Below are positions 1 through 64,000 of a stretch of 64,000 nt of DNA, one piece after another (position 1 is the first letter of the stretch; the number at the start of each line of letters is the position of its first letter). Source of the DNA: an uncultured Pelagibacteraceae bacterium. GTDB lineage: Bacteria > Pseudomonadota > Alphaproteobacteria > Pelagibacterales > Pelagibacteraceae. The notes beneath the pieces are model-generated. The model was not told where the DNA came from, made no database searches, and saw only the letters and a list, made by a program, of their open reading frames with translations. The DNA is taken from positions 124,001-188,000 of the forward strand of contig CACHCL010000001.1 of NCBI GenBank assembly GCA_902578315.1, read 5' to 3'. A program made the translations under genes and the position numbers.

Positions 1-200
1 AACTTTATATGGGAGAAAGGCTTAATTTCATATTTTTTAAATTTGGATTTGAAAAAGATAATTTTGTTTTAGCGGATGCTTATTATGAAGTTCATATTTA
101 TGCTAATTACTTATTATTAGCACTTGTAAGTCTGCATATACTTGCAGTGATTGTTCATCATTTTGTTTTTAAGGATAAAATCTTAAACAAAATTACTTAG
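1..200 (+). CDS. Cytochrome b561 family protein, C-terminal part (5' end outside window)
   Basis: The reading frame is open from the window edge (first full codon at base 3) to TAG at 198-200, so this is the end of a longer gene. The visible ~65 residues hold one hydrophobic helix with closely spaced histidines (LHILAVIVHHFVFKD), the pattern of the last heme-bearing helix of bacterial cytochrome b561, a membrane diheme protein that moves electrons between quinone and other carriers. It ends in a Lys-rich cytoplasmic tail. It converges with the DUF4396 gene, overlapping it by 4 bases. An internal ATG at 9 is unlikely to be the start, because only one helix would remain. Confidence 0.7.
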   Translation, partial: LYMGERLNFIFFKFGFEKDNFVLADAYYEVHIYANYLLLALVSLHILAVIVHHFVFKDKILNKIT

Positions 201-634
201 TGGCAAGCTTCGTTAAATTTTTTTAGTCTCCAATAATTATATGGCCAAGGCGTTACAAAACCAACAGCTAACATTATTGGCACAACCCACCAAGTTAAAA
301 TAGCTCCTCCAGTAAGAAAATAGTCAGTAGCATTCATAGCAATTTCCATGCTCACCATTGAGATTAAACTCATTCCAACAGCTGTCTTAAAAGCTAGCTT
401 TAAAGAAAAATTTTGTCTTAATAAGATAACTGTTTCTAAAATAATGCTTGTAATAATTCCATTGATAATCGCTAAAACCATGATTGCTAAAACAGGAAAA
501 GAAATTTTTGTTAATTGAAAAAATAAAATAGTTCCAAAATCACCAATAGAGCAACCAAGTAAACACCAAAATGTATTTTTGGCACTTCTTGACCATGTAT
601 GTCTACAGCTCCAATTAAACGTTTCAGAACTCAT
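197..634 (-). CDS. DUF4396 domain membrane protein
   Basis: A 145-residue protein of unknown function. It opens with a Trp/Cys-rich segment (FNWSCRHTWSRSAKN) followed by a CLLGCSIGDFGT motif and several hydrophobic helices, the layout of the DUF4396 family, which is often found with metal or copper handling genes. The paired cysteines in the first helix could bind metal, but that is inference. Its ATG lies directly after the csaA stop (634/635), so the two genes are probably co-transcribed. Confidence 0.7.
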   Translation of the reverse strand: MSSETFNWSCRHTWSRSAKNTFWCLLGCSIGDFGTILFFQLTKISFPVLAIMVLAIINGIITSIILETVILLRQNFSLKLAFKTAVGMSLISMVSMEIAMNATDYFLTGGAILTWWVVPIMLAVGFVTPWPYNYWRLKKFNEACH

Positions 635-970
635 TTAAGCAATATCTAGACCATTATCAGTTTTCTGAGATGGGTGCACTAGGACAACTTTTCCGTCCTT
701 TTCAATTGCGCCAAGCACTAAAACTTCTGATGTAACGCCAGCTATATTTTTTGTCGGAAAATTACAAACCCCAATAACTTGTTTTCCTACTAAATTTTCA
801 GGAGTGTAATAGTGAGTAATCTGCGCTGAGGATTGTTTTATGCCTATCTCTTTTCCGAAATCTACCTTAACTACTAATGAAGGTTTTCTTGCTTTCTCAT
901 TTACTTTTGCCTCTAAAATTGTGCCGACCTTAATCCGCACTTTCTTAAAATCATCATAAGTTATTTCCAT
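635..970 (-). CDS. csaA: CsaA-type tRNA-binding protein / export chaperone
   Basis: 111 residues covering a single EMAP/tRNA-binding OB fold, the length of stand-alone CsaA. Recognisable are the N-terminal FKKVRIKVGTI strand, the KPSLVVKVDFG segment, and the GVCNFPTKNIAG and SEVLVLGA regions typical of the family. CsaA binds tRNA-like structures and has been proposed to act as a secretion chaperone in Bacillus. The gene starts only about 20 bases downstream of the intrinsic terminator that follows livK, leaving little room for a promoter. It may depend on read-through. Confidence 0.85.
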   Translation of the reverse strand: MEITYDDFKKVRIKVGTILEAKVNEKARKPSLVVKVDFGKEIGIKQSSAQITHYYTPENLVGKQVIGVCNFPTKNIAGVTSEVLVLGAIEKDGKVVLVHPSQKTDNGLDIA

Positions 971-990
971 AAATTCCTTTCTATAAATAA

Positions 991-1014
991 AAAAGGGGGC
1001 CTAAGCCCCCTTTT
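991..1014 (-). terminator. Intrinsic terminator after livK
   Basis: A 10-base-pair perfect stem (AAAAGGGGGC / GCCCCCTTTT) with a 4-base loop lies 20 bases downstream of the livK stop. On the minus strand it is followed by a T-rich tract. It closes the first liv operon, although csaA on the same strand begins just beyond it. Confidence 0.85.
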
Positions 1015-1034
1015 AAATTAGTTAAGCAATTGGT

Positions 1035-2138
1035 TTACAGTTCTTTGTATTTACCTTTGCTCCACTCATAAAATACATAACCTGGTAAGCTCACATCACC
1101 TTTTTTGTCAAAGCTTAGTGAACCGATTACAGTATCAAACTTACCTTTTCTCATAACTTTAAGAACTTTAGCAGGATCGTTTGTTCCAGCTTGATTAGCA
1201 GCTTGTTCGAATACCTGTAACGCAGCGTATGAATAAAGCACATAACCTTCTGGCTCAATACCAGCAGCTTTAAATTCTTTTACAACATCTGCAGCAGCAG
1301 GGTTATTTCTTGGATCTGGAGAGAAAGTCATTAAAGTACCTTCGCCTGCATTTCCCGTGATATCCCAATACTCAGCTGTAACTAATGCGTCACCACTGAT
1401 TAATTTAGTTTTCATACCTTGATCTCTCATTTGTCTTACGATCAAACCACCTTCTGTGTGGTAACCACCAAGATAAACTGCATCAATGTTATTTGATTTT
1501 AGTTTTGAAACTAAAGCAGAGTAGTCTTTTTCACCTGCTGTATAAGCTTCGTACATAGCATCTTTAAGGCCAGCTTTCTTCATGTTTTTTCTAGTCGCAT
1601 CTGCTAAACCTTTTCCGTAAGCAGTTTTATCATGAAGGATAGCTACTTTTTTACCTTTGTAGTTTTCAGCTAAGAATTTACCAGCAACTTCACCTTGCTG
1701 ATCATCTCGACCACAAACTCTAAAAGTATATTTACCACCTTTATCCGTTAACGCTGGATTTGTTGAAGCTGGTGAAACTTGTATAATTCCTTCTTCATTG
1801 TAAACCGCAGAAGCTGGAATTGAAGAACCAGAGCAGAAGTGACCTGCAACATAAGCTACACCTTGACCAGCAAATTTGTTGGCTACAGCAACAGCTTGTT
1901 TAGGATCGCAAGCATCATCTCCGATTTCTAATTTAACTTTCTCACCATTAATTCCACCTTTTTTATTAACGTGCTTTAACCACATTTCAGCACCAGCTTT
2001 TAACTGAGCACCAAATGAAGCGTACTGACCAGACATAGGTCCAGCAGAAGCAACAACAACGTCAGATTTAGCTGATACTGTTGCAAGCATTAATGTTCCG
2101 GCAATTAATGAAAGAAGTTTATTGAACTTTCTTAACAT
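1035..2138 (-). CDS. livK: Branched-chain amino acid ABC transporter, periplasmic binding protein
   Basis: 367 residues. A Sec signal peptide (hydrophobic core at residues 9-20, cleavage probably after VSA at 23) is followed by a type-I periplasmic binding fold. The start VVVASAGPMSGQYASFGAQ and the segment GAEMWLKHVNKKGGINGEKVKLE are diagnostic of the LivJ/LivK family. It should deliver Leu/Ile/Val or related amino acids to LivHMGF. It is the last gene of the operon in transcription order, with 78 bases after livF and its own terminator downstream, so it may also have its own promoter. Its 5' leader closely matches that of the second livK at 19998. Confidence 0.92.
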   Translation of the reverse strand: MLRKFNKLLSLIAGTLMLATVSAKSDVVVASAGPMSGQYASFGAQLKAGAEMWLKHVNKKGGINGEKVKLEIGDDACDPKQAVAVANKFAGQGVAYVAGHFCSGSSIPASAVYNEEGIIQVSPASTNPALTDKGGKYTFRVCGRDDQQGEVAGKFLAENYKGKKVAILHDKTAYGKGLADATRKNMKKAGLKDAMYEAYTAGEKDYSALVSKLKSNNIDAVYLGGYHTEGGLIVRQMRDQGMKTKLISGDALVTAEYWDITGNAGEGTLMTFSPDPRNNPAAADVVKEFKAAGIEPEGYVLYSYAALQVFEQAANQAGTNDPAKVLKVMRKGKFDTVIGSLSFDKKGDVSLPGYVFYEWSKGKYKEL

Positions 2139-2171
2139 ATTATTTCCCTTTGTTGTTAATTAATTAATTAT
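2139..2171 (-). promoter_or_regulatory. livK leader shared with a second livK
   Basis: Read on the minus strand, this leader has an ATTAATTAATTAACAACA block, then AAGGG as ribosome binding site and the AAATAATATG start context. Apart from a 2-base length difference it is the same as the leader at 19999-20031. The conservation is seen directly; its role is unknown. Confidence 0.6.
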
Positions 2172-2216
2172 TGATATTGAACACCTTAATTCCAATATTG
2201 TAAATATGAAAAAAAA

Positions 2217-2936
2217 TTAATTTTTTGCCCCACCTTCAAGATAAGCGGCTTGAATGTCTTTATTTTTAAGTAACTCTTGACCAGGACCCTTTATTGTCAC
2301 CTTTCCGTTTACTAAAACATATGCTCTATCAGCAAGCTCCAAAGCCTTTTTGGCATTTTGTTCAACTAAAAAAATAGTAACATTTTTTTCTTTATTAATA
2401 TTTTTTATTGAAACAAAAATTTGATTTACCAGTTTAGGTGCTATTCCTAACGAAGGTTCATCCAATAAAAGTACTTTAGGTTTACTCATTAATGCTCTTC
2501 CTATCGCTAACATTTGCTGTTCTCCTCCTGAAAGTGTTCCGCCTCTTTGTGTCTTTCTATTACTTAAAACAGGAAATAAATCATAAACTTCCTTAATATC
2601 ATTTTCAAAGTGCTTCCCTTTTTCGTTGGCATGGGCTCCTAATCTTAGATTTTCTTCTACAGTTAGTCTTGAAAATATTCTTCTTCCTTCTGGAACTTGG
2701 CAAATACCCATATCAACTATTTTGTGAGGGTCTTTATTTTCAATATTTTCACCATTGAAAACTATATTTCCTCTTTTAGCTTTATTCACTCCACTAATTG
2801 TCATAAGTAAAGTTGATTTACCTGCTCCATTAGAGCCAATTAAAGAAACAATTTCACCATCATTTACGTCAAGATCAACACCCCTGAGAGCTTGAATTTT
2901 TCCGTAAAAAGTTTCAACATTAGAAATCTTAAGCAT
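2217..2936 (-). CDS. livF: Branched-chain amino acid ABC transporter ATPase LivF
   Basis: 239 residues, full length for LivF. The Walker A motif GSNGAGKST is at residues 34-42, followed by the ABC signature LSGGEQQM and Walker B VLLLDEPSLG. The TFYGKIQALRGVDLDV start and PEGRRIFSRLTVEENL segment distinguish LivF from LivG. It is one of the paired cytoplasmic ATPases powering import through LivHM. Its start overlaps the livG stop by one base, indicating a single polycistronic message. Confidence 0.93.
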   Translation of the reverse strand: MLKISNVETFYGKIQALRGVDLDVNDGEIVSLIGSNGAGKSTLLMTISGVNKAKRGNIVFNGENIENKDPHKIVDMGICQVPEGRRIFSRLTVEENLRLGAHANEKGKHFENDIKEVYDLFPVLSNRKTQRGGTLSGGEQQMLAIGRALMSKPKVLLLDEPSLGIAPKLVNQIFVSIKNINKEKNVTIFLVEQNAKKALELADRAYVLVNGKVTIKGPGQELLKNKDIQAAYLEGGAKN

Positions 2937-3727
2937 TATTCATCTACTCCTAGGTAAGCTTCAATAACCTCTTTACTATTTTTAGTTTGATCGGCTGTTC
3001 CTTCAAATATTTTTTTACCGTAATTTAAAACAACAACGTGGTCGGAAATTCCCATGACTACACTCATATCATGTTCAATTAATAAAATTCCTGTTTGTTT
3101 TTCTGTTTTAATAAATTTTAAAAGTTTATTTAGTTCAGCTGACTCTTTTGGATTTAGTCCTGCAGCTGGTTCATCTAAGCACAATAACCTTGGTTCAATA
3201 CACATTGCACGAACAATTTCTAATTTTCTTTGATCTCCGTAAGGTAAATCTCCAGCATTGTCATCTGCTCTATGAGTTAAACCAATAATATCTAACCAGT
3301 ATTTTGCTTTATCAACTGCTAACTGTTCTTTATCTCTATAGGTTTTAAGATTAAGTAAGCCAAATAAAGAATAACCAGAAGCTACCATTAATTCATTATG
3401 TTGGGCGACTAACAGATTTTCAAGAACTGACATTGCTGGAAACAATCTAATATTTTGAAAAGTTCTAGCTACTTTAGCAACATAAGCTATTTTAAAATCA
3501 GTATATTTTCTTAGTGAAATTTTGCTATCTTCTTTGTGTAAAAACATTTGACCATTGGTTGGCTTATAAAATCCTGTTAGGCAATTAAATACTGTAGTTT
3601 TTCCCGCACCATTAGGTCCAATGATAGAAGTAATTTGATTATTTTTCGCATCAAAACTTAAATCATCTATTGCAGTCAAGCCACCGAACTTCATTGTTAA
3701 ATTTTTTACTGATAATAAATTACTCAT
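2936..3727 (-). CDS. livG: Branched-chain amino acid ABC transporter ATPase LivG
   Basis: 263 residues with Walker A GPNGAGKTT at residues 37-45, the LivG-type signature LPYGDQRKLEI and Walker B CLDEPAAGLNP. ARTFQNIRLFPAMSVLENLL is a LivG hallmark. It pairs with LivF on the inner face of the membrane. It overlaps livM by 4 bases and livF by 1, so translation is probably coupled through the cassette. Confidence 0.93.
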   Translation of the reverse strand: MSNLLSVKNLTMKFGGLTAIDDLSFDAKNNQITSIIGPNGAGKTTVFNCLTGFYKPTNGQMFLHKEDSKISLRKYTDFKIAYVAKVARTFQNIRLFPAMSVLENLLVAQHNELMVASGYSLFGLLNLKTYRDKEQLAVDKAKYWLDIIGLTHRADDNAGDLPYGDQRKLEIVRAMCIEPRLLCLDEPAAGLNPKESAELNKLLKFIKTEKQTGILLIEHDMSVVMGISDHVVVLNYGKKIFEGTADQTKNSKEVIEAYLGVDE

Positions 3728-4992
3728 TTCTTATCTTCATGCATAAGAATAGTTGGCTTCCTATTTGCTAATATTCCTTTAGGCTTAAACACCATAATTA
3801 AAACCATAGCGCCACCAAAAGCGATCATTCTATATTGTTCTAAGTCTCTAAACATTTCTGTTATTCCAATTAAGAAAATTGACGCTAAAACTACTCCGGT
3901 TTGCGAGCCCATGCCGCCTAATACAACAATAGCAACAATGATTGCAGACTCAATAAATGTAAAACTTTCTGGACTTATAAATGCTTGTCGTGTCGCAAAA
4001 AATGAACCAGCGAAACCGCCAAACATAGCACCAATTGCAAAAGCAGTTAATTTTGTATTTGTAGGATTAACTCCTAAGGATTTACAAGCAATTTCATCTT
4101 CTCTCAAAGCCTCCCAGGCCCTACCAACAGGAAGTTTTCTTATCTTCAACGTAAAGTAATTTGTAATTAAGGCCAATACTAAAATTAGATAGTATAAAAA
4201 TATTATTCGGTGCATTGTTGAATATTCAAGATTAAAAAACAAATGAAAACTTGTTTCCCCTTCATCTGGAGATCTTTTAAAAGGTAATCCAAAAAATGAT
4301 GGTCTTGGTATTCCAGTGATACCATCAGGCCCATTAGTTACTTCATACCAATTAATTAAAATAATTCTTATAATTTCTCCAAATCCTAAAGTTACTATTG
4401 CAAGGTAATCTCCTCTTAATCGTAAAACAGGAAAGCCAAGTAAAATTCCAAAGAAAGCAGCGAACAACCCAGCTAATGGTAGGCATATCCAAAACGACCA
4501 GCCGAAAGTAGTTGCTATAAGTGCATAAGAATAAGCGCCAACAGCATAGAAAGCTACATAACCTAAATCTAGAAGACCAGCTAAACCGACTACAATGTTT
4601 AAACCCCATCCTAACATGATGTAAGTTAAAATCATGATGGCAACATCCATAAAGTATCTATCAGTGAATGGTAAGAATGGAAAAGCTACGGCAAATAAAA
4701 TTCCTGTAATTGCAAAATGTTTAGCTTTATCCTCGGTAATACTAGAAAACTTAGATGAGAGTGTTGAAAAAATTTTAAATTCTGTTCTTCTTGCAGAATT
4801 AATATTAATTAAAAATCTTCCTAAAATACACAATCCAACAAGTAAAAAAACTACTCCCCATTGTGGAGTTATGAATAGCCCTTCACCTTTTGATACAGTT
4901 TTTAAACCTACTATTGGACCAAACAAAGCTAAAGCAATTAAGCCCGTAAATAAACTATCTTTAAATGACTGAATGATATCTTTCTTTTCCAT
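3724..4992 (-). CDS. livM: Branched-chain amino acid ABC transporter permease LivM
   Basis: 422 residues, at the long end for LivM, with about two extra hydrophobic segments before the conserved core. The core contains YIMLGWGLNIVVGLAGLLDLGYVAFYAVGAY and LRGDYLAIVTLGFGEIIRI, then NGPDGITGIP and the C-terminal EAA-like loop GRAWEALREDEIACKSLG. It forms the translocation path with LivH. The ATG overlaps the livH stop by one base. Confidence 0.92.
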   Translation of the reverse strand: MEKKDIIQSFKDSLFTGLIALALFGPIVGLKTVSKGEGLFITPQWGVVFLLVGLCILGRFLININSARRTEFKIFSTLSSKFSSITEDKAKHFAITGILFAVAFPFLPFTDRYFMDVAIMILTYIMLGWGLNIVVGLAGLLDLGYVAFYAVGAYSYALIATTFGWSFWICLPLAGLFAAFFGILLGFPVLRLRGDYLAIVTLGFGEIIRIILINWYEVTNGPDGITGIPRPSFFGLPFKRSPDEGETSFHLFFNLEYSTMHRIIFLYYLILVLALITNYFTLKIRKLPVGRAWEALREDEIACKSLGVNPTNTKLTAFAIGAMFGGFAGSFFATRQAFISPESFTFIESAIIVAIVVLGGMGSQTGVVLASIFLIGITEMFRDLEQYRMIAFGGAMVLIMVFKPKGILANRKPTILMHEDKK

Positions 4993-5903
4993 TAAACTTT
5001 CTCGATGTCAGGTTTTCCAAGAAATCCAGTTGGAAAAAAAATTAAAACTACAATTAAAACACTGAAAGCTGCAACATCTTTATATTCAAGTGAAACATAT
5101 CCAGCCCAGAAGGTTTCTATAAGTCCGATTAACAAGCCACCTAACATTGCTCCAGGTAACGATCCTATTCCGCCTAATACTGCAGCTGTGAAAGCTTTAA
5201 TACCAGCTAAAAATCCGATATAAAAATCTATAACCCCATAGTAAAGTACAAACATCATTCCTGCTACTGATGCCAGTGAAGATCCGATAATAAAAGTAAT
5301 AGAAATAGTTCTATCTACATTAATACCTAGCAAAGCTGTCATAGTTCTATCTTGCTCACATGCTCTCTGAGCTCTTCCTAAATCAGTTTTTGTAATCAAA
5401 TAAGTAAATATTCCCATTAAAATAATTGTTAAAACTACTATAAAAATTTGTAGATAACTGACTGTAACAATAAATTCTGAGTCTTTGAAAAATTCAAGTC
5501 CTCCAGAAAATAATGGTTGCATAGGCTTTACTCTCGCTCCTTGTGAAACTTGTACGTAGTTTTGTAGAACAATTGACATTCCTAAAGCTGAAATTAGCGG
5601 TGCTAATCTGAAAGAACCTCGCAAAGGCTTATAAGCAAGTTTTTCTACTGTCCATCCATAGCAAGCAGTAAAAAGCATCGCTATTAATAAAACTAGTAAT
5701 AAAATTATTGGCAACGCTACCCCTGTTAAACCAAAAATAATAAATGAAATTAATGCAACAAAAGCTCCAATCATAAAAATATCACCGTGCGCAAAGTTTA
5801 TCATTCCAATAATTCCATAAACCATGGTATAGCCGATAGCGATAAGCCCGTATATTGAACCTAAAGTAATCCCGTTAACCAGTTGTTGTATAAAATATTC
5901 CAT
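4992..5903 (-). CDS. livH: Branched-chain amino acid ABC transporter permease LivH
   Basis: 303 residues with 7-8 membrane segments. The start FIQQLVNGITLGSIYGLIAIGYTMVYGIIGMINFAHGD is the LivH signature, and the cytoplasmic loop TDLGRAQRACEQDRTMTALLGINVDR is its ATPase-coupling region. It lies 3 bases after the proC-like gene and overlaps livM by one base, so the whole block 6671 to 2217 reads as one operon. Confidence 0.92.
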   Translation of the reverse strand: MEYFIQQLVNGITLGSIYGLIAIGYTMVYGIIGMINFAHGDIFMIGAFVALISFIIFGLTGVALPIILLLVLLIAMLFTACYGWTVEKLAYKPLRGSFRLAPLISALGMSIVLQNYVQVSQGARVKPMQPLFSGGLEFFKDSEFIVTVSYLQIFIVVLTIILMGIFTYLITKTDLGRAQRACEQDRTMTALLGINVDRTISITFIIGSSLASVAGMMFVLYYGVIDFYIGFLAGIKAFTAAVLGGIGSLPGAMLGGLLIGLIETFWAGYVSLEYKDVAAFSVLIVVLIFFPTGFLGKPDIEKV

Positions 5904-5906
5904 TTA

Positions 5907-6671
5907 TTACTTGCTTACTCTTCTATTTACATTTTCAAGAGCTTTGGTGAACTTAGTAAAGAATTTTCCTTTTTTCAATTCATTAAGAACCTGCATATTA
6001 AGGCCATTTGGTGTCTGAGAGTCTGCCACAAGCTTTTTATAACCTTGAGAAGATTTATTAAGAGCATCTTGACTCAAAGCCAGGAATAGTTCAGCAATAT
6101 AAATATCTGCGAACTTTTTGTTAACTCCTTTTTTTATAAGCCACTTGGAACTTGTATTAAGAATTTCATAATACGCAGCCATTAAAGATGCTGTAGACCA
6201 AAATTTATAACTAAGTTTTTCATTTTTAATTTCTAAAACTTTACCTAAGTGTTTGAATATATTTTTTGCAAACTTGCTAGGAGGACAAATAATTATTGGG
6301 CCTTTTTTAATTTCAATAGGAGGTAAAGGAGTTGCTCTTACTATATCTTTAACTTTTGTGAATTTTTTTAACTTTTCTAGATCTATAGTGGAGATAAGAC
6401 TTATTACTTTTTTATTTTTTGAGAACTTTAATTTAGGAAGAATTTTATTGCCCACATTTGGGGTAATCCCCAAAAAAATTACAGAGGATTTATCAATAAT
6501 TTCTTGGTTGTCTTTTAAAACTGTTATTGACCTGAATTTTTTATCTAGCTTTTTAGCTATATTTGTATTTCTTGAAGATATATAAATCTTCTTAATTTTT
6601 AATTTGGATTTAAAGATACCATAAATTATAGATGAAGAAATTTTACCAGTTCCGATGAATCCTAAAATCAT
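5907..6671 (-). CDS. Pyrroline-5-carboxylate reductase family protein
   Basis: 254 residues. The N-terminus ILGFIGTGKISSSIIYGI is the Rossmann NAD(P) motif of the ProC family. The C-terminal part contains the AELFLALSQDALNKSS and VADSQTPNGLNMQVLNELKKG segments seen in P5C reductases, where the usual text is S.GGTT..G. The Gly-Thr-Thr is replaced here by QTPNG, so the substrate may differ from pyrroline-5-carboxylate. It is the first gene of the liv operon. The first residue sits right at the Rossmann strand, leaving no upstream extension. Confidence 0.7.
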   Translation of the reverse strand: MILGFIGTGKISSSIIYGIFKSKLKIKKIYISSRNTNIAKKLDKKFRSITVLKDNQEIIDKSSVIFLGITPNVGNKILPKLKFSKNKKVISLISTIDLEKLKKFTKVKDIVRATPLPPIEIKKGPIIICPPSKFAKNIFKHLGKVLEIKNEKLSYKFWSTASLMAAYYEILNTSSKWLIKKGVNKKFADIYIAELFLALSQDALNKSSQGYKKLVADSQTPNGLNMQVLNELKKGKFFTKFTKALENVNRRVSK

Positions 6672-6676
6672 AGATT

Positions 6677-7750
6677 ATGCAGAATAACCAAGCTATCCCA
6701 TTTAATAAAGAAAATTTTAAACAAATCTTTTCGTTAAAATTTCTCTTGGTAATAACTATTTCAGTTCCAAGTGCTATGGTAGCTGATTATTTCAAATTAC
6801 CACTCGCTTGGTTTTTAGGCCCGATGTTAGCTACTTCGTTAGGTGCTTTGATGGGTTTAAAAATTATAATTCCAAGAATTATTTTATCCTCTATATTAAT
6901 TTTATTAGGACTTTATATAGGAAACTATATTGATAAAGATCTTTTCTCTCAAATCCATCAATGGGCTTTTACTTCTTTAATTATGTTTGCTTACATCATT
7001 TTAAGTATTTTTATTGTATCAATTTATTTACAAAAATTTTCTAAATATGAGAAAAAAACTTCTATTTTTTCAGCTGCACCAGGAGCTTTAGGTCCTCTAA
7101 TGATTTTAGCTGAAGACCAAAAAACGGATTTGAGTCATGTAGCAACTTCACATTTAATTCGACTAATTATAATTGTAACTGTATTCCCTTTTTTTGTTAA
7201 CAGTTATTACGATTCTGACTTGGGAGACTTTGTACAAGAAGCTTTTAAAGATCAAAATATATCAAATCTTTTAATTTTAATTATTTTTTCAATTATTTTA
7301 ATTTTAGTTTTTGACAGATTTAAATTACCAGCTGCTTTGTTATCAGGAACTTTAGTAGCTAGTGGTTTTCTCCAAATAACAGAAATTGCCTCTTACCAGA
7401 TATCCCCTATGATTGTAGACTACTGTCTCTTAATATTAGGTGCATCAGTGGGCTGTAGGTTTGCAGATAAAACCTTTAATGAAGTTGCTAAAAATGCATT
7501 TCACAGCTTTATAGCAACTTTCTTACTTGTCCTTTTAGGAGTAATTGCAGCTTATGCTGCAAGTTTAATAATTGATAAAAATTTTTTTACCTTACTGCTT
7601 TCTTATTGTCCTGGTGGGATTTATGAGGTAGCGGTTATAGCTATTTTCTTTAATCTTGACCCAGAGTTTGTGTCTTTTCATCACATTATTAGATTATTAA
7701 TGATATTATTTATTGTGCCGATTATATTAAGGTTTTTGAAAAAAACCTGA
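6677..7750 (+). CDS. AbrB-family integral membrane protein (putative transporter)
   Basis: 357 residues with about ten hydrophobic segments arranged as two halves. Each half carries the family motif near its end: SAAPGALGPLMILAED in the first and SYCPGGIYEVAVIAI in the second. This is PF05145 (AbrB, formerly mislabelled ammonia monooxygenase), a membrane family of uncertain transport role unrelated to the Bacillus AbrB regulator. Its ATG is only 5 bases from the divergent proC-like start, so any promoter must lie inside that gene. Slightly later starts cannot be excluded. Confidence 0.78.
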   Translation: MQNNQAIPFNKENFKQIFSLKFLLVITISVPSAMVADYFKLPLAWFLGPMLATSLGALMGLKIIIPRIILSSILILLGLYIGNYIDKDLFSQIHQWAFTSLIMFAYIILSIFIVSIYLQKFSKYEKKTSIFSAAPGALGPLMILAEDQKTDLSHVATSHLIRLIIIVTVFPFFVNSYYDSDLGDFVQEAFKDQNISNLLILIIFSIILILVFDRFKLPAALLSGTLVASGFLQITEIASYQISPMIVDYCLLILGASVGCRFADKTFNEVAKNAFHSFIATFLLVLLGVIAAYAASLIIDKNFFTLLLSYCPGGIYEVAVIAIFFNLDPEFVSFHHIIRLLMILFIVPIILRFLKKT

Positions 7751-7801
7751 ATTAAACTATCTTTTTTTGACATTAATCTTTATTAGAACTATTTTTTTCA
7801 T

Positions 7802-8188
7802 ATGGCAAACGTTTTAGATTTAATTGGAAGAATACTTATTTCAGCTTTGTTTTTAATCTCAGCTTTCAACAAAGTTTTTAATTTAGATGACTCAATGGGA
7901 TGGATGGAAACTTTTGGTGTGCCTGGCTTCCTAATTTTTCCAGCAATAGCAATTGAAATTATTTTACCTATTCTTGTCATAGTTGGTTATCAGGCAAGAA
8001 TTGCTGCTGGTATCCTTTCAATTTTTTGTTTGCTTACTGCTTTTCTTTTTCACTCTGATTTTTCAAATCAATTGCAATTAGTTTCATTTCTCAAAAATAT
8101 CGGCTTAGCAGGTGGTTTTTTATTTATTGTAGCTAATGGGACTAAAGACTGGGCGGTCGATAAAGAGAAAAAATACGTAAGACTTTAA
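7802..8188 (+). CDS. DoxX family membrane protein
   Basis: 128 residues with four predicted membrane helices. The N-terminus LIGRILISALFLISAFNKV and the segment PGFLIFPAIAIEIILPILVIVGY match the DoxX family, small quinone-linked or redox-associated membrane proteins whose exact role varies. A 51-base gap separates it from the AbrB-family gene. It ends one base pair ahead of a bidirectional terminator. Confidence 0.82.
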   Translation: MANVLDLIGRILISALFLISAFNKVFNLDDSMGWMETFGVPGFLIFPAIAIEIILPILVIVGYQARIAAGILSIFCLLTAFLFHSDFSNQLQLVSFLKNIGLAGGFLFIVANGTKDWAVDKEKKYVRL

Positions 8189-8190
8189 AA

Positions 8191-8219
8191 AAAAACCCAC
8201 CGGAAATCGGTGGGTTTTT
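8191..8219. terminator. Bidirectional intrinsic terminator
   Basis: The stem ACCCACCG / CGGTGGGT (8195-8202 with 8208-8215) and its 5-base loop are flanked by an A-run on the left and a T-run on the right. It therefore serves both the rightward doxX gene and the leftward outer-membrane protein gene. Confidence 0.9.
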
Positions 8220-8242
8220 AATTTTGTTTATAAGTATTTATA

Positions 8243-8899
8243 CTAAAATGCGTAAGAGTACTTAAATGCTATAGTGTCTAAATCAGCGTCAATTTTGTTA
8301 TTCGTAGTCACACCAGTTCTAGCTACAGATGATTTCAATGAAACATCTTCGTAGTCAGTATATACAACTTCGAATCTTGAATTTCCGCTTTGAGCACCAA
8401 TACCAATTAAACCACCATTAAGAGTTTCGTTACCGTATTTAGATCCAGTTCCTAAGCTCTCTGTAGTGTTTAAGTCAACTTGTACTGCACCAACTTTTAG
8501 ATACATAGTATCTGTCATGTTGTAATGTGCATAAAGTGTTAAATGGTTCTCCAATTCTGCTTGAGCATTTTGTGATCTTGCAGTTGAAGTAGTCGTTACA
8601 GTTCCAGTCACAGAAGTTTCAGTATCCTGTCTCTTCTTAGTTTTGTCGCTAACATCAGCGGTCATTGGAATGTAATCCAAACCTACTGAGATTGTGTCCG
8701 AGAAAGCGTACTCAACAAATACTGAAGGTATGATAACTGTGTTATCAGCACTTCCATCTGTTTTTTCTCCGCCCTCAGTCTCAGTACCAGACGCATCAAT
8801 TTTAGTTAAAGCCGCTGAAACACCATATGACATTTCTGCAAATGCTTTACCTGTTAAAGCAAGCATGGCCATAAATACAATTGCGTATAGTTTATTCAT
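8243..8899 (-). CDS. Outer membrane beta-barrel protein (porin-like)
   Basis: 218 residues. A signal peptide (residues 1-21, cleavage after GKAFA) is followed by alternating polar/hydrophobic strands and a C-terminal KYSYAF. A terminal aromatic residue of this kind is the recognition signal for outer-membrane barrel assembly. The length suggests an 8-strand barrel with a long Ser/Thr-rich loop around residues 85-112. No close named family is recognised. It sits alone between a terminator and a 159-base gap and is probably monocistronic. Confidence 0.75.
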   Translation of the reverse strand: MNKLYAIVFMAMLALTGKAFAEMSYGVSAALTKIDASGTETEGGEKTDGSADNTVIIPSVFVEYAFSDTISVGLDYIPMTADVSDKTKKRQDTETSVTGTVTTTSTARSQNAQAELENHLTLYAHYNMTDTMYLKVGAVQVDLNTTESLGTGSKYGNETLNGGLIGIGAQSGNSRFEVVYTDYEDVSLKSSVARTGVTTNNKIDADLDTIAFKYSYAF

Positions 8900-9058
8900 T
8901 TTATTCCTTAATTATTATTAAATTTAATATAATTATGAGTCACCATAAGCATTAATTGATCTCAGGCAAGTTTTTTTAAATTAGCAGAAAAGTTGAAAAT
9001 CCAAAAAAGTAAGTAAAATAGCTATTTTTTTTGGTAAAATAGTGATCTTTTTGCAACA

Positions 9059-10561
9059 CTAACCAATTTTCGTCTTAAACGATTTTATACACTGCCATAA
9101 TACTATAAGGACAATTACAGTCATTATTACTATTGTTAAAGGCCTGTCCCATAAAAAAGACCAAGATCCATCTGAGATAAGTAAAGACCTTCTTAAATTT
9201 TCCTCCATTAGACCTCCTAGTACAAATGCGAGAATTAAAGGGGGCATTGGAAAGTCATATAATCTTAGGATTGTAGCTAAAACCGCTATTCCAATCATTA
9301 GATAAATGTCGAAATTGTTAAAAGACATTAGGTAGATTCCAGTAACAGAAAAAAATAGTATTAATGGTATTAAAAAAGTTCTTGGTGTTGCTAAAACTCT
9401 TGCAATATAAGGAATCAATGGAAGATTTAATATCAAGAGGATTACCATCCCAATATACATAGACATAATAACTGACCAAAATATTTCAGGGTTAGTTTGA
9501 TATAAACGTGGGCCTGGTTGTATACCGAATCCTAATAGAGCTCCTAACATAACGGCAGTTGTTCCGCTGCCCGGAATTCCTAAGGTAAGCAATGGGACAA
9601 AAGATCCAGAACATGCAGCGTTATTTGCTGTCTCAGGTGCTGCTAATCCGTTAACACTTCCTTTTCCAAATTTTTGTTTTTCTTCGTCATTAACAAAGTT
9701 TCTTTCCATTCCATAGGCTAAAAAAGAGGCAATTGTTGAACCAGCTCCAGGTAATACTCCAATTATAAAACCTAAAACTGAAGATCTTGGGATAGTCGTA
9801 ACCATTTTTTTTGTTTCAATCTTGTCTAATTTAATTGACCCTAATTGTGATAGAGAAATCTGTTTAGCAACTCTAGTTGGATCATTAGCCTTAAAAATAA
9901 TTGTTAACGCTTCACTCATAGCAAAAGTTGCCATAACAACCAAAACAAAACTTATTCCATCAGACAAATTCATATTTTGAAATGTAAATCTTGGAATGTC
10001 TGATAATGTATCCTGTCCAACACTTGCTAACATTAAACCTAAAACTACCATCATCATCGCTTTTAAAAAGTGTCCCTTTGCAGAAAAAGCAGATACTGCT
10101 GTTAAACCTAAAATCATTAATCCAAAATAATCTGGAGATCTAAAAGCTAAACTTACTTTAGATAAACTTGGAGCAGCTATTAATAAAAATATCGCTGCAA
10201 TAGTCCCTCCAGCAAAAGAGCTATATGCTGCTATAGCTAAAGCCTTGCCAGCTTTTCCTTGTTGAGCCATAGGATAACCGTCGAATGAGGTTGCTACCGT
10301 TCCAGGAATACCAGGAGCATTTATTAGTATTGAAGAGGTCGATCCTCCGAAAACAGCTCCATAGTAAACACCAGCCATTAGAATTAAACCAGTAGATGGT
10401 TCGAAACCATAAGTTATTGGGATCATTAGTGCTATTGCAGTCATTGGTCCCAAACCAGGAAGCATACCAATTATGGTTCCTGAGAAACATCCAATCATTA
10501 CCATCATTAAATTTTTTAATGAAAAAGCTGTTTCTAATCCAATGAGTATACCTTCGATCAT
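9059..10561 (-). CDS. tctA: Tripartite tricarboxylate transporter, large permease TctA
   Basis: 500 residues and around eleven membrane helices. The double motifs GMLPGLGPMTAIALMIPITYG near residue 33 and GVLPGAGSTIASFLAYGMER near 265 are the repeated TctA signatures. It is the main channel of a TTT-type secondary carrier that works with a periplasmic binding protein. It overlaps tctB by 4 bases. The neighbouring CsiD-like hydroxylase suggests glutarate as substrate, but this is inference. Confidence 0.92.
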   Translation of the reverse strand: MIEGILIGLETAFSLKNLMMVMIGCFSGTIIGMLPGLGPMTAIALMIPITYGFEPSTGLILMAGVYYGAVFGGSTSSILINAPGIPGTVATSFDGYPMAQQGKAGKALAIAAYSSFAGGTIAAIFLLIAAPSLSKVSLAFRSPDYFGLMILGLTAVSAFSAKGHFLKAMMMVVLGLMLASVGQDTLSDIPRFTFQNMNLSDGISFVLVVMATFAMSEALTIIFKANDPTRVAKQISLSQLGSIKLDKIETKKMVTTIPRSSVLGFIIGVLPGAGSTIASFLAYGMERNFVNDEEKQKFGKGSVNGLAAPETANNAACSGSFVPLLTLGIPGSGTTAVMLGALLGFGIQPGPRLYQTNPEIFWSVIMSMYIGMVILLILNLPLIPYIARVLATPRTFLIPLILFFSVTGIYLMSFNNFDIYLMIGIAVLATILRLYDFPMPPLILAFVLGGLMEENLRRSLLISDGSWSFLWDRPLTIVIMTVIVLIVLWQCIKSFKTKIG

Positions 10562-11028
10562 CCCATAATTCCTATATACTGTAAAAATGGATCACGAAGA
10601 TAAATATTTAATAGTCCATGAAGGAGATACATAAATATTGCTACAAAAGGAAATGATAAAAGAAATATCCATAACCACTTCCTCTCACCTAAAACAATGT
10701 AAGATAAAACTAAAAAAATTGAAGTTGATAGAAAATATCCTACTCTTAAAATTGTTAGTCCATACAAAATCATAAGTATAACCAACGTGATTGTTTTTTT
10801 ATAATCTAGAACTGTTAAATCTACATTTGAAGGTCTTGTTTCTGGCAAAAGAACATAAAGTGCAGAAAATATTAAACCTGCGTAGCCTAAGTAAATTGGA
10901 AACGTTTTTGCGTTAAATGCTGCATTTTCATCAAAAGTAAAAACTTGAATTTGATGCGCTGTATAAAGATAAAAACCTGAAAAAATAAAAAAGAGCAGTG
11001 AAATAATCTTTGAAGGACTTATTTTCAC
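10558..11028 (-). CDS. tctB: Tripartite tricarboxylate transporter, small permease TctB
   Basis: 156 residues with four membrane segments, normal for the poorly conserved TctB subunit. The start codon is GTG at 11026-11028, preceded by AAGGA at a 7-base spacing. The start codon and the first codons lie within a strong terminator-type hairpin (10979-11035), so expression of tctB and tctA is probably attenuated relative to tctC. The end overlaps tctA by 4 bases. Confidence 0.85.
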   Translation of the reverse strand: MKISPSKIISLLFFIFSGFYLYTAHQIQVFTFDENAAFNAKTFPIYLGYAGLIFSALYVLLPETRPSNVDLTVLDYKKTITLVILMILYGLTILRVGYFLSTSIFLVLSYIVLGERKWLWIFLLSFPFVAIFMYLLHGLLNIYLRDPFLQYIGIMG

Positions 11029-11035
11029 TGCTCTT
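10979..11035 (-). terminator. Attenuator-like hairpin overlapping the tctB start
   Basis: On the minus strand, AAGAGCAGTGAAA pairs perfectly over 13 bases with TTTCACTGCTCTT. Three more pairs follow beyond one bulged A, and the next bases are TTTTATTTTT. The GTG start of tctB is inside the 5' arm. It has the form of a Rho-independent terminator placed after tctC (stop at 11047), yet it is also coding sequence of tctB. Confidence 0.75.
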
Positions 11036-11046
11036 TCCTTAACTAT

Positions 11047-12039
11047 TTATTTAATTACGCCTAAATTTTTTAACAACCCAGTCATTTCAACTGTTTGTTT
11101 TTCTAAAAATTTAACGAATTTTTTATCTGGGTTGTAAATATTTACCCAAGCATTTCTTTTTCTGACTGCTTCCCATTCAGGTGTTTTTTGAACATCGCCC
11201 AACATTTTTGCAATTTTCTTTCTTTCACCATCACTCATACCTGGAGGGCCAAAGAAACCTCTCCAATTTACGAAGATTGCGTTAGTACCTTGCTCTTTTA
11301 AAGTTGGAACATCTGGAGCATCTGCAACTCTTTTTGGAGCTGTAATACCAAGAATTTTAACTTGATCTCTAGCACCCATTACTTCTCCTAAACCAGTTGA
11401 AAGAATTTGAGTTTCACCTGATAAAAGTCCAGCTAAAGCTTTTCCTCCTGCATCGTAAGGAATGTAAACAACATCATTTGGATTGGCACCAGCTTCTTTA
11501 AATGCTAATGCACCAATTAAATGGTCCATACTTCCTCTAACAGATCCACCAGCCATTTTTACTGACTTTGGATTAGCTTTGTAAGCAGCAACTACATCTT
11601 TCCAAGAGTTATACGGTGAATTTTTTGCAGCAACGATTGCACCATAATCACCAATAACACCAGCTATTGGCACAACATCTTTATAAGATGTAACCTTAGC
11701 TGCATTTTTCTTATCTACATAACCAGAGTGTCTAGTTATTGATCTAAGAACTAATGGAGTAGATTGAACTAAAATCGTATCTGAAGGTTTAGTATTTATC
11801 ATGTATGATAAAGCTTTTCCTCCACCACCACCTGACATATTTTCAAATGATGCACTATTTAAAAAACCAGCTTTAGTTAAAGCTTCACCAGTTCCTCTAG
11901 CAGTTCCGTCCCAACCACCACCAGCACCACCACCAATTACAAAGTGTAATTTGTCAGTAGCGAAAGATGTGTTTGAAACTGAAGTTAAAAGAACAGTTGC
12001 GAAAACTAGGCTGATAAGTTTTTTGAACTTATTAAACAT
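11047..12039 (-). CDS. tctC: Tripartite tricarboxylate transporter, periplasmic binding protein TctC
   Basis: 330 residues with a signal peptide (residues 1-27, ending NTSFA) and the Bug/TctC fold. Characteristic stretches are HFVIGGGAGGGWDGTARGTGEAL near the mature start, GSVRGSMDHLIGALAF, VVYIPYDAGGKALAGLLSGE and the C-terminal DVPTLKEQGTNAIFVNWRGFFGP. It captures a carboxylate in the periplasm for TctAB. It is the first gene of the tct operon and has a leader resembling that of the two livK genes. It runs on the same strand as the upstream csiD-like gene, 66 bases away. Confidence 0.92.
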   Translation of the reverse strand: MFNKFKKLISLVFATVLLTSVSNTSFATDKLHFVIGGGAGGGWDGTARGTGEALTKAGFLNSASFENMSGGGGGKALSYMINTKPSDTILVQSTPLVLRSITRHSGYVDKKNAAKVTSYKDVVPIAGVIGDYGAIVAAKNSPYNSWKDVVAAYKANPKSVKMAGGSVRGSMDHLIGALAFKEAGANPNDVVYIPYDAGGKALAGLLSGETQILSTGLGEVMGARDQVKILGITAPKRVADAPDVPTLKEQGTNAIFVNWRGFFGPPGMSDGERKKIAKMLGDVQKTPEWEAVRKRNAWVNIYNPDKKFVKFLEKQTVEMTGLLKNLGVIK

Positions 12040-12066
12040 TATTTCCCCCTGTGTTTATTAATTATT
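12040..12066 (-). promoter_or_regulatory. tctC 5' leader resembling the livK leaders
   Basis: Read on the minus strand the leader ends in AGGGGGAAATAATG, with an A/T block AATAATTAATAAACA upstream. This is close to the conserved leader found before both livK genes, though less exact. The purine run is the ribosome binding site. Confidence 0.45.
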
Positions 12067-12105
12067 GTTATTAAAATAAATATCTAATCTAGAGTCAACT
12101 ATGTA

Positions 12106-13002
12106 TTAGTTAAAAAAAGTTCCTCGGATTCTCAATAATTCTCTAGATAACCCAGAATGCTCTTTAAAAGCTTTTCTTCCATGCAACCAAAAATAGTTAT
12201 TAGAGAAAATTGTCGATCCAACAGTCAAAGGGAAGCTTATCTTATTTTTACTCTGTTCTAAAGCATCTGATAATTTTTGCAAAAATAAACCTTGTTTCAT
12301 ATTTTTTGGTTCAGGAAATTGATCAATATAAGAGATAATTGGCTTGCCATTTTTATCTTTTGAAAATACTGGATGCTCAACTTTATAATCAACATTCTTG
12401 CTTTTAGGTGATCCCCACACGAAATCTTCTTGACCCACAGGATCATCACTTAAATCTTCCAAGTGTTCCCAATCATCTAAATGTAAAATTACACTTTCTC
12501 CTCCAACGACATTCTGTTCTTCCATTTTTGTCATTATAATCCAATCAGTTTTCTCTTTAACGTAAGTTCCGTCAGTGTGAAGATCTAAATTTGTGTAAGC
12601 TTTTCTAAGATAAGAGTCACTACTATCTTGATGCTTTACATAAAATCTTGCATAGTATTTACCTGTCATGGAGTCAAAATTAGGATTGCCAATTAGATAG
12701 GCAAGACCTGTTGAAAGCTTGACTAAAAAATCTTTATCAAATTTTTTATTCTTTATGTCGGGTTCAACAATTGCAGTTCCTGTATTACGGTCATTAAGAA
12801 TTTCACTTAAAGTTTTACTTAGCTTATTTTGAAATACCTCATCTAAGCTTTTTGCCAGACTGAATCTAGAAAAAGGTTTATATTCTAAAGATAAGATTGA
12901 ATGTTTTTTAAAAGGAAAAATCAACCTATCAAGATCGCTTTCGTTTAACTTAATTACTCGAACTCTCTTCGAATTATTATGATGTGATAATGAAAAGCTC
13001 AT
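12106..13002 (-). CDS. glaH: CsiD/GlaH-like glutarate 2-hydroxylase (Fe(II)/2-oxoglutarate dioxygenase)
   Basis: 298 residues, close to the ~325 of E. coli CsiD/GlaH. Strong family text includes LEYKPFSRFSLAKSLDEVF, LAYLIGNPNFDSMTGKYYARF, SDSYLRKAYTNLDLHTDGTYV, HLDDWEHLEDL and NYFWLHGRKAF. The Fe ligands are the His and Asp of HTDGTY and the His of WLHGR, and the SRELLRIRG arginine would bind 2-oxoglutarate. CsiD hydroxylates glutarate to L-2-hydroxyglutarate. It is adjacent to tctCBA. No L-2-hydroxyglutarate oxidase (LhgO) was recognised in the window. Confidence 0.85.
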   Translation of the reverse strand: MSFSLSHHNNSKRVRVIKLNESDLDRLIFPFKKHSILSLEYKPFSRFSLAKSLDEVFQNKLSKTLSEILNDRNTGTAIVEPDIKNKKFDKDFLVKLSTGLAYLIGNPNFDSMTGKYYARFYVKHQDSSDSYLRKAYTNLDLHTDGTYVKEKTDWIIMTKMEEQNVVGGESVILHLDDWEHLEDLSDDPVGQEDFVWGSPKSKNVDYKVEHPVFSKDKNGKPIISYIDQFPEPKNMKQGLFLQKLSDALEQSKNKISFPLTVGSTIFSNNYFWLHGRKAFKEHSGLSRELLRIRGTFFN

Positions 13003-13059
13003 TTACTCAATAGTGCCCATAATCCACAAAACAATAAAAATTGCTAGTATTGGTTCCAT
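13003..13059 (-). CDS. Possible 18-residue membrane mini-ORF abutting csiD
   Basis: ATG at 13059 opens a frame of 18 codons, product MEPILAIFIVLWIMGTIE, a single hydrophobic helix. Its TAA directly touches the ATG of the csiD-like gene (TAAATG), which would allow re-initiation. No convincing ribosome binding site precedes it. It could be a real small membrane peptide, a leader ORF or chance. Confidence 0.3.
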   Translation of the reverse strand: MEPILAIFIVLWIMGTIE

Positions 13060-13078
13060 TTTGTAATTTTACCATAAA

Positions 13079-13405
13079 TCAAATGTTAGTCAAAAAGCTT
13101 AATAAAATTGCAGAAGTGACCGTAGGTATTACTAAGTTTTTTTTAGATATTATAAATATTGCAATGCAAGTGAGGAATACTATTAGTCTAATTGTAAGCT
13201 CTGAATCAGCTAAAACTCCAGCAGGAAATATTATCATTCTTCCAAGTAATGCAGCCAAAGTTGAATAAGCAACACAATTAAACCATTTAAAAATTTTTGA
13301 TTTCACACTAACTTTTTCAGAAGTAAGTGCTCCCATGAATCTAGATATATATGTAGCAATTGAAGTTGCTATAATGGCAAAAATTATAATTTGACTACTT
13401 ACCAT
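13079..13405 (-). CDS. azlD: AzlD-family branched-chain amino acid exporter subunit
   Basis: 108 residues with four hydrophobic helices. The segment IIATSIATYISRFMGALTSEKVSVKSKIFKWFNCVAYSTLAALLGRM matches the small AzlD subunit. AzlC and AzlD together export branched-chain amino acids such as 4-azaleucine. It overlaps azlC by 11 bases, and both genes follow the second livF on the same strand. Confidence 0.85.
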   Translation of the reverse strand: MVSSQIIIFAIIATSIATYISRFMGALTSEKVSVKSKIFKWFNCVAYSTLAALLGRMIIFPAGVLADSELTIRLIVFLTCIAIFIISKKNLVIPTVTSAILLSFLTNI

Positions 13406-14099
13406 CTTTTTCTCCTAATAAATAAGCAACAGTCCCTGCTATCAATCCAGCAAATAATAATGACCACTCTGTAGAAAATAAATAAATAATTGGTCCTAAA
13501 GTTGTTCCTAAAATCACCGAAATAGATATAGCTATGTTTTTCATAGCGCCTATCATCATACAAAAAAAATAGATTGGATTTACAATCGCTAATCCAATTA
13601 ACATTTCTTTATTTAAAAGATTTGCTGCTAGATACCCAATAACTGTCATAATAACTGCTGTTAGCCAAGTTCCAGTGCCAATACCTATCCAAAAATCTAT
13701 TCTATATTTTGCATTAATCTTTTTATAGGTGTCTTTAGCAATTAACCATGATGAAACTGCAAGAAAGTGGCAAGACAAATAATATTTCCACTTAGGTTGG
13801 GATTTATGCTCTAGTAGAGGGAACAATGAAACTGTCATCGGATAAAGTCTAAAATTGACTAACCAAACTGCTAAAAAAATATTTACAATAGATGCACCTA
13901 ATAATAATGACTCAGCCATTACTAATTGTCCGGGTAATGCGTATGTAAAAAAACTTGAAGCAGCACTTTGTTGAATGTTAAATCCAGCATCTTTAAGCAA
14001 AGCTCCTAAAGCAACAAAACATGCCGCCAAAGGTAACGCCGGACTTCTTGCGCCTTTTAAAGATTTTAAACCTGTAAAGAAAGCTTGTGAGTTAATCAT
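13395..14099 (-). CDS. azlC: AzlC-family branched-chain amino acid exporter subunit
   Basis: 234 residues. AzlC text is visible in FFTYALPGQLVMAESLLLGASIVNIFLAVWLVNFRLYPMTVSLFP, and the protein has about six membrane segments. It begins 4 bases inside the end of the second livF, so export and import genes of the same amino-acid class share one operon. The overlap of ATG with the livF stop suggests translational coupling. Confidence 0.87.
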   Translation of the reverse strand: MINSQAFFTGLKSLKGARSPALPLAACFVALGALLKDAGFNIQQSAASSFFTYALPGQLVMAESLLLGASIVNIFLAVWLVNFRLYPMTVSLFPLLEHKSQPKWKYYLSCHFLAVSSWLIAKDTYKKINAKYRIDFWIGIGTGTWLTAVIMTVIGYLAANLLNKEMLIGLAIVNPIYFFCMMIGAMKNIAISISVILGTTLGPIIYLFSTEWSLLFAGLIAGTVAYLLGEKDGK

Positions 14100-14881
14100 C
14101 CACCAAGGAATAATCTTCCTACATCTGGATTTTTTAAAAGATCATCCCCTTTACCTGCAATAGCTGTTTGACCAGATACTAAAACGTATCCTATATCTGC
14201 AAACTCTAAACCTTTTTTTGCATTTTGTTCTACAAGTATTATTGTTTTCTTCTCTGCTTTTTGAAGATCTTCTAAAATTTCAAAGACCATATTTATATAT
14301 TTTGGCTCTAAACCAATTGATGGTTCATCGACTAATAAAACTGATGGCTTCATAACTAATGCTCTTGAAATTTCTAATAATCTTCTCTCACCGCCTGATA
14401 AAACTTTTGCAGGTTGATTTCTTCTATTTCTTAATCTTTCATATTTTTGAAAAATTCTCTCAGCTTCCTCGTAAGCTTCGTCCTGTTTATCTTTAATGTA
14501 TCCACCCATTAAAAGATTTTCCTCCACTGTCATATCAGGAAATACTGAGTTATCTTGTAAGATATAAGCTATGCCAACTTTACTAAGCTTCTGTGCAGGA
14601 GTTAATGTCGTAATTTCATTCCCCTCTAATTCAATTTTTCCATCAAAAATATTTGTAAAACCATAAATAGAATGAAGTATTGTAGACTTTCCTGCTCCGT
14701 TAGGTCCGATTAAACACAATGATTGAGCTTTACTTACTGTTAAATCAAAATTATGTAGTATCTCCATTTTTCCGTAGCCAGCATTTAAGCCTCTAATGGT
14801 TAGATGAACGTCGTTAGGAGATAATTTGTTTAAATCCTCTAAACCAGGTGCTTTGCCTAAAACATCGTATTGATTTACCAT
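14096..14881 (-). CDS. livF: Second Liv-type ABC transporter ATPase LivF
   Basis: 261 residues. Walker A GPNGAGKST lies around residues 58-66, after an N-terminal extension of about 25 residues (DVLGKAPGLEDLNKLSPND) not seen in the first LivF. The signature LSGGERRLLEI and Walker B VLLVDEPSIGLEP follow. It is the partner ATPase of the LivG at 14881-15615, with which it overlaps by one base. The substrate need not be identical to that of the first system. Confidence 0.9.
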   Translation of the reverse strand: MVNQYDVLGKAPGLEDLNKLSPNDVHLTIRGLNAGYGKMEILHNFDLTVSKAQSLCLIGPNGAGKSTILHSIYGFTNIFDGKIELEGNEITTLTPAQKLSKVGIAYILQDNSVFPDMTVEENLLMGGYIKDKQDEAYEEAERIFQKYERLRNRRNQPAKVLSGGERRLLEISRALVMKPSVLLVDEPSIGLEPKYINMVFEILEDLQKAEKKTIILVEQNAKKGLEFADIGYVLVSGQTAIAGKGDDLLKNPDVGRLFLGG

Positions 14882-15615
14882 TACTGCGCTCCTAAATAAG
14901 CATCAACAACTCTCTTATCACTCTTAATTTGATCTGGAGAACCCTCTGCTAGCATTTTACCGTGGGCTAAACAGAAAATTTTTTGGGCTAAACTCATAAT
15001 CACTTTCATATTGTGCTCTATGACTAATAAAGTTATTCCATAATCTTTATTTATTTTAATTAATCTATCTATAATTCCGTTAATTAAAGTAGGATTAATT
15101 CCAGCTGTAGGCTCGTCTAATAAAAGCATTTTAGGCTCATTCATCAAAGCCATTGCTAATTCTAGTAATTTTTGTTGTCCAAATGATAAATCACCTGCTC
15201 TCAAATTTCTTTTTTGATAAAGACCTACAAAGTTTAAAATATTTTCTGCTTTCTCAGTAAGTTCAGTGGGTACTTTTGCAAAAATAAATCCTGAGTCACT
15301 AGCTTTGTGACTTATTAGCATATTCTCTACACAATTAAGTTTTGAATAAATTCTTGTTTGTTGAAAGGTTCTTAACAAACCAAGTTTAGCAACTGCTGGG
15401 ACAGGCATCTCTGATACCTCTGTGTTATCAAAAACAATAGATCCTTTATCTATTGGATGAGTTCCAACAATAGAATTAAATAAAGTAGTTTTACCTGAAC
15501 CATTAGGTCCTATTAAACCAACTATAGATCCCTGTTCTACCGAAACAGAAATATCTACGTTAGCTTGAACACCGCCAAAAGATTTACTCACATTTTTAAC
15601 TTGTAAAATACTCAT
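14881..15615 (-). CDS. livG: Second Liv-type ABC transporter ATPase LivG
   Basis: 244 residues with Walker A GPNGSGKTT around residues 36-44, the signature LSFGQQKLLEL, Walker B LLLDEPTAGINP and the LLRTFQQTRIYSKLNCVENML segment of LivG proteins. Overlaps of 4 bases with livM and 1 base with livF place it firmly in the operon 18687 to 13079. Confidence 0.9.
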   Translation of the reverse strand: MSILQVKNVSKSFGGVQANVDISVSVEQGSIVGLIGPNGSGKTTLFNSIVGTHPIDKGSIVFDNTEVSEMPVPAVAKLGLLRTFQQTRIYSKLNCVENMLISHKASDSGFIFAKVPTELTEKAENILNFVGLYQKRNLRAGDLSFGQQKLLELAMALMNEPKMLLLDEPTAGINPTLINGIIDRLIKINKDYGITLLVIEHNMKVIMSLAQKIFCLAHGKMLAEGSPDQIKSDKRVVDAYLGAQ

Positions 15616-16670
15616 TTTAATTCTACCTGTGCTTTACGATCTTTTTCATCTATCACTTCACCAAATCTTTCCGGGTATTTTTCTCGCAACCAACCCATTA
15701 ATCCTTCTGGGAAATAAACTACGATTACAACAATTAAAACTCCCAGCGCAACATATTGCCAGCCTAAAATTAATGTCCAAAGACCCTCTTTGAAGAAATG
15801 GAATAAAGTTGCACCTATTACTGGGCCCCACAAAGTTCCTTTTCCACCAAGAATCGCCATAAGAACCATGAATACTCCCATCTCTCTTCCATCAAAAGCA
15901 ACATCAGTTGAGTCTATGTACCCAATTAGTCCTCCCATAATTCCACCAGCAAGACCGCAGAAGAAGGCTGAACACATCCAACCTACAATTTTATATTTCA
16001 TAGTTTGAATACCCATAGCTTCCGCTTTATCCTCATTGTCTCTTATTGCATTTAAAATTAATCTAAATCTAGAACCATAAATGTATTTAACAAAAATAAA
16101 TGTTCCAACTAGTAATGCGAAACTTAAAAAGTAGAAAAATTTTCCTCTAGCTTCAGTATCAACTATTTCAGCAGGAAAAGGTGGTGTAGTGAAACCTTGG
16201 CCAGCTCCAATAATTTCTATTCCGCCAGCAATTTCACCTGCCGCAATACCCAAACCTAAAGTGCAAATAGCAAAGTAATGGCCTCTCAATCCTAAAATAG
16301 CATAACCTATAGCACCTGCAATAATTGCAGGTACAATTGCTGAGACTAATAATCCGACACCTATTCCTTGAAAATATTGTGCCGTAGTATGAACAAATGT
16401 TTTTTCTCCACCACTTTCAGTCCACTCAGCTAACGGGAAAAACATTCCTACTTGAACCGAGGCAGTTAGATACATTCCTAAACCATAGAAAAGAATATTT
16501 CCGAAAGTATTGTAGCCCATCTCTCCACCTTGTAAATTCCAAGTCATTGCTAGAACAATCAAAACACAAAGATATGTAAGTTGAACTTTAAAAGCAGAAA
16601 ATAAATAAGGTGCTGCTAAACCTAAGATAATTAAACCAGAGTATAAAATTAAATCTTTTTGTTTAATCAT
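15612..16670 (-). CDS. livM: Second Liv-type ABC transporter permease LivM
   Basis: 352 residues and about nine hydrophobic segments. Core LivM text is LIVLAMTWNLQGGEMGYNTFGNILFYGLGMY, LRGHYFAICTLGLGIAAGEIAGG and FRLILNAIRDNEDKAEAMGIQTMKYK. An insert (TESGGEKTFVHTTAQYFQG, about residues 84-102) is predicted to face the periplasm. It follows the secreted hydrolase gene with a 4-base overlap, unlike the usual direct livH-livM junction. Confidence 0.9.
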   Translation of the reverse strand: MIKQKDLILYSGLIILGLAAPYLFSAFKVQLTYLCVLIVLAMTWNLQGGEMGYNTFGNILFYGLGMYLTASVQVGMFFPLAEWTESGGEKTFVHTTAQYFQGIGVGLLVSAIVPAIIAGAIGYAILGLRGHYFAICTLGLGIAAGEIAGGIEIIGAGQGFTTPPFPAEIVDTEARGKFFYFLSFALLVGTFIFVKYIYGSRFRLILNAIRDNEDKAEAMGIQTMKYKIVGWMCSAFFCGLAGGIMGGLIGYIDSTDVAFDGREMGVFMVLMAILGGKGTLWGPVIGATLFHFFKEGLWTLILGWQYVALGVLIVVIVVYFPEGLMGWLREKYPERFGEVIDEKDRKAQVELK

Positions 16671-17797
16671 AATAAATTCTCTTTAAAGAAATTTATAAAT
16701 TGAGGCATATATGTATCCGCGTTATCTCCGCCTATAGTTACTCCTTTAGAAATACATTTTTCTTTTTTCATAACTTTAAAACCAGTTTTCCAAGCTTTTC
16801 TAGGATCTTTTTGTGCAGCTTCATAAAATTCTTCTACTGAAGCATATTTTTTATGTTTATTTACCATCCACTCAACCCAAATAGGATTTGTAAATCGACC
16901 TTCATTATCAACAAAAAAATCTGGACAATCATGAAGTGTCATCGCCATTTTCTCTCTCCATGGTTTTTTACCTGCATGCCATGCGTGGTACCAACCCTCT
17001 TTAATATCAATTTTTACTTTTCCGGGCGGGGCTTTAATTCTCTCTGCATGCTCCTTGCAAAACTTAGCTAAAGTGTAGTCATCTGCACCACCATGTACAA
17101 CAAGCATTGTTGTATTAGAGGTTAATTCTGGTTCTGCAAAGAAACCGGCCATCCTACATTCTGCAGCCTCTGGAAGGATTGCGTCAAAGCCTTTTGTATT
17201 GCCAAGGAATTTAGATGTGAGTTTGACGTCTGCTAAGAAAAAAGAATTACTTCCACCTCTTGAATGACCTGTTGTTCCAAATTTACCGTTTGATCTTGGA
17301 TGAGATTGTAAAACTTTTAAAGCCATCAACGCATCAATTGCACCGTTAATTAATGGCACTCTGGATTGATCTCTCCAAGTTTCTCTAGCACCTCTTGGAC
17401 AAAAATTATCAATATACATCACTCCCATACCAGCTTTTAAAAGATTGTGTGCAGCATGATATACGAAGTCATCCCAAATATAATCCCCTGGTCCTCCACT
17501 ACTATGAGTGTAAATTACAATAGGAACTTTACCTGTTCCCTCTGGCAATCGAAGATATCCCGTAATTTCAATAGGATTATTTAAATGTCCATCTATTAAT
17601 ACTGTTCTTTGGTCAAATCCAGTATATGAATTAAATTTAATTATTTCACCCCCATCATAACCTTTTAATTTTGAAATGCCTTGAAGCATTGATAATTTTT
17701 TCCTGCAATTGTCTTTAGAGTTAAAATTTGGTGGCTCATGAGCTATTAAGCTAGTCGAGAATAAAATTGCAAATAAGATAAGAAAACTTTTCTTCAT
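16667..17797 (-). CDS. Secreted alpha/beta hydrolase (dienelactone hydrolase-like) within a Liv operon
   Basis: 376 residues with a signal peptide (residues 1-19, cleavage after LIAHE region). The body is an alpha/beta hydrolase: VPIVIYTHSSGGPGDYIWDD near residue 94 and the nucleophile elbow GTTGHSRGGSNSF (Ser of GHSRG) near 174. A later Asp (VVHGGADDYTLA) and a His (KEGWYHAWHAG) fit the rest of the triad. It would act in the periplasm on an ester, lactone or similar bond. It overlaps livH and livM by 4 bases each, so it is an integral operon member and may release the transported compound from a conjugate. The true substrate is not known. Confidence 0.75.
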   Translation of the reverse strand: MKKSFLILFAILFSTSLIAHEPPNFNSKDNCRKKLSMLQGISKLKGYDGGEIIKFNSYTGFDQRTVLIDGHLNNPIEITGYLRLPEGTGKVPIVIYTHSSGGPGDYIWDDFVYHAAHNLLKAGMGVMYIDNFCPRGARETWRDQSRVPLINGAIDALMALKVLQSHPRSNGKFGTTGHSRGGSNSFFLADVKLTSKFLGNTKGFDAILPEAAECRMAGFFAEPELTSNTTMLVVHGGADDYTLAKFCKEHAERIKAPPGKVKIDIKEGWYHAWHAGKKPWREKMAMTLHDCPDFFVDNEGRFTNPIWVEWMVNKHKKYASVEEFYEAAQKDPRKAWKTGFKVMKKEKCISKGVTIGGDNADTYMPQFINFFKENLL

Positions 17798-18687
17798 TTT
17801 AAATATTCCCTTTTTTTTGATAGTTTAAACCTTCTGTAAACTAATATTAAAACGAGCAGCATAAATACTGCACCAATTCTAAATTCTGTTCCTAAAATAT
17901 AATCAGCAAACTCTTCAAATAGTCCTAATCCCATTCCTGAAACTGCTACAGCTGGTAAATTACCAAGCCCTGCTACAATCACTATCATAAAAGATCTTAC
18001 TGTATAAGGAAGTCCTACATAAGGATGTAGTGTAAGCGTGATTGAAATTAGAGCCCCAGCAATTCCGCACAAGGCAGCGTTAATACCAAATGTTGCAGCA
18101 TAAACTTTTTCGGTATCTACGCCTAAAATTTTTGCAGCTCTTGCATTTTGTGCAGTGGCTCTTATAGCTCGTCCAAGTCTAGATTTTTTCATATAAATAA
18201 CTAAAGCTACTGCGTATAAAACACTTATAAAAGCCGAGAATATTTTTGAATTTGGTAGGGTCACTGAATTATCAAATAACATTGTTGTTCCATATTCAGA
18301 TTGTGCTACAACCACGTCTGCACCGAAAATAAAATTCATTAGTTGCTGAAATACAATTGCAATACCAAAAGTGGCTAAAATAGAAATAAATAAATCTCGG
18401 TCCACAACTTTATTGATTACTAACTTGTAGAGTGCCCATCCAACAAAAAACATTATAATTGGAGAAATGATAACTCCCCATGCAGGATGAATTCCCCAAA
18501 GATAGATAGTGTATGCAATATAACCTCCGAGAATTACTAGATCACCTTGTGCAATATTTATTATATTCATCACACCCCATTGAAGAGCCATGCCATATGC
18601 GATCAACGCAAATAATATGCCTAAAAGAATTCCATCCAGTGATGCCTGGACCATTAACATTGGAGCTTTAAAAATCAGAAAGTCCAT
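17794..18687 (-). CDS. livH: Second Liv-type ABC transporter permease LivH
   Basis: 297 residues. LDGILLGILFALIAYGMALQWGVMNIINIAQGDLVILGGYIAY is the LivH N-terminal signature, with the coupling loop SRLGRAIRATAQNARAAKILGVDTEK near residue 170. It begins 69 bases after livK, beyond a strong terminator hairpin, so it is probably expressed at a lower level than the binding protein. It overlaps the hydrolase gene by 4 bases. Confidence 0.9.
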   Translation of the reverse strand: MDFLIFKAPMLMVQASLDGILLGILFALIAYGMALQWGVMNIINIAQGDLVILGGYIAYTIYLWGIHPAWGVIISPIIMFFVGWALYKLVINKVVDRDLFISILATFGIAIVFQQLMNFIFGADVVVAQSEYGTTMLFDNSVTLPNSKIFSAFISVLYAVALVIYMKKSRLGRAIRATAQNARAAKILGVDTEKVYAATFGINAALCGIAGALISITLTLHPYVGLPYTVRSFMIVIVAGLGNLPAVAVSGMGLGLFEEFADYILGTEFRIGAVFMLLVLILVYRRFKLSKKREYLK

Positions 18688-18709
18688 AAAATTTCAAAAC
18701 TTATAAAAG

Positions 18710-18737
18710 AAAAGCCCCTAGAAAACTAGGGGCTTTT
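18710..18737 (-). terminator. Terminator/attenuator between livK and livH
   Basis: A 12-base-pair perfect stem AAAAGCCCCTAG / CTAGGGGCTTTT with a 4-base loop, followed on the minus strand by CTTTTATAAG. It lies between the binding-protein gene and the permease gene of the same operon, so partial read-through would give excess binding protein over membrane components. Confidence 0.88.
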
Positions 18738-18756
18738 CAAATTTTTTCAGAAGTAA

Positions 18757-19998
18757 TTAACTTCTTTCAGACCACTTAGGAATTGGGTGATAGAACTTAT
18801 CTGAAGCCCATTTTGTTGGAGCTACAACTTTGTTCTCACAATTATCACCTTTACATCTAACTTGGAACAAGATCATTGGCTTAGCAACGTTTTGTCCACC
18901 TGGTCCAAATTTAATGTTTCCATAGAAGGTTTGCATTTCAGTATCAACTAATGCATCTCTAACAGCATCTCTATCAAAAGAATTAGCTCTTTCGAACGCA
19001 TCTTTAAATACTAATAATGCTGCTGATGACTCAGCTGACTGATATGGCGGGTCATATCCAAATTCTTTTTGGAAGTCTTTAGCGTATTTCTTACCAGAGC
19101 CAAAGAATTTATCTTTGTAAGATAAATTTTTATGCCACTGAGAAGCACACAATGCGTATTCTGATTTCTTTCCATGTTGTTTAGAAAGTTTAGCAGCATC
19201 ACAGTGTGTCATCGCTAACATAGGAACATCAACTTTCATTTCAGAAATTTGTCTGATTGCAGTCAATGCACCTTTTGTATGACCTGATACAACAAGTACA
19301 TCTGGCTTAACAGCTTTTACTTTAGCCAATGTAGCTGCCATATCGTTAAGTTCTTTTGGTAGTTTGTCATCGATGATGATTTCAGATCCAGTTCTTTTTG
19401 CTGCATCTAAGATACCAAGTCTCACGTCTTGTGAGAACGCATCTTGTTCAAATGCTTGAGCAATTTTTACCGGCTTGCCACCATTTTTCTCTACCGCTAA
19501 ATCGATAGCTACTTCAAGGTATTGGTTAGCTGGTGATAACACCGCGAACAAATATTTGTATCCTTTAGTAAATAAAGATCTAGATGCACCATTTGCTTCA
19601 ACCATAGGAATTTTATATTTCTCGGTTACCGGTGCAATGGCTTTCGTTAAACCTGAACTGTATGGTCCAAGCATATAATGAACGCCATCTTGTTTAATTA
19701 GTCTTTCAGCTAACTGAGCGGCTCTTTTTGGGTTTGACTCATCATCATAGTAAATGATCTCAAACTTATATTTCTTACCTTGTACTTCTACTCCACCCAT
19801 TTTGTTAATTCTATCAACGGCCATGTTATAACCATTTTGAGTATGAACTCCATTTGAAGAGTATTTTCCTGTAAGAGATATTGCAGAACCTAACACAATG
19901 TATTCACCTTCTACTTTTGCAAAAGAGGAAGTGAAAGAAACAAGTGCTAAAGTTATTGCTGAAATAAATGTAACAAATAGTTTTGCTATTTTATTCAT
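18757..19998 (-). CDS. livK: Second Liv-type ABC transporter periplasmic binding protein
   Basis: 413 residues, with a signal peptide (residues 1-27, ending TSSFA). The mature start YIVLGSAISLTGKYSSNGVHTQNGYNMAVDRINKMGGVEVQGKKYKFEIIYYDDESNPKRAA is the type-I binding fold of amino-acid/amide ABC transporters. It is longer than the first LivK and has a Cys-containing C-terminal segment (FQVRCKGDNCENKV) that may form a disulfide. It is the first gene of the operon and carries the conserved leader. Substrate specificity cannot be read from the sequence. Confidence 0.88.
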   Translation of the reverse strand: MNKIAKLFVTFISAITLALVSFTSSFAKVEGEYIVLGSAISLTGKYSSNGVHTQNGYNMAVDRINKMGGVEVQGKKYKFEIIYYDDESNPKRAAQLAERLIKQDGVHYMLGPYSSGLTKAIAPVTEKYKIPMVEANGASRSLFTKGYKYLFAVLSPANQYLEVAIDLAVEKNGGKPVKIAQAFEQDAFSQDVRLGILDAAKRTGSEIIIDDKLPKELNDMAATLAKVKAVKPDVLVVSGHTKGALTAIRQISEMKVDVPMLAMTHCDAAKLSKQHGKKSEYALCASQWHKNLSYKDKFFGSGKKYAKDFQKEFGYDPPYQSAESSAALLVFKDAFERANSFDRDAVRDALVDTEMQTFYGNIKFGPGGQNVAKPMILFQVRCKGDNCENKVVAPTKWASDKFYHPIPKWSERS

Positions 19999-20031
19999 TA
20001 TTTCCCTTCTTGTTGTTAATTAATTAATTAA
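19999..20031 (-). promoter_or_regulatory. livK leader shared with the first livK
   Basis: On the minus strand the block ATTAATTAATTAACAACA is followed by AGAAGGGAAATAATG. It is the same as the leader at 2139-2171 except for two extra bases near the ribosome binding site. The two downstream proteins are clearly diverged, so the match is not simply a recent gene duplication. Confidence 0.6.
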
Positions 20032-20081
20032 ATTAAATAATTAAAACAAGAAATTGAGATTTTGACAACAGTTAGAATTGA

Positions 20082-20696
20082 TTAAAAATTCTGTGTCGCA
20101 GCAATGTAAACTGCTAAAATTAGAAGAACACACGCAGAAATTGTATTTAATAGCTTTGGTTTGCTTCTCAACCATACAGAAATTTTTTCAGCTGCCAATC
20201 CATAAATCATTAACGTTAGAAAATCTAAAACCACGTATGTAATTAATAATATTAAAAACTGTGAAATAATATTTGATCCGAAATTAATAAAAGTAGGAAA
20301 AATTGTTCCAAAAAATAAAAGAGCTTTAGGACTTAAGCCAGCAACTAATAATCCATCTTTGTAAAATGATAGTGGTGATTTTAAATTTTGATTTTTAGAA
20401 TTAAAACTTCTAATTTTTGAAGTAAAGGTGTCATAGGCTAAATAAATTATATAAAATATCCCAGCCCATTTTAAATAGTAAAGGACTTGAGGGTTATCAC
20501 TTAAAAAAGAGCCAATTAAAAATACTACTAAAATAGCCTGGATAGTATTTGCGGAAATATCTCCTAAAGCAGTCCAAACAGATCTATTTAATCCATAGTT
20601 TAACGTGTGTGAAACAATTACAACTCTGGGCGGACCTGGAGAAATAAATAAAAATAAAATGATTTGTAAAAATATTATATAGTCTGTTGGAAACAT
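20082..20696 (-). CDS. LysE/RhtB-family amino acid exporter
   Basis: About 204 residues from ATG at 20696, or 208 from GTG at 20708; neither has a clear ribosome binding site. Six hydrophobic segments and the early motif FLFISPGPPRVVIVSHTLNYGLNRSVWTALGDISANTIQ identify the LysE/RhtB family, whose usual text is TPGP. A second signature is GLLVAGLSPKALLFFGTIFPTF. These proteins export lysine, homoserine, threonine or related amino acids. It is divergent from the next gene with about 25 bases between starts. Confidence 0.85.
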   Translation of the reverse strand: MFPTDYIIFLQIILFLFISPGPPRVVIVSHTLNYGLNRSVWTALGDISANTIQAILVVFLIGSFLSDNPQVLYYLKWAGIFYIIYLAYDTFTSKIRSFNSKNQNLKSPLSFYKDGLLVAGLSPKALLFFGTIFPTFINFGSNIISQFLILLITYVVLDFLTLMIYGLAAEKISVWLRSKPKLLNTISACVLLILAVYIAATQNF

Positions 20697-20721
20697 TTGA
20701 TTAGTCACTATATATAAATTT

Positions 20722-21018
20722 ATGAAGAAAAAAAGTTTTATCCCTCAAACACGAGTTAAAAATCCCGAACCAAAAGAAAAGGATGATAATTGGATTATTT
20801 GGGCTGCTTGGGCAGATAGGATTACTTTTGAAGAGATAAAAGAAAAAACTGGAAAGAATGAGTCTCAAGTCATTAAAATAATGCGAAAAAATTTAAAACC
20901 AGGCTCCTTCCGCTTATGGAGAAAAAGAGTGCATAATACTAGCATCAAACATAGGAAAAAGTTTCAATTAAGCAGAAAAAAACTAAGAGAAAAAATAAAA
21001 TTAACTGATATATATTAA
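20722..21018 (+). CDS. TIGR03643-type small conserved protein
   Basis: 98 residues, strongly basic. The core DDNWIIWAAWADRITFEEIKEKTGKNESQVIKIMRKNLKPGSFRLWRKRV matches the TIGR03643 / DUF2805 family, where a predicted helix-turn-helix precedes the SFRLWRKRV motif. Function is unknown; a nucleic-acid-binding role is plausible from charge and fold. It is two bases upstream of grxC. Confidence 0.75.
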   Translation: MKKKSFIPQTRVKNPEPKEKDDNWIIWAAWADRITFEEIKEKTGKNESQVIKIMRKNLKPGSFRLWRKRVHNTSIKHRKKFQLSRKKLREKIKLTDIY

Positions 21019-21020
21019 TT

Positions 21021-21281
21021 ATGAAAAAAGTTACAATGTATACTGGCAATCCATGCTCATTTTGTGCAGCAGCCAAAGCGTTATTAAAAACAAAAAATGT
21101 TGAAATTGAAGAAATCGATATTTGGGCAGATCCAGCTAACGCAAAAGAAATGTTACAAAGAACAAATGGCGCAAGAACTATTCCTCAAATTTTTATCGGC
21201 GATCATTACATTGGTGGTAATGACAAACTTCAGGAAGCCAATAGAAATGGCGAATTAGATAAAATAATAGATGGAAAATGA
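21021..21281 (+). CDS. grxC: Glutaredoxin 3
   Basis: 86 residues, the usual length. The active site CSFC is at residues 12-15, the cis-Pro segment RTIPQIFIGDHYIGG is near 56-70, and the C-terminal GELDKIIDGK follows. The family text is CPYC, so Pro-Tyr is replaced by Ser-Phe here. It reduces disulfides using glutathione. Genes for both glutathione-synthesis steps are in the same window (25802-28031). The end overlaps msrB by 4 bases. Confidence 0.9.
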   Translation: MKKVTMYTGNPCSFCAAAKALLKTKNVEIEEIDIWADPANAKEMLQRTNGARTIPQIFIGDHYIGGNDKLQEANRNGELDKIIDGK

Positions 21282-21730
21282 GGAGAAATTTTTTAAAATA
21301 TTTAAGCTTAACAATTTTTTCTTCTTTCATTCTTCCTTTAAACCCACTTTTTGCTAATACAAAAAAAATTATCAATAAAAACCTTACAAAAAAACAAAAA
21401 GAAATAATGTTTAACGAGGGTACTGAAAGACCCTTTTCTAGTGATTTACTTAGAGAAAGTAGAAAGGGTTTTTATCATTGCGCTAATTGTGGAAATAAAC
21501 TTTTTGCTTCTACTAGTAAATTCGACAGTGGCACTGGTTGGCCATCATTTTCAGAGGCTTTACCTGGAGCATTTAAAACTAAGATAGATTATAAATTTGG
21601 AATGAAAAGAACAGAATATCATTGTGCTAAATGCGGCGCACATCATGGACATGTCTTTAACGATGGACCAACAAAAAGTGGTAAAAGATTTTGTAATAAT
21701 GGTCTTTGTTTAATTTTTAAGCCTGAATAA
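21278..21730 (+). CDS. msrB: Exported peptide-methionine (R)-S-oxide reductase
   Basis: 150 residues. The N-terminus MRRNFLKYLSLTIFSS matches the twin-arginine export consensus (RRxFLK), with cleavage likely after LFA near residue 26. The MsrB domain holds zinc cysteines C68/C71 and C116/C119 and the catalytic Cys in GKRFCNNG at residue 139. It repairs oxidised methionine in periplasmic proteins. It overlaps grxC by 4 bases. A second, cytosolic MsrB is at 24416. The reductant might come through the CcdA encoded at 22635. Confidence 0.9.
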   Translation: MRRNFLKYLSLTIFSSFILPLNPLFANTKKIINKNLTKKQKEIMFNEGTERPFSSDLLRESRKGFYHCANCGNKLFASTSKFDSGTGWPSFSEALPGAFKTKIDYKFGMKRTEYHCAKCGAHHGHVFNDGPTKSGKRFCNNGLCLIFKPE

Positions 21731-21732
21731 AA

Positions 21733-22635
21733 TTATTTAATATCTTGGATAAAAGGCATTGCATCCCCTGCTCCAAGTTTAGTTGTAGATATTCCAGCAA
21801 CTTTATTTGCGAACTCTAAACAATCTTTAATAGGTTTTTCTTTCAATAAACTGAAAGCTAAACCTCCATTAAAAGCATCTCCTGCTCCAGTAGTGTCAAT
21901 GGCTTTTACTGCACTAGCTTTTAAATAAATTTCCTCTTTTCCATCAGAATAAAATAAACCTTTTTCTCCTAGAGTAATTATTACTTTTTTTATTCCTTGA
22001 TTTATTAATTTATCTGCTGCCTGCTTTGCTTCTTGATCATTAGTAATCTTTATGCCTGTATAAAATTCAGCCTCGGTTTCATTAGGTGTAAAAAAATCGA
22101 TATTATTATAAAACTCATTTGAAATTTCAGATGCCGGTGCAGGATTTAAAATTGTAGTACATCCATTTTCTTTAGCAGTTTTCAAACAATGTAAGGTAAC
22201 ATCTTTTGGAACTTCTAATTGAGTTAAAAAAATTTTTGATTTTTTTATTAAATTAATTTGTTTTTCAATTTCACTTATTTTTAAAGAACTTGGGGCGCCT
22301 ACAATTACATTTATTGCATTTTTTCCAGTATTTTGATCAACTAAAATTCCAGCTACACCAGTTTGTTGATTTCCATCTTGAATAACATTTTCTATAGAAA
22401 TTTTATTTTTTTCAAGAGTTTTAAGAGCTAAATCTCCGTATGCGTCCTTACCAATTTTACTTATAAAGTTTGTATTTCCGCCAAGTCTTGCAATTGCTAT
22501 GGCTTGATTGCAACCTTTTCCTCCTGGACCCACATTATATTTTTTTCCCAGAATAGTTTCACCTATTGATGGAATTTTAGGTCCAGAAAAACTGATGTCA
22601 GCAACAAAAATTCCTAAGACTGTTATTTCGCTCAT
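21733..22635 (-). CDS. rbsK: Ribokinase (PfkB family)
   Basis: 300 residues. PfkB signature one is GKKYNVGPGGKGCNQAIAIARLGG near residues 29-52. Signature two is IDTTGAGDAFNGGLAFSL near 246-263, with the catalytic Asp in GAGDAF. The sequence is closest in style to RbsK, which phosphorylates ribose; other sugar kinases of the family cannot be excluded. No ribose transporter is nearby. It shares one base with the end of ccdA and converges with msrB. Confidence 0.8.
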   Translation of the reverse strand: MSEITVLGIFVADISFSGPKIPSIGETILGKKYNVGPGGKGCNQAIAIARLGGNTNFISKIGKDAYGDLALKTLEKNKISIENVIQDGNQQTGVAGILVDQNTGKNAINVIVGAPSSLKISEIEKQINLIKKSKIFLTQLEVPKDVTLHCLKTAKENGCTTILNPAPASEISNEFYNNIDFFTPNETEAEFYTGIKITNDQEAKQAADKLINQGIKKVIITLGEKGLFYSDGKEEIYLKASAVKAIDTTGAGDAFNGGLAFSLLKEKPIKDCLEFANKVAGISTTKLGAGDAMPFIQDIK

Positions 22636-23351
22636 TAACCAAACTTAGCGAGAATTGGAAAGGTCGTCAAAATATAATAACTTATAACTTGAATATAATT
22701 TGTAGTAATCAAGATGCCAGTAATTAAAAGAATAACTCCGCCAGATTTTGTAATAGTTCCATAATATTTTCCAAAACCTTTTTTAGTATTTAAAAATCTA
22801 CTCATGTAGTATCCGGATAATATAAATGGGATGGCCAATCCTAAAGAATAAAATGATAATAATAAAATCCCTTTACTAATTGTAGCTTCAGTAGCAGATA
22901 AAGCAATTATGGATCCTAAAACCGGACCAATACAAGGTGTCCAACCAAAGGCAAAAGCTGCGCCAACTATAAAAGGAAATGCATAATTATCTTTATAATT
23001 AGAATTAGTTTGAATTCTTTTTTCAGTGTTTAAAAAAGAAAAATTTAAAAAACCTAACATTTGTAATGAAAAAATAATAATTATTAATCCTGCAACAATC
23101 CGTAATTCATTAGAAAAGAAAAGAAGCACGTTCCCTATTGCAGAGGCGGCCGCTCCAAGTGTTATAAAAACAAAGGAGAAACCTAGTGAAAAAAGAATAG
23201 TTTTAGTCAAAACTATTGATTTGTCTTTATCTATTTCCCCTAAATCTTTTCCAGTAATATAAGAAATATAACCGGGGATAATTGGAAGTACGCAAGGGGT
23301 GAGAAAACTTATAAATCCAGCCCCAAAGGCAAACGCAAGTTTAATGATCAT
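22635..23351 (-). CDS. ccdA: Cytochrome c biogenesis protein CcdA
   Basis: 238 residues with six membrane helices. The two redox cysteines stand in SFLTPCVLPIIPGYISY near residue 20 and FGWTPCIGPVLGSIIAL near 139, the CcdA/DsbD-core arrangement. CcdA carries electrons from cytosolic thioredoxin to periplasmic thiol proteins for cytochrome c maturation and related repair. It is followed on the same strand by the ribokinase gene, probably without functional connection. Confidence 0.88.
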   Translation of the reverse strand: MIIKLAFAFGAGFISFLTPCVLPIIPGYISYITGKDLGEIDKDKSIVLTKTILFSLGFSFVFITLGAAASAIGNVLLFFSNELRIVAGLIIIIFSLQMLGFLNFSFLNTEKRIQTNSNYKDNYAFPFIVGAAFAFGWTPCIGPVLGSIIALSATEATISKGILLLSFYSLGLAIPFILSGYYMSRFLNTKKGFGKYYGTITKSGGVILLITGILITTNYIQVISYYILTTFPILAKFG

Positions 23352-23401
23352 ATTACGTTTATATTTGCCTTTGAACTTTACCGCAATTACAATATTGGCT
23401 C

Positions 23402-23746
23402 ATGATAATTAAATACGCAGGTTTTTTATTCACTCTTTTGTGGTCATATACTTTCATTAAGTCTCAAAGTATTTTTAAAAAAGGATCAGGTATTTTAATT
23501 ACTTTATTTGTAACCAATATATCCTGGTTCACGTTTATAGCAGCTTGCTTTTATGGCCTTAAAAATTTTAGCTTTTACCATGCTTTACTTGGTATAGCTT
23601 TGAGTATTGTTTTGGTTCACTTAGCTTTTTCTCGATTAACTTTATTCATCAATAACAAATTTCAGGATAAGAACACTCTTTTAAAAATTAAAACATTGAT
23701 TGAATATTTAATTTTAATAGCAGTTGGATATTTTATATTTTTTTAA
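23402..23746 (+). CDS. Small hypothetical membrane protein
   Basis: 114 residues with four predicted helices at about residues 4-20, 27-48, 53-75 and 92-112. No family is recognised. The N-terminus MIIKYAGFLFTLLWSYTFIKSQ and its basic loop are consistent with an inner-membrane protein. It diverges from ccdA with a 50-base gap and converges with the phosphatase gene, overlapping it by 4 bases. Confidence 0.5.
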   Translation: MIIKYAGFLFTLLWSYTFIKSQSIFKKGSGILITLFVTNISWFTFIAACFYGLKNFSFYHALLGIALSIVLVHLAFSRLTLFINNKFQDKNTLLKIKTLIEYLILIAVGYFIFF

Positions 23747-24300
23747 AAAGTATTAATTGTAGATAAAACTTTAAAATTTTTATCAGTAATGACTAGTTCA
23801 CCGGATCGGGTTGTTTCTCCAGTTATTGCCAAGATAATTACATAATGCGTAACTAAAACTAGGTTTCCCCCTTTACCATTCCAATTATTTATATATCTTT
23901 TTAAGTCCTTTATCTGCTGTTTTTCATTTTGGTCGTATGGTGGAGTATAAGTAGAATTTAACGCGGAAAATTCTTTATAATTGCCAAAAGCATATTTTGC
24001 GGTATCTTTGCATCTACACCACTGGCTTGATAAAACTTTATCAATTTTAACTTTTTTTTCTCTAAAAAGTTTACCAATTTTTTTTGCTTGATTAATACCC
24101 ATCATGTCTAGATTTCTTTGAGTTTTACAATCTTTAATTTTAAATCCTTCTGGGTCTCCGCCCCCAGGAGCTTTAGCATGTCTAATTAAAATAATTTTAT
24201 CTCCATCCTGAGCTGGTTTCCAATTTAGATCTGATGCGTGAGTATGAAATGAAATTAAGGAAAATATAATTATAAGTAGGGAAATAATTTGCTTCTTCAT
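23743..24300 (-). CDS. Exported histidine phosphatase family protein
   Basis: 185 residues with a signal peptide (residues 1-22, ending SFHTHA). The phosphatase core is IILIRHAKAPGG (RHG-type motif with Lys-Ala after the catalytic His) near residues 36-47, the VLSSQWCRCKDTA segment near 95, and the second His in LVLVTHYVIILAITGE near 155. It would hydrolyse phosphomonoesters in the periplasm. Extra cysteines are present at CKTQ and WCRC. The substrate is unknown. Confidence 0.78.
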   Translation of the reverse strand: MKKQIISLLIIIFSLISFHTHASDLNWKPAQDGDKIILIRHAKAPGGGDPEGFKIKDCKTQRNLDMMGINQAKKIGKLFREKKVKIDKVLSSQWCRCKDTAKYAFGNYKEFSALNSTYTPPYDQNEKQQIKDLKRYINNWNGKGGNLVLVTHYVIILAITGETTRSGELVITDKNFKVLSTINTF

Positions 24301-24415
24301 GGTGGATGAAATGATAATCTTACAAACTTGTGTCGCCTTGGTCTAGAGGACATGACAAGTTAGATTATAATTTTTTGATAAGTTGTATTAAAACACTTAA
24401 TTGGTTTGTGTATAA

Positions 24416-24793
24416 CTACTCGCCTTTTGGTTTAAAGACTAAACATACACCATTGTTACAATATCGTTTTCCAGTAGGTTTTGGACCATCATCAAAAACA
24501 TGACCGTGATGACCTCCACATTTTTTGCAATGATACTCAGTTCTTGGATAACCAATGTGCATATCTTTTTTTTCTTCGAATACCCCTGGAATAGATTCGA
24601 AAAAAGAAGGCCAGCCTGAACCACTCTCATATTTAGTTCTAGACTCAAATAATTTCGTTCCGCACCCAACACAGTGATAAGAACCCTCTCTTTTTTCTTG
24701 ATTTAAAGAACTGCTTCCTGGGGATTCTGTTCCCTCTTGTTTTAAAACATAATTTTGTTCTGGAGTTAAATTTGGATCCCAATCTTTACTCAT
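24416..24793 (-). CDS. msrB: Cytosolic peptide-methionine (R)-S-oxide reductase
   Basis: 125 residues without a signal peptide. Zinc cysteines are C41/C44 and C89/C92, the catalytic Cys is C112 in GKRYCNNG, and [13 protein letters not shown] and [10 protein letters not shown] are MsrB hallmarks. It reduces methionine-R-sulfoxide in cytoplasmic proteins and is the counterpart of the exported copy at 21278. It overlaps cysE by 8 bases, putting sulfur and redox genes in one transcript. Confidence 0.92.
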
Positions 24794-25361
24794 CTTTTAC
24801 TTTATCGTCTACACCATAAGGTCTGAAACTACCCTTATTTTCTAACTTAACTGCTTTAGCAGGTATGCCAACCATCGTTGCGTTTTCTGGAACATCTTTA
24901 ACTACAACTGCGTTAGCAGCAATTCTTGCATTGTTACCAACTTTAATTGGTCCGATTATTTGTGCACCCGACCCGATTACAACATCATTGCCAATCGTAG
25001 GATGTCTTTTTTCATGTCGTTGTCTCTCGCTATCTATACTGGGAGAACTCCCACCTAAAGTAACATTGTGATAAATAGTAACGTTGTCTCCAATTTCAGA
25101 AGTTTCGCCGATTACTACACCCATACCATGATCAATAAATAAATTTTTACCTATCTTGGCCCCAGGATGAATTTCAATACCTGTAAAAAATCGAATTGTT
25201 TGTGAAATAATTCTTGCTATTAAGTCAAACCCAGCTTTATAAAAAAAATTTGATATTTGATGAAACAAAACTGCTTTAACACCTGGGTATGTGAGAATGA
25301 TACTCAGTATAGATTTTGCCGCAGGATCTCTTTTTTTAATAGATTCTAAATAATCGTTCAT
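24786..25361 (-). CDS. cysE: Serine O-acetyltransferase
   Basis: About 191 residues from ATG at 25361 ([17 protein letters not shown]). An upstream ATG at 25418 would add a 19-residue Ser/Tyr-rich tail not expected in the family, so the inner start is preferred. The hexapeptide left-handed beta-helix is evident in [41 protein letters not shown], including the catalytic His/Asp region. CysE makes O-acetylserine, the carbon acceptor for cysteine synthesis. It is close to gshA/gshB and msrB. Confidence 0.88.
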
Positions 25362-25416
25362 AAGATGTATATAATGACTACTTGATAAATTTAAAGAAGA
25401 ATATATATAAATGCTC

Positions 25417-25809
25417 ATGAGTAATTCATTTCATTTAGCAATTCCAGCTGGAGATTTAAAAAAAGCGGAGGCTTTTTATACAGATATTTTAGGATGTAAA
25501 ACTGGAAATCGTGAAGACGGTAAATGGGTCGACATAGATTTTTGGGGAAATGAACTTACCTTGCATCAAACATCCTTGAAACTTCCAAGAGAAAGACATG
25601 ACGTAGATATGGGTCAAGTTCCAGTACCACACTTTGGTGTGCACTTAAAAAAAGATGTTTTTAATAAAATTAAAGAAAATATTGAAGCTAATAAAATTAA
25701 CTACATCGACAAACCTTACACTAGATTTGAAGGCACTGAATTTGAGCAAAATACATTTTTTATTGAAGATCCTAACGGAAATGTATTAGAGTTAAAAACG
25801 TTTGACTGA
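25417..25809 (+). CDS. VOC-family (glyoxalase/bleomycin resistance fold) protein
   Basis: 130 residues from ATG at 25417 ([21 protein letters not shown]); ATG at 25411 is an alternative adding two residues. The paired beta-alpha-beta-beta-beta modules of the VOC fold are apparent, with metal-site candidates His at FHLA, His at PHFGVHL and Glu in NVLELKTF. Homologues include glyoxalase-like and dioxygenase-like enzymes; the reaction is not identified. It overlaps gshA by 8 bases, suggesting a glutathione-linked detoxification role (inference). Confidence 0.8.
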
Positions 25810-27145
25810 TAAATCAACCTCATTCATTGAAAATAAAAGTCAGTTAATTCAATATTTTAACGACGGTATTAAAAAAAAAACTAATCTTAGAATTGGTGTT
25901 GAACATGAAAAATTTCTTTTTAATAGAAAAGATCTGAAAAGAATTGATTATGAAAAGATAAAAAAAGTGTTTGATCTCCTAAAAAATAATGGTTGGGAGC
26001 TCCAATATGAAAAAGATAAAATAATTGGTTTAAAAAAGGAAAATCAAAAGATTACGACTGAGCCAGGATTTCAATATGAATTATCAGGTGCCCCTTTTAA
26101 AAACATACATTTAGTTTGTTCAGAAAATAGTTCTCATTTCAATGAACTGAGAGATGTTTTTAGCTCTGCTTCTATTACAACTTCATCTATTGCATACGAT
26201 CCCTTCAATAAATTAATTGAAATCCCTAAAAGTCCTAAAGAGCGTTACAAAATTATGTCAGCTGAAATGCCAAAAGGTGGCAAATTAAGTTTAGATATGA
26301 TGTACAAAACTGCCGGTATACAAATTAATTATGATTACACTTCTGAAGAAGATTTTGAAAAAAAATTTAAAATCGGTAACTATTTAGCTCCATTAACTAT
26401 TGCTCTTTTTGCAAACTCTCCTTTTAATGAAAATAAACTCTCAGGTTATTTATCTTATAGAGGAAAAGTTTGGCAAGAAACTAATAGAGGTGGGATAATG
26501 CCGATTACTTTTGAAAATGTTAATTTTGAAAAATATATTGATCATGCAATTAATTACCCAATTTTATTTCTTAAAAAGAGAGGAAAATACTACTCGCCAA
26601 ACGGTCAAACCTTCAACGATTTTTTAAATGGTGATTTAAGTTTTTTGAAAGGAGAAAAACCAACTTTAGAAGATTTTGAAAATCATTTAGGTACTATTTT
26701 TACTGAGATAAGATTGAAACAAGTTATAGAGTTTAGATCTTTAGATACATGTAATTTTGGCTGTATTTGTAATGGTCCCTCCTTTTTTACAGGATTAATT
26801 TATGGATCTTTGGGTGAGACTTATGAAATAATCAAGAATTGGAAAAAAGAAGAGGTAATGGAAACGTATTTAAACGCACCCAAACAAGGATTAAATACTG
26901 TGCTAAGAAATAAAAAATTAATTGATTGGGCAAAAATATTTTTAGATTTATCTAAAAAAGGCTTAGACAAAAGAAATGAGCTTAATAAAAGTGGAAAAAA
27001 TGAGACAATTTACTTAAAACATATAGAGGAAATAATTGGGAGTAAAAAAACTAGAGCAGAAATGTTGATCGAACAATTTAATAAAACAAAAGATTTAAAC
27101 TTTTTAGTAAATCATGACGAAAATTTTAGCTATTCAGGGTTCTGA
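25802..27145 (+). CDS. gshA: Glutamate-cysteine ligase
   Basis: 447 residues from a TTG start at 25802; the first in-frame ATG is far inside the conserved domain. The N-terminus holds LRIGVEHEKFLF, and TEPGFQYELSGAPFKNIH and EIRLKQVIEFRSLDT follow. This is the plant/alphaproteobacterial type of the GCS2 family. It makes gamma-glutamylcysteine, the first step of glutathione synthesis. It overlaps gshB by 32 bases, so the two steps are translationally coupled. Confidence 0.9.
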   Translation: MTDKSTSFIENKSQLIQYFNDGIKKKTNLRIGVEHEKFLFNRKDLKRIDYEKIKKVFDLLKNNGWELQYEKDKIIGLKKENQKITTEPGFQYELSGAPFKNIHLVCSENSSHFNELRDVFSSASITTSSIAYDPFNKLIEIPKSPKERYKIMSAEMPKGGKLSLDMMYKTAGIQINYDYTSEEDFEKKFKIGNYLAPLTIALFANSPFNENKLSGYLSYRGKVWQETNRGGIMPITFENVNFEKYIDHAINYPILFLKKRGKYYSPNGQTFNDFLNGDLSFLKGEKPTLEDFENHLGTIFTEIRLKQVIEFRSLDTCNFGCICNGPSFFTGLIYGSLGETYEIIKNWKKEEVMETYLNAPKQGLNTVLRNKKLIDWAKIFLDLSKKGLDKRNELNKSGKNETIYLKHIEEIIGSKKTRAEMLIEQFNKTKDLNFLVNHDENFSYSGF

Positions 27146-28031
27146 TCTTAAAAAAGTAAATATCAAAACTGACACAACTATTCTCTTAGCATCTGAAGCT
27201 CAAAAAAGAGGTTATGAAATATACTATTTCGAGCCAGAAAATTTGAGTTTTTTGAATGGAAAGGTTTTAGCAAGTTGTAAACACATAAAAATAAATGAAA
27301 ATAAAAAGAAATTCTACTCACTGCAAAGGACTGTTAATTTTAGTTTAGAAAAATCCAATATTATATTAATCAGAAATGATCCACCTTTTGACAATCGTTA
27401 TTTATATACAACATTTTTACTAAACCATATATCAAAGAAGGTAAAGATTATTAATCACCCTTTTGCTGTTAGAAACATATCTGAAAAGTTATTTTCTATT
27501 AATCTAATGAAGTATATGCCTCCAACGCTAATAAGTGAAAACCTTTCAGAAATTAGAACTTTTTTTAAAAAACATAAAGCTATTGTGGCAAAACCTATTA
27601 ATGGTTTTAGTGGTAATAATGTAATTTTATTTAAAACCTTCCATGCTAATAAAATTAAAAAATTAATCAAAAATCATAATCATTTATTTTTTCAAAAGTT
27701 TTTACCTGAAGTTTCCAAAGGTGATAAACGAGTTTTTGTTATTAAAGGAAAGATTGTAGGTGCAATTTCTAGAATACCTAAAAAAGGAAGTATTTTATCT
27801 AATATGAGTAAAGGAGCTAAAGCGAAATTAACAAAGCTCACAAGGAAAGAAGTTATTGCAAGCAACGTAATTGGAAAATTATTAGTGAAAAATAATATTT
27901 ATTTTGCAGGAATAGATTTCGTACAAGAAAAATTAATTGGAGATATAAATGTTACTAGCCCTACTGGGCTGGCTGCATACAAAGATTTATCTGGAATAAA
28001 CCTTGCAAAATTGTTCTGGAATAATATTTAA
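27114..28031 (+). CDS. gshB: Glutathione synthetase
   Basis: 305 residues in the ATP-grasp fold. Diagnostic stretches are IILIRNDPPFDNRYLYTTFLL near residue 83, VAKPINGFSGNNVILF near 158, FFQKFLPEVSKGDKRVFVIKGKIVGAISRIPKKG near 192 and GIDFVQEKLIGDINVTSPTGL near the end. It adds glycine to gamma-glutamylcysteine. Length is slightly shorter than the E. coli enzyme (316). It is the last gene before the metY control region. Confidence 0.9.
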   Translation: MTKILAIQGSDLKKVNIKTDTTILLASEAQKRGYEIYYFEPENLSFLNGKVLASCKHIKINENKKKFYSLQRTVNFSLEKSNIILIRNDPPFDNRYLYTTFLLNHISKKVKIINHPFAVRNISEKLFSINLMKYMPPTLISENLSEIRTFFKKHKAIVAKPINGFSGNNVILFKTFHANKIKKLIKNHNHLFFQKFLPEVSKGDKRVFVIKGKIVGAISRIPKKGSILSNMSKGAKAKLTKLTRKEVIASNVIGKLLVKNNIYFAGIDFVQEKLIGDINVTSPTGLAAYKDLSGINLAKLFWNNI

Positions 28032-28038
28032 TTGACAG

Positions 28039-28068
28039 TTGACAAAATCCTGAATTTCTTGCTATAAA
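28039..28068 (+). promoter_or_regulatory. Sigma-70 type promoter for metY leader
   Basis: TTGACA at 28039-28044, an 18-base spacer and TATAAA at 28063-28068. Transcription would start near 28075, just at the first base of the SAM-II aptamer. The match to the consensus is 11 of 12. Confidence 0.75.
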
Positions 28069-28073
28069 TCTAA

Positions 28074-28125
28074 TAGCGCTGAGTTAAGGCAACTTGCGGG
28101 CGCTCTATAAATCCTGCTAAAGCGC
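28074..28125 (+). promoter_or_regulatory. SAM-II riboswitch aptamer
   Basis: The order AGCGCTGA, TTAA, TTGC, GCGCT, ATAAAT, GCTAAA follows the SAM-II consensus. Stem P1 is AGCGC (28075-28079) with GCGCT (28100-28104). The 3' strand (28113-28124) supplies the pseudoknot partner. SAM-II riboswitches of alphaproteobacteria lie upstream of methionine genes, here metY. The last nine bases (28116-28124) also serve as antiterminator for the hairpin that follows, which implies transcriptional OFF control when SAM is bound. Confidence 0.88.
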
Positions 28126-28138
28126 ATAAGTCATTTAG

Positions 28139-28168
28139 ACCACCGCTTTAGCCGGTGGTTTTTTTTTG
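28139..28168 (+). terminator. Riboswitch-controlled intrinsic terminator
   Basis: Stem ACCACCG (28139-28145) with CGGTGGT (28153-28159), then a run of T to 28168. Bases 28144-28152 (CGCTTTAGC) are perfectly complementary to 28116-28124 (GCTAAAGCG) in the aptamer, giving mutually exclusive terminator and antiterminator folds. Confidence 0.88.
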
Positions 28169-28185
28169 GAAAAATCTGAAATTAA

Positions 28186-28241
28186 ACCGGGTATTTGAAC
28201 CATATTGTACACCTGGCATATGCCGAAGTACTAAAAAGGAG
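28186..28241 (+). promoter_or_regulatory. SAM-V riboswitch aptamer
   Basis: An H-type pseudoknot can be drawn with P1 GGTAT (28190-28194) pairing ATGCC (28220-28224) and P2 GTAC (28207-28210) pairing GTAC (28228-28231). It is followed by TAAAAAGGAG, which includes a ribosome binding site at 28237-28241. This arrangement and the ACTAAAAAGG end match SAM-V, a class first described from Pelagibacter upstream of metY. Ligand binding would hide the ribosome binding site, so the control is translational. Confidence 0.85.
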
Positions 28242-28301
28242 AAGATGAACAGAATTAAACTTCGTTCATTCTTCTCCAGAAAGACGGAGAAAAAATGAAC
28301 G
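28238..28301 (+). promoter_or_regulatory. Competing-stem element with two ribosome-site/start modules
   Basis: Module A, GGAGAAGATGAAC (28238-28250), and module B, GGAGAAAAAATGAACG (28286-28301), are near repeats, each joining a ribosome binding site to an ATG. Between them CGTTCATTCTTCTCC (28263-28277) is complementary to both, with one bulge in each case. The middle strand can therefore mask either start but not both at once. Confidence 0.65.
28245..28298 (+). CDS. Leader mini-ORF 1 under SAM-V control
   Basis: A 17-codon frame, product MNRIKLRSFFSRKTEKK, from ATG at 28245. Its ribosome binding site AGGAG (28237-28241) is the 3' end of the SAM-V aptamer, with a short 3-base spacing. The stop TGA (28296-28298) overlaps the ATG of mini-ORF 2 as ATGA. 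The basic peptide has no recognised function. Its main role may be to carry ribosomes through the downstream hairpins to metY. Confidence 0.55.
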   Translation: MNRIKLRSFFSRKTEKK

Positions 28302-28342
28302 AAACGATAAGAGAAACAGTAAGGGGGAAAATCAATGACTGA
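28295..28342 (+). CDS. Leader mini-ORF 2 overlapping the metY start
   Basis: A 15-codon frame, product MNETIRETVRGKIND, from ATG at 28295 with GGAG at 28286-28289 and 5-base spacing. Its stop TGA (28340-28342) lies just past the metY ATG (28335), so terminating ribosomes would be placed within 8 bases of the metY start. The layout suggests a re-initiation relay from the SAM-V site to metY. Confidence 0.5.
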   Translation: MNETIRETVRGKIND

Positions 28343-29627
28343 TTTTAAACATCCGGAAACTATTGGCTTACATGGTAGTGATTATAGAGCTGATCCTACT
28401 ACAACAGCTGTAGCAGTTCCTATTTATCAAACAACTTCTTACCAATTTAAAAATGCAGAACATGCTGCAAATTTATTTGGTCTAAAAGAGTTTGGTAATA
28501 TTTACACACGTATCATGAACCCAACGGTTGATGTGCTAGAAAAAAGAGTTGCAGCGCTTGAAGGCGGTGTAGCAGCATGCGCAGTGGGATCAGGTCAAGC
28601 AGCTTCGGCAATGTGTATTCAAAACTTAGCACAAGCAGGAGATAACATAGTTGCTTCGACTGATTTATACGGTGGTACAGTTAACTTATTCAAAAATACT
28701 TTAAGGCAACAAGGTATTGAAGTTAGATTTGCAGATCCTGCGGATCCAAAAAACTTCGAAAAAGTGACTGATGATAAAACAAGAGCTTACTACGGTGAGA
28801 CTCTTCCAAATCCTTATCTTCGTGTTTTTCCAATAAAAGAAGTTTCAGATATTGGTAGAAAAAAAGGTATACCTTTAATTATCGATAACACAGCTTCACC
28901 AGTTATATGTAAACCTTTAGCTCATGGAGCTGCAATTGTAATGCACTCTTTGACAAAATATATTGGTGGTCATGGTACTTCAATTGGAGGAATAATTGTT
29001 GATGGAGGAAATTTTGATTGGATTAAAGATAGAAAAAGACAACCTCTATTAAATGAACCTGATCAAAGTTATCACGGCGCCGTTTGGGCTGACGCAGTTC
29101 CACAATTAACTGGAGCTAATATCCCATTTGTAATCCGAGCTAGAGTGGTTTTATTGAGAGACCTAGGTGCTCCTTTAAGTCCTTTCAATGCTTTCCAAAT
29201 CATTCAAGGTTTGGAAACTGTAGCGCTAAGAATGAAACAACATTGCAGTAATGCAGAGAAAGTTGTGAATTTCTTAGATGGTCACAAAAAAGTTAAAAAA
29301 GTTATCTATCCAACTAATTATCAAGGTGAAATAAGGGATAGAGCTAAAAAATATATGCAAGGTGGGTACGGATCTTTAATAGGTATGGATCTTGGAACTA
29401 AAGAAGCAGGAGCTAAGTTCATTGACAACTTAAAAATGCTTTACCATGTAGCAAATATTGGTGATGCTAGAAGTTTAGCAATTCACCCAGCAACAACAAC
29501 ACATAGTCAGCTTACAGAGAAAGAAATGTTAGCTGCTGGTGTCACACCAGGTTATGTCAGATTATCGATCGGCATTGAACATCCAGACGATATTGTTGCG
29601 GATATCAAGCAAGCTTTAGCTGCTTAA
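28335..29627 (+). CDS. metY: O-acetylhomoserine (thiol)-lyase
   Basis: 430 residues, a PLP enzyme of the Cys/Met metabolism family. Visible are the N-terminal HPETIGLHGSDYRADPTTTAVAVPIYQTTSYQF, GGVAACAVGSGQAA and the PLP-lysine segment IVMHSLTKYIGGHGTSIGG. The long length (about 430) and the AVWADAVPQLTGA region fit MetY rather than MetB/MetC. It converts O-acetylhomoserine and sulfide to homocysteine. Its own ribosome site AGGGGG (28322-28327) is 7 bases from the ATG. Expression should be repressed by SAM through the upstream tandem riboswitches. Confidence 0.93.
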   Translation: MTDFKHPETIGLHGSDYRADPTTTAVAVPIYQTTSYQFKNAEHAANLFGLKEFGNIYTRIMNPTVDVLEKRVAALEGGVAACAVGSGQAASAMCIQNLAQAGDNIVASTDLYGGTVNLFKNTLRQQGIEVRFADPADPKNFEKVTDDKTRAYYGETLPNPYLRVFPIKEVSDIGRKKGIPLIIDNTASPVICKPLAHGAAIVMHSLTKYIGGHGTSIGGIIVDGGNFDWIKDRKRQPLLNEPDQSYHGAVWADAVPQLTGANIPFVIRARVVLLRDLGAPLSPFNAFQIIQGLETVALRMKQHCSNAEKVVNFLDGHKKVKKVIYPTNYQGEIRDRAKKYMQGGYGSLIGMDLGTKEAGAKFIDNLKMLYHVANIGDARSLAIHPATTTHSQLTEKEMLAAGVTPGYVRLSIGIEHPDDIVADIKQALAA

Positions 29628-29637
29628 AAATTAATTA

Positions 29638-29663
29638 GGTGGTCCCAATTTATTGGGGCCATC
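29638..29663. terminator. Strong hairpin after metY
   Basis: GGTGGTCCCAAT (29638-29649) pairs with ATTGGGGCCATC (29652-29663) in a near-perfect stem including two G-T pairs. On the plus strand no T-run follows, while on the minus strand the next bases are T-rich, so it fits a terminator for the leftward lipoprotein gene better. It may still protect the metY message 3' end. Confidence 0.55.
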
Positions 29664-29681
29664 ATCTAAGAAAAGTTGGAA

Positions 29682-30089
29682 TTACCTTCTATTATAAATT
29701 ATTGATTTTTTTGCTATCTTTTCAATTTTAGATATTTCTTTAATTTTATTTTTTTGAAATTCTCTCACAATATCTGTAGTTTTTTCTATCATAGCAGTAC
29801 TTTTCAACTTAATTTGTTTTTTTGCAATTGTACAAAATTCAGACCTTGTTATTTCAAAAGAGGAAATACAAGTTTCTTGTTTTCTCTCAGGATTTTTTTT
29901 CTCTGCGTATGCGATAGCATGTTCGAGAGGAGTTTTTCCTGTTTGTTTTTTAACTCCATAACTTATCGCCGAGTTTAAACTGGATTGAACAAATCTTCCA
30001 TTCGAGGCACCTGGACCTAATAATGCTAACGATTCAGCACAACCGTTCAGCAAAAAAAGAGTTGATAATAAAAGTAACATTTTTTTCAT
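29682..30089 (-). CDS. Small lipoprotein, paralogue A
   Basis: 135 residues. A lipoprotein signal with lipobox LLNGC (Cys17) is followed by AESLALLGPGASNGRFVQSSLNSAISYGVKKQTGKTPLEHAIAYAEKKNPERK, then a basic helical C-terminal third. Residues 1-75 align with the next gene upstream (30228), so the two are tandem duplicates. Two cysteines (TCISS and FCTIAKK) are conserved between the copies. Function is unknown; the anchor would be the inner or outer membrane. Confidence 0.7.
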   Translation of the reverse strand: MKKMLLLLSTLFLLNGCAESLALLGPGASNGRFVQSSLNSAISYGVKKQTGKTPLEHAIAYAEKKNPERKQETCISSFEITRSEFCTIAKKQIKLKSTAMIEKTTDIVREFQKNKIKEISKIEKIAKKSIIYNRR

Positions 30090-30227
30090 GATTAAAACTT
30101 GTTTTAATTGGTCCCATATATCCGCTTATTCTTTAAATAAAAGTTAATTTTGAATGTGAAAATTTTTATTAACACAACTTGTGGTAGTTAAATTTGTGTT
30201 TTTTGATTTTAAATCTTTTGGAATTAA

Positions 30228-30551
30228 CTAATCGAGCAGCTTTATTTTTGATTTTGTCAAAATTAATTGTTTTTTTACAATATAACAAATCTCAGAGTTA
30301 GTTTTTTCTAGAAAAGAGTGGCATGGCTCTTTTTTTTTCTCAGGATTTACTTTTTCAGCATAGGCCTTGACATGCTCTAATGGACCTTTGCCAGTTTGTT
30401 TTTTAACTCCATAACTAACCACAGTATTGAAAGATGATTGAAGCATTTTACCATTTGTTGCTCCGCCAATTGAGGGCCCAAGAAGGGCGACGGACTCGGC
30501 GCAACCATAAAGTAAAAAAAATGTTGTTAATAAAACAAATATTTTTCTCAT
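30228..30551 (-). CDS. Small lipoprotein, paralogue B
   Basis: 107 residues with lipobox LLYGC (Cys17), then AESVALLGPSIGGATNGKMLQSSFNTVVSYGVKKQTGKGPLEHVKAYAEKVNPEKKKEPC. It is clearly related to the 29682 lipoprotein but lacks the 30-residue C-terminal extension and has a 3-residue insertion. A 138-base gap with no recognised feature separates the copies. Function is unknown. Confidence 0.7.
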   Translation of the reverse strand: MRKIFVLLTTFFLLYGCAESVALLGPSIGGATNGKMLQSSFNTVVSYGVKKQTGKGPLEHVKAYAEKVNPEKKKEPCHSFLEKTNSEICYIVKKQLILTKSKIKLLD

Positions 30552-30658
30552 TCTCCCTCTTAATTTTTCCTTAGGTTATTGAATTTATATAAATATAAAT
30601 ACAATATTTCCGTTCAATATGAGTATATCAAATACAACCTGTAATGGAAGAGTAACTT

Positions 30659-31609
30659 TTAAGAAATTAACCTTATTGGCTTATTATTTAGACAACTATC
30701 TAGGTTTTCAATCATTTGATTATAAAATTTAGAATAATTTTCTGCGGTTACATAACCAATATGAGGCATTAGTAAAGCATTAGGTAAAAATCTTAATTTA
30801 TGATCTTGTGGAAGGGGTTCTTCATCATAGACGTCGAGTCCTGCTCCAGCTATTTTTTCATCTTTTAAAGCCTGAACTAAATCTTTCTCATTAATTATTT
30901 GTCCTCTAGAAGTGTTTATTAAAAAAGCAGTCCTTTTCATCATATTAATTTCCTTTTTTGTAATTAAACTTTTGCTTCTCTCACCAAGTACTAAATGAAT
31001 AGAAATAATATCAGAATTTTTTAGTAATTCTTCTTTGTTCATAGGCAAAACCCCAATTTCATTAGCATGCGAAAGATTTAAATTTTCACTCCAGGCGCAA
31101 ACTTCCATACCAAAGGCCTTTCCTACTTTTGCAACTTGAGTTCCTATTTTTCCAAGCCCAATTAGGCCAAGCAATTTTCCTTTTAATTCATAACCGATTG
31201 TTGTTTGCCAATATCCTTGAAACATATTATCAATTTCTTGCTTCATATTTCTTAAAAGACCTAAGATCAAAGCCCAAGTTATTTCTGCAGCAGGGTTTGA
31301 GTTTATTTCAGTCCCGCATACTTTAATTCCTTTTTTTTTAGCTGTCTCAAGATCTATAGCTTTATTTCTCATGCCTGAAGTCATGATATATTTTAAATTT
31401 GGCAAATTCTCTATTAAATATTTGGTAATAGGTGTTCTCTCTCTCATTATAAATAATGCATTGAACTTCTCTAAAGCTACAATCGCGTCTTTTTCTTCGC
31501 GAAAGCTTTCATTAAATATTTCAAATTCATATTTATCTCTATACTCTTTTAGATCTACTATTTGTCTAAAAGCATCTTGGAAGTCGTCTAGTATAGCAAC
31601 TTTAATCAT
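30659..31609 (-). CDS. D-2-hydroxyacid dehydrogenase (NAD-dependent)
   Basis: 316 residues. The NAD-binding fold is seen in GKLLGLIGLGKIGTQVAKVGKAFGMEVCAWSE near residues 143-174. Catalytic residues are Arg in NTSRGQIINE, Glu in YDEEPLP and His in MPHIGYVT. The family reduces 2-ketoacids or oxidises D-2-hydroxyacids; phosphoglycerate dehydrogenase-like text is present but the C-terminal ACT domain of SerA is absent. It overlaps the DMT exporter by 4 bases. Confidence 0.85.
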   Translation of the reverse strand: MIKVAILDDFQDAFRQIVDLKEYRDKYEFEIFNESFREEKDAIVALEKFNALFIMRERTPITKYLIENLPNLKYIMTSGMRNKAIDLETAKKKGIKVCGTEINSNPAAEITWALILGLLRNMKQEIDNMFQGYWQTTIGYELKGKLLGLIGLGKIGTQVAKVGKAFGMEVCAWSENLNLSHANEIGVLPMNKEELLKNSDIISIHLVLGERSKSLITKKEINMMKRTAFLINTSRGQIINEKDLVQALKDEKIAGAGLDVYDEEPLPQDHKLRFLPNALLMPHIGYVTAENYSKFYNQMIENLDSCLNNKPIRLIS

Positions 31610-32496
31610 TGGGTTTTCCTATTTGATAAATAAATACCAGATATAATAAAAGATGCTCCAATAAAATGGAATAATTGAAATTTTTCTTTGAAAATTATAA
31701 TTGCCATTAATGCACTAAAAAGAGGCATTAACTGAATAAACATAGACGATCTATTAGGCCCTATTAATTCAATAGCTTTTTGCCAGCAATAATAAGCTGC
31801 GATTGCAGGAAAGATAACAACATAAATTAAAATTAGGATAGAAGCTTTATTTATTTTAATATCTAGTCCTATTGATTGTTCATATAAAAATTGCGGAACT
31901 AAGAATATTAATCCTACAGTTACCATAATTTGGATTAAAGAAAATTGAGATAATTGAAATTTATTTTTTTTAAGTAAAGTGGAGTATAACGACCAACTTA
32001 AAACACAAACTAGCATCCATATATCTCCTTTGTTAAAACTTAAAGAAATTATTTTTTGAATATCTGCATTGGAAATAATTGTTGCAACTCCAAGTATTGA
32101 TAAGAATAATCCAGATAATTGAAATATATTCGTTTTTTCAATTTTCATAAGTGACGAAAAAATTATTATCATTGGTGGAATAGCAGCCAACATTAAAACT
32201 GCATTAATAACTTGAGTAAAGTTTAAAGCAAAATATACTACAGAATTAAAGGTGCTAATTGATAGTATCCCCATTATACCAATGGCAAAAAAATTTTCTT
32301 TAATATAGTTTTTCTTTGCTAAAATTTCTTTTATTGTAAAAGGAATTAAAATCAACCATACCATCACCCATCTTAAAAAGTTTAGAGTTAGTGGCGGAAC
32401 TTCAAACAAAGTTGCAAATTTTCCGATAATAAAATTCCCTGACCAGAATAAAGCTGCAAATGTAAGAAAAGTATAAGCTATATAATTTTTTGACAA
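31606..32496 (-). CDS. EamA/DMT-family transporter
   Basis: 296 residues with ten hydrophobic segments in two EamA repeats. The repeat signatures are ALFWSGNFIIGKFA near residue 14 and CVLSWSLYSTLLKKN near 159, ending with ELIGPNRSSMFIQLMPLFSALMAIIIFKE. DMT proteins export amino acids or metabolites; no substrate can be assigned. The operon with the hydroxyacid dehydrogenase and the DadA-like oxidase hints at D-amino-acid or ketoacid handling (inference). Confidence 0.85.
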   Translation of the reverse strand: MSKNYIAYTFLTFAALFWSGNFIIGKFATLFEVPPLTLNFLRWVMVWLILIPFTIKEILAKKNYIKENFFAIGIMGILSISTFNSVVYFALNFTQVINAVLMLAAIPPMIIIFSSLMKIEKTNIFQLSGLFLSILGVATIISNADIQKIISLSFNKGDIWMLVCVLSWSLYSTLLKKNKFQLSQFSLIQIMVTVGLIFLVPQFLYEQSIGLDIKINKASILILIYVVIFPAIAAYYCWQKAIELIGPNRSSMFIQLMPLFSALMAIIIFKEKFQLFHFIGASFIISGIYLSNRKTQ

Positions 32497-32503
32497 AAAA
32501 ATC

Positions 32504-33763
32504 CTAATTAAACCTTTTTGAGCTGTAAGGAGTTAAATCTAAATTAGTTTTTTCTCCAGCAACTATTCCAGAAATAATTTTGCCTGTTATTGCACCTAAA
32601 GTCCAACCTAAATGTTGGTGGCCAAATGCGTATATAATATTCTTGTTTTTTAAAGAGGGTCCCAAAATAGGTAAAAAATCGGGTAATGTAGGTCTAAAAC
32701 CTAGCCACTCATCGTCATGATTACCTAATTGAGGAAGTAATTCTTTTGCACAATTAATAATATAATTGATCCTTTTTTTTGAAAGAGGATTTTCTAGTCC
32801 ACCCAGCTCTACCGTTCCGACTGCTCTTAATCCTTGATTCATTGGCGTCATTCCAAAACCTCGATCAAGAAAAATTACCGGTCGGGAAATTAAATCTTGT
32901 TGGTTCTTAAAGTGGACATGGTAACCTCTTTCAGTATCAAGGGGAATTTTTTCACCCAATTGATCTGTAAATTTTTTTGAAAATGCGCCAGATGCAATTA
33001 CAGATTTTTCAAATTTGTATTCTTCATTATCTGTCTTAATTAGTGTTTCGTTATAACTGGTTTGGCTTAAGCTTTTTACGTCGCTTTGAATAAATTTTCC
33101 TCCATTTTCTAAAAATAACCTAAATACTTTTCTTAATATGCCATGAGGATCTCTTGCATGCATTGCGTAATCAAAAATTACTCCTGCATCAAAAACGGGA
33201 TTTAAATTCGGCTCTAATTTTATAATTTCTTCCTTTGAAAGAAGCTTTTGCTTAATACCCAAATCTTTTCTAACTTTAATTTCAAGATTTCTGCTTTTTA
33301 AGTTTTTATTTGTCCAAACGTATATGATGCCCTTTTTTTCAACTAAGTTAGTTGTGTCAATCTCTTTGAAAATTTCCTCATAGGCATCTAAAGATAAATT
33401 AAGAATTTGATGCATATATTTTGCCGTGTGAAGCATCGATTTTTTGTTACAATTTTTAAGATAATGATAAAACCAAGAAAACATTTTAGGTACATAATTC
33501 CATTTTAATGCTAAAGGACCATATGAACTTAAAAGCATTTTAGGAACATCATATAAAATATCTGTTCGATTTAGTTGTAAGACTGCATAGGGTGAAAAAT
33601 GACCTGCATTGCCATAAGAGGCTGGCTTAAATTCTTTTGAGAGGGGATCATTTCTATCGAAAATTGTAACAGGTATTCCTCTTTTTATTAATTGCAAACC
33701 TGTACAAACTCCTTGGATACCGCAACCAACAATACCAACTGATTTACACTTATGATTTTCCAT
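32504..33763 (-). CDS. DadA-like D-amino acid dehydrogenase (FAD oxidoreductase)
   Basis: 419 residues in the DAO fold. The FAD motif SVGIVGCGIQGVCTGLQLIKRGIPVTIFDRND is at residues 8-39, with G-x-G-x-x-G slightly varied. The substrate domain includes NAGHFSPYAVLQLNRTDILYDVPKML and the C-terminal PTLPDFLPILGPSLKNKNIIYAFGHQHLGWTLGAITGKIISGI. This is the pattern of the D-amino-acid dehydrogenase small subunit, which passes electrons to the respiratory chain. It precedes the DMT transporter gene by 7 bases. Confidence 0.82.
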   Translation of the reverse strand: MENHKCKSVGIVGCGIQGVCTGLQLIKRGIPVTIFDRNDPLSKEFKPASYGNAGHFSPYAVLQLNRTDILYDVPKMLLSSYGPLALKWNYVPKMFSWFYHYLKNCNKKSMLHTAKYMHQILNLSLDAYEEIFKEIDTTNLVEKKGIIYVWTNKNLKSRNLEIKVRKDLGIKQKLLSKEEIIKLEPNLNPVFDAGVIFDYAMHARDPHGILRKVFRLFLENGGKFIQSDVKSLSQTSYNETLIKTDNEEYKFEKSVIASGAFSKKFTDQLGEKIPLDTERGYHVHFKNQQDLISRPVIFLDRGFGMTPMNQGLRAVGTVELGGLENPLSKKRINYIINCAKELLPQLGNHDDEWLGFRPTLPDFLPILGPSLKNKNIIYAFGHQHLGWTLGAITGKIISGIVAGEKTNLDLTPYSSKRFN

Positions 33764-33807
33764 TAGGAAATTATATTGTAATAGTAAAAAATTTAAAGTG
33801 CGGTAGA

Positions 33808-34272
33808 TTAGGCTAAAGCTTCTTTATTAACCACTTCTGGTCTGTCTTCGCTTTCTGATTGTTCTTTTTTATCTTTTTTCTTGAATAAGAAATCGCCTGT
33901 AATTGAAGTTTTTGATTTATTTGTTTTTTTAATGTATCCGTCGATATCGGCTCCATTCTCAGTTTTTAAGTTATTTCCAAATTCAATGTCGCCCTTTACT
34001 GTACCTGTTGCACCAATTACAACATCTTGACCGGAAACTTTACCGTCCATGTGACCGTGTATTTCAATGTGATCACCCTCCACTGAGCCAGTGATAGAGC
34101 CTGTTTCTCTAACAATTATTTCTTTTGAATAAACTGGACCTTTTACTAATCCGGCTACGTCTATCGCTCCAGAACTATTTATAGTTCCTTCAATGCTCAC
34201 GGTCTCACTAATTAAAGATCTTTCTGAGTCTGTAAGTTTTTTTTTCTTATCTCCAAACATATAATTTTTCAT
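33808..34272 (-). CDS. Bactofilin (polymerising scaffold protein)
   Basis: 154 residues from ATG at 34272. An upstream in-frame ATG at 34302 is less likely, because AGGTGG stands 7 bases before the inner ATG. The central region repeats strands such as SLISETVSIEGTINSSGAIDVAGLVKGPVYSKEIIVRETGSITGSVEGDHIEIHGHMDGKVSG, the right-handed beta-helix of bactofilins (DUF583). It forms membrane-associated filaments linked to cell-wall shape. The adjoining rod-shape genes on the same strand support that role. Confidence 0.85.
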   Translation of the reverse strand: MKNYMFGDKKKKLTDSERSLISETVSIEGTINSSGAIDVAGLVKGPVYSKEIIVRETGSITGSVEGDHIEIHGHMDGKVSGQDVVIGATGTVKGDIEFGNNLKTENGADIDGYIKKTNKSKTSITGDFLFKKKDKKEQSESEDRPEVVNKEALA

Positions 34273-34336
34273 AAATAAACCACCTATTTTGATGATATAC
34301 AAGTCTCAAAAAAAACCAAATTGGTCCAAATTAGGT

Positions 34337-35461
34337 TTAATTTACTGGGGTATCTTTGTAAACTTTACAAGACATAACAATGCCTAAACCAAGCATAATT
34401 GCCATCATTGATGAGCCCCCGTACGACATAATTGGTAATGGTGAACCTACTATAGGTAAAAGACCTAATACCATCATCATATTTACTACAACATAAATAA
34501 AGAAAGCTGTTGCAAAGCTATAACAATAAAGCTTTCCAAAGCTGCTCCTTGTTATGTTTCCTATTTTTACTATTCTCCAAACGATTATCGCGTATAAAAA
34601 TAAAATGAACAATGAACCAAAAAAACCGAATTCTTCAGAAAAAAGAGTAAAAATAAAATCTGTATGTTTTTCTGGAAGATAATCAAGATAACTTTGTGAA
34701 CCTTGTAAAAATCCTTTACCAAAAAGTCCACCAGATCCTATCGCAATTTTAGACTGAATAATTTGATAACCAGCTCCCAGTGGGTCTCTTTCAGGATTCA
34801 AAAAAGTAAGTATTCTTGACTTTTGATACGGTTTTAAAAAAGATATTGCTATTGGTAATAATGCTAAAAAAGCTAGGCCTGAAAATGCAAAAAACTTTAC
34901 TCTTACCCCAGCAAGCCAAGCAACTGTTAAACCTCCCGCAGCAATAAGTAGTGCGGTTCCAAGATCTGGCTGAGTTGCAACAAGAATTAATGGAGCAATA
35001 AGAACTACAATGGGTAAAAACAAAAACCGAATTTGATTAATATTTTCTATCGAAATTCTGTGATAATATTTTGCTAAAAATAAAATCAAACCAACTTTCA
35101 TCAGCTCTGATGGCTGCAGATTCATAAAATAAAGATCTAACCATCTTTTTGAGCCAGACGAAGTTAGTCCAAAATATTTTACACCAAGTAATAAAATAAA
35201 AAACAAAATATAAATTAGATAGCTTTGACTGTGCCAAAATCTAATCTGAATAAAGGATAAGAGTAAAAACATTCCAAAAAAAATAAAAAATCTTAGAATA
35301 TGGCTTTTAGTATGATATTTTAATTCTCCTCCATCTGTAGAATACATTGCCAATATGCTCACAAGCCCTAGAATGAAAATTGAAAATATTAGAATGTAGT
35401 CTAAAGAGAGAATTTTATCTTTTATACTCAAAGATGATTGAATAGATCTTGTTCTGAACAT
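34337..35461 (-). CDS. rodA: Rod-shape peptidoglycan glycosyltransferase RodA
   Basis: 374 residues, SEDS family with ten membrane segments. Signature text includes GSKRWLDLYFMNLQPSELMKVGLILFLAKYY near residue 107, VATQPDLGTALLIAAGGLTVAWLAG near 160 and the C-terminal GLLPIVGSPLPIMSYGGSSMM. It polymerises glycan strands with PBP2 during elongation. It shares one base with the end of mrdA, so stoichiometric synthesis is likely. Confidence 0.93.
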   Translation of the reverse strand: MFRTRSIQSSLSIKDKILSLDYILIFSIFILGLVSILAMYSTDGGELKYHTKSHILRFFIFFGMFLLLSFIQIRFWHSQSYLIYILFFILLLGVKYFGLTSSGSKRWLDLYFMNLQPSELMKVGLILFLAKYYHRISIENINQIRFLFLPIVVLIAPLILVATQPDLGTALLIAAGGLTVAWLAGVRVKFFAFSGLAFLALLPIAISFLKPYQKSRILTFLNPERDPLGAGYQIIQSKIAIGSGGLFGKGFLQGSQSYLDYLPEKHTDFIFTLFSEEFGFFGSLFILFLYAIIVWRIVKIGNITRSSFGKLYCYSFATAFFIYVVVNMMMVLGLLPIVGSPLPIMSYGGSSMMAIMLGLGIVMSCKVYKDTPVN

Positions 35462-37395
35462 TATATAGTCTCCCCTAACAAACTATTAACTCTTTGTCTT
35501 AATTCATGACGCTCCAATACTTTTTTTATAACTTTTTTTGCGATTGGTGCTGCAGCTTTTCCTCCCGATCCGCCATGTTCTACTAAAACACTAATAGCGT
35601 ATTTTGGATCATCATAAGGTGCATAAGCAACAAATAGTGCATGGTCTCTATCTTTGTAAGGCAGACTTTCTTGTTTAACTTCAGCTTCTCTTTGAGCTTC
35701 TGTAAACCTTTTAATCTGAGAGGAACCAGTTTTTCCAGCAAAAGTGAATTTTTTATTTTCCCATCTATGTCTATAGGAGGTCCCGCCTGGCTCATTGGAT
35801 GAAGAAAACATTGCATCTTTAATTAAATTTATATGCTCTTGATTTTTAAATAAAGGCTTTAAGTCAAAATTAGAAACCAATAAATCAGTCGGAAGAGGTT
35901 CGTTTGGATTCTCATTTTTATGTTTTATGTAGTCTCTTAAATTGTTATTTTTTTCATCAAATAATATTCTTGGATATATTTTAAAACCTCCATTAGCAAT
36001 CTGAGCTGTCATCAAGCACAATTGCAATGGCGTGCTTTGAAAATAACCTTGGCCAATACCTGAGTGTAAAGTTTCTCCTAGATACCAGTTTTGACCAATA
36101 AACTTTTTTTTCCACTTCGTGTCTGGAACTACCCCTGCTCTCTCTTCAACAAAATCTTTAAGAACTTTTTTTCCCAACCCAAATTTTTTTGCAGTTTCTG
36201 ACAATCTATCGACACCTAGTTTACGAGCTACTTCGTAAAAATAAACGTCACAGGATCTTTGTATTCCTTTTCTTAGATTAACAATACCATGTCCCTCTTT
36301 TTCCCAGCAGTGAAATTTTTCTCCATATAGTTCTATTTTACCCTTACACCTAAAAGTATCTAATGGTTTGATGACGCCGTTCTCTAATGCGCTTAGAGCT
36401 ACTAAAGTTTTAATAGTTGAACCCGGTGGGTATAAACCTGAAATTGTCTTATTAGTTAAAGGTCTCATTTCATTTTTGAGAAGACTATTCCAATATTTTT
36501 TATCTAATCCATGAACAAATTCATTTGGTTCAAAAGTTGGTGAGGAAACTAAAGATATAATATCTCCATTATAAACATCCATTACACAAACTGCAGCTGC
36601 TTTGTCTTTCAGAAGTTCACTCGTAAATTTTTGAACCTCGAAATCTAATGTTGTTTTAAAACTTTTTCCTGCCTGCCCTTCGTTTACTTGAATTTGTTTG
36701 ATTCTTTTTCCATATGCATTGACTTCATATCTTTGAAATCCAACCGATCCAATAATTTCTTGATCTAATTTTCTTTCTAGACCTGTTTTACCAATTGTCA
36801 TTCCAGGAACATGTAGATCTTTTAAATATTTTTTAGTTTGAAGATCTTTAGCACTAACTTGAGATACATATCCTAAAATATGTGCAGAAGAATTATCAGG
36901 ATACATTCTTGCAACCGATACCACTGGTTTTACACCATCTAACTCATGTAAAAATAAATTTAATCTTGAAAACTCAGACCATGTTATATTGTCTGAAATT
37001 ATAATTGGTTCCCATGGCTTTTGTTTGGCAATCACTTTTTTTAAGAAAAATAATTTTTTATCTGTAATATTTAATATCGTTTTTAATCTTACGAAAAGTT
37101 TTTCGATATCTTTTGAATTTTCAGGAATGAAATGAACTTGATAAACCTGCTTGTTTGAAGCGATTTCCTTGTCAAAAAAATCTTTTATAACACCTCTTTC
37201 TGGAGCTAATTTCCACTCTCTAAATCTATTTTTATCAGATAAAGTTTTATATTTTGTTCTTTCATTAATTTGTAAAGAAACTAATCGACCAACTATCCCA
37301 ACTAACACGACAGCTTTAGCGGCAGTAAGTAAAAACATTCTTCTGCTAATTAATTTTGATTTAATAACAGTATTTCCTGAGCTGGGACTAAGCAT
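35461..37395 (-). CDS. mrdA: Penicillin-binding protein 2 (elongation transpeptidase)
   Basis: 644 residues. A single N-terminal membrane anchor (about residues 20-40) is followed by the PBP dimerisation region and the transpeptidase domain. The active-site Ser is in PPGSTIKTL (SxxK), the second motif is SCDVYFYE (SxN position filled by SCD) and the third is FAGKTGSSQIK (KTG). It crosslinks peptidoglycan with RodA. It overlaps mreD by 8 bases. Confidence 0.92.
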   Translation of the reverse strand: MLSPSSGNTVIKSKLISRRMFLLTAAKAVVLVGIVGRLVSLQINERTKYKTLSDKNRFREWKLAPERGVIKDFFDKEIASNKQVYQVHFIPENSKDIEKLFVRLKTILNITDKKLFFLKKVIAKQKPWEPIIISDNITWSEFSRLNLFLHELDGVKPVVSVARMYPDNSSAHILGYVSQVSAKDLQTKKYLKDLHVPGMTIGKTGLERKLDQEIIGSVGFQRYEVNAYGKRIKQIQVNEGQAGKSFKTTLDFEVQKFTSELLKDKAAAVCVMDVYNGDIISLVSSPTFEPNEFVHGLDKKYWNSLLKNEMRPLTNKTISGLYPPGSTIKTLVALSALENGVIKPLDTFRCKGKIELYGEKFHCWEKEGHGIVNLRKGIQRSCDVYFYEVARKLGVDRLSETAKKFGLGKKVLKDFVEERAGVVPDTKWKKKFIGQNWYLGETLHSGIGQGYFQSTPLQLCLMTAQIANGGFKIYPRILFDEKNNNLRDYIKHKNENPNEPLPTDLLVSNFDLKPLFKNQEHINLIKDAMFSSSNEPGGTSYRHRWENKKFTFAGKTGSSQIKRFTEAQREAEVKQESLPYKDRDHALFVAYAPYDDPKYAISVLVEHGGSGGKAAAPIAKKVIKKVLERHELRQRVNSLLGETI

Positions 37396-37900
37396 CTCGA
37401 TTACCTATGAAAGTGATTTGGTAAAGATTGAATAATAACCAAAAAATAGGAAACATAAAAAAAGTAAAAAACATGTTGTAACCTATTTTTGAAAAAGAAA
37501 AGGATAAATCTGAAAAATTATTTAATAGTGAAAAGAATAACAAATTCGAAAATAGCATTGCCATGAAAAAGGTGAACCAATCTGAGGCTATGGTTGTATT
37601 AACACTTTTATTCCTGACATATGTTCCAACAAAAATTATTATTAAGTATGATAAAGAACTTATACCAAGCGGAAAACCCATAACAACATCATTTACAAGA
37701 CCGGCAATAAATATGTGTCCATTGGCTAAAATTTCCGGTCTTTTTAAAACCCAAAAATAAATTAAAATAATTTGAAAATTAAGAGTAAATATTTCAAAAA
37801 TTTTCTCGAGATTAGTGTCTACCTCACTTATACAAAGATAATATAAAAGTATTAAAGGGCCCGCATTGTAAAATTTTTTTATAATAGATCCTCTAGCCAT
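37388..37900 (-). CDS. mreD: Rod-shape determining protein MreD
   Basis: 170 residues with five or six hydrophobic segments, as in MreD. The sequence is weakly conserved in this family, so the call rests on topology, the GLVNDVVMGFPLGISSLSYLII segment and position between mreC and mrdA. It shares a single base with the mreC stop. It supports assembly of the elongasome in the inner membrane. Confidence 0.85.
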   Translation of the reverse strand: MARGSIIKKFYNAGPLILLYYLCISEVDTNLEKIFEIFTLNFQIILIYFWVLKRPEILANGHIFIAGLVNDVVMGFPLGISSLSYLIIIFVGTYVRNKSVNTTIASDWFTFFMAMLFSNLLFFSLLNNFSDLSFSFSKIGYNMFFTFFMFPIFWLLFNLYQITFIGNRDA

Positions 37901-38745
37901 TAAAAATCGCCTTTCTTAGTCAAATTTAAATTAACAGTCACAAAAGATAGTTGATTCGGATCTACAAAAAGATCAACTCCGCCATTCTCGTTAGTTATTC
38001 CAATTGGTGTTCCCGAATTGAATATTCCATCCTTACCTGATGCAAAAACATTTACATCTTCAATTAAATTATAATCTTCAGGTAAATATTCAAGGACTGG
38101 ATTACTTAAGCCGCTTCCCGAAAGAATAGCTTGGGCTCCCTGTGCAAGAGTGACTGGAATTCGGCTATTAAGATCATTTAATAATAAAACCCTTGAAGAA
38201 AGGTAATTTGTCTCTACAACTCTTCCTACTAAATAATTATTTTTAGTAACCGGCATACCTTTAAGCACACCTGAACTTGTTCCTTTATTTATAATTATTG
38301 ATTTTAAGAAGGGGCTATTTTTATCAACTAGGACTTTTGCAAGTATAATGTTACTCAAGTTTTTATTGAAATACTCCGTCTCTAAAATCTTTTGAAGATT
38401 TTTATTCTCGTCTGTCAAAAATTCAACATTTAACTCAAGGGACTTTAATTTTTCTATTTCAATTTTTAATCTTTTATTTTCTTCTCTTACGTTAAAGAAA
38501 CTTGAGAGATCTTTACTAACTTCTGGTACAAATCTTGTTGGGGCTGATACTAAAAATGTTACACGATATACAATATCATTTATTAAACCCCTTACTGGTT
38601 TAGTAAACTTCGTGCCATAGACGTCTAAGAAAAATATTAAAAGAGCTAAAAAAATTAAAGATAAAACTGAAAATTTTTGGGCTCCTCCTCGTTTAAGAAG
38701 AGCAGAACGGAACGCTATACCAAAATCATCTCTACTAACTGACAT
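37900..38745 (-). CDS. mreC: Rod-shape determining protein MreC
   Basis: 281 residues. A membrane helix (about residues 25-45) precedes a coiled coil (about 70-115, VREENKRLKIEIEKLKSLELNVEFLTDENKNLQKIL) and the periplasmic beta domain with KSIIINKGTSSGVLKGMPVTKNNYLVGRV. MreC activates PBP2 in the elongasome. It follows mreB after 18 bases. Confidence 0.92.
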   Translation of the reverse strand: MSVSRDDFGIAFRSALLKRGGAQKFSVLSLIFLALLIFFLDVYGTKFTKPVRGLINDIVYRVTFLVSAPTRFVPEVSKDLSSFFNVREENKRLKIEIEKLKSLELNVEFLTDENKNLQKILETEYFNKNLSNIILAKVLVDKNSPFLKSIIINKGTSSGVLKGMPVTKNNYLVGRVVETNYLSSRVLLLNDLNSRIPVTLAQGAQAILSGSGLSNPVLEYLPEDYNLIEDVNVFASGKDGIFNSGTPIGITNENGGVDLFVDPNQLSFVTVNLNLTKKGDF

Positions 38746-38763
38746 TTATACATTTAAAATAAA

Positions 38764-41371
<2,608 letters not shown>

Positions 41372-41473
41372 AAATAAATAATTGTAAAAATTAAAAGCTT
41401 CTCATATTACAATCAAAGCTAGAATTTGCAAATAATTATGTGGTTCAGGATGGTGTTTTAGACTCAGATTGGG

Positions 41474-43043
<1,570 letters not shown>

Positions 43044-43044
<1 letters not shown>

Positions 43045-44810
43045 TAAACTAAAACTTTCCCCTCGTCTGAAATTTCTTCCTCTTCTTCAGGTCCTAAGAT
43101 CATTTGATTATGCGGCTTACCTGAAGGTATCATTGGAAAACAATTTTCAGCTTTATCTACAACACAGTCAAATATTACAGGTCTATCTATATTGATCATT
43201 TCTTTTATCTTTTCATCCAACTCATTTGGTGTTTTTGCTCTTATTCCGACACATCCATATGACTCTGCTAACTTTACAAAATCCGGTAATGCGGCTGTAT
43301 AGCTTTCAGAATAATTTTTTTCGTGTAAAAGTTCTTGCCACTGTCTCACCATTCCCATGTATTCATTATTCAATATAAATATTTTTATAGGTAATCTATA
43401 TTGTACCGCTGTAGACATTTCTTGCATTGTCATTAAAACTGATGCTTCTCCTGCAATATCAACAACTAATTTGCCTGGATTTGCAATTTGAACTCCAATA
43501 GCTGCTGGTAGCCCATATCCCATCGTACCAAGACCTCCAGATGTCATCCATCTATTAGGTTTATTAAATTTGTAATGTTGAGCTGCCCACATTTGATGCT
43601 GACCCACTTCAGTAGTAATAAACGTATCTTGATTTTTTGTTAATTCATACAATCTTTGAACTGCATATTGAGGTTTAATAATCGTATCACTATTAATAAA
43701 GTTTAAAGATTTTTTTTCTCTCCATTTTTCAATTTGTTCCCACCATTTAGACGTTTTTTGCTTGTTAGAATTTACAAAGTTTTTATTTTTTTCTTTGAAT
43801 CTTTTAATTAAAGATTTTAAAAGTGTAGTAACATCACTAACAATAGCTAAATCTACTTTAATATTTTTTCCAATTGATGATGGATCAATATCAACATGAA
43901 TTTTTTTTGAATGAGGCGAAAATTCATCAACCTTTCCAGTAATTCTATCATCGAACCTTGCACCAATATTTATCATTAAGTCACAATCATGCATCGCATT
44001 GTTTGCTTCATAAGTTCCGTGCATACCTAGCATGCCTAAAAATTGTGGATCGTCACCAGGATATGCTCCAAGGCCTTGTAAAGTTGATGTTATTGGAAAA
44101 CCAGTTAAAGAAACTAATTCTCTTAAATGTTTGCTCGCGTCAGGTCCGGAGTTAATAACTCCTCCGCCAGTATAAAAAATAGGCTTAGAAGATTTTTTTA
44201 TAAGATCAATAAACTTATCTAATTCAGAGTTAGGTATTTTATAAGTAGCTTTACCATTAAGTTTTTTTTTAAGTGTATTCTTGAAAAATTTGTATTTACC
44301 TTTTTTAAATTGTATGTCTTTTGGAATATCGACTAAAACTGGCCCAGGCCTACCTGTAGTTGCTACCTCGAATGCTAAATGTAAAATTCTTGAAAGATCA
44401 TTAACATCTTTCACAAGCCAATTATGTTTTGTACAAGGTCGCGTTATTCCAGTTGTATCACACTCCTGAAAGGCATCTGTTCCTATTAAATGAGTTGGTA
44501 CTTGTCCTGATATACAAACAAGAGGTATTGAGTCCATGTAAGCATCTGTAAGAGCTGTTACTGCATTAGTGGCGCCGGGCCCGGAAGTTACTAATAATAC
44601 TCCTGGCTTACCACTCGACCTCGCGTACCCCTCTGCGGAGTGACCTGCACCTTGCTCGTGTCTTGCTAAAATATGTTTTATAGATTTATGATTTTTTAAT
44701 TCATCATAAATTGGCAATACAGCACCTCCAGGGTAACCAAAAATATATTCAACTTTTTGGTCCTCTAGTGCTTTAAATACAATTTCCGCTCCGCTCAATA
44801 ATTTTGGCAT
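43044..44810 (-). CDS. ilvI: Acetolactate synthase catalytic subunit
   Basis: 588 residues. Catalytic Glu lies in LARHEQGAGHSAEGYARSSGKPG near residue 49-71. The FAD/TPP fold includes GLGTMGYGLPAAIGVQIANPGKLVVDIAGEASVLMTMQEMSTAVQY. The metal-binding motif usually written GDGS or GDAS reads GEAS here, an Asp to Glu change, with the following NN in FILNNEYMG intact. It makes acetolactate from pyruvate. A promoter-like TTGACG / TAGATT pair lies immediately upstream. Confidence 0.93.
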
Positions 44811-44816
44811 TCATAC

Positions 44817-44844
44817 AATCTAGCCTAGAAATGATTTGCGTCAA
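44817..44844 (-). promoter_or_regulatory. Possible promoter for ilvI operon
   Basis: On the minus strand TTGACG (44844-44839) is followed after 16 bases by TAGATT (44822-44817). The predicted start of transcription falls near the ilvI ATG at 44810, so the message may have no or a very short leader. The -10 match is only 4 of 6. Confidence 0.35.
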
Positions 44845-44847
44845 GTT

Positions 44848-45783
44848 TTAGCTGACGACTTTTAATGATTTTTTTAAAAGAATTGAGAAATTTTTCGAAT
44901 AAAGCTTATTCCAATTCTTCATATGGCCTCTAGCCCAAGTATTTTGTCTCTTTGCGTATTGTCTGGTCTTTATATTAATAAGCTCTTTGCATTGGTCTAA
45001 TGAGATTGACCTCTTCAAAAAATCATTGATTTCTTGAACACCTATTATTTTATTTGCTGATAAGCTTTTATTAATTTTAAGTCTGTTGAATTTTCTTACT
45101 TCATCAACACATTTATTTTTAATCATTAGCTCTGTCCTTTGAGAAATTTTTTTTAACAATTCTTCCCTTGGAATATCAATGAATATCTTTTTTATTTCAA
45201 AATCTAAGAAATCAGATTTTGTATTCGTAAACCAGTCGAATAATGATTTTTTTGTTTTAATCTTTACTTCATAAGCTCTTTGAATTCTTTGTGAATCGGT
45301 TGGAAGAATTCTGCCCTTAATTTTGGGATCAAGTTTAAGAAGAAGATCATAAAATCTTTTAAAACCAATTTTTTTATACATATTTCTTACTTTATTTCTT
45401 GTTTTTAAATCTATATTTGGAATTTTGCTTATGCCTTTTGTTATTGCATTAAAATAAAGGCCAGTTCCTCCTACAATTATCGGAATTTTTTTCTTTTTCA
45501 GACAAAAATTAATTTTTTTTTTTGCTTGTTTAAGCCAGTCTCCTACTGAAAAATATCTTTTAACTGAAATTACCCCATAAAGATGGTGTTTAATCTTTTG
45601 AGTATCACTAAAACTTGGACGAGATGACAAAATTTTAAATTCTTTAAATACTTGCATACTGTCCGCATTAATAATTTCTCCATTTAATTTTCTGGCTAAA
45701 CTAATTGCTAGTTTTGATTTTCCTGATGCTGTAGGTCCGGCTAAAAGAATAATTTTTTTTGACAAACTAATTAATTTTAACAC
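44848..45783 (-). CDS. miaA: tRNA dimethylallyltransferase MiaA
   Basis: 311 residues from GTG at 45783; a TTG start at 45765, just after the degP stop, is equally possible. The P-loop LLAGPTASGKSKLAISLA begins the domain. INADSMQVFKEFKILSSRPS, PIIVGGTGLYFNAI and TDSQRIQRAYEV are MiaA hallmarks. It adds the dimethylallyl group to A37 of tRNAs reading codons that begin with U. With the GTG start it overlaps degP by 17 bases. Confidence 0.9.
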   Translation of the reverse strand: MLKLISLSKKIILLAGPTASGKSKLAISLARKLNGEIINADSMQVFKEFKILSSRPSFSDTQKIKHHLYGVISVKRYFSVGDWLKQAKKKINFCLKKKKIPIIVGGTGLYFNAITKGISKIPNIDLKTRNKVRNMYKKIGFKRFYDLLLKLDPKIKGRILPTDSQRIQRAYEVKIKTKKSLFDWFTNTKSDFLDFEIKKIFIDIPREELLKKISQRTELMIKNKCVDEVRKFNRLKINKSLSANKIIGVQEINDFLKRSISLDQCKELINIKTRQYAKRQNTWARGHMKNWNKLYSKNFSILLKKSLKVVS

Positions 45784-47170
45784 CTAAGTATCGTCTTCGA
45801 TTATCTTTATTAATTATTGTTAATAATAATGTTTTTTCACCTTTTTTAAAAAAACCTTCAACTTTTCTTTTAAGATCAGAAGAATTTTTTACTGAATTTT
45901 TTTGAACTTCAATAATTATGTCGTTAACACTTAATAAATTATACAAAGGACTACGACTTGAGATATCTGTAATTACTACTCCAGTAGTTTTTTTATTTAA
46001 ATTTCTTGAAGAAATATCTTCGTTTGTGATTTCTCTTACTGCTATTTTTAAATTCTCAATATCAATATCTTTTTTTACTTTTTGAGGTTTTGTTTCTTTA
46101 AATTCTTCAGAAGTTTCAAGTCTACCAAGAATTAACCTTTTGGAAATTAATTTTTTATTCCTCCAAACTTTTAATTCAACACTTTTGCCAACCTCAGTAC
46201 TAGCTACAACATTTGGGAGTTTTTTCATTGTGCTAATTCTTTTGCCGTCAAATTCTAATATAATATCTCCAGCCTTGATCCCTGCTTTTTCCGCAGGACT
46301 ATTTTTTCCAACACTTGCAACTAACGCGCCTTCAGGTTTTTTTAATTTTTCTACTTCTGCAATCTCTTTACTTACTTCTTGTATTCTTACACCCAACCAG
46401 CCTCTTTTTGTTTCTCCAAATTTAATTAATTGATCTATGACATTCGATGCTGCGTTAGCTGGAATAGCAAAACCAATACCAATTGAACCTGACTGACCAG
46501 GAGCAATAATTGCAGTATTAATCCCTATTACTTCTCCTTTCATATTAAATAAAGGTCCACCGGAGTTACCTTGGTTGATTGAAGCATCAGTTTGAATAAA
46601 ATCCTCATATCTTGTTAGTCCGATCTGTCTGTTTCTAGCAGAAATTATACCAGAGGTTACAGTGCCACCTAAACCAAAAGGATTTCCTATTGCTACAACC
46701 CAGTCACCAACTCTTGCCTTGCTAGAGTCACCAAATGAAACTGGTTTAAACTTATCCTTGGTTTCCATTTTTATAACTGCAATGTCCATATACGGGTCTG
46801 CGCCAATAACTTTTGCTTCATACTCTTTTTCTCCTACTCTTACTAAAATATCCTCTGCATTAGCAACTACATGATTATTTGTAATAACAATTCCTTTTTC
46901 ATCTATGACAAAACCAGATCCTAGAGATGAAGCTTTTCTCTCTGTTGGTCTTTCAAAATCTTTAAACATTTCTCCAAATGGTGATCCTGGAGGAAACTGA
47001 AATGGAAATTGATTTGTTGTTGTTCGTACGGTTTGAGTTGTAGAAATATTCACTACGGAAGGCATTAATTTTTCAGCTAAATCAGCAAAAGACTCTGGTA
47101 CAGGTTTTGCGTTAGCAAACGAGAAATTTATTATTAAAAATAAAATAAGTAACTTTTTAATAGAAGTCAT
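45767..47170 (-). CDS. Periplasmic serine protease DegP/DegQ family
   Basis: 467 residues with a signal peptide (residues 1-21, ending FANA). The triad is His in VITNNHVVAN, Asp in DPYMDIAVIKM and Ser in NQGNSGGPLFN. PDZ domain one starts near KRGWLGVRIQEVSKEIAEV; PDZ two lies near the C-terminus (KKTTGVVITDISSRSPLYNLLSVNDIIIEVQKNSV). It degrades or refolds misfolded envelope proteins. It is in a run with hflK and hflC on the same strand, a frequent grouping for membrane protein quality control. Confidence 0.93.
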   Translation of the reverse strand: MTSIKKLLILFLIINFSFANAKPVPESFADLAEKLMPSVVNISTTQTVRTTTNQFPFQFPPGSPFGEMFKDFERPTERKASSLGSGFVIDEKGIVITNNHVVANAEDILVRVGEKEYEAKVIGADPYMDIAVIKMETKDKFKPVSFGDSSKARVGDWVVAIGNPFGLGGTVTSGIISARNRQIGLTRYEDFIQTDASINQGNSGGPLFNMKGEVIGINTAIIAPGQSGSIGIGFAIPANAASNVIDQLIKFGETKRGWLGVRIQEVSKEIAEVEKLKKPEGALVASVGKNSPAEKAGIKAGDIILEFDGKRISTMKKLPNVVASTEVGKSVELKVWRNKKLISKRLILGRLETSEEFKETKPQKVKKDIDIENLKIAVREITNEDISSRNLNKKTTGVVITDISSRSPLYNLLSVNDIIIEVQKNSVKNSSDLKRKVEGFFKKGEKTLLLTIINKDNRRRYLGVKIN

Positions 47171-47356
47171 TTAACTTTTTATATACCAAATTAGTAAAAA
47201 ACCGATAATCAAAAAAACTGTTCCTAATAATCTTAGTTTGTTCTCAGGAGTATTTTTAATTAATTCTAATATGCTTTTAATTCTTGACGGGAAAATGGCT
47301 AAAAACAGACCTTCCACAAAAAAAATCAAGCCAATTGCTATAATAAACTCGTTCAC
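47171..47356 (-). CDS. DUF2065 small membrane protein
   Basis: 61 residues with two hydrophobic segments separated by a basic loop, ending IIGFLLIWYIKS. It resembles the YjeT/DUF2065 family, which is commonly found beside hflC, as here. Function is unknown. It is one base from the protease gene and 14 from hflC. Confidence 0.8.
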   Translation of the reverse strand: MNEFIIAIGLIFFVEGLFLAIFPSRIKSILELIKNTPENKLRLLGTVFLIIGFLLIWYIKS

Positions 47357-47370
47357 GATTTAAATTTTAT

Positions 47371-48246
47371 TTATCTTTTAATATTTGGTTTAATTGACTT
47401 ACCAAAAAACTTAAAGAATTCACTGTCCGGCGATAATACTAGTGAAGTTTCTCCACCTATCAGTGCTTTTTCATATGCTTGCATTGCTCTGTAAAAAGCA
47501 AAAAATTGTGGGTCTTTTCCGAAGGCATTAGCAAAAATCTTATTTCTTTCACCATCTCCCTCACCTTTCATTATCTCAGACTTTTTATTTGCCTGAGCTA
47601 AAATAACAGTTACATCTTTATCTGCTGTTGATCTTATCTTTTGTGCTATCTCAGCACCCTGGGCTCTAAATTCTTTTGCTTCTCTCTCTCTTTCTGTTTG
47701 CATTCTTTTATAGATGGCTTCACTGTTTGCCGGAGGTAGATCAGCTCTTTTAATTCTAACATCAACAATATTTATTCCAAAGTTCTTAGCTTCTTCATTT
47801 ACTTGTGATTGAATTATTTGCATTTGTCTTGCTCTATCAGTAGACAATAGAGTAGCTAATTCTTGAGTACCTAATACCCCTCTAATTCTAGAATTAATGA
47901 TTGTAGATAATCTCGATCTAGCAACTCTCTCATTTCCAACTGAAATATAAAATTTTAATGGATCTACAATTTTAAATCTTGCAAAGGCATCTACAATTAA
48001 TCTTTTTTGATCAGCCGCAATTACCTCCTCAGGATCATTATCTAAGTTTAAGATTCTTTTATCTAAATACACTACGTTTTGAATGAATGGTAATTTAAAG
48101 TTTAATCCTGCTTTTGTAACGATTTTCTTAGGATCACCAAATTGAAGTACAATCGCTTGACTAATTTCTTGAACAATAAATAGGGATTGGAAAATTATTA
48201 CTCCAACTAATATTACTGCTGGCACTAAAAATTTAGCGGCTTTCAT
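47371..48246 (-). CDS. hflC: HflC membrane protease regulator (SPFH/band 7)
   Basis: 291 residues. An N-terminal membrane anchor (residues 7-25) is followed by the band-7 domain, VQEISQAIVLQFGDPKKIVTKAGLNFKLPFIQNVVYLDKRILNLD, and a long helix with QTEREREAKEFRAQGAEIAQKIRSTADKDVTVILAQANKKSEIMKGEGDGERNKIFANAFG. With HflK it surrounds FtsH and limits its activity. It shares one base with hflK. Confidence 0.93.
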   Translation of the reverse strand: MKAAKFLVPAVILVGVIIFQSLFIVQEISQAIVLQFGDPKKIVTKAGLNFKLPFIQNVVYLDKRILNLDNDPEEVIAADQKRLIVDAFARFKIVDPLKFYISVGNERVARSRLSTIINSRIRGVLGTQELATLLSTDRARQMQIIQSQVNEEAKNFGINIVDVRIKRADLPPANSEAIYKRMQTEREREAKEFRAQGAEIAQKIRSTADKDVTVILAQANKKSEIMKGEGDGERNKIFANAFGKDPQFFAFYRAMQAYEKALIGGETSLVLSPDSEFFKFFGKSIKPNIKR

Positions 48247-49361
48247 TAATTGTTACTCCCTTTTTTCAATTCTGGTAAAGGTAAGTAAGGAACGACACCT
48301 GAACCTGACTCTTTATCAATAATAACTTTGTCGATATCAGCTAAAACTTTTTCCATAGTTTCTAAATACATTCTTTCTTGAGTTACTTGTTTAGCATTTT
48401 TATACTCATTGTATATTGCTAAAAATCTGCTCGCTTCACCTTCTGCTTTCGCTACAACTTCTTTTTTATAAGCTTCTGCTTGTTGTAAAACTTGTTCGGC
48501 TTCACCTCGTGCTCTTGGTATCACATCATTGGCATAAGCCTCAGCTTCATTCTTTGATCTTTCTCTATCTGCTCTGGCAGCTTGTACGTCTCTGAAAGCA
48601 TCAATTACTTGTTCAGGTGGATCAGCTTGTTGTGTTTGAACTTGAGTTAATTGAATTCCTGATCCATATTCATCCAGAATTAGCTGAGCTATTTCCTGAA
48701 CCTCTACCTCTATTTTTGATCTTCCTTCAGTTAAAATATTTTGAATTCTATTTTTTGCAATTACTTCTCTCATAGCTGTTTCTGATGCAGCTTTGACTGT
48801 TTCTACGGGACTTTGTATATTAAATAAAAATTTTTGGGCGTCTTTTATAACCCAGAATACTGAGTAGTTAATGTCTACGATATTCTCGTCTCCAGTTAAC
48901 ATTAAGCTTTCTTCTGGAACATTTCCAACTCCTGAAGATCTTCCACTATCACTAGCTGGTCTAAAACCAACATCAACTCGATTTACCTTCGTAACTTTTG
49001 GAGTTAGCACTCTCTCAAATGGTGTTGGAAAGTGGTAATGTAATCCTGGTTGAGTTGTATTTACATATTTACCAAATCTTAAAACAACTCCTTGCTCATC
49101 AGGTAAAACTCTATAAAGGCCACTTGCCACATAAAGTAGAGCGACTATTATTAAACCAATTACGATAGGTCTTGAACCTCCGGACTTTCCGCCGGAAAAC
49201 TTATTAATTGTTTTTTGGAAATTTTTAATAATGTCATCAATACTAGGTGGATCTTGTCTACTACCTGATCCATTTCCACCTGGCGATCCTCTTCCTCCAT
49301 CTCCTCCTGGAGGTGAACCCCAAGGTGATTGATTGTTGAAAATCTTGTCTTTAAAACTCAT
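48246..49361 (-). CDS. hflK: HflK membrane protease regulator (SPFH/band 7)
   Basis: 371 residues. A Gly/Pro-rich cytoplasmic N-terminus (SPWGSPPGGDGGRGSPGGNGSG, residues 11-32) precedes a membrane segment at about 70-87 and the band-7 domain starting YRVLPDEQGVVLRFGKYVNTTQPGLHYHFPTPFE. The order hflK-hflC and the Gly-rich start are typical. It forms the hetero-oligomer with HflC that regulates FtsH. Confidence 0.93.
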   Translation of the reverse strand: MSFKDKIFNNQSPWGSPPGGDGGRGSPGGNGSGSRQDPPSIDDIIKNFQKTINKFSGGKSGGSRPIVIGLIIVALLYVASGLYRVLPDEQGVVLRFGKYVNTTQPGLHYHFPTPFERVLTPKVTKVNRVDVGFRPASDSGRSSGVGNVPEESLMLTGDENIVDINYSVFWVIKDAQKFLFNIQSPVETVKAASETAMREVIAKNRIQNILTEGRSKIEVEVQEIAQLILDEYGSGIQLTQVQTQQADPPEQVIDAFRDVQAARADRERSKNEAEAYANDVIPRARGEAEQVLQQAEAYKKEVVAKAEGEASRFLAIYNEYKNAKQVTQERMYLETMEKVLADIDKVIIDKESGSGVVPYLPLPELKKGSNN

Positions 49362-49415
49362 GACACTTTATATAGTGACTTTTCTCCTAAAAACAAGTTA
49401 AGAAGGAGCGCTATA

Positions 49416-49448
49416 ATGTCTAAAACATTTGATAAAACTGAAACATGA
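49416..49448 (+). CDS. 10-codon mini-ORF coupled to mrp
   Basis: ATG at 49416 with a full AAGGAG (49403-49408) at 7-base spacing opens the frame [10 protein letters not shown], which ends in TGA at 49446-49448. The mrp ATG (49445) overlaps this stop as ATGA, and mrp itself has no ribosome binding site. The good initiation signal therefore belongs to the mini-ORF. Whether the peptide matters or only feeds ribosomes to mrp is not known; a frame change fusing the two would be an alternative. Confidence 0.6.
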   Translation: MSKTFDKTET

Positions 49449-50239
49449 GCCAAAAACCGCCGCCAAAACAATTCATTAAAACTCCAATTAAAGGAACAAA
49501 ATATACTTTTCTTGTTTCAAGTGCCAAAGGAGGAGTTGGTAAGTCTACTATAGCGGTTAATCTTGCCTTTGCACTTCAAAAATTAGGTTTTAAAATTGGA
49601 ATACTTGATGCTGATGTTTATGGCCCCTCTTTGCCTAAACTGTTAAATTTAAAAGATAAGCCAAAAAGTGAGGATAATAAATCAATAATTCCAATTGAAA
49701 AATTTGAAGCTCAGTGTATATCCATGGGTTTCCTAATTGGTGAACAAACACCAATGATGTGGAGAGGCCCTATGGTTATAAGTGCAATTAAAACAATGAC
49801 ACAAAAAGTTCTTTGGAAAGATAGAGATATTATAATAGTAGATATGCCTCCTGGCACTGGGGATACTCAATTAACTTTTGTACAAGAAGTAAAAATAGAT
49901 GGAGCTATAATAGTTTCTACTCCTCAAGATCTTGCTTTGTTGGATGTGAAACGAGGAATTCAAATGTACGAGAAAACTGGTGTAAAAATATTAGGGCTTA
50001 TAGATAATATGAGTTTCTTTAAAGGTGATGATGGAAAAGAATATAAAATTTTTGGAGAAGGTGGTGTTGAGAAAACTGCTAAAGAATTTAATAAAGAATT
50101 TTTAGGTAAATTACCTTTAAACGAGGATTTAAGATCTTCTGCTGACAAGGGTGAACCTTTAACTTATGCTAAACCAGATCATGAAATTTCAAAATTATTT
50201 AAAACTATCGCTGAAAAAATTAAACAGTCTTTTCAGTAA
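49445..50239 (+). CDS. mrp: Mrp/ApbC-type iron-sulfur cluster carrier ATPase
   Basis: 264 residues. The deviant Walker A is [24 protein letters not shown] near residues 22-45, with [42 protein letters not shown] and NMSFF following. The N-terminal DUF59 domain of E. coli Mrp is absent, as in many short homologues, and the usual C-terminal CxxC is replaced ([14 protein letters not shown]). It is expected to carry iron-sulfur clusters to target proteins, but the missing cysteines leave the details open. It converges with thyX with a 20-base overlap. Confidence 0.85.
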
Positions 50240-51167
50240 AACCAAAAGAAGTCATTAATTCATTCCATTCTCTCTTTGATAAGCCTGAACTTCCATAAGA
50301 TACTGTTTCACCTTTTGCCATAAGTTGAATGACTTTTTTACCTTTTGCAGAAACATGGACGGCTCCTACTCTGTAATCTAAAAATGCTGAATGCGTAATT
50401 GGAACCCATTTTTTTACTGTATCAAGCATTGCTTCTGCGTAAACTCTTATCTCGTACTGTGCGTGACTATCTGCTCTGAGAAACAAAAAGTTTAATAAAT
50501 TTAGTAGATCTGTTTTCCAATACCATTGAGTGTAAGAATTTAATGTTAAATTCATTCTAGCAAGCTCTCTTGCTAAACCAGCTTTACCATCATTAATTTT
50601 AGTTCCATCGTACCTTTCATTAAGCATTTTTTCATAGTTTTCATAAGTCCTTGTTGCATCATCTTTTAAAATTTTTAAAACTTCGTCAGCTTGTTCTCCT
50701 GAGATCAAGTCTCCTCTACCCTGACGATTGGAATTTGATTGAGCTGAGAGTTGATCTTTTGCAGGAATATAAAACTCTTTATCTAAAATTGAATATCTAG
50801 CTGAGTACTCATTTACGTTAGCGGTTCTGTGTCTTATCCACTGTCGTGCAATAAAAATTGGAAGCTTCACATGATATTTAATTTCACACATCTCAAATGG
50901 TGTTGAATGCCAATGCCTCATTAAATATTTAATCAAACCTTCGTCTGTCGAAACTTTTTTTGTACCTTTACCGTAAGAAACTCTTGCAGACTGAACAATT
51001 GAACTATCATCACCCATGTAATCAACTACTCTTACAAATCCATGATCTAAAACTGGTATCGCTTCATAAAGGATTTTTTCTAATTCTGGAGAGGTAACTC
51101 TTTTTGTGGTATTTTTTTGCGATTGTTGATCTGCAATTTCTTGCTTTTGTTCTTTTGTTAGTTTCAT
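50220..51167 (-). CDS. thyX: FAD-dependent thymidylate synthase ThyX
   Basis: 315 residues. The ThyX signature RHR-x7-S is present as [15 protein letters not shown] near residue 110, and the C-terminal [16 protein letters not shown] forms part of the flavin site. It methylates dUMP using methylene-tetrahydrofolate with FAD and NADPH. Length is longer than minimal ThyX (about 220-250), with extra N-terminal and C-terminal segments as in other alphaproteobacteria. It is divergent from the tmRNA gene. Confidence 0.93.
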
Positions 51168-51180
51168 TTTGAATTAATTA

Positions 51181-51208
51181 TTGAATCTCTTAGAAAGAGT
51201 TTTATATT
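51181..51208 (+). promoter_or_regulatory. Probable tmRNA promoter
   Basis: TTGAAT (51181-51186), a 16-base spacer and TATATT (51203-51208) precede the acceptor piece of the tmRNA. The divergent thyX gene starts at 51167. Confidence 0.5.
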
Positions 51209-51388
51209 AATAGTGTTGGTTTTCCAACTATGACGATAAACGAATTTCGTAATAAACATCACGGACGTGGGGGCAGTACCCACCACCTCCACCATTTACA
51301 ACTTACGGGGGTGAATTAGGATCGACGGGTGTCTAAAGGCTGTTCTTTCGTACGAGATGGTTCCGACGTAACGGGCTAATTTATAAAT

Positions 51389-51418
51389 GCAAATCAAAAA
51401 TTTGCACTTGCAGCTTAA
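51389..51418 (+). other. tmRNA proteolysis tag reading frame
   Basis: GCA at 51389 is taken as resume codon. The frame encodes ANQKFALAA followed by TAA. The ALAA end matches the ClpXP/Tsp-type degradation tag. At nine codons it is at the short end of known tags. The exact resume codon is inferred. Confidence 0.75.
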
Positions 51419-51448
51419 TTAACTTAGTTAATTAAGTTACGGGGTTTG

Positions 51449-51473
51449 GGGCACCTGGCAACAGAACGCCCCT
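51449..51473 (+). repeat. Direct repeat, left copy (tmRNA 3' end, putative attL)
   Basis: The last 25 bases of the tmRNA coding piece (start GGGCACCTGG, end AACGCCCCT) are repeated exactly at 53123-53147 in the same orientation. Exact duplication of an RNA gene 3' end is the classic footprint of tyrosine-recombinase integration. Confidence 0.85.
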
Positions 51474-51528
51474 GCTTAAATTTTGTTCCGCGCTTAAACG
51501 TTAGCTTATTTGCTAGAGGGTAAATTTA

Positions 51529-51546
51529 GATCACAAATAGATCACA
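51529..51546 (+). repeat. Paired GATCACA motif, left end of island
   Basis: Two GATCACA words separated by four bases. A nearly identical 18-base block (16 of 18 the same) is at 53044-53061, inside the other end of the island. Candidates are recombination-accessory (arm-type) sites; function is inferred only from position. Confidence 0.5.
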
Positions 51547-51568
51547 GTGATGAGAGAAAATAATAAAT

Positions 51569-52993
51569 TTATCTTAAATAACCGTAATACCTAAGAATTT
51601 TATATTTTTGTTGTAAGGATCTACCAGCAAAATTTGAAGGATTAGAGAAAGAAGAACTATTCCCGCTTATTTTCTTTTTATGTTTAGTGTTTTTTGAAAT
51701 ATTTTTAATATCTTTAAAATTATTATAAAGCATGTAAGCGGATGCTACGAATAGTAAAGTATTTATAAAATTTTTATTTTTGTCATTTATAGAGAGATTC
51801 TCTAAGTCGTATTTGAATTTTTCAAACCCTTTGTTAGCTACTACAGTTTTATAAAAAAGTGAATTCGGCCAAAAAGTTTGAACTATTTTTCCATTTTTAA
51901 AACTATAATCCATTAGCTTATAAGCATCGTTTTCTTCATAAGAATTTAAACTGAGAAAAGATATTTCTGTTGCATTCATATTTTTCATTTTCTCATAATC
52001 TTTGTCAAATATTTCAGAAGAATTTGGTTTTGACTCTATTCCTCTTTTGTGAAGATCGTAAAAAGTTCTTTTCCATTGTTTGTGATTAGGACAATCGATA
52101 TTATACAAAGCTTCACCGGGATTATTCTTGCAGTTTTTAAATAATTCACCGACAGACAGTTTCATTGAAATTTTTTTTTTTGTTATACTAAGAATATCAT
52201 AGTAATTTTCGAGTTCATGATTATTCTTTTTTATAACTTGTAACATTCTAAAATTTTTAAAATCAAACACTAAAAAGTACTTCTGAAATTTTTCTTTTAA
52301 ATTTGTATCTGTTTCAAGTAGATCAATCTTAAATCCTGTTAATTCTTTTGTGTTTTTATCAAAAGTTTTATTTTCAGCTAAATTTATTTGGCCACAGTTG
52401 TAGGTGATTTTGTATCGTTCGATATCTTTAAAATGGTTTTTCATAAACCAGCTGCTTTTTAATGATTTGTTTGCAAATATCCTATAATACGCCGGATTTT
52501 TTCTAAATTTATCTGCTTCTATACAACCTTGTTTTTTATCACCTGTTAAAAATAAAGTATGTATATATTTTACGTTAGCCTTCCATATATCAATTTCTGT
52601 TTCCCACTCTTTTTTCTTCCATGGAAAATTCTGATAAATAAACTTATAAATAATTAATGCTTCTTTAAATTCTCCTTTTTTATAAAAACCAAATTCAGCA
52701 TAATGCATTAAAGCATCTATAAACTCGTAATTTTTTCTCTCAGTTCCTTGTTGTTGTAGAACTTGTAAATATGCTCTGTAAAGCATTGCAATTTTGAGAT
52801 TATCTGTTTTTGTTCTAAGTGTTGTTTTGAATTGAATTTTAATTATTTCATCTATTAATGATTGAGGGTCGTTTGTGGTGATTTCGTAGACAAAATCTTT
52901 TGGAATAGTAAGCTCAGGTAACTTGATATCACTGGCAAATAAATTATCAAAAAAAATAAAATATAATAATAATGTTCCAAAAAGAATTTTCAC
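51569..52993 (-). CDS. Unknown exported protein, sole cargo of the ssrA island
   Basis: 474 residues with a signal peptide (residues 1-20, ending NLFAS). No family is recognised. Residues 60-150 contain helical, Tyr/Lys-rich text that resembles TPR-like repeats (MLYRAYLQVLQQQGTERKNYEFIDALMHYAEFGFYKKGEFKEALIIYKFIYQNF). A central alpha/beta region follows, and a hydrophobic segment near residues 410-425 (FINTLLFVASAYMLYNNF) precedes a Ser/Lys-rich tail. Cysteines occur in pairs (CKNNPG, CPNHK). It fills the segment between the direct repeats, so it was probably carried in with that segment. The sequence lacks an integrase. Confidence 0.6.
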   Translation of the reverse strand: MKILFGTLLLYFIFFDNLFASDIKLPELTIPKDFVYEITTNDPQSLIDEIIKIQFKTTLRTKTDNLKIAMLYRAYLQVLQQQGTERKNYEFIDALMHYAEFGFYKKGEFKEALIIYKFIYQNFPWKKKEWETEIDIWKANVKYIHTLFLTGDKKQGCIEADKFRKNPAYYRIFANKSLKSSWFMKNHFKDIERYKITYNCGQINLAENKTFDKNTKELTGFKIDLLETDTNLKEKFQKYFLVFDFKNFRMLQVIKKNNHELENYYDILSITKKKISMKLSVGELFKNCKNNPGEALYNIDCPNHKQWKRTFYDLHKRGIESKPNSSEIFDKDYEKMKNMNATEISFLSLNSYEENDAYKLMDYSFKNGKIVQTFWPNSLFYKTVVANKGFEKFKYDLENLSINDKNKNFINTLLFVASAYMLYNNFKDIKNISKNTKHKKKISGNSSSFSNPSNFAGRSLQQKYKILRYYGYLR

Positions 52994-53043
52994 ATCAAGA
53001 TAATATATTTATAAAAACTTAAACTCAATATGGACTCACTGGC

Positions 53044-53061
53044 GATCACAATACGATCACA
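53044..53061 (+). repeat. Paired GATCACA motif, right end of island
   Basis: GATCACA twice with a four-base spacer, same orientation as the block at 51529-51546. The distance to the right 25-bp repeat is 61 bases, against 55 bases from the left repeat to the left block. Confidence 0.5.
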
Positions 53062-53122
53062 CCCAGCAAAGAAATAGCCGTTTTTTATGATCTAGAATTG
53101 TTGTATAACGTTAAAAGGTTAA

Positions 53123-53147
53123 GGGCACCTGGCAACAGAACGCCCCT
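53123..53147 (+). repeat. Direct repeat, right copy (putative attR)
   Basis: Identical over 25 bases to the tmRNA 3' end at 51449-51473. Weaker similarity continues about 17 bases upstream (GTTA..GGTT), so the copy looks like an old tmRNA 3' fragment rather than a chance match. Its last two bases overlap the stop codon of the next gene. Confidence 0.85.
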
Positions 53148-53823
53148 ATAAATTATAAATTTCTTTTAATAGTTTTTTAACTTTTGGATTATCTGCTCTA
53201 GCAAAAATATCGTACAATATTAACTTTAAAACATCTTTATAATGGCGATAGTTTTTCTCATTTCCAATCTCTCTAAACTTCATATCAGACAAAAAAGTTT
53301 GTGTTTTTTCATTTATTGAGGAAATATTTATATAGGCTGAAGCTTTAATTATCTCTGTATTTAATATTAAAAAGTTTATATCTTTATTTTTTTTTGGCCA
53401 AATCCTATCAGGTAAGTCTTTATTAATTTTTTTAGCTAATCCTATATTATCATCAAATATAGTATTAGCTGTATCTCCTTTTTCGTTGGGTTTTTTTTTA
53501 AGAATATCAATAAAAAATTTTGGTTCTTGAATAAATAGCTTATCTATTATTACTAAATCTGAAAAAAAAAATGATTTTAAATTGATGCTTAATTTAACAA
53601 GGTCAGACTCAAAAATGTTATTATGAAAAAAATTTCCGGTATTTTTAATTTTTATTCCTTCTATTTCAATATTGTTTGGATAATCAATACTAATTTTATT
53701 GTATAAAATTGGTCTCTCAATCCATTTTGATAACTTTTTGGTATAATAATATGTTATTATTTTTTTATTAAAAATAATTAAACTTAAAAATACAATAATA
53801 ACTAATTTATAAATATTACTCAT
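53146..53823 (-). CDS. Membrane-anchored AsmA-like hypothetical protein
   Basis: 225 residues, with one N-terminal membrane helix (residues 5-20) and then short beta-strand text (ISIDYPNNIEIEGIKIKNTGNFFHNNIFESDLVKLSINLKSFFFSDLVIIDKLFIQEPKFFIDI) typical of AsmA/TamB-like or DUF748 chains. It is too short for a full AsmA protein and may be a family of its own. The stop codon overlaps the right att repeat. Function is unknown; the related class bridges inner and outer membrane. Confidence 0.5.
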   Translation of the reverse strand: MSNIYKLVIIVFLSLIIFNKKIITYYYTKKLSKWIERPILYNKISIDYPNNIEIEGIKIKNTGNFFHNNIFESDLVKLSINLKSFFFSDLVIIDKLFIQEPKFFIDILKKKPNEKGDTANTIFDDNIGLAKKINKDLPDRIWPKKNKDINFLILNTEIIKASAYINISSINEKTQTFLSDMKFREIGNEKNYRHYKDVLKLILYDIFARADNPKVKKLLKEIYNL

Positions 53824-53826
53824 ATT

Positions 53827-54588
53827 ATGGTCAAAAAACTAATCAAAAAAATAATAAACTCAATGGGTTATAATATTAGCAAATTCAACAATGAAATTAA
53901 AAATATTAATTTTGATGAATTATTAAAAGAAAAGATTAAAAATAATCCAGTTATATTTGATGTAGGCGCTAATAGCGGTCAATCTATAATGAAATATAAA
54001 AAAATTTTTCAAAATCCAACTATTCACTCGTTTGAACCAATAAAAAAAGAATTTGAATTTATTTCCACAAGGTTTGGGAATGATAAAAATATTTTTTTAA
54101 ATAATTTTGCTTTAGGTGATAAAGCAGAATTCAAAGAGCTAAATGTAACGGCAAAATCATCAAATTCTTCGTTTATAAAAATCAAAGAGGGAACTGAATG
54201 GTTGGATCGAAGAAGTAAGGATAAAAAAACCAGCCCTCAAAAATATTCAGAAGTTCAAAAAGTAAAAATCGAAACATTAGATCAATACTGTAGAGATAAA
54301 AAGATAGATAAAATTGATCTTTTAAAAATCGATACTCAGGGCTATGAAGATAAAGTCTTACTTGGAAGTCAAGAGACTATTAATAAAAATAAAGTCAATG
54401 TGATTATAGTGGAAATTATGTTTGATAACGTTTATGAAAAATATTTTTCATTTAGTGATATTGAAAAGTTTATAAAGCCCTCGGATTTTAGAATGGTTGG
54501 GATAGATTTAATGAATAATAATTTATTTTCTGGTTTAGTTTTTTTCGCAGATGTTTATTATTTTAATAAAAAAACTTACAATTTATAA
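53827..54588 (+). CDS. FkbM-family methyltransferase 1
   Basis: 253 residues. SAM-binding motif I reads PVIFDVGANSGQSIMKYKKIF near residues 38-58, with HSFEPIKKEFEF as the acidic-loop partner and DLLKIDTQGYEDKVLLGSQE as the FkbM core. Related enzymes O-methylate sugars on polysaccharides. It diverges from the AsmA-like gene by 3 bases and is followed by a second FkbM gene after 36 bases. Confidence 0.85.
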   Translation: MVKKLIKKIINSMGYNISKFNNEIKNINFDELLKEKIKNNPVIFDVGANSGQSIMKYKKIFQNPTIHSFEPIKKEFEFISTRFGNDKNIFLNNFALGDKAEFKELNVTAKSSNSSFIKIKEGTEWLDRRSKDKKTSPQKYSEVQKVKIETLDQYCRDKKIDKIDLLKIDTQGYEDKVLLGSQETINKNKVNVIIVEIMFDNVYEKYFSFSDIEKFIKPSDFRMVGIDLMNNNLFSGLVFFADVYYFNKKTYNL

Positions 54589-54624
54589 AATTAATATAAT
54601 ATATTAAAAATTTAATAGTAGGCT

Positions 54625-55482
54625 ATGAAACTAATACCTTTAATTTTATACAAAACTATATTTTTTTTCGATAAATTTATTAAATTTACCCTAAAAAAAA
54701 GTATACTCAGTTGGTTTAAAGATTTTCTACATAAAGACTCGTATAAGAAAATAAGAATATTAGAAAAAGATATTTCTTTTTTTATTCCTAATAGATTAAC
54801 TGAGTGGAGAGTAGATACTTTTTTTTCAAAAGAACCAGAAACGCTAGAGTGGATAAATAATTTCAGCGAGAATAATAAATTCATTTTTTGGGACATTGGA
54901 GCCAACATAGGTCTTTACTCAATTTATAATGCTTTAAAAAATAAAAACTCTACTACATTTTCATTCGAGCCATCTAGCTCAAATTTAAGAGTACTAAGTA
55001 GAAATATTTCAATAAACGGTTTAGAAAATAATATAAAAATTATTACACTTCCCTTGTCAGACTCTCCAAATAAATTTTTCACTTTAAATGAAAATGAATT
55101 TATAGAGGGGGGTGGATTGAATACATTTAAGGAAAATTATAACTTCGAGGGGAAAGCTTTTATAACTGACTCCAAATATTCGCTGTTAGGTACATCAATT
55201 GACTTTCTTTTAGAAAATAAAATTTTAGATTTTCCGGACTATATTAAAATTGATGTTGATGGTATTGAGCATCTAATCTTAAAGGGTGCAATGAAATTTT
55301 TAAGCAATAAAAAAATTAAGAGTTTGTCAATCGAGATAAACGAAAACTTCAAAGAACAATATGATCTAACTATGCGTATTATGCAAGATAATGGTTTTAG
55401 ATTATTACATAAGAAAAATAGTAATCAACTTTTAAAAGCGAAGAAATTTAAATACACATTTAATTTCATATTTGTAAGATAA
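54625..55482 (+). CDS. FkbM-family methyltransferase 2
   Basis: 285 residues. Motif I is FIFWDIGANIGLYSIYNALKN near residue 90, followed by SFEPSSSNLRVLSRNISING and the core DYIKIDVDGIEHLILKGAMKFL. It shares only the family motifs with the preceding FkbM protein, so the pair was not made by recent duplication. An N-terminal extension of about 85 residues (Lys/Phe-rich) precedes the domain. Glycan O-methylation is the likely role. Confidence 0.85.
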   Translation: MKLIPLILYKTIFFFDKFIKFTLKKSILSWFKDFLHKDSYKKIRILEKDISFFIPNRLTEWRVDTFFSKEPETLEWINNFSENNKFIFWDIGANIGLYSIYNALKNKNSTTFSFEPSSSNLRVLSRNISINGLENNIKIITLPLSDSPNKFFTLNENEFIEGGGLNTFKENYNFEGKAFITDSKYSLLGTSIDFLLENKILDFPDYIKIDVDGIEHLILKGAMKFLSNKKIKSLSIEINENFKEQYDLTMRIMQDNGFRLLHKKNSNQLLKAKKFKYTFNFIFVR

Positions 55483-55544
55483 TTTTATTCCAAAAAGTTA
55501 ATTAATTAGTTGATTTTATTTTTTTTCAAAATATTGTTTAGATT

Positions 55545-56195
55545 ATGAATAAAAATTTAGATCACCTTAATTATAAATTAAAAATCATTGATAATTTTTT
55601 AAACGAGAATGATTATAAAAGACTTTGTGATTTGAATATCAACAAGAATGTTGAAAAAAAATTTCACGTTTATCATAATGAAATTAATGACAAAGGTGTA
55701 ATAAAGTCTGTAATTGATAAAAGTCTTTTAGAAGATATTCATAAAAATTGTCATTCAAAAGCAATGAAAATTTTAAAAGAAATATGTCCTGAAAAAGCTG
55801 ATCTTTATGAATACTCAGACTTTACTATAATCGTAACATCTAAAAATAGTAAATTTCCAATTCATGATGATACACCAAATAAGTTATTGTCTGGAGTAAT
55901 TTATCTCTCTCCTGAGTCTAATTCAGGAACTATTTTTTATAATAGTAGACAAGGTGAAAATAGAACTGAGATAGATTGGAAAACAAATAGAGCAGTTTTT
56001 TTCTCCAGAAGAGAAAAAGAAACCTGGCATTCTTATGAAGGAGATATGAAAAATAATAGAGTTGCATTGGTTTATAACCTTATGACAACTCAGGTAAAAG
56101 AAGTTTTTGAGGTTGAGAAGAAAAACTATTTTATTGGTAATTTAAGGTGGAAACTTAGTCCACATATTTATAAATATTTCAAAATAATTATTTAA
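55545..56195 (+). CDS. 2-oxoglutarate/Fe(II) oxygenase (P4H-like)
   Basis: 216 residues. Metal ligands fit His-x-Asp in FPIHDDTPNKLLSGVIYLSP near residue 106 and the distal His in ETWHSYEGD near 165; Arg in NNRVALVYNLM would hold 2-oxoglutarate. The fold resembles prolyl 4-hydroxylase-like or sugar/peptide hydroxylases of the 2OG-FeII family. It is 62 bases after the second FkbM gene. The substrate is unknown; a modified surface glycan is possible from context. Confidence 0.75.
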   Translation: MNKNLDHLNYKLKIIDNFLNENDYKRLCDLNINKNVEKKFHVYHNEINDKGVIKSVIDKSLLEDIHKNCHSKAMKILKEICPEKADLYEYSDFTIIVTSKNSKFPIHDDTPNKLLSGVIYLSPESNSGTIFYNSRQGENRTEIDWKTNRAVFFSRREKETWHSYEGDMKNNRVALVYNLMTTQVKEVFEVEKKNYFIGNLRWKLSPHIYKYFKIII

Positions 56196-56275
56196 AAAAT
56201 ATATTTATCAATAATATAAATTAAAATTCCTGCTGCTATCCCTAAAAGTATCCAATGAAAATTTTCTTTAATCAT
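56192..56275 (-). CDS. 27-residue single-helix membrane ORF after the MazG-like gene
   Basis: ATG at 56275 overlaps the MazG-like stop as ATGA. The product starts MIKENFHWILLGIAAG and ends YIIDKYIF, one transmembrane helix with charged ends. It overlaps the end of the 2OG oxygenase gene on the other strand by 4 bases. The coupling and clean helix argue for translation; there is no known family. Confidence 0.5.
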   Translation of the reverse strand: MIKENFHWILLGIAAGILIYIIDKYIF

Positions 56276-56643
56276 GCAACAAATTTATTGAGATCTGGTT
56301 TAAAATAATTTGGACCCTTCATCACTTTTCCCTTTTCGTTATATATAGGTTTACCGTCAGCACCTAATTTGCTCATATTTGAGTTTTGAACCTCTTCAAA
56401 ACATTTATCTAAATTTATGCCAAAAGCATGGCCTGCCCCATATGTAACATATAAAATGTCCGTTAAAGCATCTGCAACCTCTTTAATATCTTTTTTTTCA
56501 ATCGCATCCTTAAGTTCATCAAGCTCTTCTTTAATCAATTCATATCTTAAATTAGTAATTTTATTACTAGGAAATTCAGCTTTTCCTTTAACCTCTTGGC
56601 CAAATGTTTTCATAAACTTTTTTACTCTTTCAAAGTTACTCAT
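56272..56643 (-). CDS. MazG-like nucleotide pyrophosphohydrolase
   Basis: 123 residues. The metal-binding ExxE...ExxD pattern occurs in LIKEELDELKDAIEKKDIKEVADALTDILYVTYGAGHAFG (residues 36-75), the all-alpha NTP pyrophosphatase core. Family members remove damaged or excess NTPs; the C-terminal NSNMSKLGADGKPIYNEKGKVMKGPNYFKPDL is typical of the phage/bacterial PRA-PH-like subgroup. It is divergent from fumC. Confidence 0.82.
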   Translation of the reverse strand: MSNFERVKKFMKTFGQEVKGKAEFPSNKITNLRYELIKEELDELKDAIEKKDIKEVADALTDILYVTYGAGHAFGINLDKCFEEVQNSNMSKLGADGKPIYNEKGKVMKGPNYFKPDLNKFVA

Positions 56644-56703
56644 TTTGTATCCTTTATATTTTATAATTACTTAAATTAAGTGTATTATAACAAAGAATCG
56701 ATA

Positions 56704-58092
56704 ATGAAATATAGAACAGAATTTGACAGTGTAGGAAAAATAAAGGTGCCTGGTGATAAGTATTGGGGTGCCTCAACTGAGAGATCGAATAAATATTTCA
56801 ATATTGGGGATTTTCTTGTAAGGCCGCTAGTTATCCACTCCATTGCAATAATAAAAAAAGCTGCTGCAATCGTTAATGCGAGAAATAAAGATTTAGAAAC
56901 TCGATTAAGTAAATTTATTATTAAAGCCGCAGATGAAGTGATTAAAGGAAAGCTTGACTCGCACTTCCCCTTAAAAGTTTGGCAAACAGGTTCGGGTACT
57001 CAAACCAATATGAATGTAAATGAGGTAATTGCGAATAGGGCTATACAGATAATGAAAGGGAAAATGGGAACTAAAAAACCAATACATCCTAACGATCATG
57101 TAAATAAATCACAATCAACAAATGACGTATTTCCTACAGCAATGCATATCGCGATAGCTTTAAAAACAAACGAAAAATTACTACCCTCACTGAAATATCT
57201 AGAAAAAGAATTAGCAAATAAATCAAAAAAATTCAAAAAAATTGTCAAAGTAGGCAGAACACACTTACAAGATGCAACTCCACTTACATTAGGTCAAGAG
57301 TTTTCTGGTTATCATGCTCAATTAAAAAAGTGCATAATAAGAATCGAGGCTGCATTAAAAGAAATTTACTATTTAGCTCAGGGAGGAACAGCTGTTGGTA
57401 CTGGATTGAATACTCGAAAAAACTTTGACAAAAAAATAGTAAGAGAAATAGGTAGAATTACCAAACTTCCTTTTAAACCTTCTATAAATAAATTTGCAGC
57501 TTTAGCAGCACATGACGAAATAGTAAATTTTTCTGGTACACTTAATACTACCGCAGTTTGTTTAATGAAAATTGCAAACGATATAAGATTTTTAGGATCT
57601 GGACCAAGAGCAGGATACGGTGAACTTATATTGCCATCAAATGAACCGGGTTCGTCTATTATGCCTGGAAAAGTAAATCCCACTCAATGTGAGGCTGTTA
57701 CAATGGTTTGTGTAAAAGTGATAGGGAATCACAATGGAATAACAATGGCAGGCTCTCATGGTCATTTTGAATTAAATGTTTTTAAACCATTAATTATTCA
57801 TAACATCTTACAATCTATAGAAATAATGAGTGACTCGGCGAAAAATTTTGCATTATATTGTGTGAAAGGTATCAAGGCTGACAAAAAAAGAATTAAATCT
57901 CTTTTGGATAACTCGCTCATGTTAGTAACAGCTTTAGCACCGAAAATTGGTTATGACAAAGCTGCTTCAATTGCAAAAGAGGCGCATAAAAATGGCACTA
58001 CCTTAAGATATGAGGTAATTAAAGCCGGGTTATTGAAAGAAAAAGAATACGATAAAATAATGAGTCCTATCGCAATGACCACACCAAAATAA
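56704..58092 (+). CDS. fumC: Class II fumarate hydratase
   Basis: 462 residues from ATG at 56704 ([22 protein letters not shown]). A GTG further out at 56680 would add eight unlikely residues. Superfamily motifs are [37 protein letters not shown] and the signature [16 protein letters not shown]. It is the oxygen-stable, iron-independent fumarase of the TCA cycle. Confidence 0.94.
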
Positions 58093-58093
58093 A

Positions 58094-59497
58094 TCAAAGG
58101 ATTTCAACTAAAAATTTTTTTATTTTAGAAAGATTAAAGATTTTAGTAAAACTTTCATCAAATAAAATATTCTCAAAAGTTGATTTCAGATACTTTAAAT
58201 CTTCCTCTTTAGCTCTGTAATTTTTTGTATTATCTATGAGATCGAAATTGATCTTTTTTTTAAGGATATTCAAATTACCTTGAAACTTTAAATTAAAATT
58301 TTCATTTTTAACTTTATAATTAATATCAAATTTTTTAAGAAATTTTTTCTTATCTGGAGAAATTATTAAACATTGAAAATACAAGACAGGATATTCTTCT
58401 AATAAATTTATGCTATTATTACATTCTAATTTAGTCTGATAAATAAAGAGATTTTTTGTGAAATTAAGTCTTCCATAAGCTAAATTTGATTTTACATCTG
58501 CTTGATTTATCAAATTTCGGTTTAATTTTTTTGGTCTGAAAATAATTTTTATTTCACTATTAAATTGTTTAATAATATCCTGATACTTTAATATTTTTTT
58601 TATATTAAATCTTTTTAATAAATCAACATCTACATCTTTAACTTCAGTATTAAGGTTTGCTTGAAAAAAAGGTTTTAATATTAATAAACCGTCACCATTT
58701 AAAGAAATTTTTTTATCTCTAAAAAAAAGATCTTTCACTTCTAAAGTATCGTCATCATATATAAATTTAAATTTAAAATTTGATTTTAAAATTTTCCCTT
58801 TTATATTTCCTTTAAGGTTATCAGGTTTATTATTACTTAAAATTTTTATTTTGATCGATATACCAGTTTTCAAAAGTTTAAAACTAATATTTGATAAAGT
58901 ATCGCTTAAATTGATCTTAAATTTTTTATTAAAAATTTGTCCTTTTATAATATTTTTTTCTAACCCATAATTAATATAATTAATCTTTTTCAAATCAATA
59001 ATATTATTGTTTTTATCTTTTACTTTAAGGTTTAAGTTCTTAAAAGATAATTTTTTTTTTAAATCAAAAATATTTTTACCTAAAGTCTTTAAATTTTTAA
59101 AATCAATTTCAAGATTACTATTTTCTACAAAAACTTTTCTTACCTCATAATTTGAATAATTATAAATATTTAATATTTTTGGGTAAATGATTAGTTTTTC
59201 TATTTTAAAGTTTGTTTCTGTTGAAAAAAAATCTGAACTTACGTTGGTGATTACTAAACGGGGTGAAGGAAAAGATTTATATTTTATATTATCAATATTT
59301 TTGATATCCAGCCCATAATTATTGGACATATATGAATCAATAACAAGATATTTTTTTTTGTAATCAAAAAAATAAGGAATTAATAGAAATAAGAGTATTG
59401 CAACAAAAAAAATTAAAAAAAGATATCTAAGAAAAAAAACAAATTTAAAAAAACCTGAAAATTTGTTGTTAATTATTTTTTGTATTTTATTTATCAT
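58094..59497 (-). CDS. AsmA-like membrane protein
   Basis: 467 residues. One strong membrane helix at about 16-40 is followed by a long series of beta strands with Lys/Asn-rich turns (YKSFPSPRLVITNVSSDFFSTETNFKIEKLIIYPKIL). The text KNLNLKVKDKNNNIIDL and FRDKKISLNGDGLLILKPFFQANLNTEVKDVDVDLLKRF is typical of AsmA-family chains that bridge the envelope and carry lipids. Sequence similarity within this family is weak, so the call relies mainly on layout. It converges with fumC with a one-base gap. Confidence 0.6.
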   Translation of the reverse strand: MINKIQKIINNKFSGFFKFVFFLRYLFLIFFVAILLFLLIPYFFDYKKKYLVIDSYMSNNYGLDIKNIDNIKYKSFPSPRLVITNVSSDFFSTETNFKIEKLIIYPKILNIYNYSNYEVRKVFVENSNLEIDFKNLKTLGKNIFDLKKKLSFKNLNLKVKDKNNNIIDLKKINYINYGLEKNIIKGQIFNKKFKINLSDTLSNISFKLLKTGISIKIKILSNNKPDNLKGNIKGKILKSNFKFKFIYDDDTLEVKDLFFRDKKISLNGDGLLILKPFFQANLNTEVKDVDVDLLKRFNIKKILKYQDIIKQFNSEIKIIFRPKKLNRNLINQADVKSNLAYGRLNFTKNLFIYQTKLECNNSINLLEEYPVLYFQCLIISPDKKKFLKKFDINYKVKNENFNLKFQGNLNILKKKINFDLIDNTKNYRAKEEDLKYLKSTFENILFDESFTKIFNLSKIKKFLVEIL

Positions 59498-59541
59498 TTT
59501 TTTTATTTTTATAACTAGTATATAAAGAAAAATTCATACTT

Positions 59542-61587
59542 ATGAAAAGCATAGATAAATTAATTAATGATTTAAACAAGGAACAAAAAGAGGCAGTGCT
59601 AAGCATCGACGGTCCCAACTTAATTGTAGCTGGTGCGGGATCTGGTAAAACTAGAGTTCTGACTACAAGATTAATTCATATCATTGATCAGAAAAAAGCT
59701 TTTCCAAATCAAATACTTTGTGTCACTTTTACCAACAAAGCTGCAAGAGAGATGCAGAATAGAGTAATACAAAACCTTAAAGGTAGTTCAAAAGCTATAC
59801 CTTGGTTAGGCACATTTCATTCTATAAGTGTAAAATTTCTTCGAAGGCATGCAGAGGCACTTGATTATAAAAGTAATTTCACAATTTTAGATACTGATGA
59901 TCAAAAAAAATTAATAAGAAATATTGTTAAGGGAGAAAATTTGGATGCAAAAAAGTTCTCACCACAATTAATTATGTATCATATAGATCAATGGAAGAAT
60001 AAAGGACTTTTGCCAAAAGATATAAAACTAAAAAATTCAAGCTCAATTTTAAAATCAATTTTAAAAGTTTATGAAATATATCAAAACAAAACAAAAGATT
60101 TAAACGCATTTGATTTTGGAGATTTAATTCTTTTTTGTGTTAAGCTTTTTGAAGAGCATGAGGATATAAAAAAGATATATCGTAATAATTTTAAATATAT
60201 TCTAGTTGATGAATTTCAAGATACCAATTTCATTCAAAATAAATGGTTGAATTTATTAGTAAATGAAAATCAAAATATTTGTTGCGTTGGAGATGATGAT
60301 CAATCGATTTACAGTTGGAGAGGAGCAGAAATTAAAAATTTTTTGACATTTGATCAAATTTACAAAAATTGTAAAGTGTTTAAGTTAGAACAAAACTATA
60401 GGTCAACAAAAAATATACTAGAGATTGCGTCTAACTTGATAGCTAATAATTCAAATAGATTGGGAAAAAAATTATGGTCATCTGCAGATGAGGGGGACTT
60501 GGTAAAGCTAAATTGTTACAGATCTGGAAAAGATGAAGCCCAAGGTATTAGTGATATAATTGAGCAAAAAATCAAAAAAAAATATTGTTTAAATAATGTA
60601 TCTATCTTAGTGAGAGCAATTTATCAAACAAGAGAGTTTGAAGAAAGATTTCTTCAAGTTGGTATTGGTTACCGAGTCCTAGGCGGTATAAAGTTCTATG
60701 AAAGAGCAGAAATTAAAGATGCAGTAGCTTATTTGAGGATTATAAATCAAAAATTTGATGATTTAGCTTTAGAGCGAGTAATAGGATCTCCAAAAAAAGG
60801 TATTGGGGAAAGTACTTTAAATCAGATTTTTACTTTTGGTAAAATTAATAAATTATGTCTCGAGGACTCAATTCTCAAAATTTTAGAAAAAGATGAATTT
60901 AAACCAAAAATTAAAAATACTCTTAATCAATTAATGTCCATGATTCAAAAATGGCGTAAGGATTCAAACAGATTAAAGCACTATGATTTATTAAAACTTG
61001 TTTTAGATGAGTCAGGTTATTCTTCAATGCTAAAAAATAAAAAAGATTTAGAAAACGAAAATAGATTAGAAAATTTAAAAGAATTATTAAGGGCTATGCA
61101 AGATTATGACAATTTACAAAGCTTTTTAGAACACGTTGCGTTGGCTACTTCAATCGATCAAGAGTGGGAGGGCGCAAAAATAAATCTTATGACTATGCAT
61201 GCTGCTAAAGGATTGGAATTTGACGTTGTGTTTCTTCCTGGATGGGAAGAAGGATTGTTTCCTCATCAAAAATCTTTAGAAGAAAAGGGAGATTTTGCCT
61301 TAGAAGAGGAGAGAAGATTAGCTTACGTTGGAATTACTAGAGCAAAGAAAGAGGCCTACTTGTCTTTTGCTATGAAAAGGGCTTACCACGGAGATTGGAT
61401 GGATGTATTGCCCTCAAGATTTATTAGCGAAATACCAGATGAAAGTGTTGAAAAAAATGAGATTGAATTTTCAGATACTGAAGATTTTGAATTTAATCAA
61501 GATAACTCTATAGATTATGAAGAGGGGTACAGAAGCCCAGGATGGGATAGGTACAAAAAGAATAAAATGCTGAAATGGAAAAAATAA
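59542..61587 (+). CDS. uvrD: UvrD/PcrA-family DNA helicase
   Basis: 681 residues. Motif I is LIVAGAGSGKTRVLTTRL near residue 30, with LCVTFTNKAAREMQNRV (Ia), ILVDEFQDTN (II), VGDDDQSIYSWRGAEIKNF (III), LEQNYRSTKNIL (IV) and MTMHAAKGLEFDVVFLPGWEEGLFPH (V), then LAYVGITRAKKEAYLSF (VI). It is an SF1A 3'-5' helicase for excision and mismatch repair. Length is slightly below the 720 of E. coli UvrD. It overlaps pepP by 13 bases. Confidence 0.93.
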   Translation: MKSIDKLINDLNKEQKEAVLSIDGPNLIVAGAGSGKTRVLTTRLIHIIDQKKAFPNQILCVTFTNKAAREMQNRVIQNLKGSSKAIPWLGTFHSISVKFLRRHAEALDYKSNFTILDTDDQKKLIRNIVKGENLDAKKFSPQLIMYHIDQWKNKGLLPKDIKLKNSSSILKSILKVYEIYQNKTKDLNAFDFGDLILFCVKLFEEHEDIKKIYRNNFKYILVDEFQDTNFIQNKWLNLLVNENQNICCVGDDDQSIYSWRGAEIKNFLTFDQIYKNCKVFKLEQNYRSTKNILEIASNLIANNSNRLGKKLWSSADEGDLVKLNCYRSGKDEAQGISDIIEQKIKKKYCLNNVSILVRAIYQTREFEERFLQVGIGYRVLGGIKFYERAEIKDAVAYLRIINQKFDDLALERVIGSPKKGIGESTLNQIFTFGKINKLCLEDSILKILEKDEFKPKIKNTLNQLMSMIQKWRKDSNRLKHYDLLKLVLDESGYSSMLKNKKDLENENRLENLKELLRAMQDYDNLQSFLEHVALATSIDQEWEGAKINLMTMHAAKGLEFDVVFLPGWEEGLFPHQKSLEEKGDFALEEERRLAYVGITRAKKEAYLSFAMKRAYHGDWMDVLPSRFISEIPDESVEKNEIEFSDTEDFEFNQDNSIDYEEGYRSPGWDRYKKNKMLKWKK

Positions 61588-63293
61588 ATAGATTAAAAAA
61601 ACTTTTTAAACGAGAAAAAATCGATGGATACTTAATTCCGAAAAATGATGAATTTTTTGATGAGTACATTTCTCAACATAATGATAGGCTTAATTATATT
61701 TCTAACTTTACAGGATCGTATGGATTTTCTTTAATACTAAGAAATGAAAATTATTTATTTGTTGATGGAAGATATACTTTACAAGCAAGCAAACAATCTG
61801 GAAAGTTTTTTAAAATTGTAACTTTTCCAAATAAAATGCCCTATAATATTTTTGGAAAAAAAAAATTATTTATTGGATTTGATCCAAAAATACTCACCTC
61901 AAAAACTTTAAAAAATTTTTTTAAAAAAACCAATTTTAATTTTAAACCAATTGATGAAAATCTTGTAGACGATATTTGGAAAAGGAAAGCAAAAGAAAAA
62001 AAGCATAATTTTTATTGTTTGCCGATGAACTCTGTTGGTAATAGTTATAAATTTAAGATAGATAAAATTGTAACTTTTTTAAAAAGGGAGAAAGCAGATT
62101 TTCAATTCATAACTGCAAGTGAAAATAATGCTTGGTTATTAAATATGAGGGGTAAGGACTCTAAATACTGCCCTATTCCACATTGCCACATTTTAATTGA
62201 TAAATATAAAAATGTAATAATTTTTTGTGACTTAAATAAAATTAATTCTCATTTAAAAAAATATTTTAAAAAAATAAAGTTTTTTGGAACAGATTTTATC
62301 CCTGAAATTTTATCTGGAATAAAAAAAAAGAAATTTATTTTGGATGAAAACACATGCTCTTTTTATTACGAAAAAATTATAGCTCAGAACAACAGAATAT
62401 TAAAAATTTCAGATCCTATTTATAGTTTAAAAGCTATTAAAAGTGAAAAAGAAATAAAAAATATTAAAAAAGCACATATTTATGACGGTATTGCATTAAC
62501 GAAGTATTTATTTTGGGTGAAAAAAAATTTTAGTAAAAAAAAAATTACTGAAATAAGCTCCTCAAATAAATTATTTGAATTAAGACGAAAAAATAAAAAA
62601 TTTAAATCGCTAAGTTTTCCTACAATTTCTAGCTCGGGACCAAATGGAGCTATTATTCATTACAAAGCTACTTCAGAGAGTAATAGAGTTTTAAAAAAAG
62701 GTGATATTTATTTAGTAGACTCTGGAGGACAATATGAGTTCGGAACAACTGATGTTACAAGAACTATTTCCTTAAAAAATTCTAATCAAAGAATAAAAAA
62801 TATTTTTACAAGAGTTCTAAAAGGACACATAGCAGTTGCTAATTTTAAAATAAAAAAAAATACCTTTGGTTCAAAAATAGATTTTGAAGCAAGAAAACAT
62901 TTGAAGAAAATAGGTTTAAATTATTCCCATGGGACTGGGCATGGCGTAGGATATTTTCTTAATGTTCACGAAGGTCCTCAAGCTATTTCGAAAAATAATT
63001 TTATAAAGTTTGAGAAGGGGATGGTTGTATCAAATGAGCCTGGTTACTATGAAAAAAATAGTTTTGGAATACGAATAGAAAATTTAATTTATGTAAAAAA
63101 ACAAAATAAAAAAAAATATTTTGAAAATTTGACTATGGCACCAATAGATAAAGAACTCATTGTCAAGTCAATGCTTAATGAAAATGAAAAGATCTGGTTG
63201 AATGATTATCACAAAAAAGTTTATGATAATCTAAAAGTTCATATGAATAAATCTGAGATTGAAGATCTTAAATTAGCCTGTTCAGCTATTTAA
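61575..63293 (+). CDS. pepP: Xaa-Pro aminopeptidase (M24B family)
   Basis: 572 residues, the long form with two creatinase-like N-terminal domains before the pita-bread catalytic domain. Metal ligands are Asp in YLVDSGGQYEFGTTDVTRTI (two Asp), His in YSHGTGHGVGYFLNVHEGP, Glu in SNEPGYYEKN and Glu in GIRIENLIYV. It removes N-terminal residues preceding proline. It converges with ligA, overlapping by 12 bases. Confidence 0.9.
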   Translation: MEKINRLKKLFKREKIDGYLIPKNDEFFDEYISQHNDRLNYISNFTGSYGFSLILRNENYLFVDGRYTLQASKQSGKFFKIVTFPNKMPYNIFGKKKLFIGFDPKILTSKTLKNFFKKTNFNFKPIDENLVDDIWKRKAKEKKHNFYCLPMNSVGNSYKFKIDKIVTFLKREKADFQFITASENNAWLLNMRGKDSKYCPIPHCHILIDKYKNVIIFCDLNKINSHLKKYFKKIKFFGTDFIPEILSGIKKKKFILDENTCSFYYEKIIAQNNRILKISDPIYSLKAIKSEKEIKNIKKAHIYDGIALTKYLFWVKKNFSKKKITEISSSNKLFELRRKNKKFKSLSFPTISSSGPNGAIIHYKATSESNRVLKKGDIYLVDSGGQYEFGTTDVTRTISLKNSNQRIKNIFTRVLKGHIAVANFKIKKNTFGSKIDFEARKHLKKIGLNYSHGTGHGVGYFLNVHEGPQAISKNNFIKFEKGMVVSNEPGYYEKNSFGIRIENLIYVKKQNKKKYFENLTMAPIDKELIVKSMLNENEKIWLNDYHKKVYDNLKVHMNKSEIEDLKLACSAI

Positions 63294-64000
63294 GATTTTA
63301 TTCCACTCTTTTTCAAAAATTATTCGAATTTTCAGCTCTTTGGCTTGATCAACCTTTCTTTTAGTTGGTTTAGAATCGCCTACAATCAAATAATCAAGTT
63401 TTTTTGATAAAGAACCAAGCACCTTTCCACCATTATTCTCTGCGATAGATTTGGCTTCAGATCTACTCATGTTTTGAAAACCGCCGGTGAACATAATTTT
63501 TTTATTAGAAAATTTGCCATTTTTACTTTTTATTGAATAACTTATTATATCTAAATTACTTGATAAGTTTTTAGTGATTTTGATATTAATTTTATTTGAA
63601 AAAAAATTATCAATAGCGTCGATTTGTGTTTCGCCAATTCCATCTAATTCTAAAAGATTTTTAAGTAATTTTTTTCTTAATTTGTTGTCATACAACTTTG
63701 AAAACTCCTCTATTGAAATAAAAAAGGATGCAAGTATTTTTGCATTTTCTTGACCGATATGTCTTATACCTATAGAGAAAATAAATTTTTCTAAACTTAT
63801 ATTTTTTGAATTCGATATTGCATTTTTTAAATTATTGATTGACAAATCTCCCCAACCCTCGAGCTGTAAAATTTTTTTATAATTTAAATTAAAAATATCT
63901 GAAGGCTCTTTAATTAATTTTAAGTCCCAAAATTGGTCAATAACTTTTTTTCCTAAACCTTCTATGTTAAATGCCTCTTTTGAAACTATATGTTTCAGTT
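63282..64000 (-). CDS. ligA: NAD-dependent DNA ligase LigA, C-terminal part (5' end outside window)
   Basis: The frame stays open beyond the first in-frame TTG through to base 64000, reading LKHIVSKEAFNIEGLGKKVIDQFW at the edge, so the gene is cut by the window. Visible are the helix-hairpin-helix region (FIFSIGIRHIGQENAKILASFF and LLELDGIGETQIDAI) and the C-terminal BRCT domain (KIMFTGGFQNMSRSEAKSIAENNGGKVLGSLSKKLDYLIVGD). LigA seals nicks in replication and repair. Confidence 0.92.
   Translation of the reverse strand, partial: LKHIVSKEAFNIEGLGKKVIDQFWDLKLIKEPSDIFNLNYKKILQLEGWGDLSINNLKNAISNSKNISLEKFIFSIGIRHIGQENAKILASFFISIEEFSKLYDNKLRKKLLKNLLELDGIGETQIDAIDNFFSNKINIKITKNLSSNLDIISYSIKSKNGKFSNKKIMFTGGFQNMSRSEAKSIAENNGGKVLGSLSKKLDYLIVGDSKPTKRKVDQAKELKIRIIFEKEWNKILNS

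Follow-up and report, generated by a model that had tools for sequence, protein, structure and literature searches.

The metY leader of an uncultured Pelagibacteraceae bacterium carries, behind a SAM-V riboswitch aptamer, three RNA strands (A, B and C) that can form two mutually exclusive pairings, A:B and B:C, one of which hides the Shine-Dalgarno (SD) sequence of a short open reading frame. This frame, named mini-ORF 2, has its own SD, is conserved and has its stop codon over the start of metY, as in a coupler upstream ORF. On balance, we favour the view that the leader combines a SAM-V riboswitch with a translational platform of three strands and a coupler ORF. The parts of the leader, their conservation, the exclusive pairings and the co-occurrence of mini-ORF 2 with a hairpin at the metY start were all computed here.

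Organization of the metY leader

The window, by which we mean the whole stretch of 64,000 nt that was analysed, covers positions 124,001 to 188,000 of the forward strand of contig CACHCL010000001.1 (GCA_902578315.1). Genes upstream of the metY leader encode a protein of the glutamate-cysteine ligase family (PF04107) and a glutathione synthase (NF003573, above cut-off). Gene names other than metY, gshA and gshB are those which we presume from sequence motifs and from papers. The features of the leader are as follows.

28066–28140, + strand: degenerate SAM-II-like (SAM_alpha) element (Rfam RF00521, 18.1 bits, E 0.086; below the gathering score of 36)
28137–28168, + strand: intrinsic terminator (terminator scan; sites 28137–28161)
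28180–28244, + strand: SAM-V riboswitch aptamer (Rfam RF01826, 72 bits; gathering score 41)
28238–28250, + strand: strand A, the SAM-V SD GGAG (28238–28241) plus AAGATGAAC; pairs with B
28245–28298, + strand: mini-ORF 1, 17 codons, MNRIKLRSFFSRKTEKK; 3 nt from GGAG to ATG; kept in 44 of 69 loci
28261–28277, + strand: strand B, the anti-SD middle strand; alternative partner of A or C
28286–28304, + strand: strand C, the SD and start of mini-ORF 2; pairs with B
28295–28342, + strand: mini-ORF 2, 15 codons, MNETIRETVRGKIND; GGAG (28286–28289) 5 nt before the ATG
28328–28346, + strand: hairpin AAAATCA-ATGAC-TGATTTT, with the metY ATG in the loop and the mini-ORF 2 TGA opening the 3' arm
28335–29627, + strand: metY, O-acetylhomoserine sulfhydrylase (TIGR01326, 574.8 bits, cut-off 495.1; PF01053)

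The initial annotation had placed the SAM-V SD, both mini-ORFs, their overlaps and metY at these positions, and all of these coordinates hold by the sequence and by Rfam. The stop codon of mini-ORF 1 overlaps the start codon of mini-ORF 2 as ATGA, and the last base of the mini-ORF 2 stop is the eighth base of metY. Strand B extends over 28264–28277 for the A:B pairing and over 28261–28277 for the longer B:C pairing. The SAM-V SD is situated 48 nt before the SD of mini-ORF 2 and about 90 nt before metY, which has an SD of its own (AAGGGGG, 28321–28327), as had been recognised earlier. According to the available sections of Meyer 2009 (PMC2704228), a start codon typically lies within 10 nt of the SAM-V motif, a feature that is usual and not defining. 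In the window only mini-ORF 1 satisfies this distance. The ATG of metY lies about 90 nt on, and the earlier reading that the SAM-V SD does not serve the gene directly is supported.

Upstream of the aptamer, the terminator segment CGCTTTAGC (28144–28152) is complementary to GCTAAAGCG (28116–28124), and this pairing is a possible antiterminator. A similar module consisting of GCTAAAGC, GCTTTAG and a T-run precedes SAM-V in 130 of the 133 loci of the genus, and the tandem of a SAM-II-like element and SAM-V at metY seems to be the rule there. As for the features of a tandem leader, the terminator between the two elements is present in the window, with the SAM-II part reaching 18.1 bits against the gathering score of 36. 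Elsewhere in the window, two adjacent and similar small ORFs on the minus strand (29682–30089 and 30228–30551), both with a signal-like start and GCAES, are perhaps tandem lipoprotein copies.

Direct and long forms of the SAM-V leader

SAM-V was found in 131 of 169 genomes of the genus and in 253 of 397 sampled genomes of the family, 249 of them above the cut-off. The 229 loci studied comprise 133 that represent all the listed matches in the 131 positive genomes of the genus, and 96 from other genera, which are a subset of the matches picked by score, genus and multiple hits; one locus (L204) was left out. In 130 loci the ATG of the gene follows soon after the SAM-V SD (the direct form, including L222, a metY leader with ambiguous bases that was counted by eye), 98 loci are of the long form and one (L055) is an orphan. 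Long leaders precede metY (69 loci), bhmT (26) and metE-like genes (3). The one bhmT protein that was scanned belongs to the homocysteine S-methyltransferase family (PF02574), and methionine synthase profiles matched the metE-like protein below their cut-offs. At L055, SAM-V and the A:B hairpin are followed by no recognised methionine gene start, and the locus looks like an orphan or a remnant.

One genome (G192) is taken to be that of HTCC1062, as its SAM-V elements are placed in accordance with the intergenic regions given in the available sections of Meyer 2009 (PMC2704228). Its metY and mmuM leaders are direct and its bhmT leader (L051) is long. The same genome has a fourth, weaker SAM-V (L195, 57.6 bits) directly upstream of a gene starting MSNNLKETISNLQK, which is taken to be osmC.

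The A:B pattern of the window was present in 57 stretches of named genomes, probably mostly the same genomes as in the surveyed set and therefore not independent of it, and every record is Pelagibacteraceae or Pelagibacter, which places the window in SAR11. All 57 have a SAM-V core upstream and the ATG-to-TGATTT overlap motif downstream; the strict metY motif follows in 56 and the remaining one (L309) reads ETIALHG. Viral contigs gave eight loose matches to the A:B pattern, none of which lies behind a SAM-V core in this motif-based search. Among the genus genomes without a SAM-V match, many of them incomplete, metY was absent in 35 of 38 at E 1e-100 (the other three are L266–268).

Two alternative pairings of strand B

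Strand A of the long forms consists of the SAM-V SD and roughly 8–14 further nt. In the window, A:B comprises 13 base pairs with one bulge and B:C comprises 16 base pairs. The complementarity of the middle strand to both mini-ORF starts, which the initial annotation had pointed out, is conserved among relatives. In an alignment of 56 of the 57 unique metY leaders (L008 was too different to be included), the 13 pairs of A:B are standard in 727 of 728 cells (99.9%; slid controls 33–61%) and the 16 pairs of B:C in 97.7% of cells (slid controls 44–60%). Similarly, 99.2% of cells are paired in both A:B and B:C in an alignment of 15 of the 23 unique bhmT leaders, drawn from the genus only. Substitutions per column in the metY family, counted by parsimony on the metY tree, amount to 0.31 in A, 0.86 in B and 1.37 in C as compared to 3.50 in the A-B loop and 4.67 in the B-C spacer, so that the A and B arms carry 4–11 times fewer changes than the loop between them. 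A standard pair was preserved by 10 of the 11 changes in the A:B arms. All three strands are kept in L197 and L202, two leaders that lack a start codon up to 16 nt from the SD of A (SD-A).

Co-variation of the two modules with the middle strand, which the initial annotation had named as a point to check by alignment, was absent within families: changes on both sides of a pair were found zero times in A:B and once in B:C in the metY leaders, no better than shuffles, and zero times in either pairing in the bhmT leaders. Such double changes are expected to be rare within a family because B must fit two partners. Between families, represented by nine leaders, the A:B partners differ and yet match, and none of 20000 random A-B pairings was as good. 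Conservation together with this permutation led us to reject chance complementarity for A:B; for B:C the permutation result is weaker (0.022). When 15 leaders were taken singly, the native A was the top partner of B in nine and the native C in only two; in this comparison the placing of the C window was poor in L187, L197 and L202.

Masking of the mini-ORF 2 SD and the SAM-V linker

Blocking the GGAG of strand A lowered the median unpaired chance of the SD in strand C (SD-C) from 0.44 to 0.00 in the 57 unique metY leaders, from 0.22 to 0.00 in the 23 bhmT leaders and from 0.09 to 0.00 in the metE-like leaders. For the window (L001), the sequence between the two SDs was shuffled 60 times with A blocked, and no shuffle masked SD-C to the degree seen with the native sequence; the median fraction of equally good shuffles was 0.000 in metY and in bhmT leaders. 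The difference between the free and the blocked state rises above shuffles only weakly (median fractions of 0.083 for metY, 0.267 for bhmT and 0.267 for metE-like leaders). In the g3/g6 bhmT leaders L184 and L187–189, SD-C is still 0.26–0.63 unpaired with A blocked, and in L051 (SD-C 0.09 unpaired) a quarter of the shuffles masked it equally well as the native sequence. At equilibrium, folding gives no advantage to the ON state, B:C being at least as good as A:B. Since SD-C is only partly open at equilibrium, the ON state must rest on co-transcriptional order, with A:B forming before B:C, as the 5'-to-3' order makes possible.

SAM binding by SAM-V was reportedly described by Poiata in 2009. 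In aptamers with a TGAAC core, the linker of the long loci reads CC (94 of 94) and that of the direct loci CT (101 of 101). This CC faces GG in 92 long loci; of the direct loci, 60 have AG opposite the CT and 24 have GG. In this register 19 of 195 rows are misanchored (2 long, 17 direct). CC is otherwise seen, among direct leaders, in 16 bhmT leaders with a TTAAC core and in one metY leader (L216). SAM-bound SAM-V is proposed to form a helix P2a with the start of the SD (Huang and Lilley, available sections of PMC6061858). By our reading, the linker CC corresponds to nt 14–15 of this P2a, and the GG of strand A would face it as P2a. Because the linker CC faces GG, SAM binding would, in most long forms, take the very G's of A that are needed by B. 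It is this anatomy, with the linker CC opposite the GG needed by B, which suggests that the ligand could shift the balance between the two pairings.

Mini-ORF 2 and the metY start hairpin

The stop of mini-ORF 2 overlaps metY in all 69 long metY loci, and its ATG lies at position −40 in 67 of them and at −37 in two. A mini-ORF of the same type with its own GGAGG was found in 17 of 17 junctions between bhmT and metY (17 read of 18 loci of the genus; the junction set had 19 pieces, and metY was not obtained from two of them, L243 of the bhmT type and L246 of the metE-like type). A TGA at positions +5 to +7 of metY is present in 69 of 69 long loci and in 17 of 17 metY starts behind bhmT, whereas direct loci have it in 1 of 42 cases in the genus and in 6 of 63 in other genera. 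The start hairpin AAAATCA-ATGNN-TGATTTT, with at least six of seven pairs, follows the same distribution, being present in 68 of 69 long loci and all 17 starts behind bhmT (85 of 86) and, among direct loci, in one of the 42 from the genus and none of the 63 from other genera. L008 keeps the TGA overlapping metY, with the start hairpin absent. Codon 2 of metY varies, and its third base is T in 86 of 86 of these loci against 28 of 42 direct loci of the genus. The hairpin suggests that expression of metY depends on translation of mini-ORF 2.

Codon tests covering 67 of the 69 loci gave more synonymous changes in mini-ORF 2 than expected, namely 37 against 26.4 in codons 3–11 (P 0.008) and 41 against 31.2 in codons 2–15 (P 0.027). 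In codons 2–15 there are 86 non-synonymous changes for these 41 synonymous ones, compared with 50 for 565 in codons 12–100 of metY. Constraint on the peptide thus appears weak, and mini-ORF 2 is a probable coupler to metY.

In the metY tree, which was built from at most 360 nt and rooted at the midpoint because the outgroup of other genera was not monophyletic, the metY genes with a long leader or behind bhmT form one clade (86 of 86, support 0.973). A leader left over from a deleted bhmT was considered, as MMSTNRETIREKKNG of L008 resembles g4 bhmT starts. The other 85 (68 long, 17 behind bhmT) form a clade that excludes L008, where no bhmT is present, and this position opposes the idea without settling it.

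Mini-ORF 1

Conservation of the mini-ORF 1 frame had been set beforehand as a test of the initial annotation, and the frame did not pass it. Seventeen codons with the ATGA overlap are found in 44 of the 69 long metY loci; five copies have an early stop and the others are frame-shifted, have lost the overlap or are fused to mini-ORF 2. The codon test, which covered the 44 intact copies out of 69 loci, gave no synonymous excess (11 against 15.5 expected, P 0.95). Nor are nonsense changes depleted (6 events against 4.07 expected, one of which, in L108, makes no real stop because of a second change beside it). The retention in 44 of 69 loci and the lack of coding constraint led us to reject mini-ORF 1 as the main relay in metY leaders; the bhmT and g3/g6 leaders are the reason for treating it as an alternative below. 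As an ORF it is probably non-functional and is best read as a by-product of strand A mimicking strand C; A probably resembles the start of mini-ORF 2 because both must pair with B. From the earlier proposal that SAM sensing is relayed over about 90 bases by two mini-ORFs, a relay through one mini-ORF probably stands, and passage through two is not supported.

The bhmT leaders of the genus (L017, L027, L030 and 15 more) have an ORF starting from SD-A, which is 20–21 codons long in 17 of 18, e.g. MKSLEPLKRFHLSPVNWREHE. In four bhmT leaders from other SAR11 genera (L184, L187, L188 and L189) the loop between A and B is far longer, and a frame of 44–48 codons, which could be a real leader ORF, is open from SD-A to about the bhmT start; the peptides of L187 and L189 resemble each other. 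In the bhmT leader of L176, a TTG frame from strand A enters bhmT in frame and free of stops.

Proposed mechanism and alternative explanations

In the mechanism that we propose, strand A would pair with B, when SAM is absent, as soon as B is transcribed. Strand C would then be free and ribosomes could initiate mini-ORF 2. After passing the 5' arm of the hairpin at the metY start, these ribosomes would terminate at the TGA within the hairpin, and metY would be initiated from its freed SD and ATG or through reinitiation. When SAM is present, P2a of the aptamer would take two G's of A and B would turn to C, so that mini-ORF 2 would not be started, the metY hairpin would stay closed and metY would be OFF. 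Capture of A by SAM, the direction of switching, the kinetic order and the translation and coupling of mini-ORF 2 are what we infer from the sequence. BhmT is up under sulfur limitation (available sections of PMC5069961), and together with the long bhmT leader of G192 (L051) this rise is in line with an OFF switch.

Mini-ORF 1 could alternatively be the working part: SAM-V would control start A, a ribosome on mini-ORF 1 would strip B off C, and C would fire by coupling, A:B being merely a hairpin opened by ribosomes. The ORF from A does extend across B in 64 of 69 metY leaders. All 18 bhmT leaders of the genus show the same, with the ORF ending at bhmT +4/+8 in 17 of them; it ends in an ATGA overlap in two metE-like leaders and reaches 44–48 codons in L184 and L187–189. 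A frame of this type may indeed have a role, in bhmT leaders above all. However, the gap from SD to ATG is just 3 nt, 17 codons with the overlap persist in 44 of 69 metY loci with a random share of synonymous changes (P 0.95), nonsense events number 6 for 4.07 expected with a real early stop at five tips, the frame of L175 ends after 8 codons, and L197 and L202 keep A, B and C in the absence of any start codon up to 16 nt from SD-A. We consider such a relay unlikely.

It is also improbable, in our view, that the A:B hairpin merely silences a leftover SAM-V SD, with C and metY being constitutive or under SAM-II termination alone. A:B is the best supported pairing, a SAM-II-like element with a terminator lies upstream and folding gives no clear ON/OFF contrast above shuffles, all of which would fit mere silencing. 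Yet SD-C is masked beyond most shuffles when A is blocked in most metY, bhmT and metE-like leaders, B:C is kept in 97.7% of cells, and the aptamer and the CC linker are retained in the long forms. That mini-ORF 2 encodes a working small peptide, its overlap with metY being ordinary operon packing, we regard as very improbable; a similar peptide does occur in two gene contexts (e.g. MKKETTRETVRGKING and MNETIRETVRGKING) and there is weak amino-acid constraint (P 0.008), but 86 non-synonymous changes stand against 41 synonymous ones in codons 2–15 and the strong conservation falls on the start, the stop and the hairpin.

Returning to the three-strand platform with a coupler ORF, a wider reading, to which we give an even chance, is that SAR11 has made a working SD into a switch strand. 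An anti-SD and a second SD would have been placed behind SAM-V, and the old SD would now act as an antisequestor decoy captured by SAM. Such an SD-mimic platform, with differing sequences, would be present at bhmT, metY and metE-like genes in several SAR11 genera; in the metY lineage it would drive the 15-codon coupler, which also occurs at the riboswitch-free junction of bhmT and metY.

Comparison with known systems

Translational riboswitches of the sequestor/antisequestor type, such as the thiM TPP riboswitch, use an anti-SD and an anti-anti-SD. The leader described here differs from thiM-type platforms in that the anti-anti-SD strand is itself an SD and is used as such in the direct form. 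The direct SAM-V of metY in Ca. Pelagibacter ubique (Huang and Lilley 2018, available sections of PMC6061858) belongs to the same aptamer class and likewise carries an SD at the 3' end of the aptamer. That SD is assumed to act for the gene itself, whereas in the window it lies 48 nt before the mini-ORF SD and about 90 nt before metY.

The tandem bhmT leader (PMC11508383, PMC9481103) shares with the window the order SAM-II, terminator and SAM-V. In the available sections of both papers SAM-V is described as acting directly on the ribosome site of the gene, with no B or C strands described, and the antisense oligos of PMC11508383 extend to position 147, within SAM-V. In G192, which fits HTCC1062, the bhmT leader is long (L051), and direct action as drawn cannot hold for bhmT, as about 70 nt separate the SAM-V SD from the start of the gene. 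SAM-II/SAM-V tandems are thus already known. B and C strands or a mini-ORF behind SAM-V are apparently undescribed, as far as a literature search covering mostly less than the full texts could tell. From the long platform it can be seen how a riboswitch might retain control when the start of its gene moves away, and the occurrence of one aptamer in both direct and relay forms within a single genus offers a natural comparison of how RNA switching and translational coupling combine in very small genomes.

Relays from a riboswitch to a small ORF are likewise known, and the view in the initial annotation that the arrangement has no described counterpart has to be given up for the relay. In the B12 riboswitch-uPPE2-ppe2 leader of M. 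tuberculosis (available sections of PMC11260477), the riboswitch controls a small ORF that is coupled to the gene by overlap, for which its authors use the term relay; it differs from the window in its B12 aptamer, its AUGA overlap and a ppe2 without an SD, and no start hairpin or SD mimic is described in those sections. The Mbox of M. tuberculosis pe20 (available sections of PMC12810186) resembles our leader in having a translational platform that controls a conserved uORF, Rv1805A, and differs from it in sensing Mg2+ and in acting with Rho-dependent termination.
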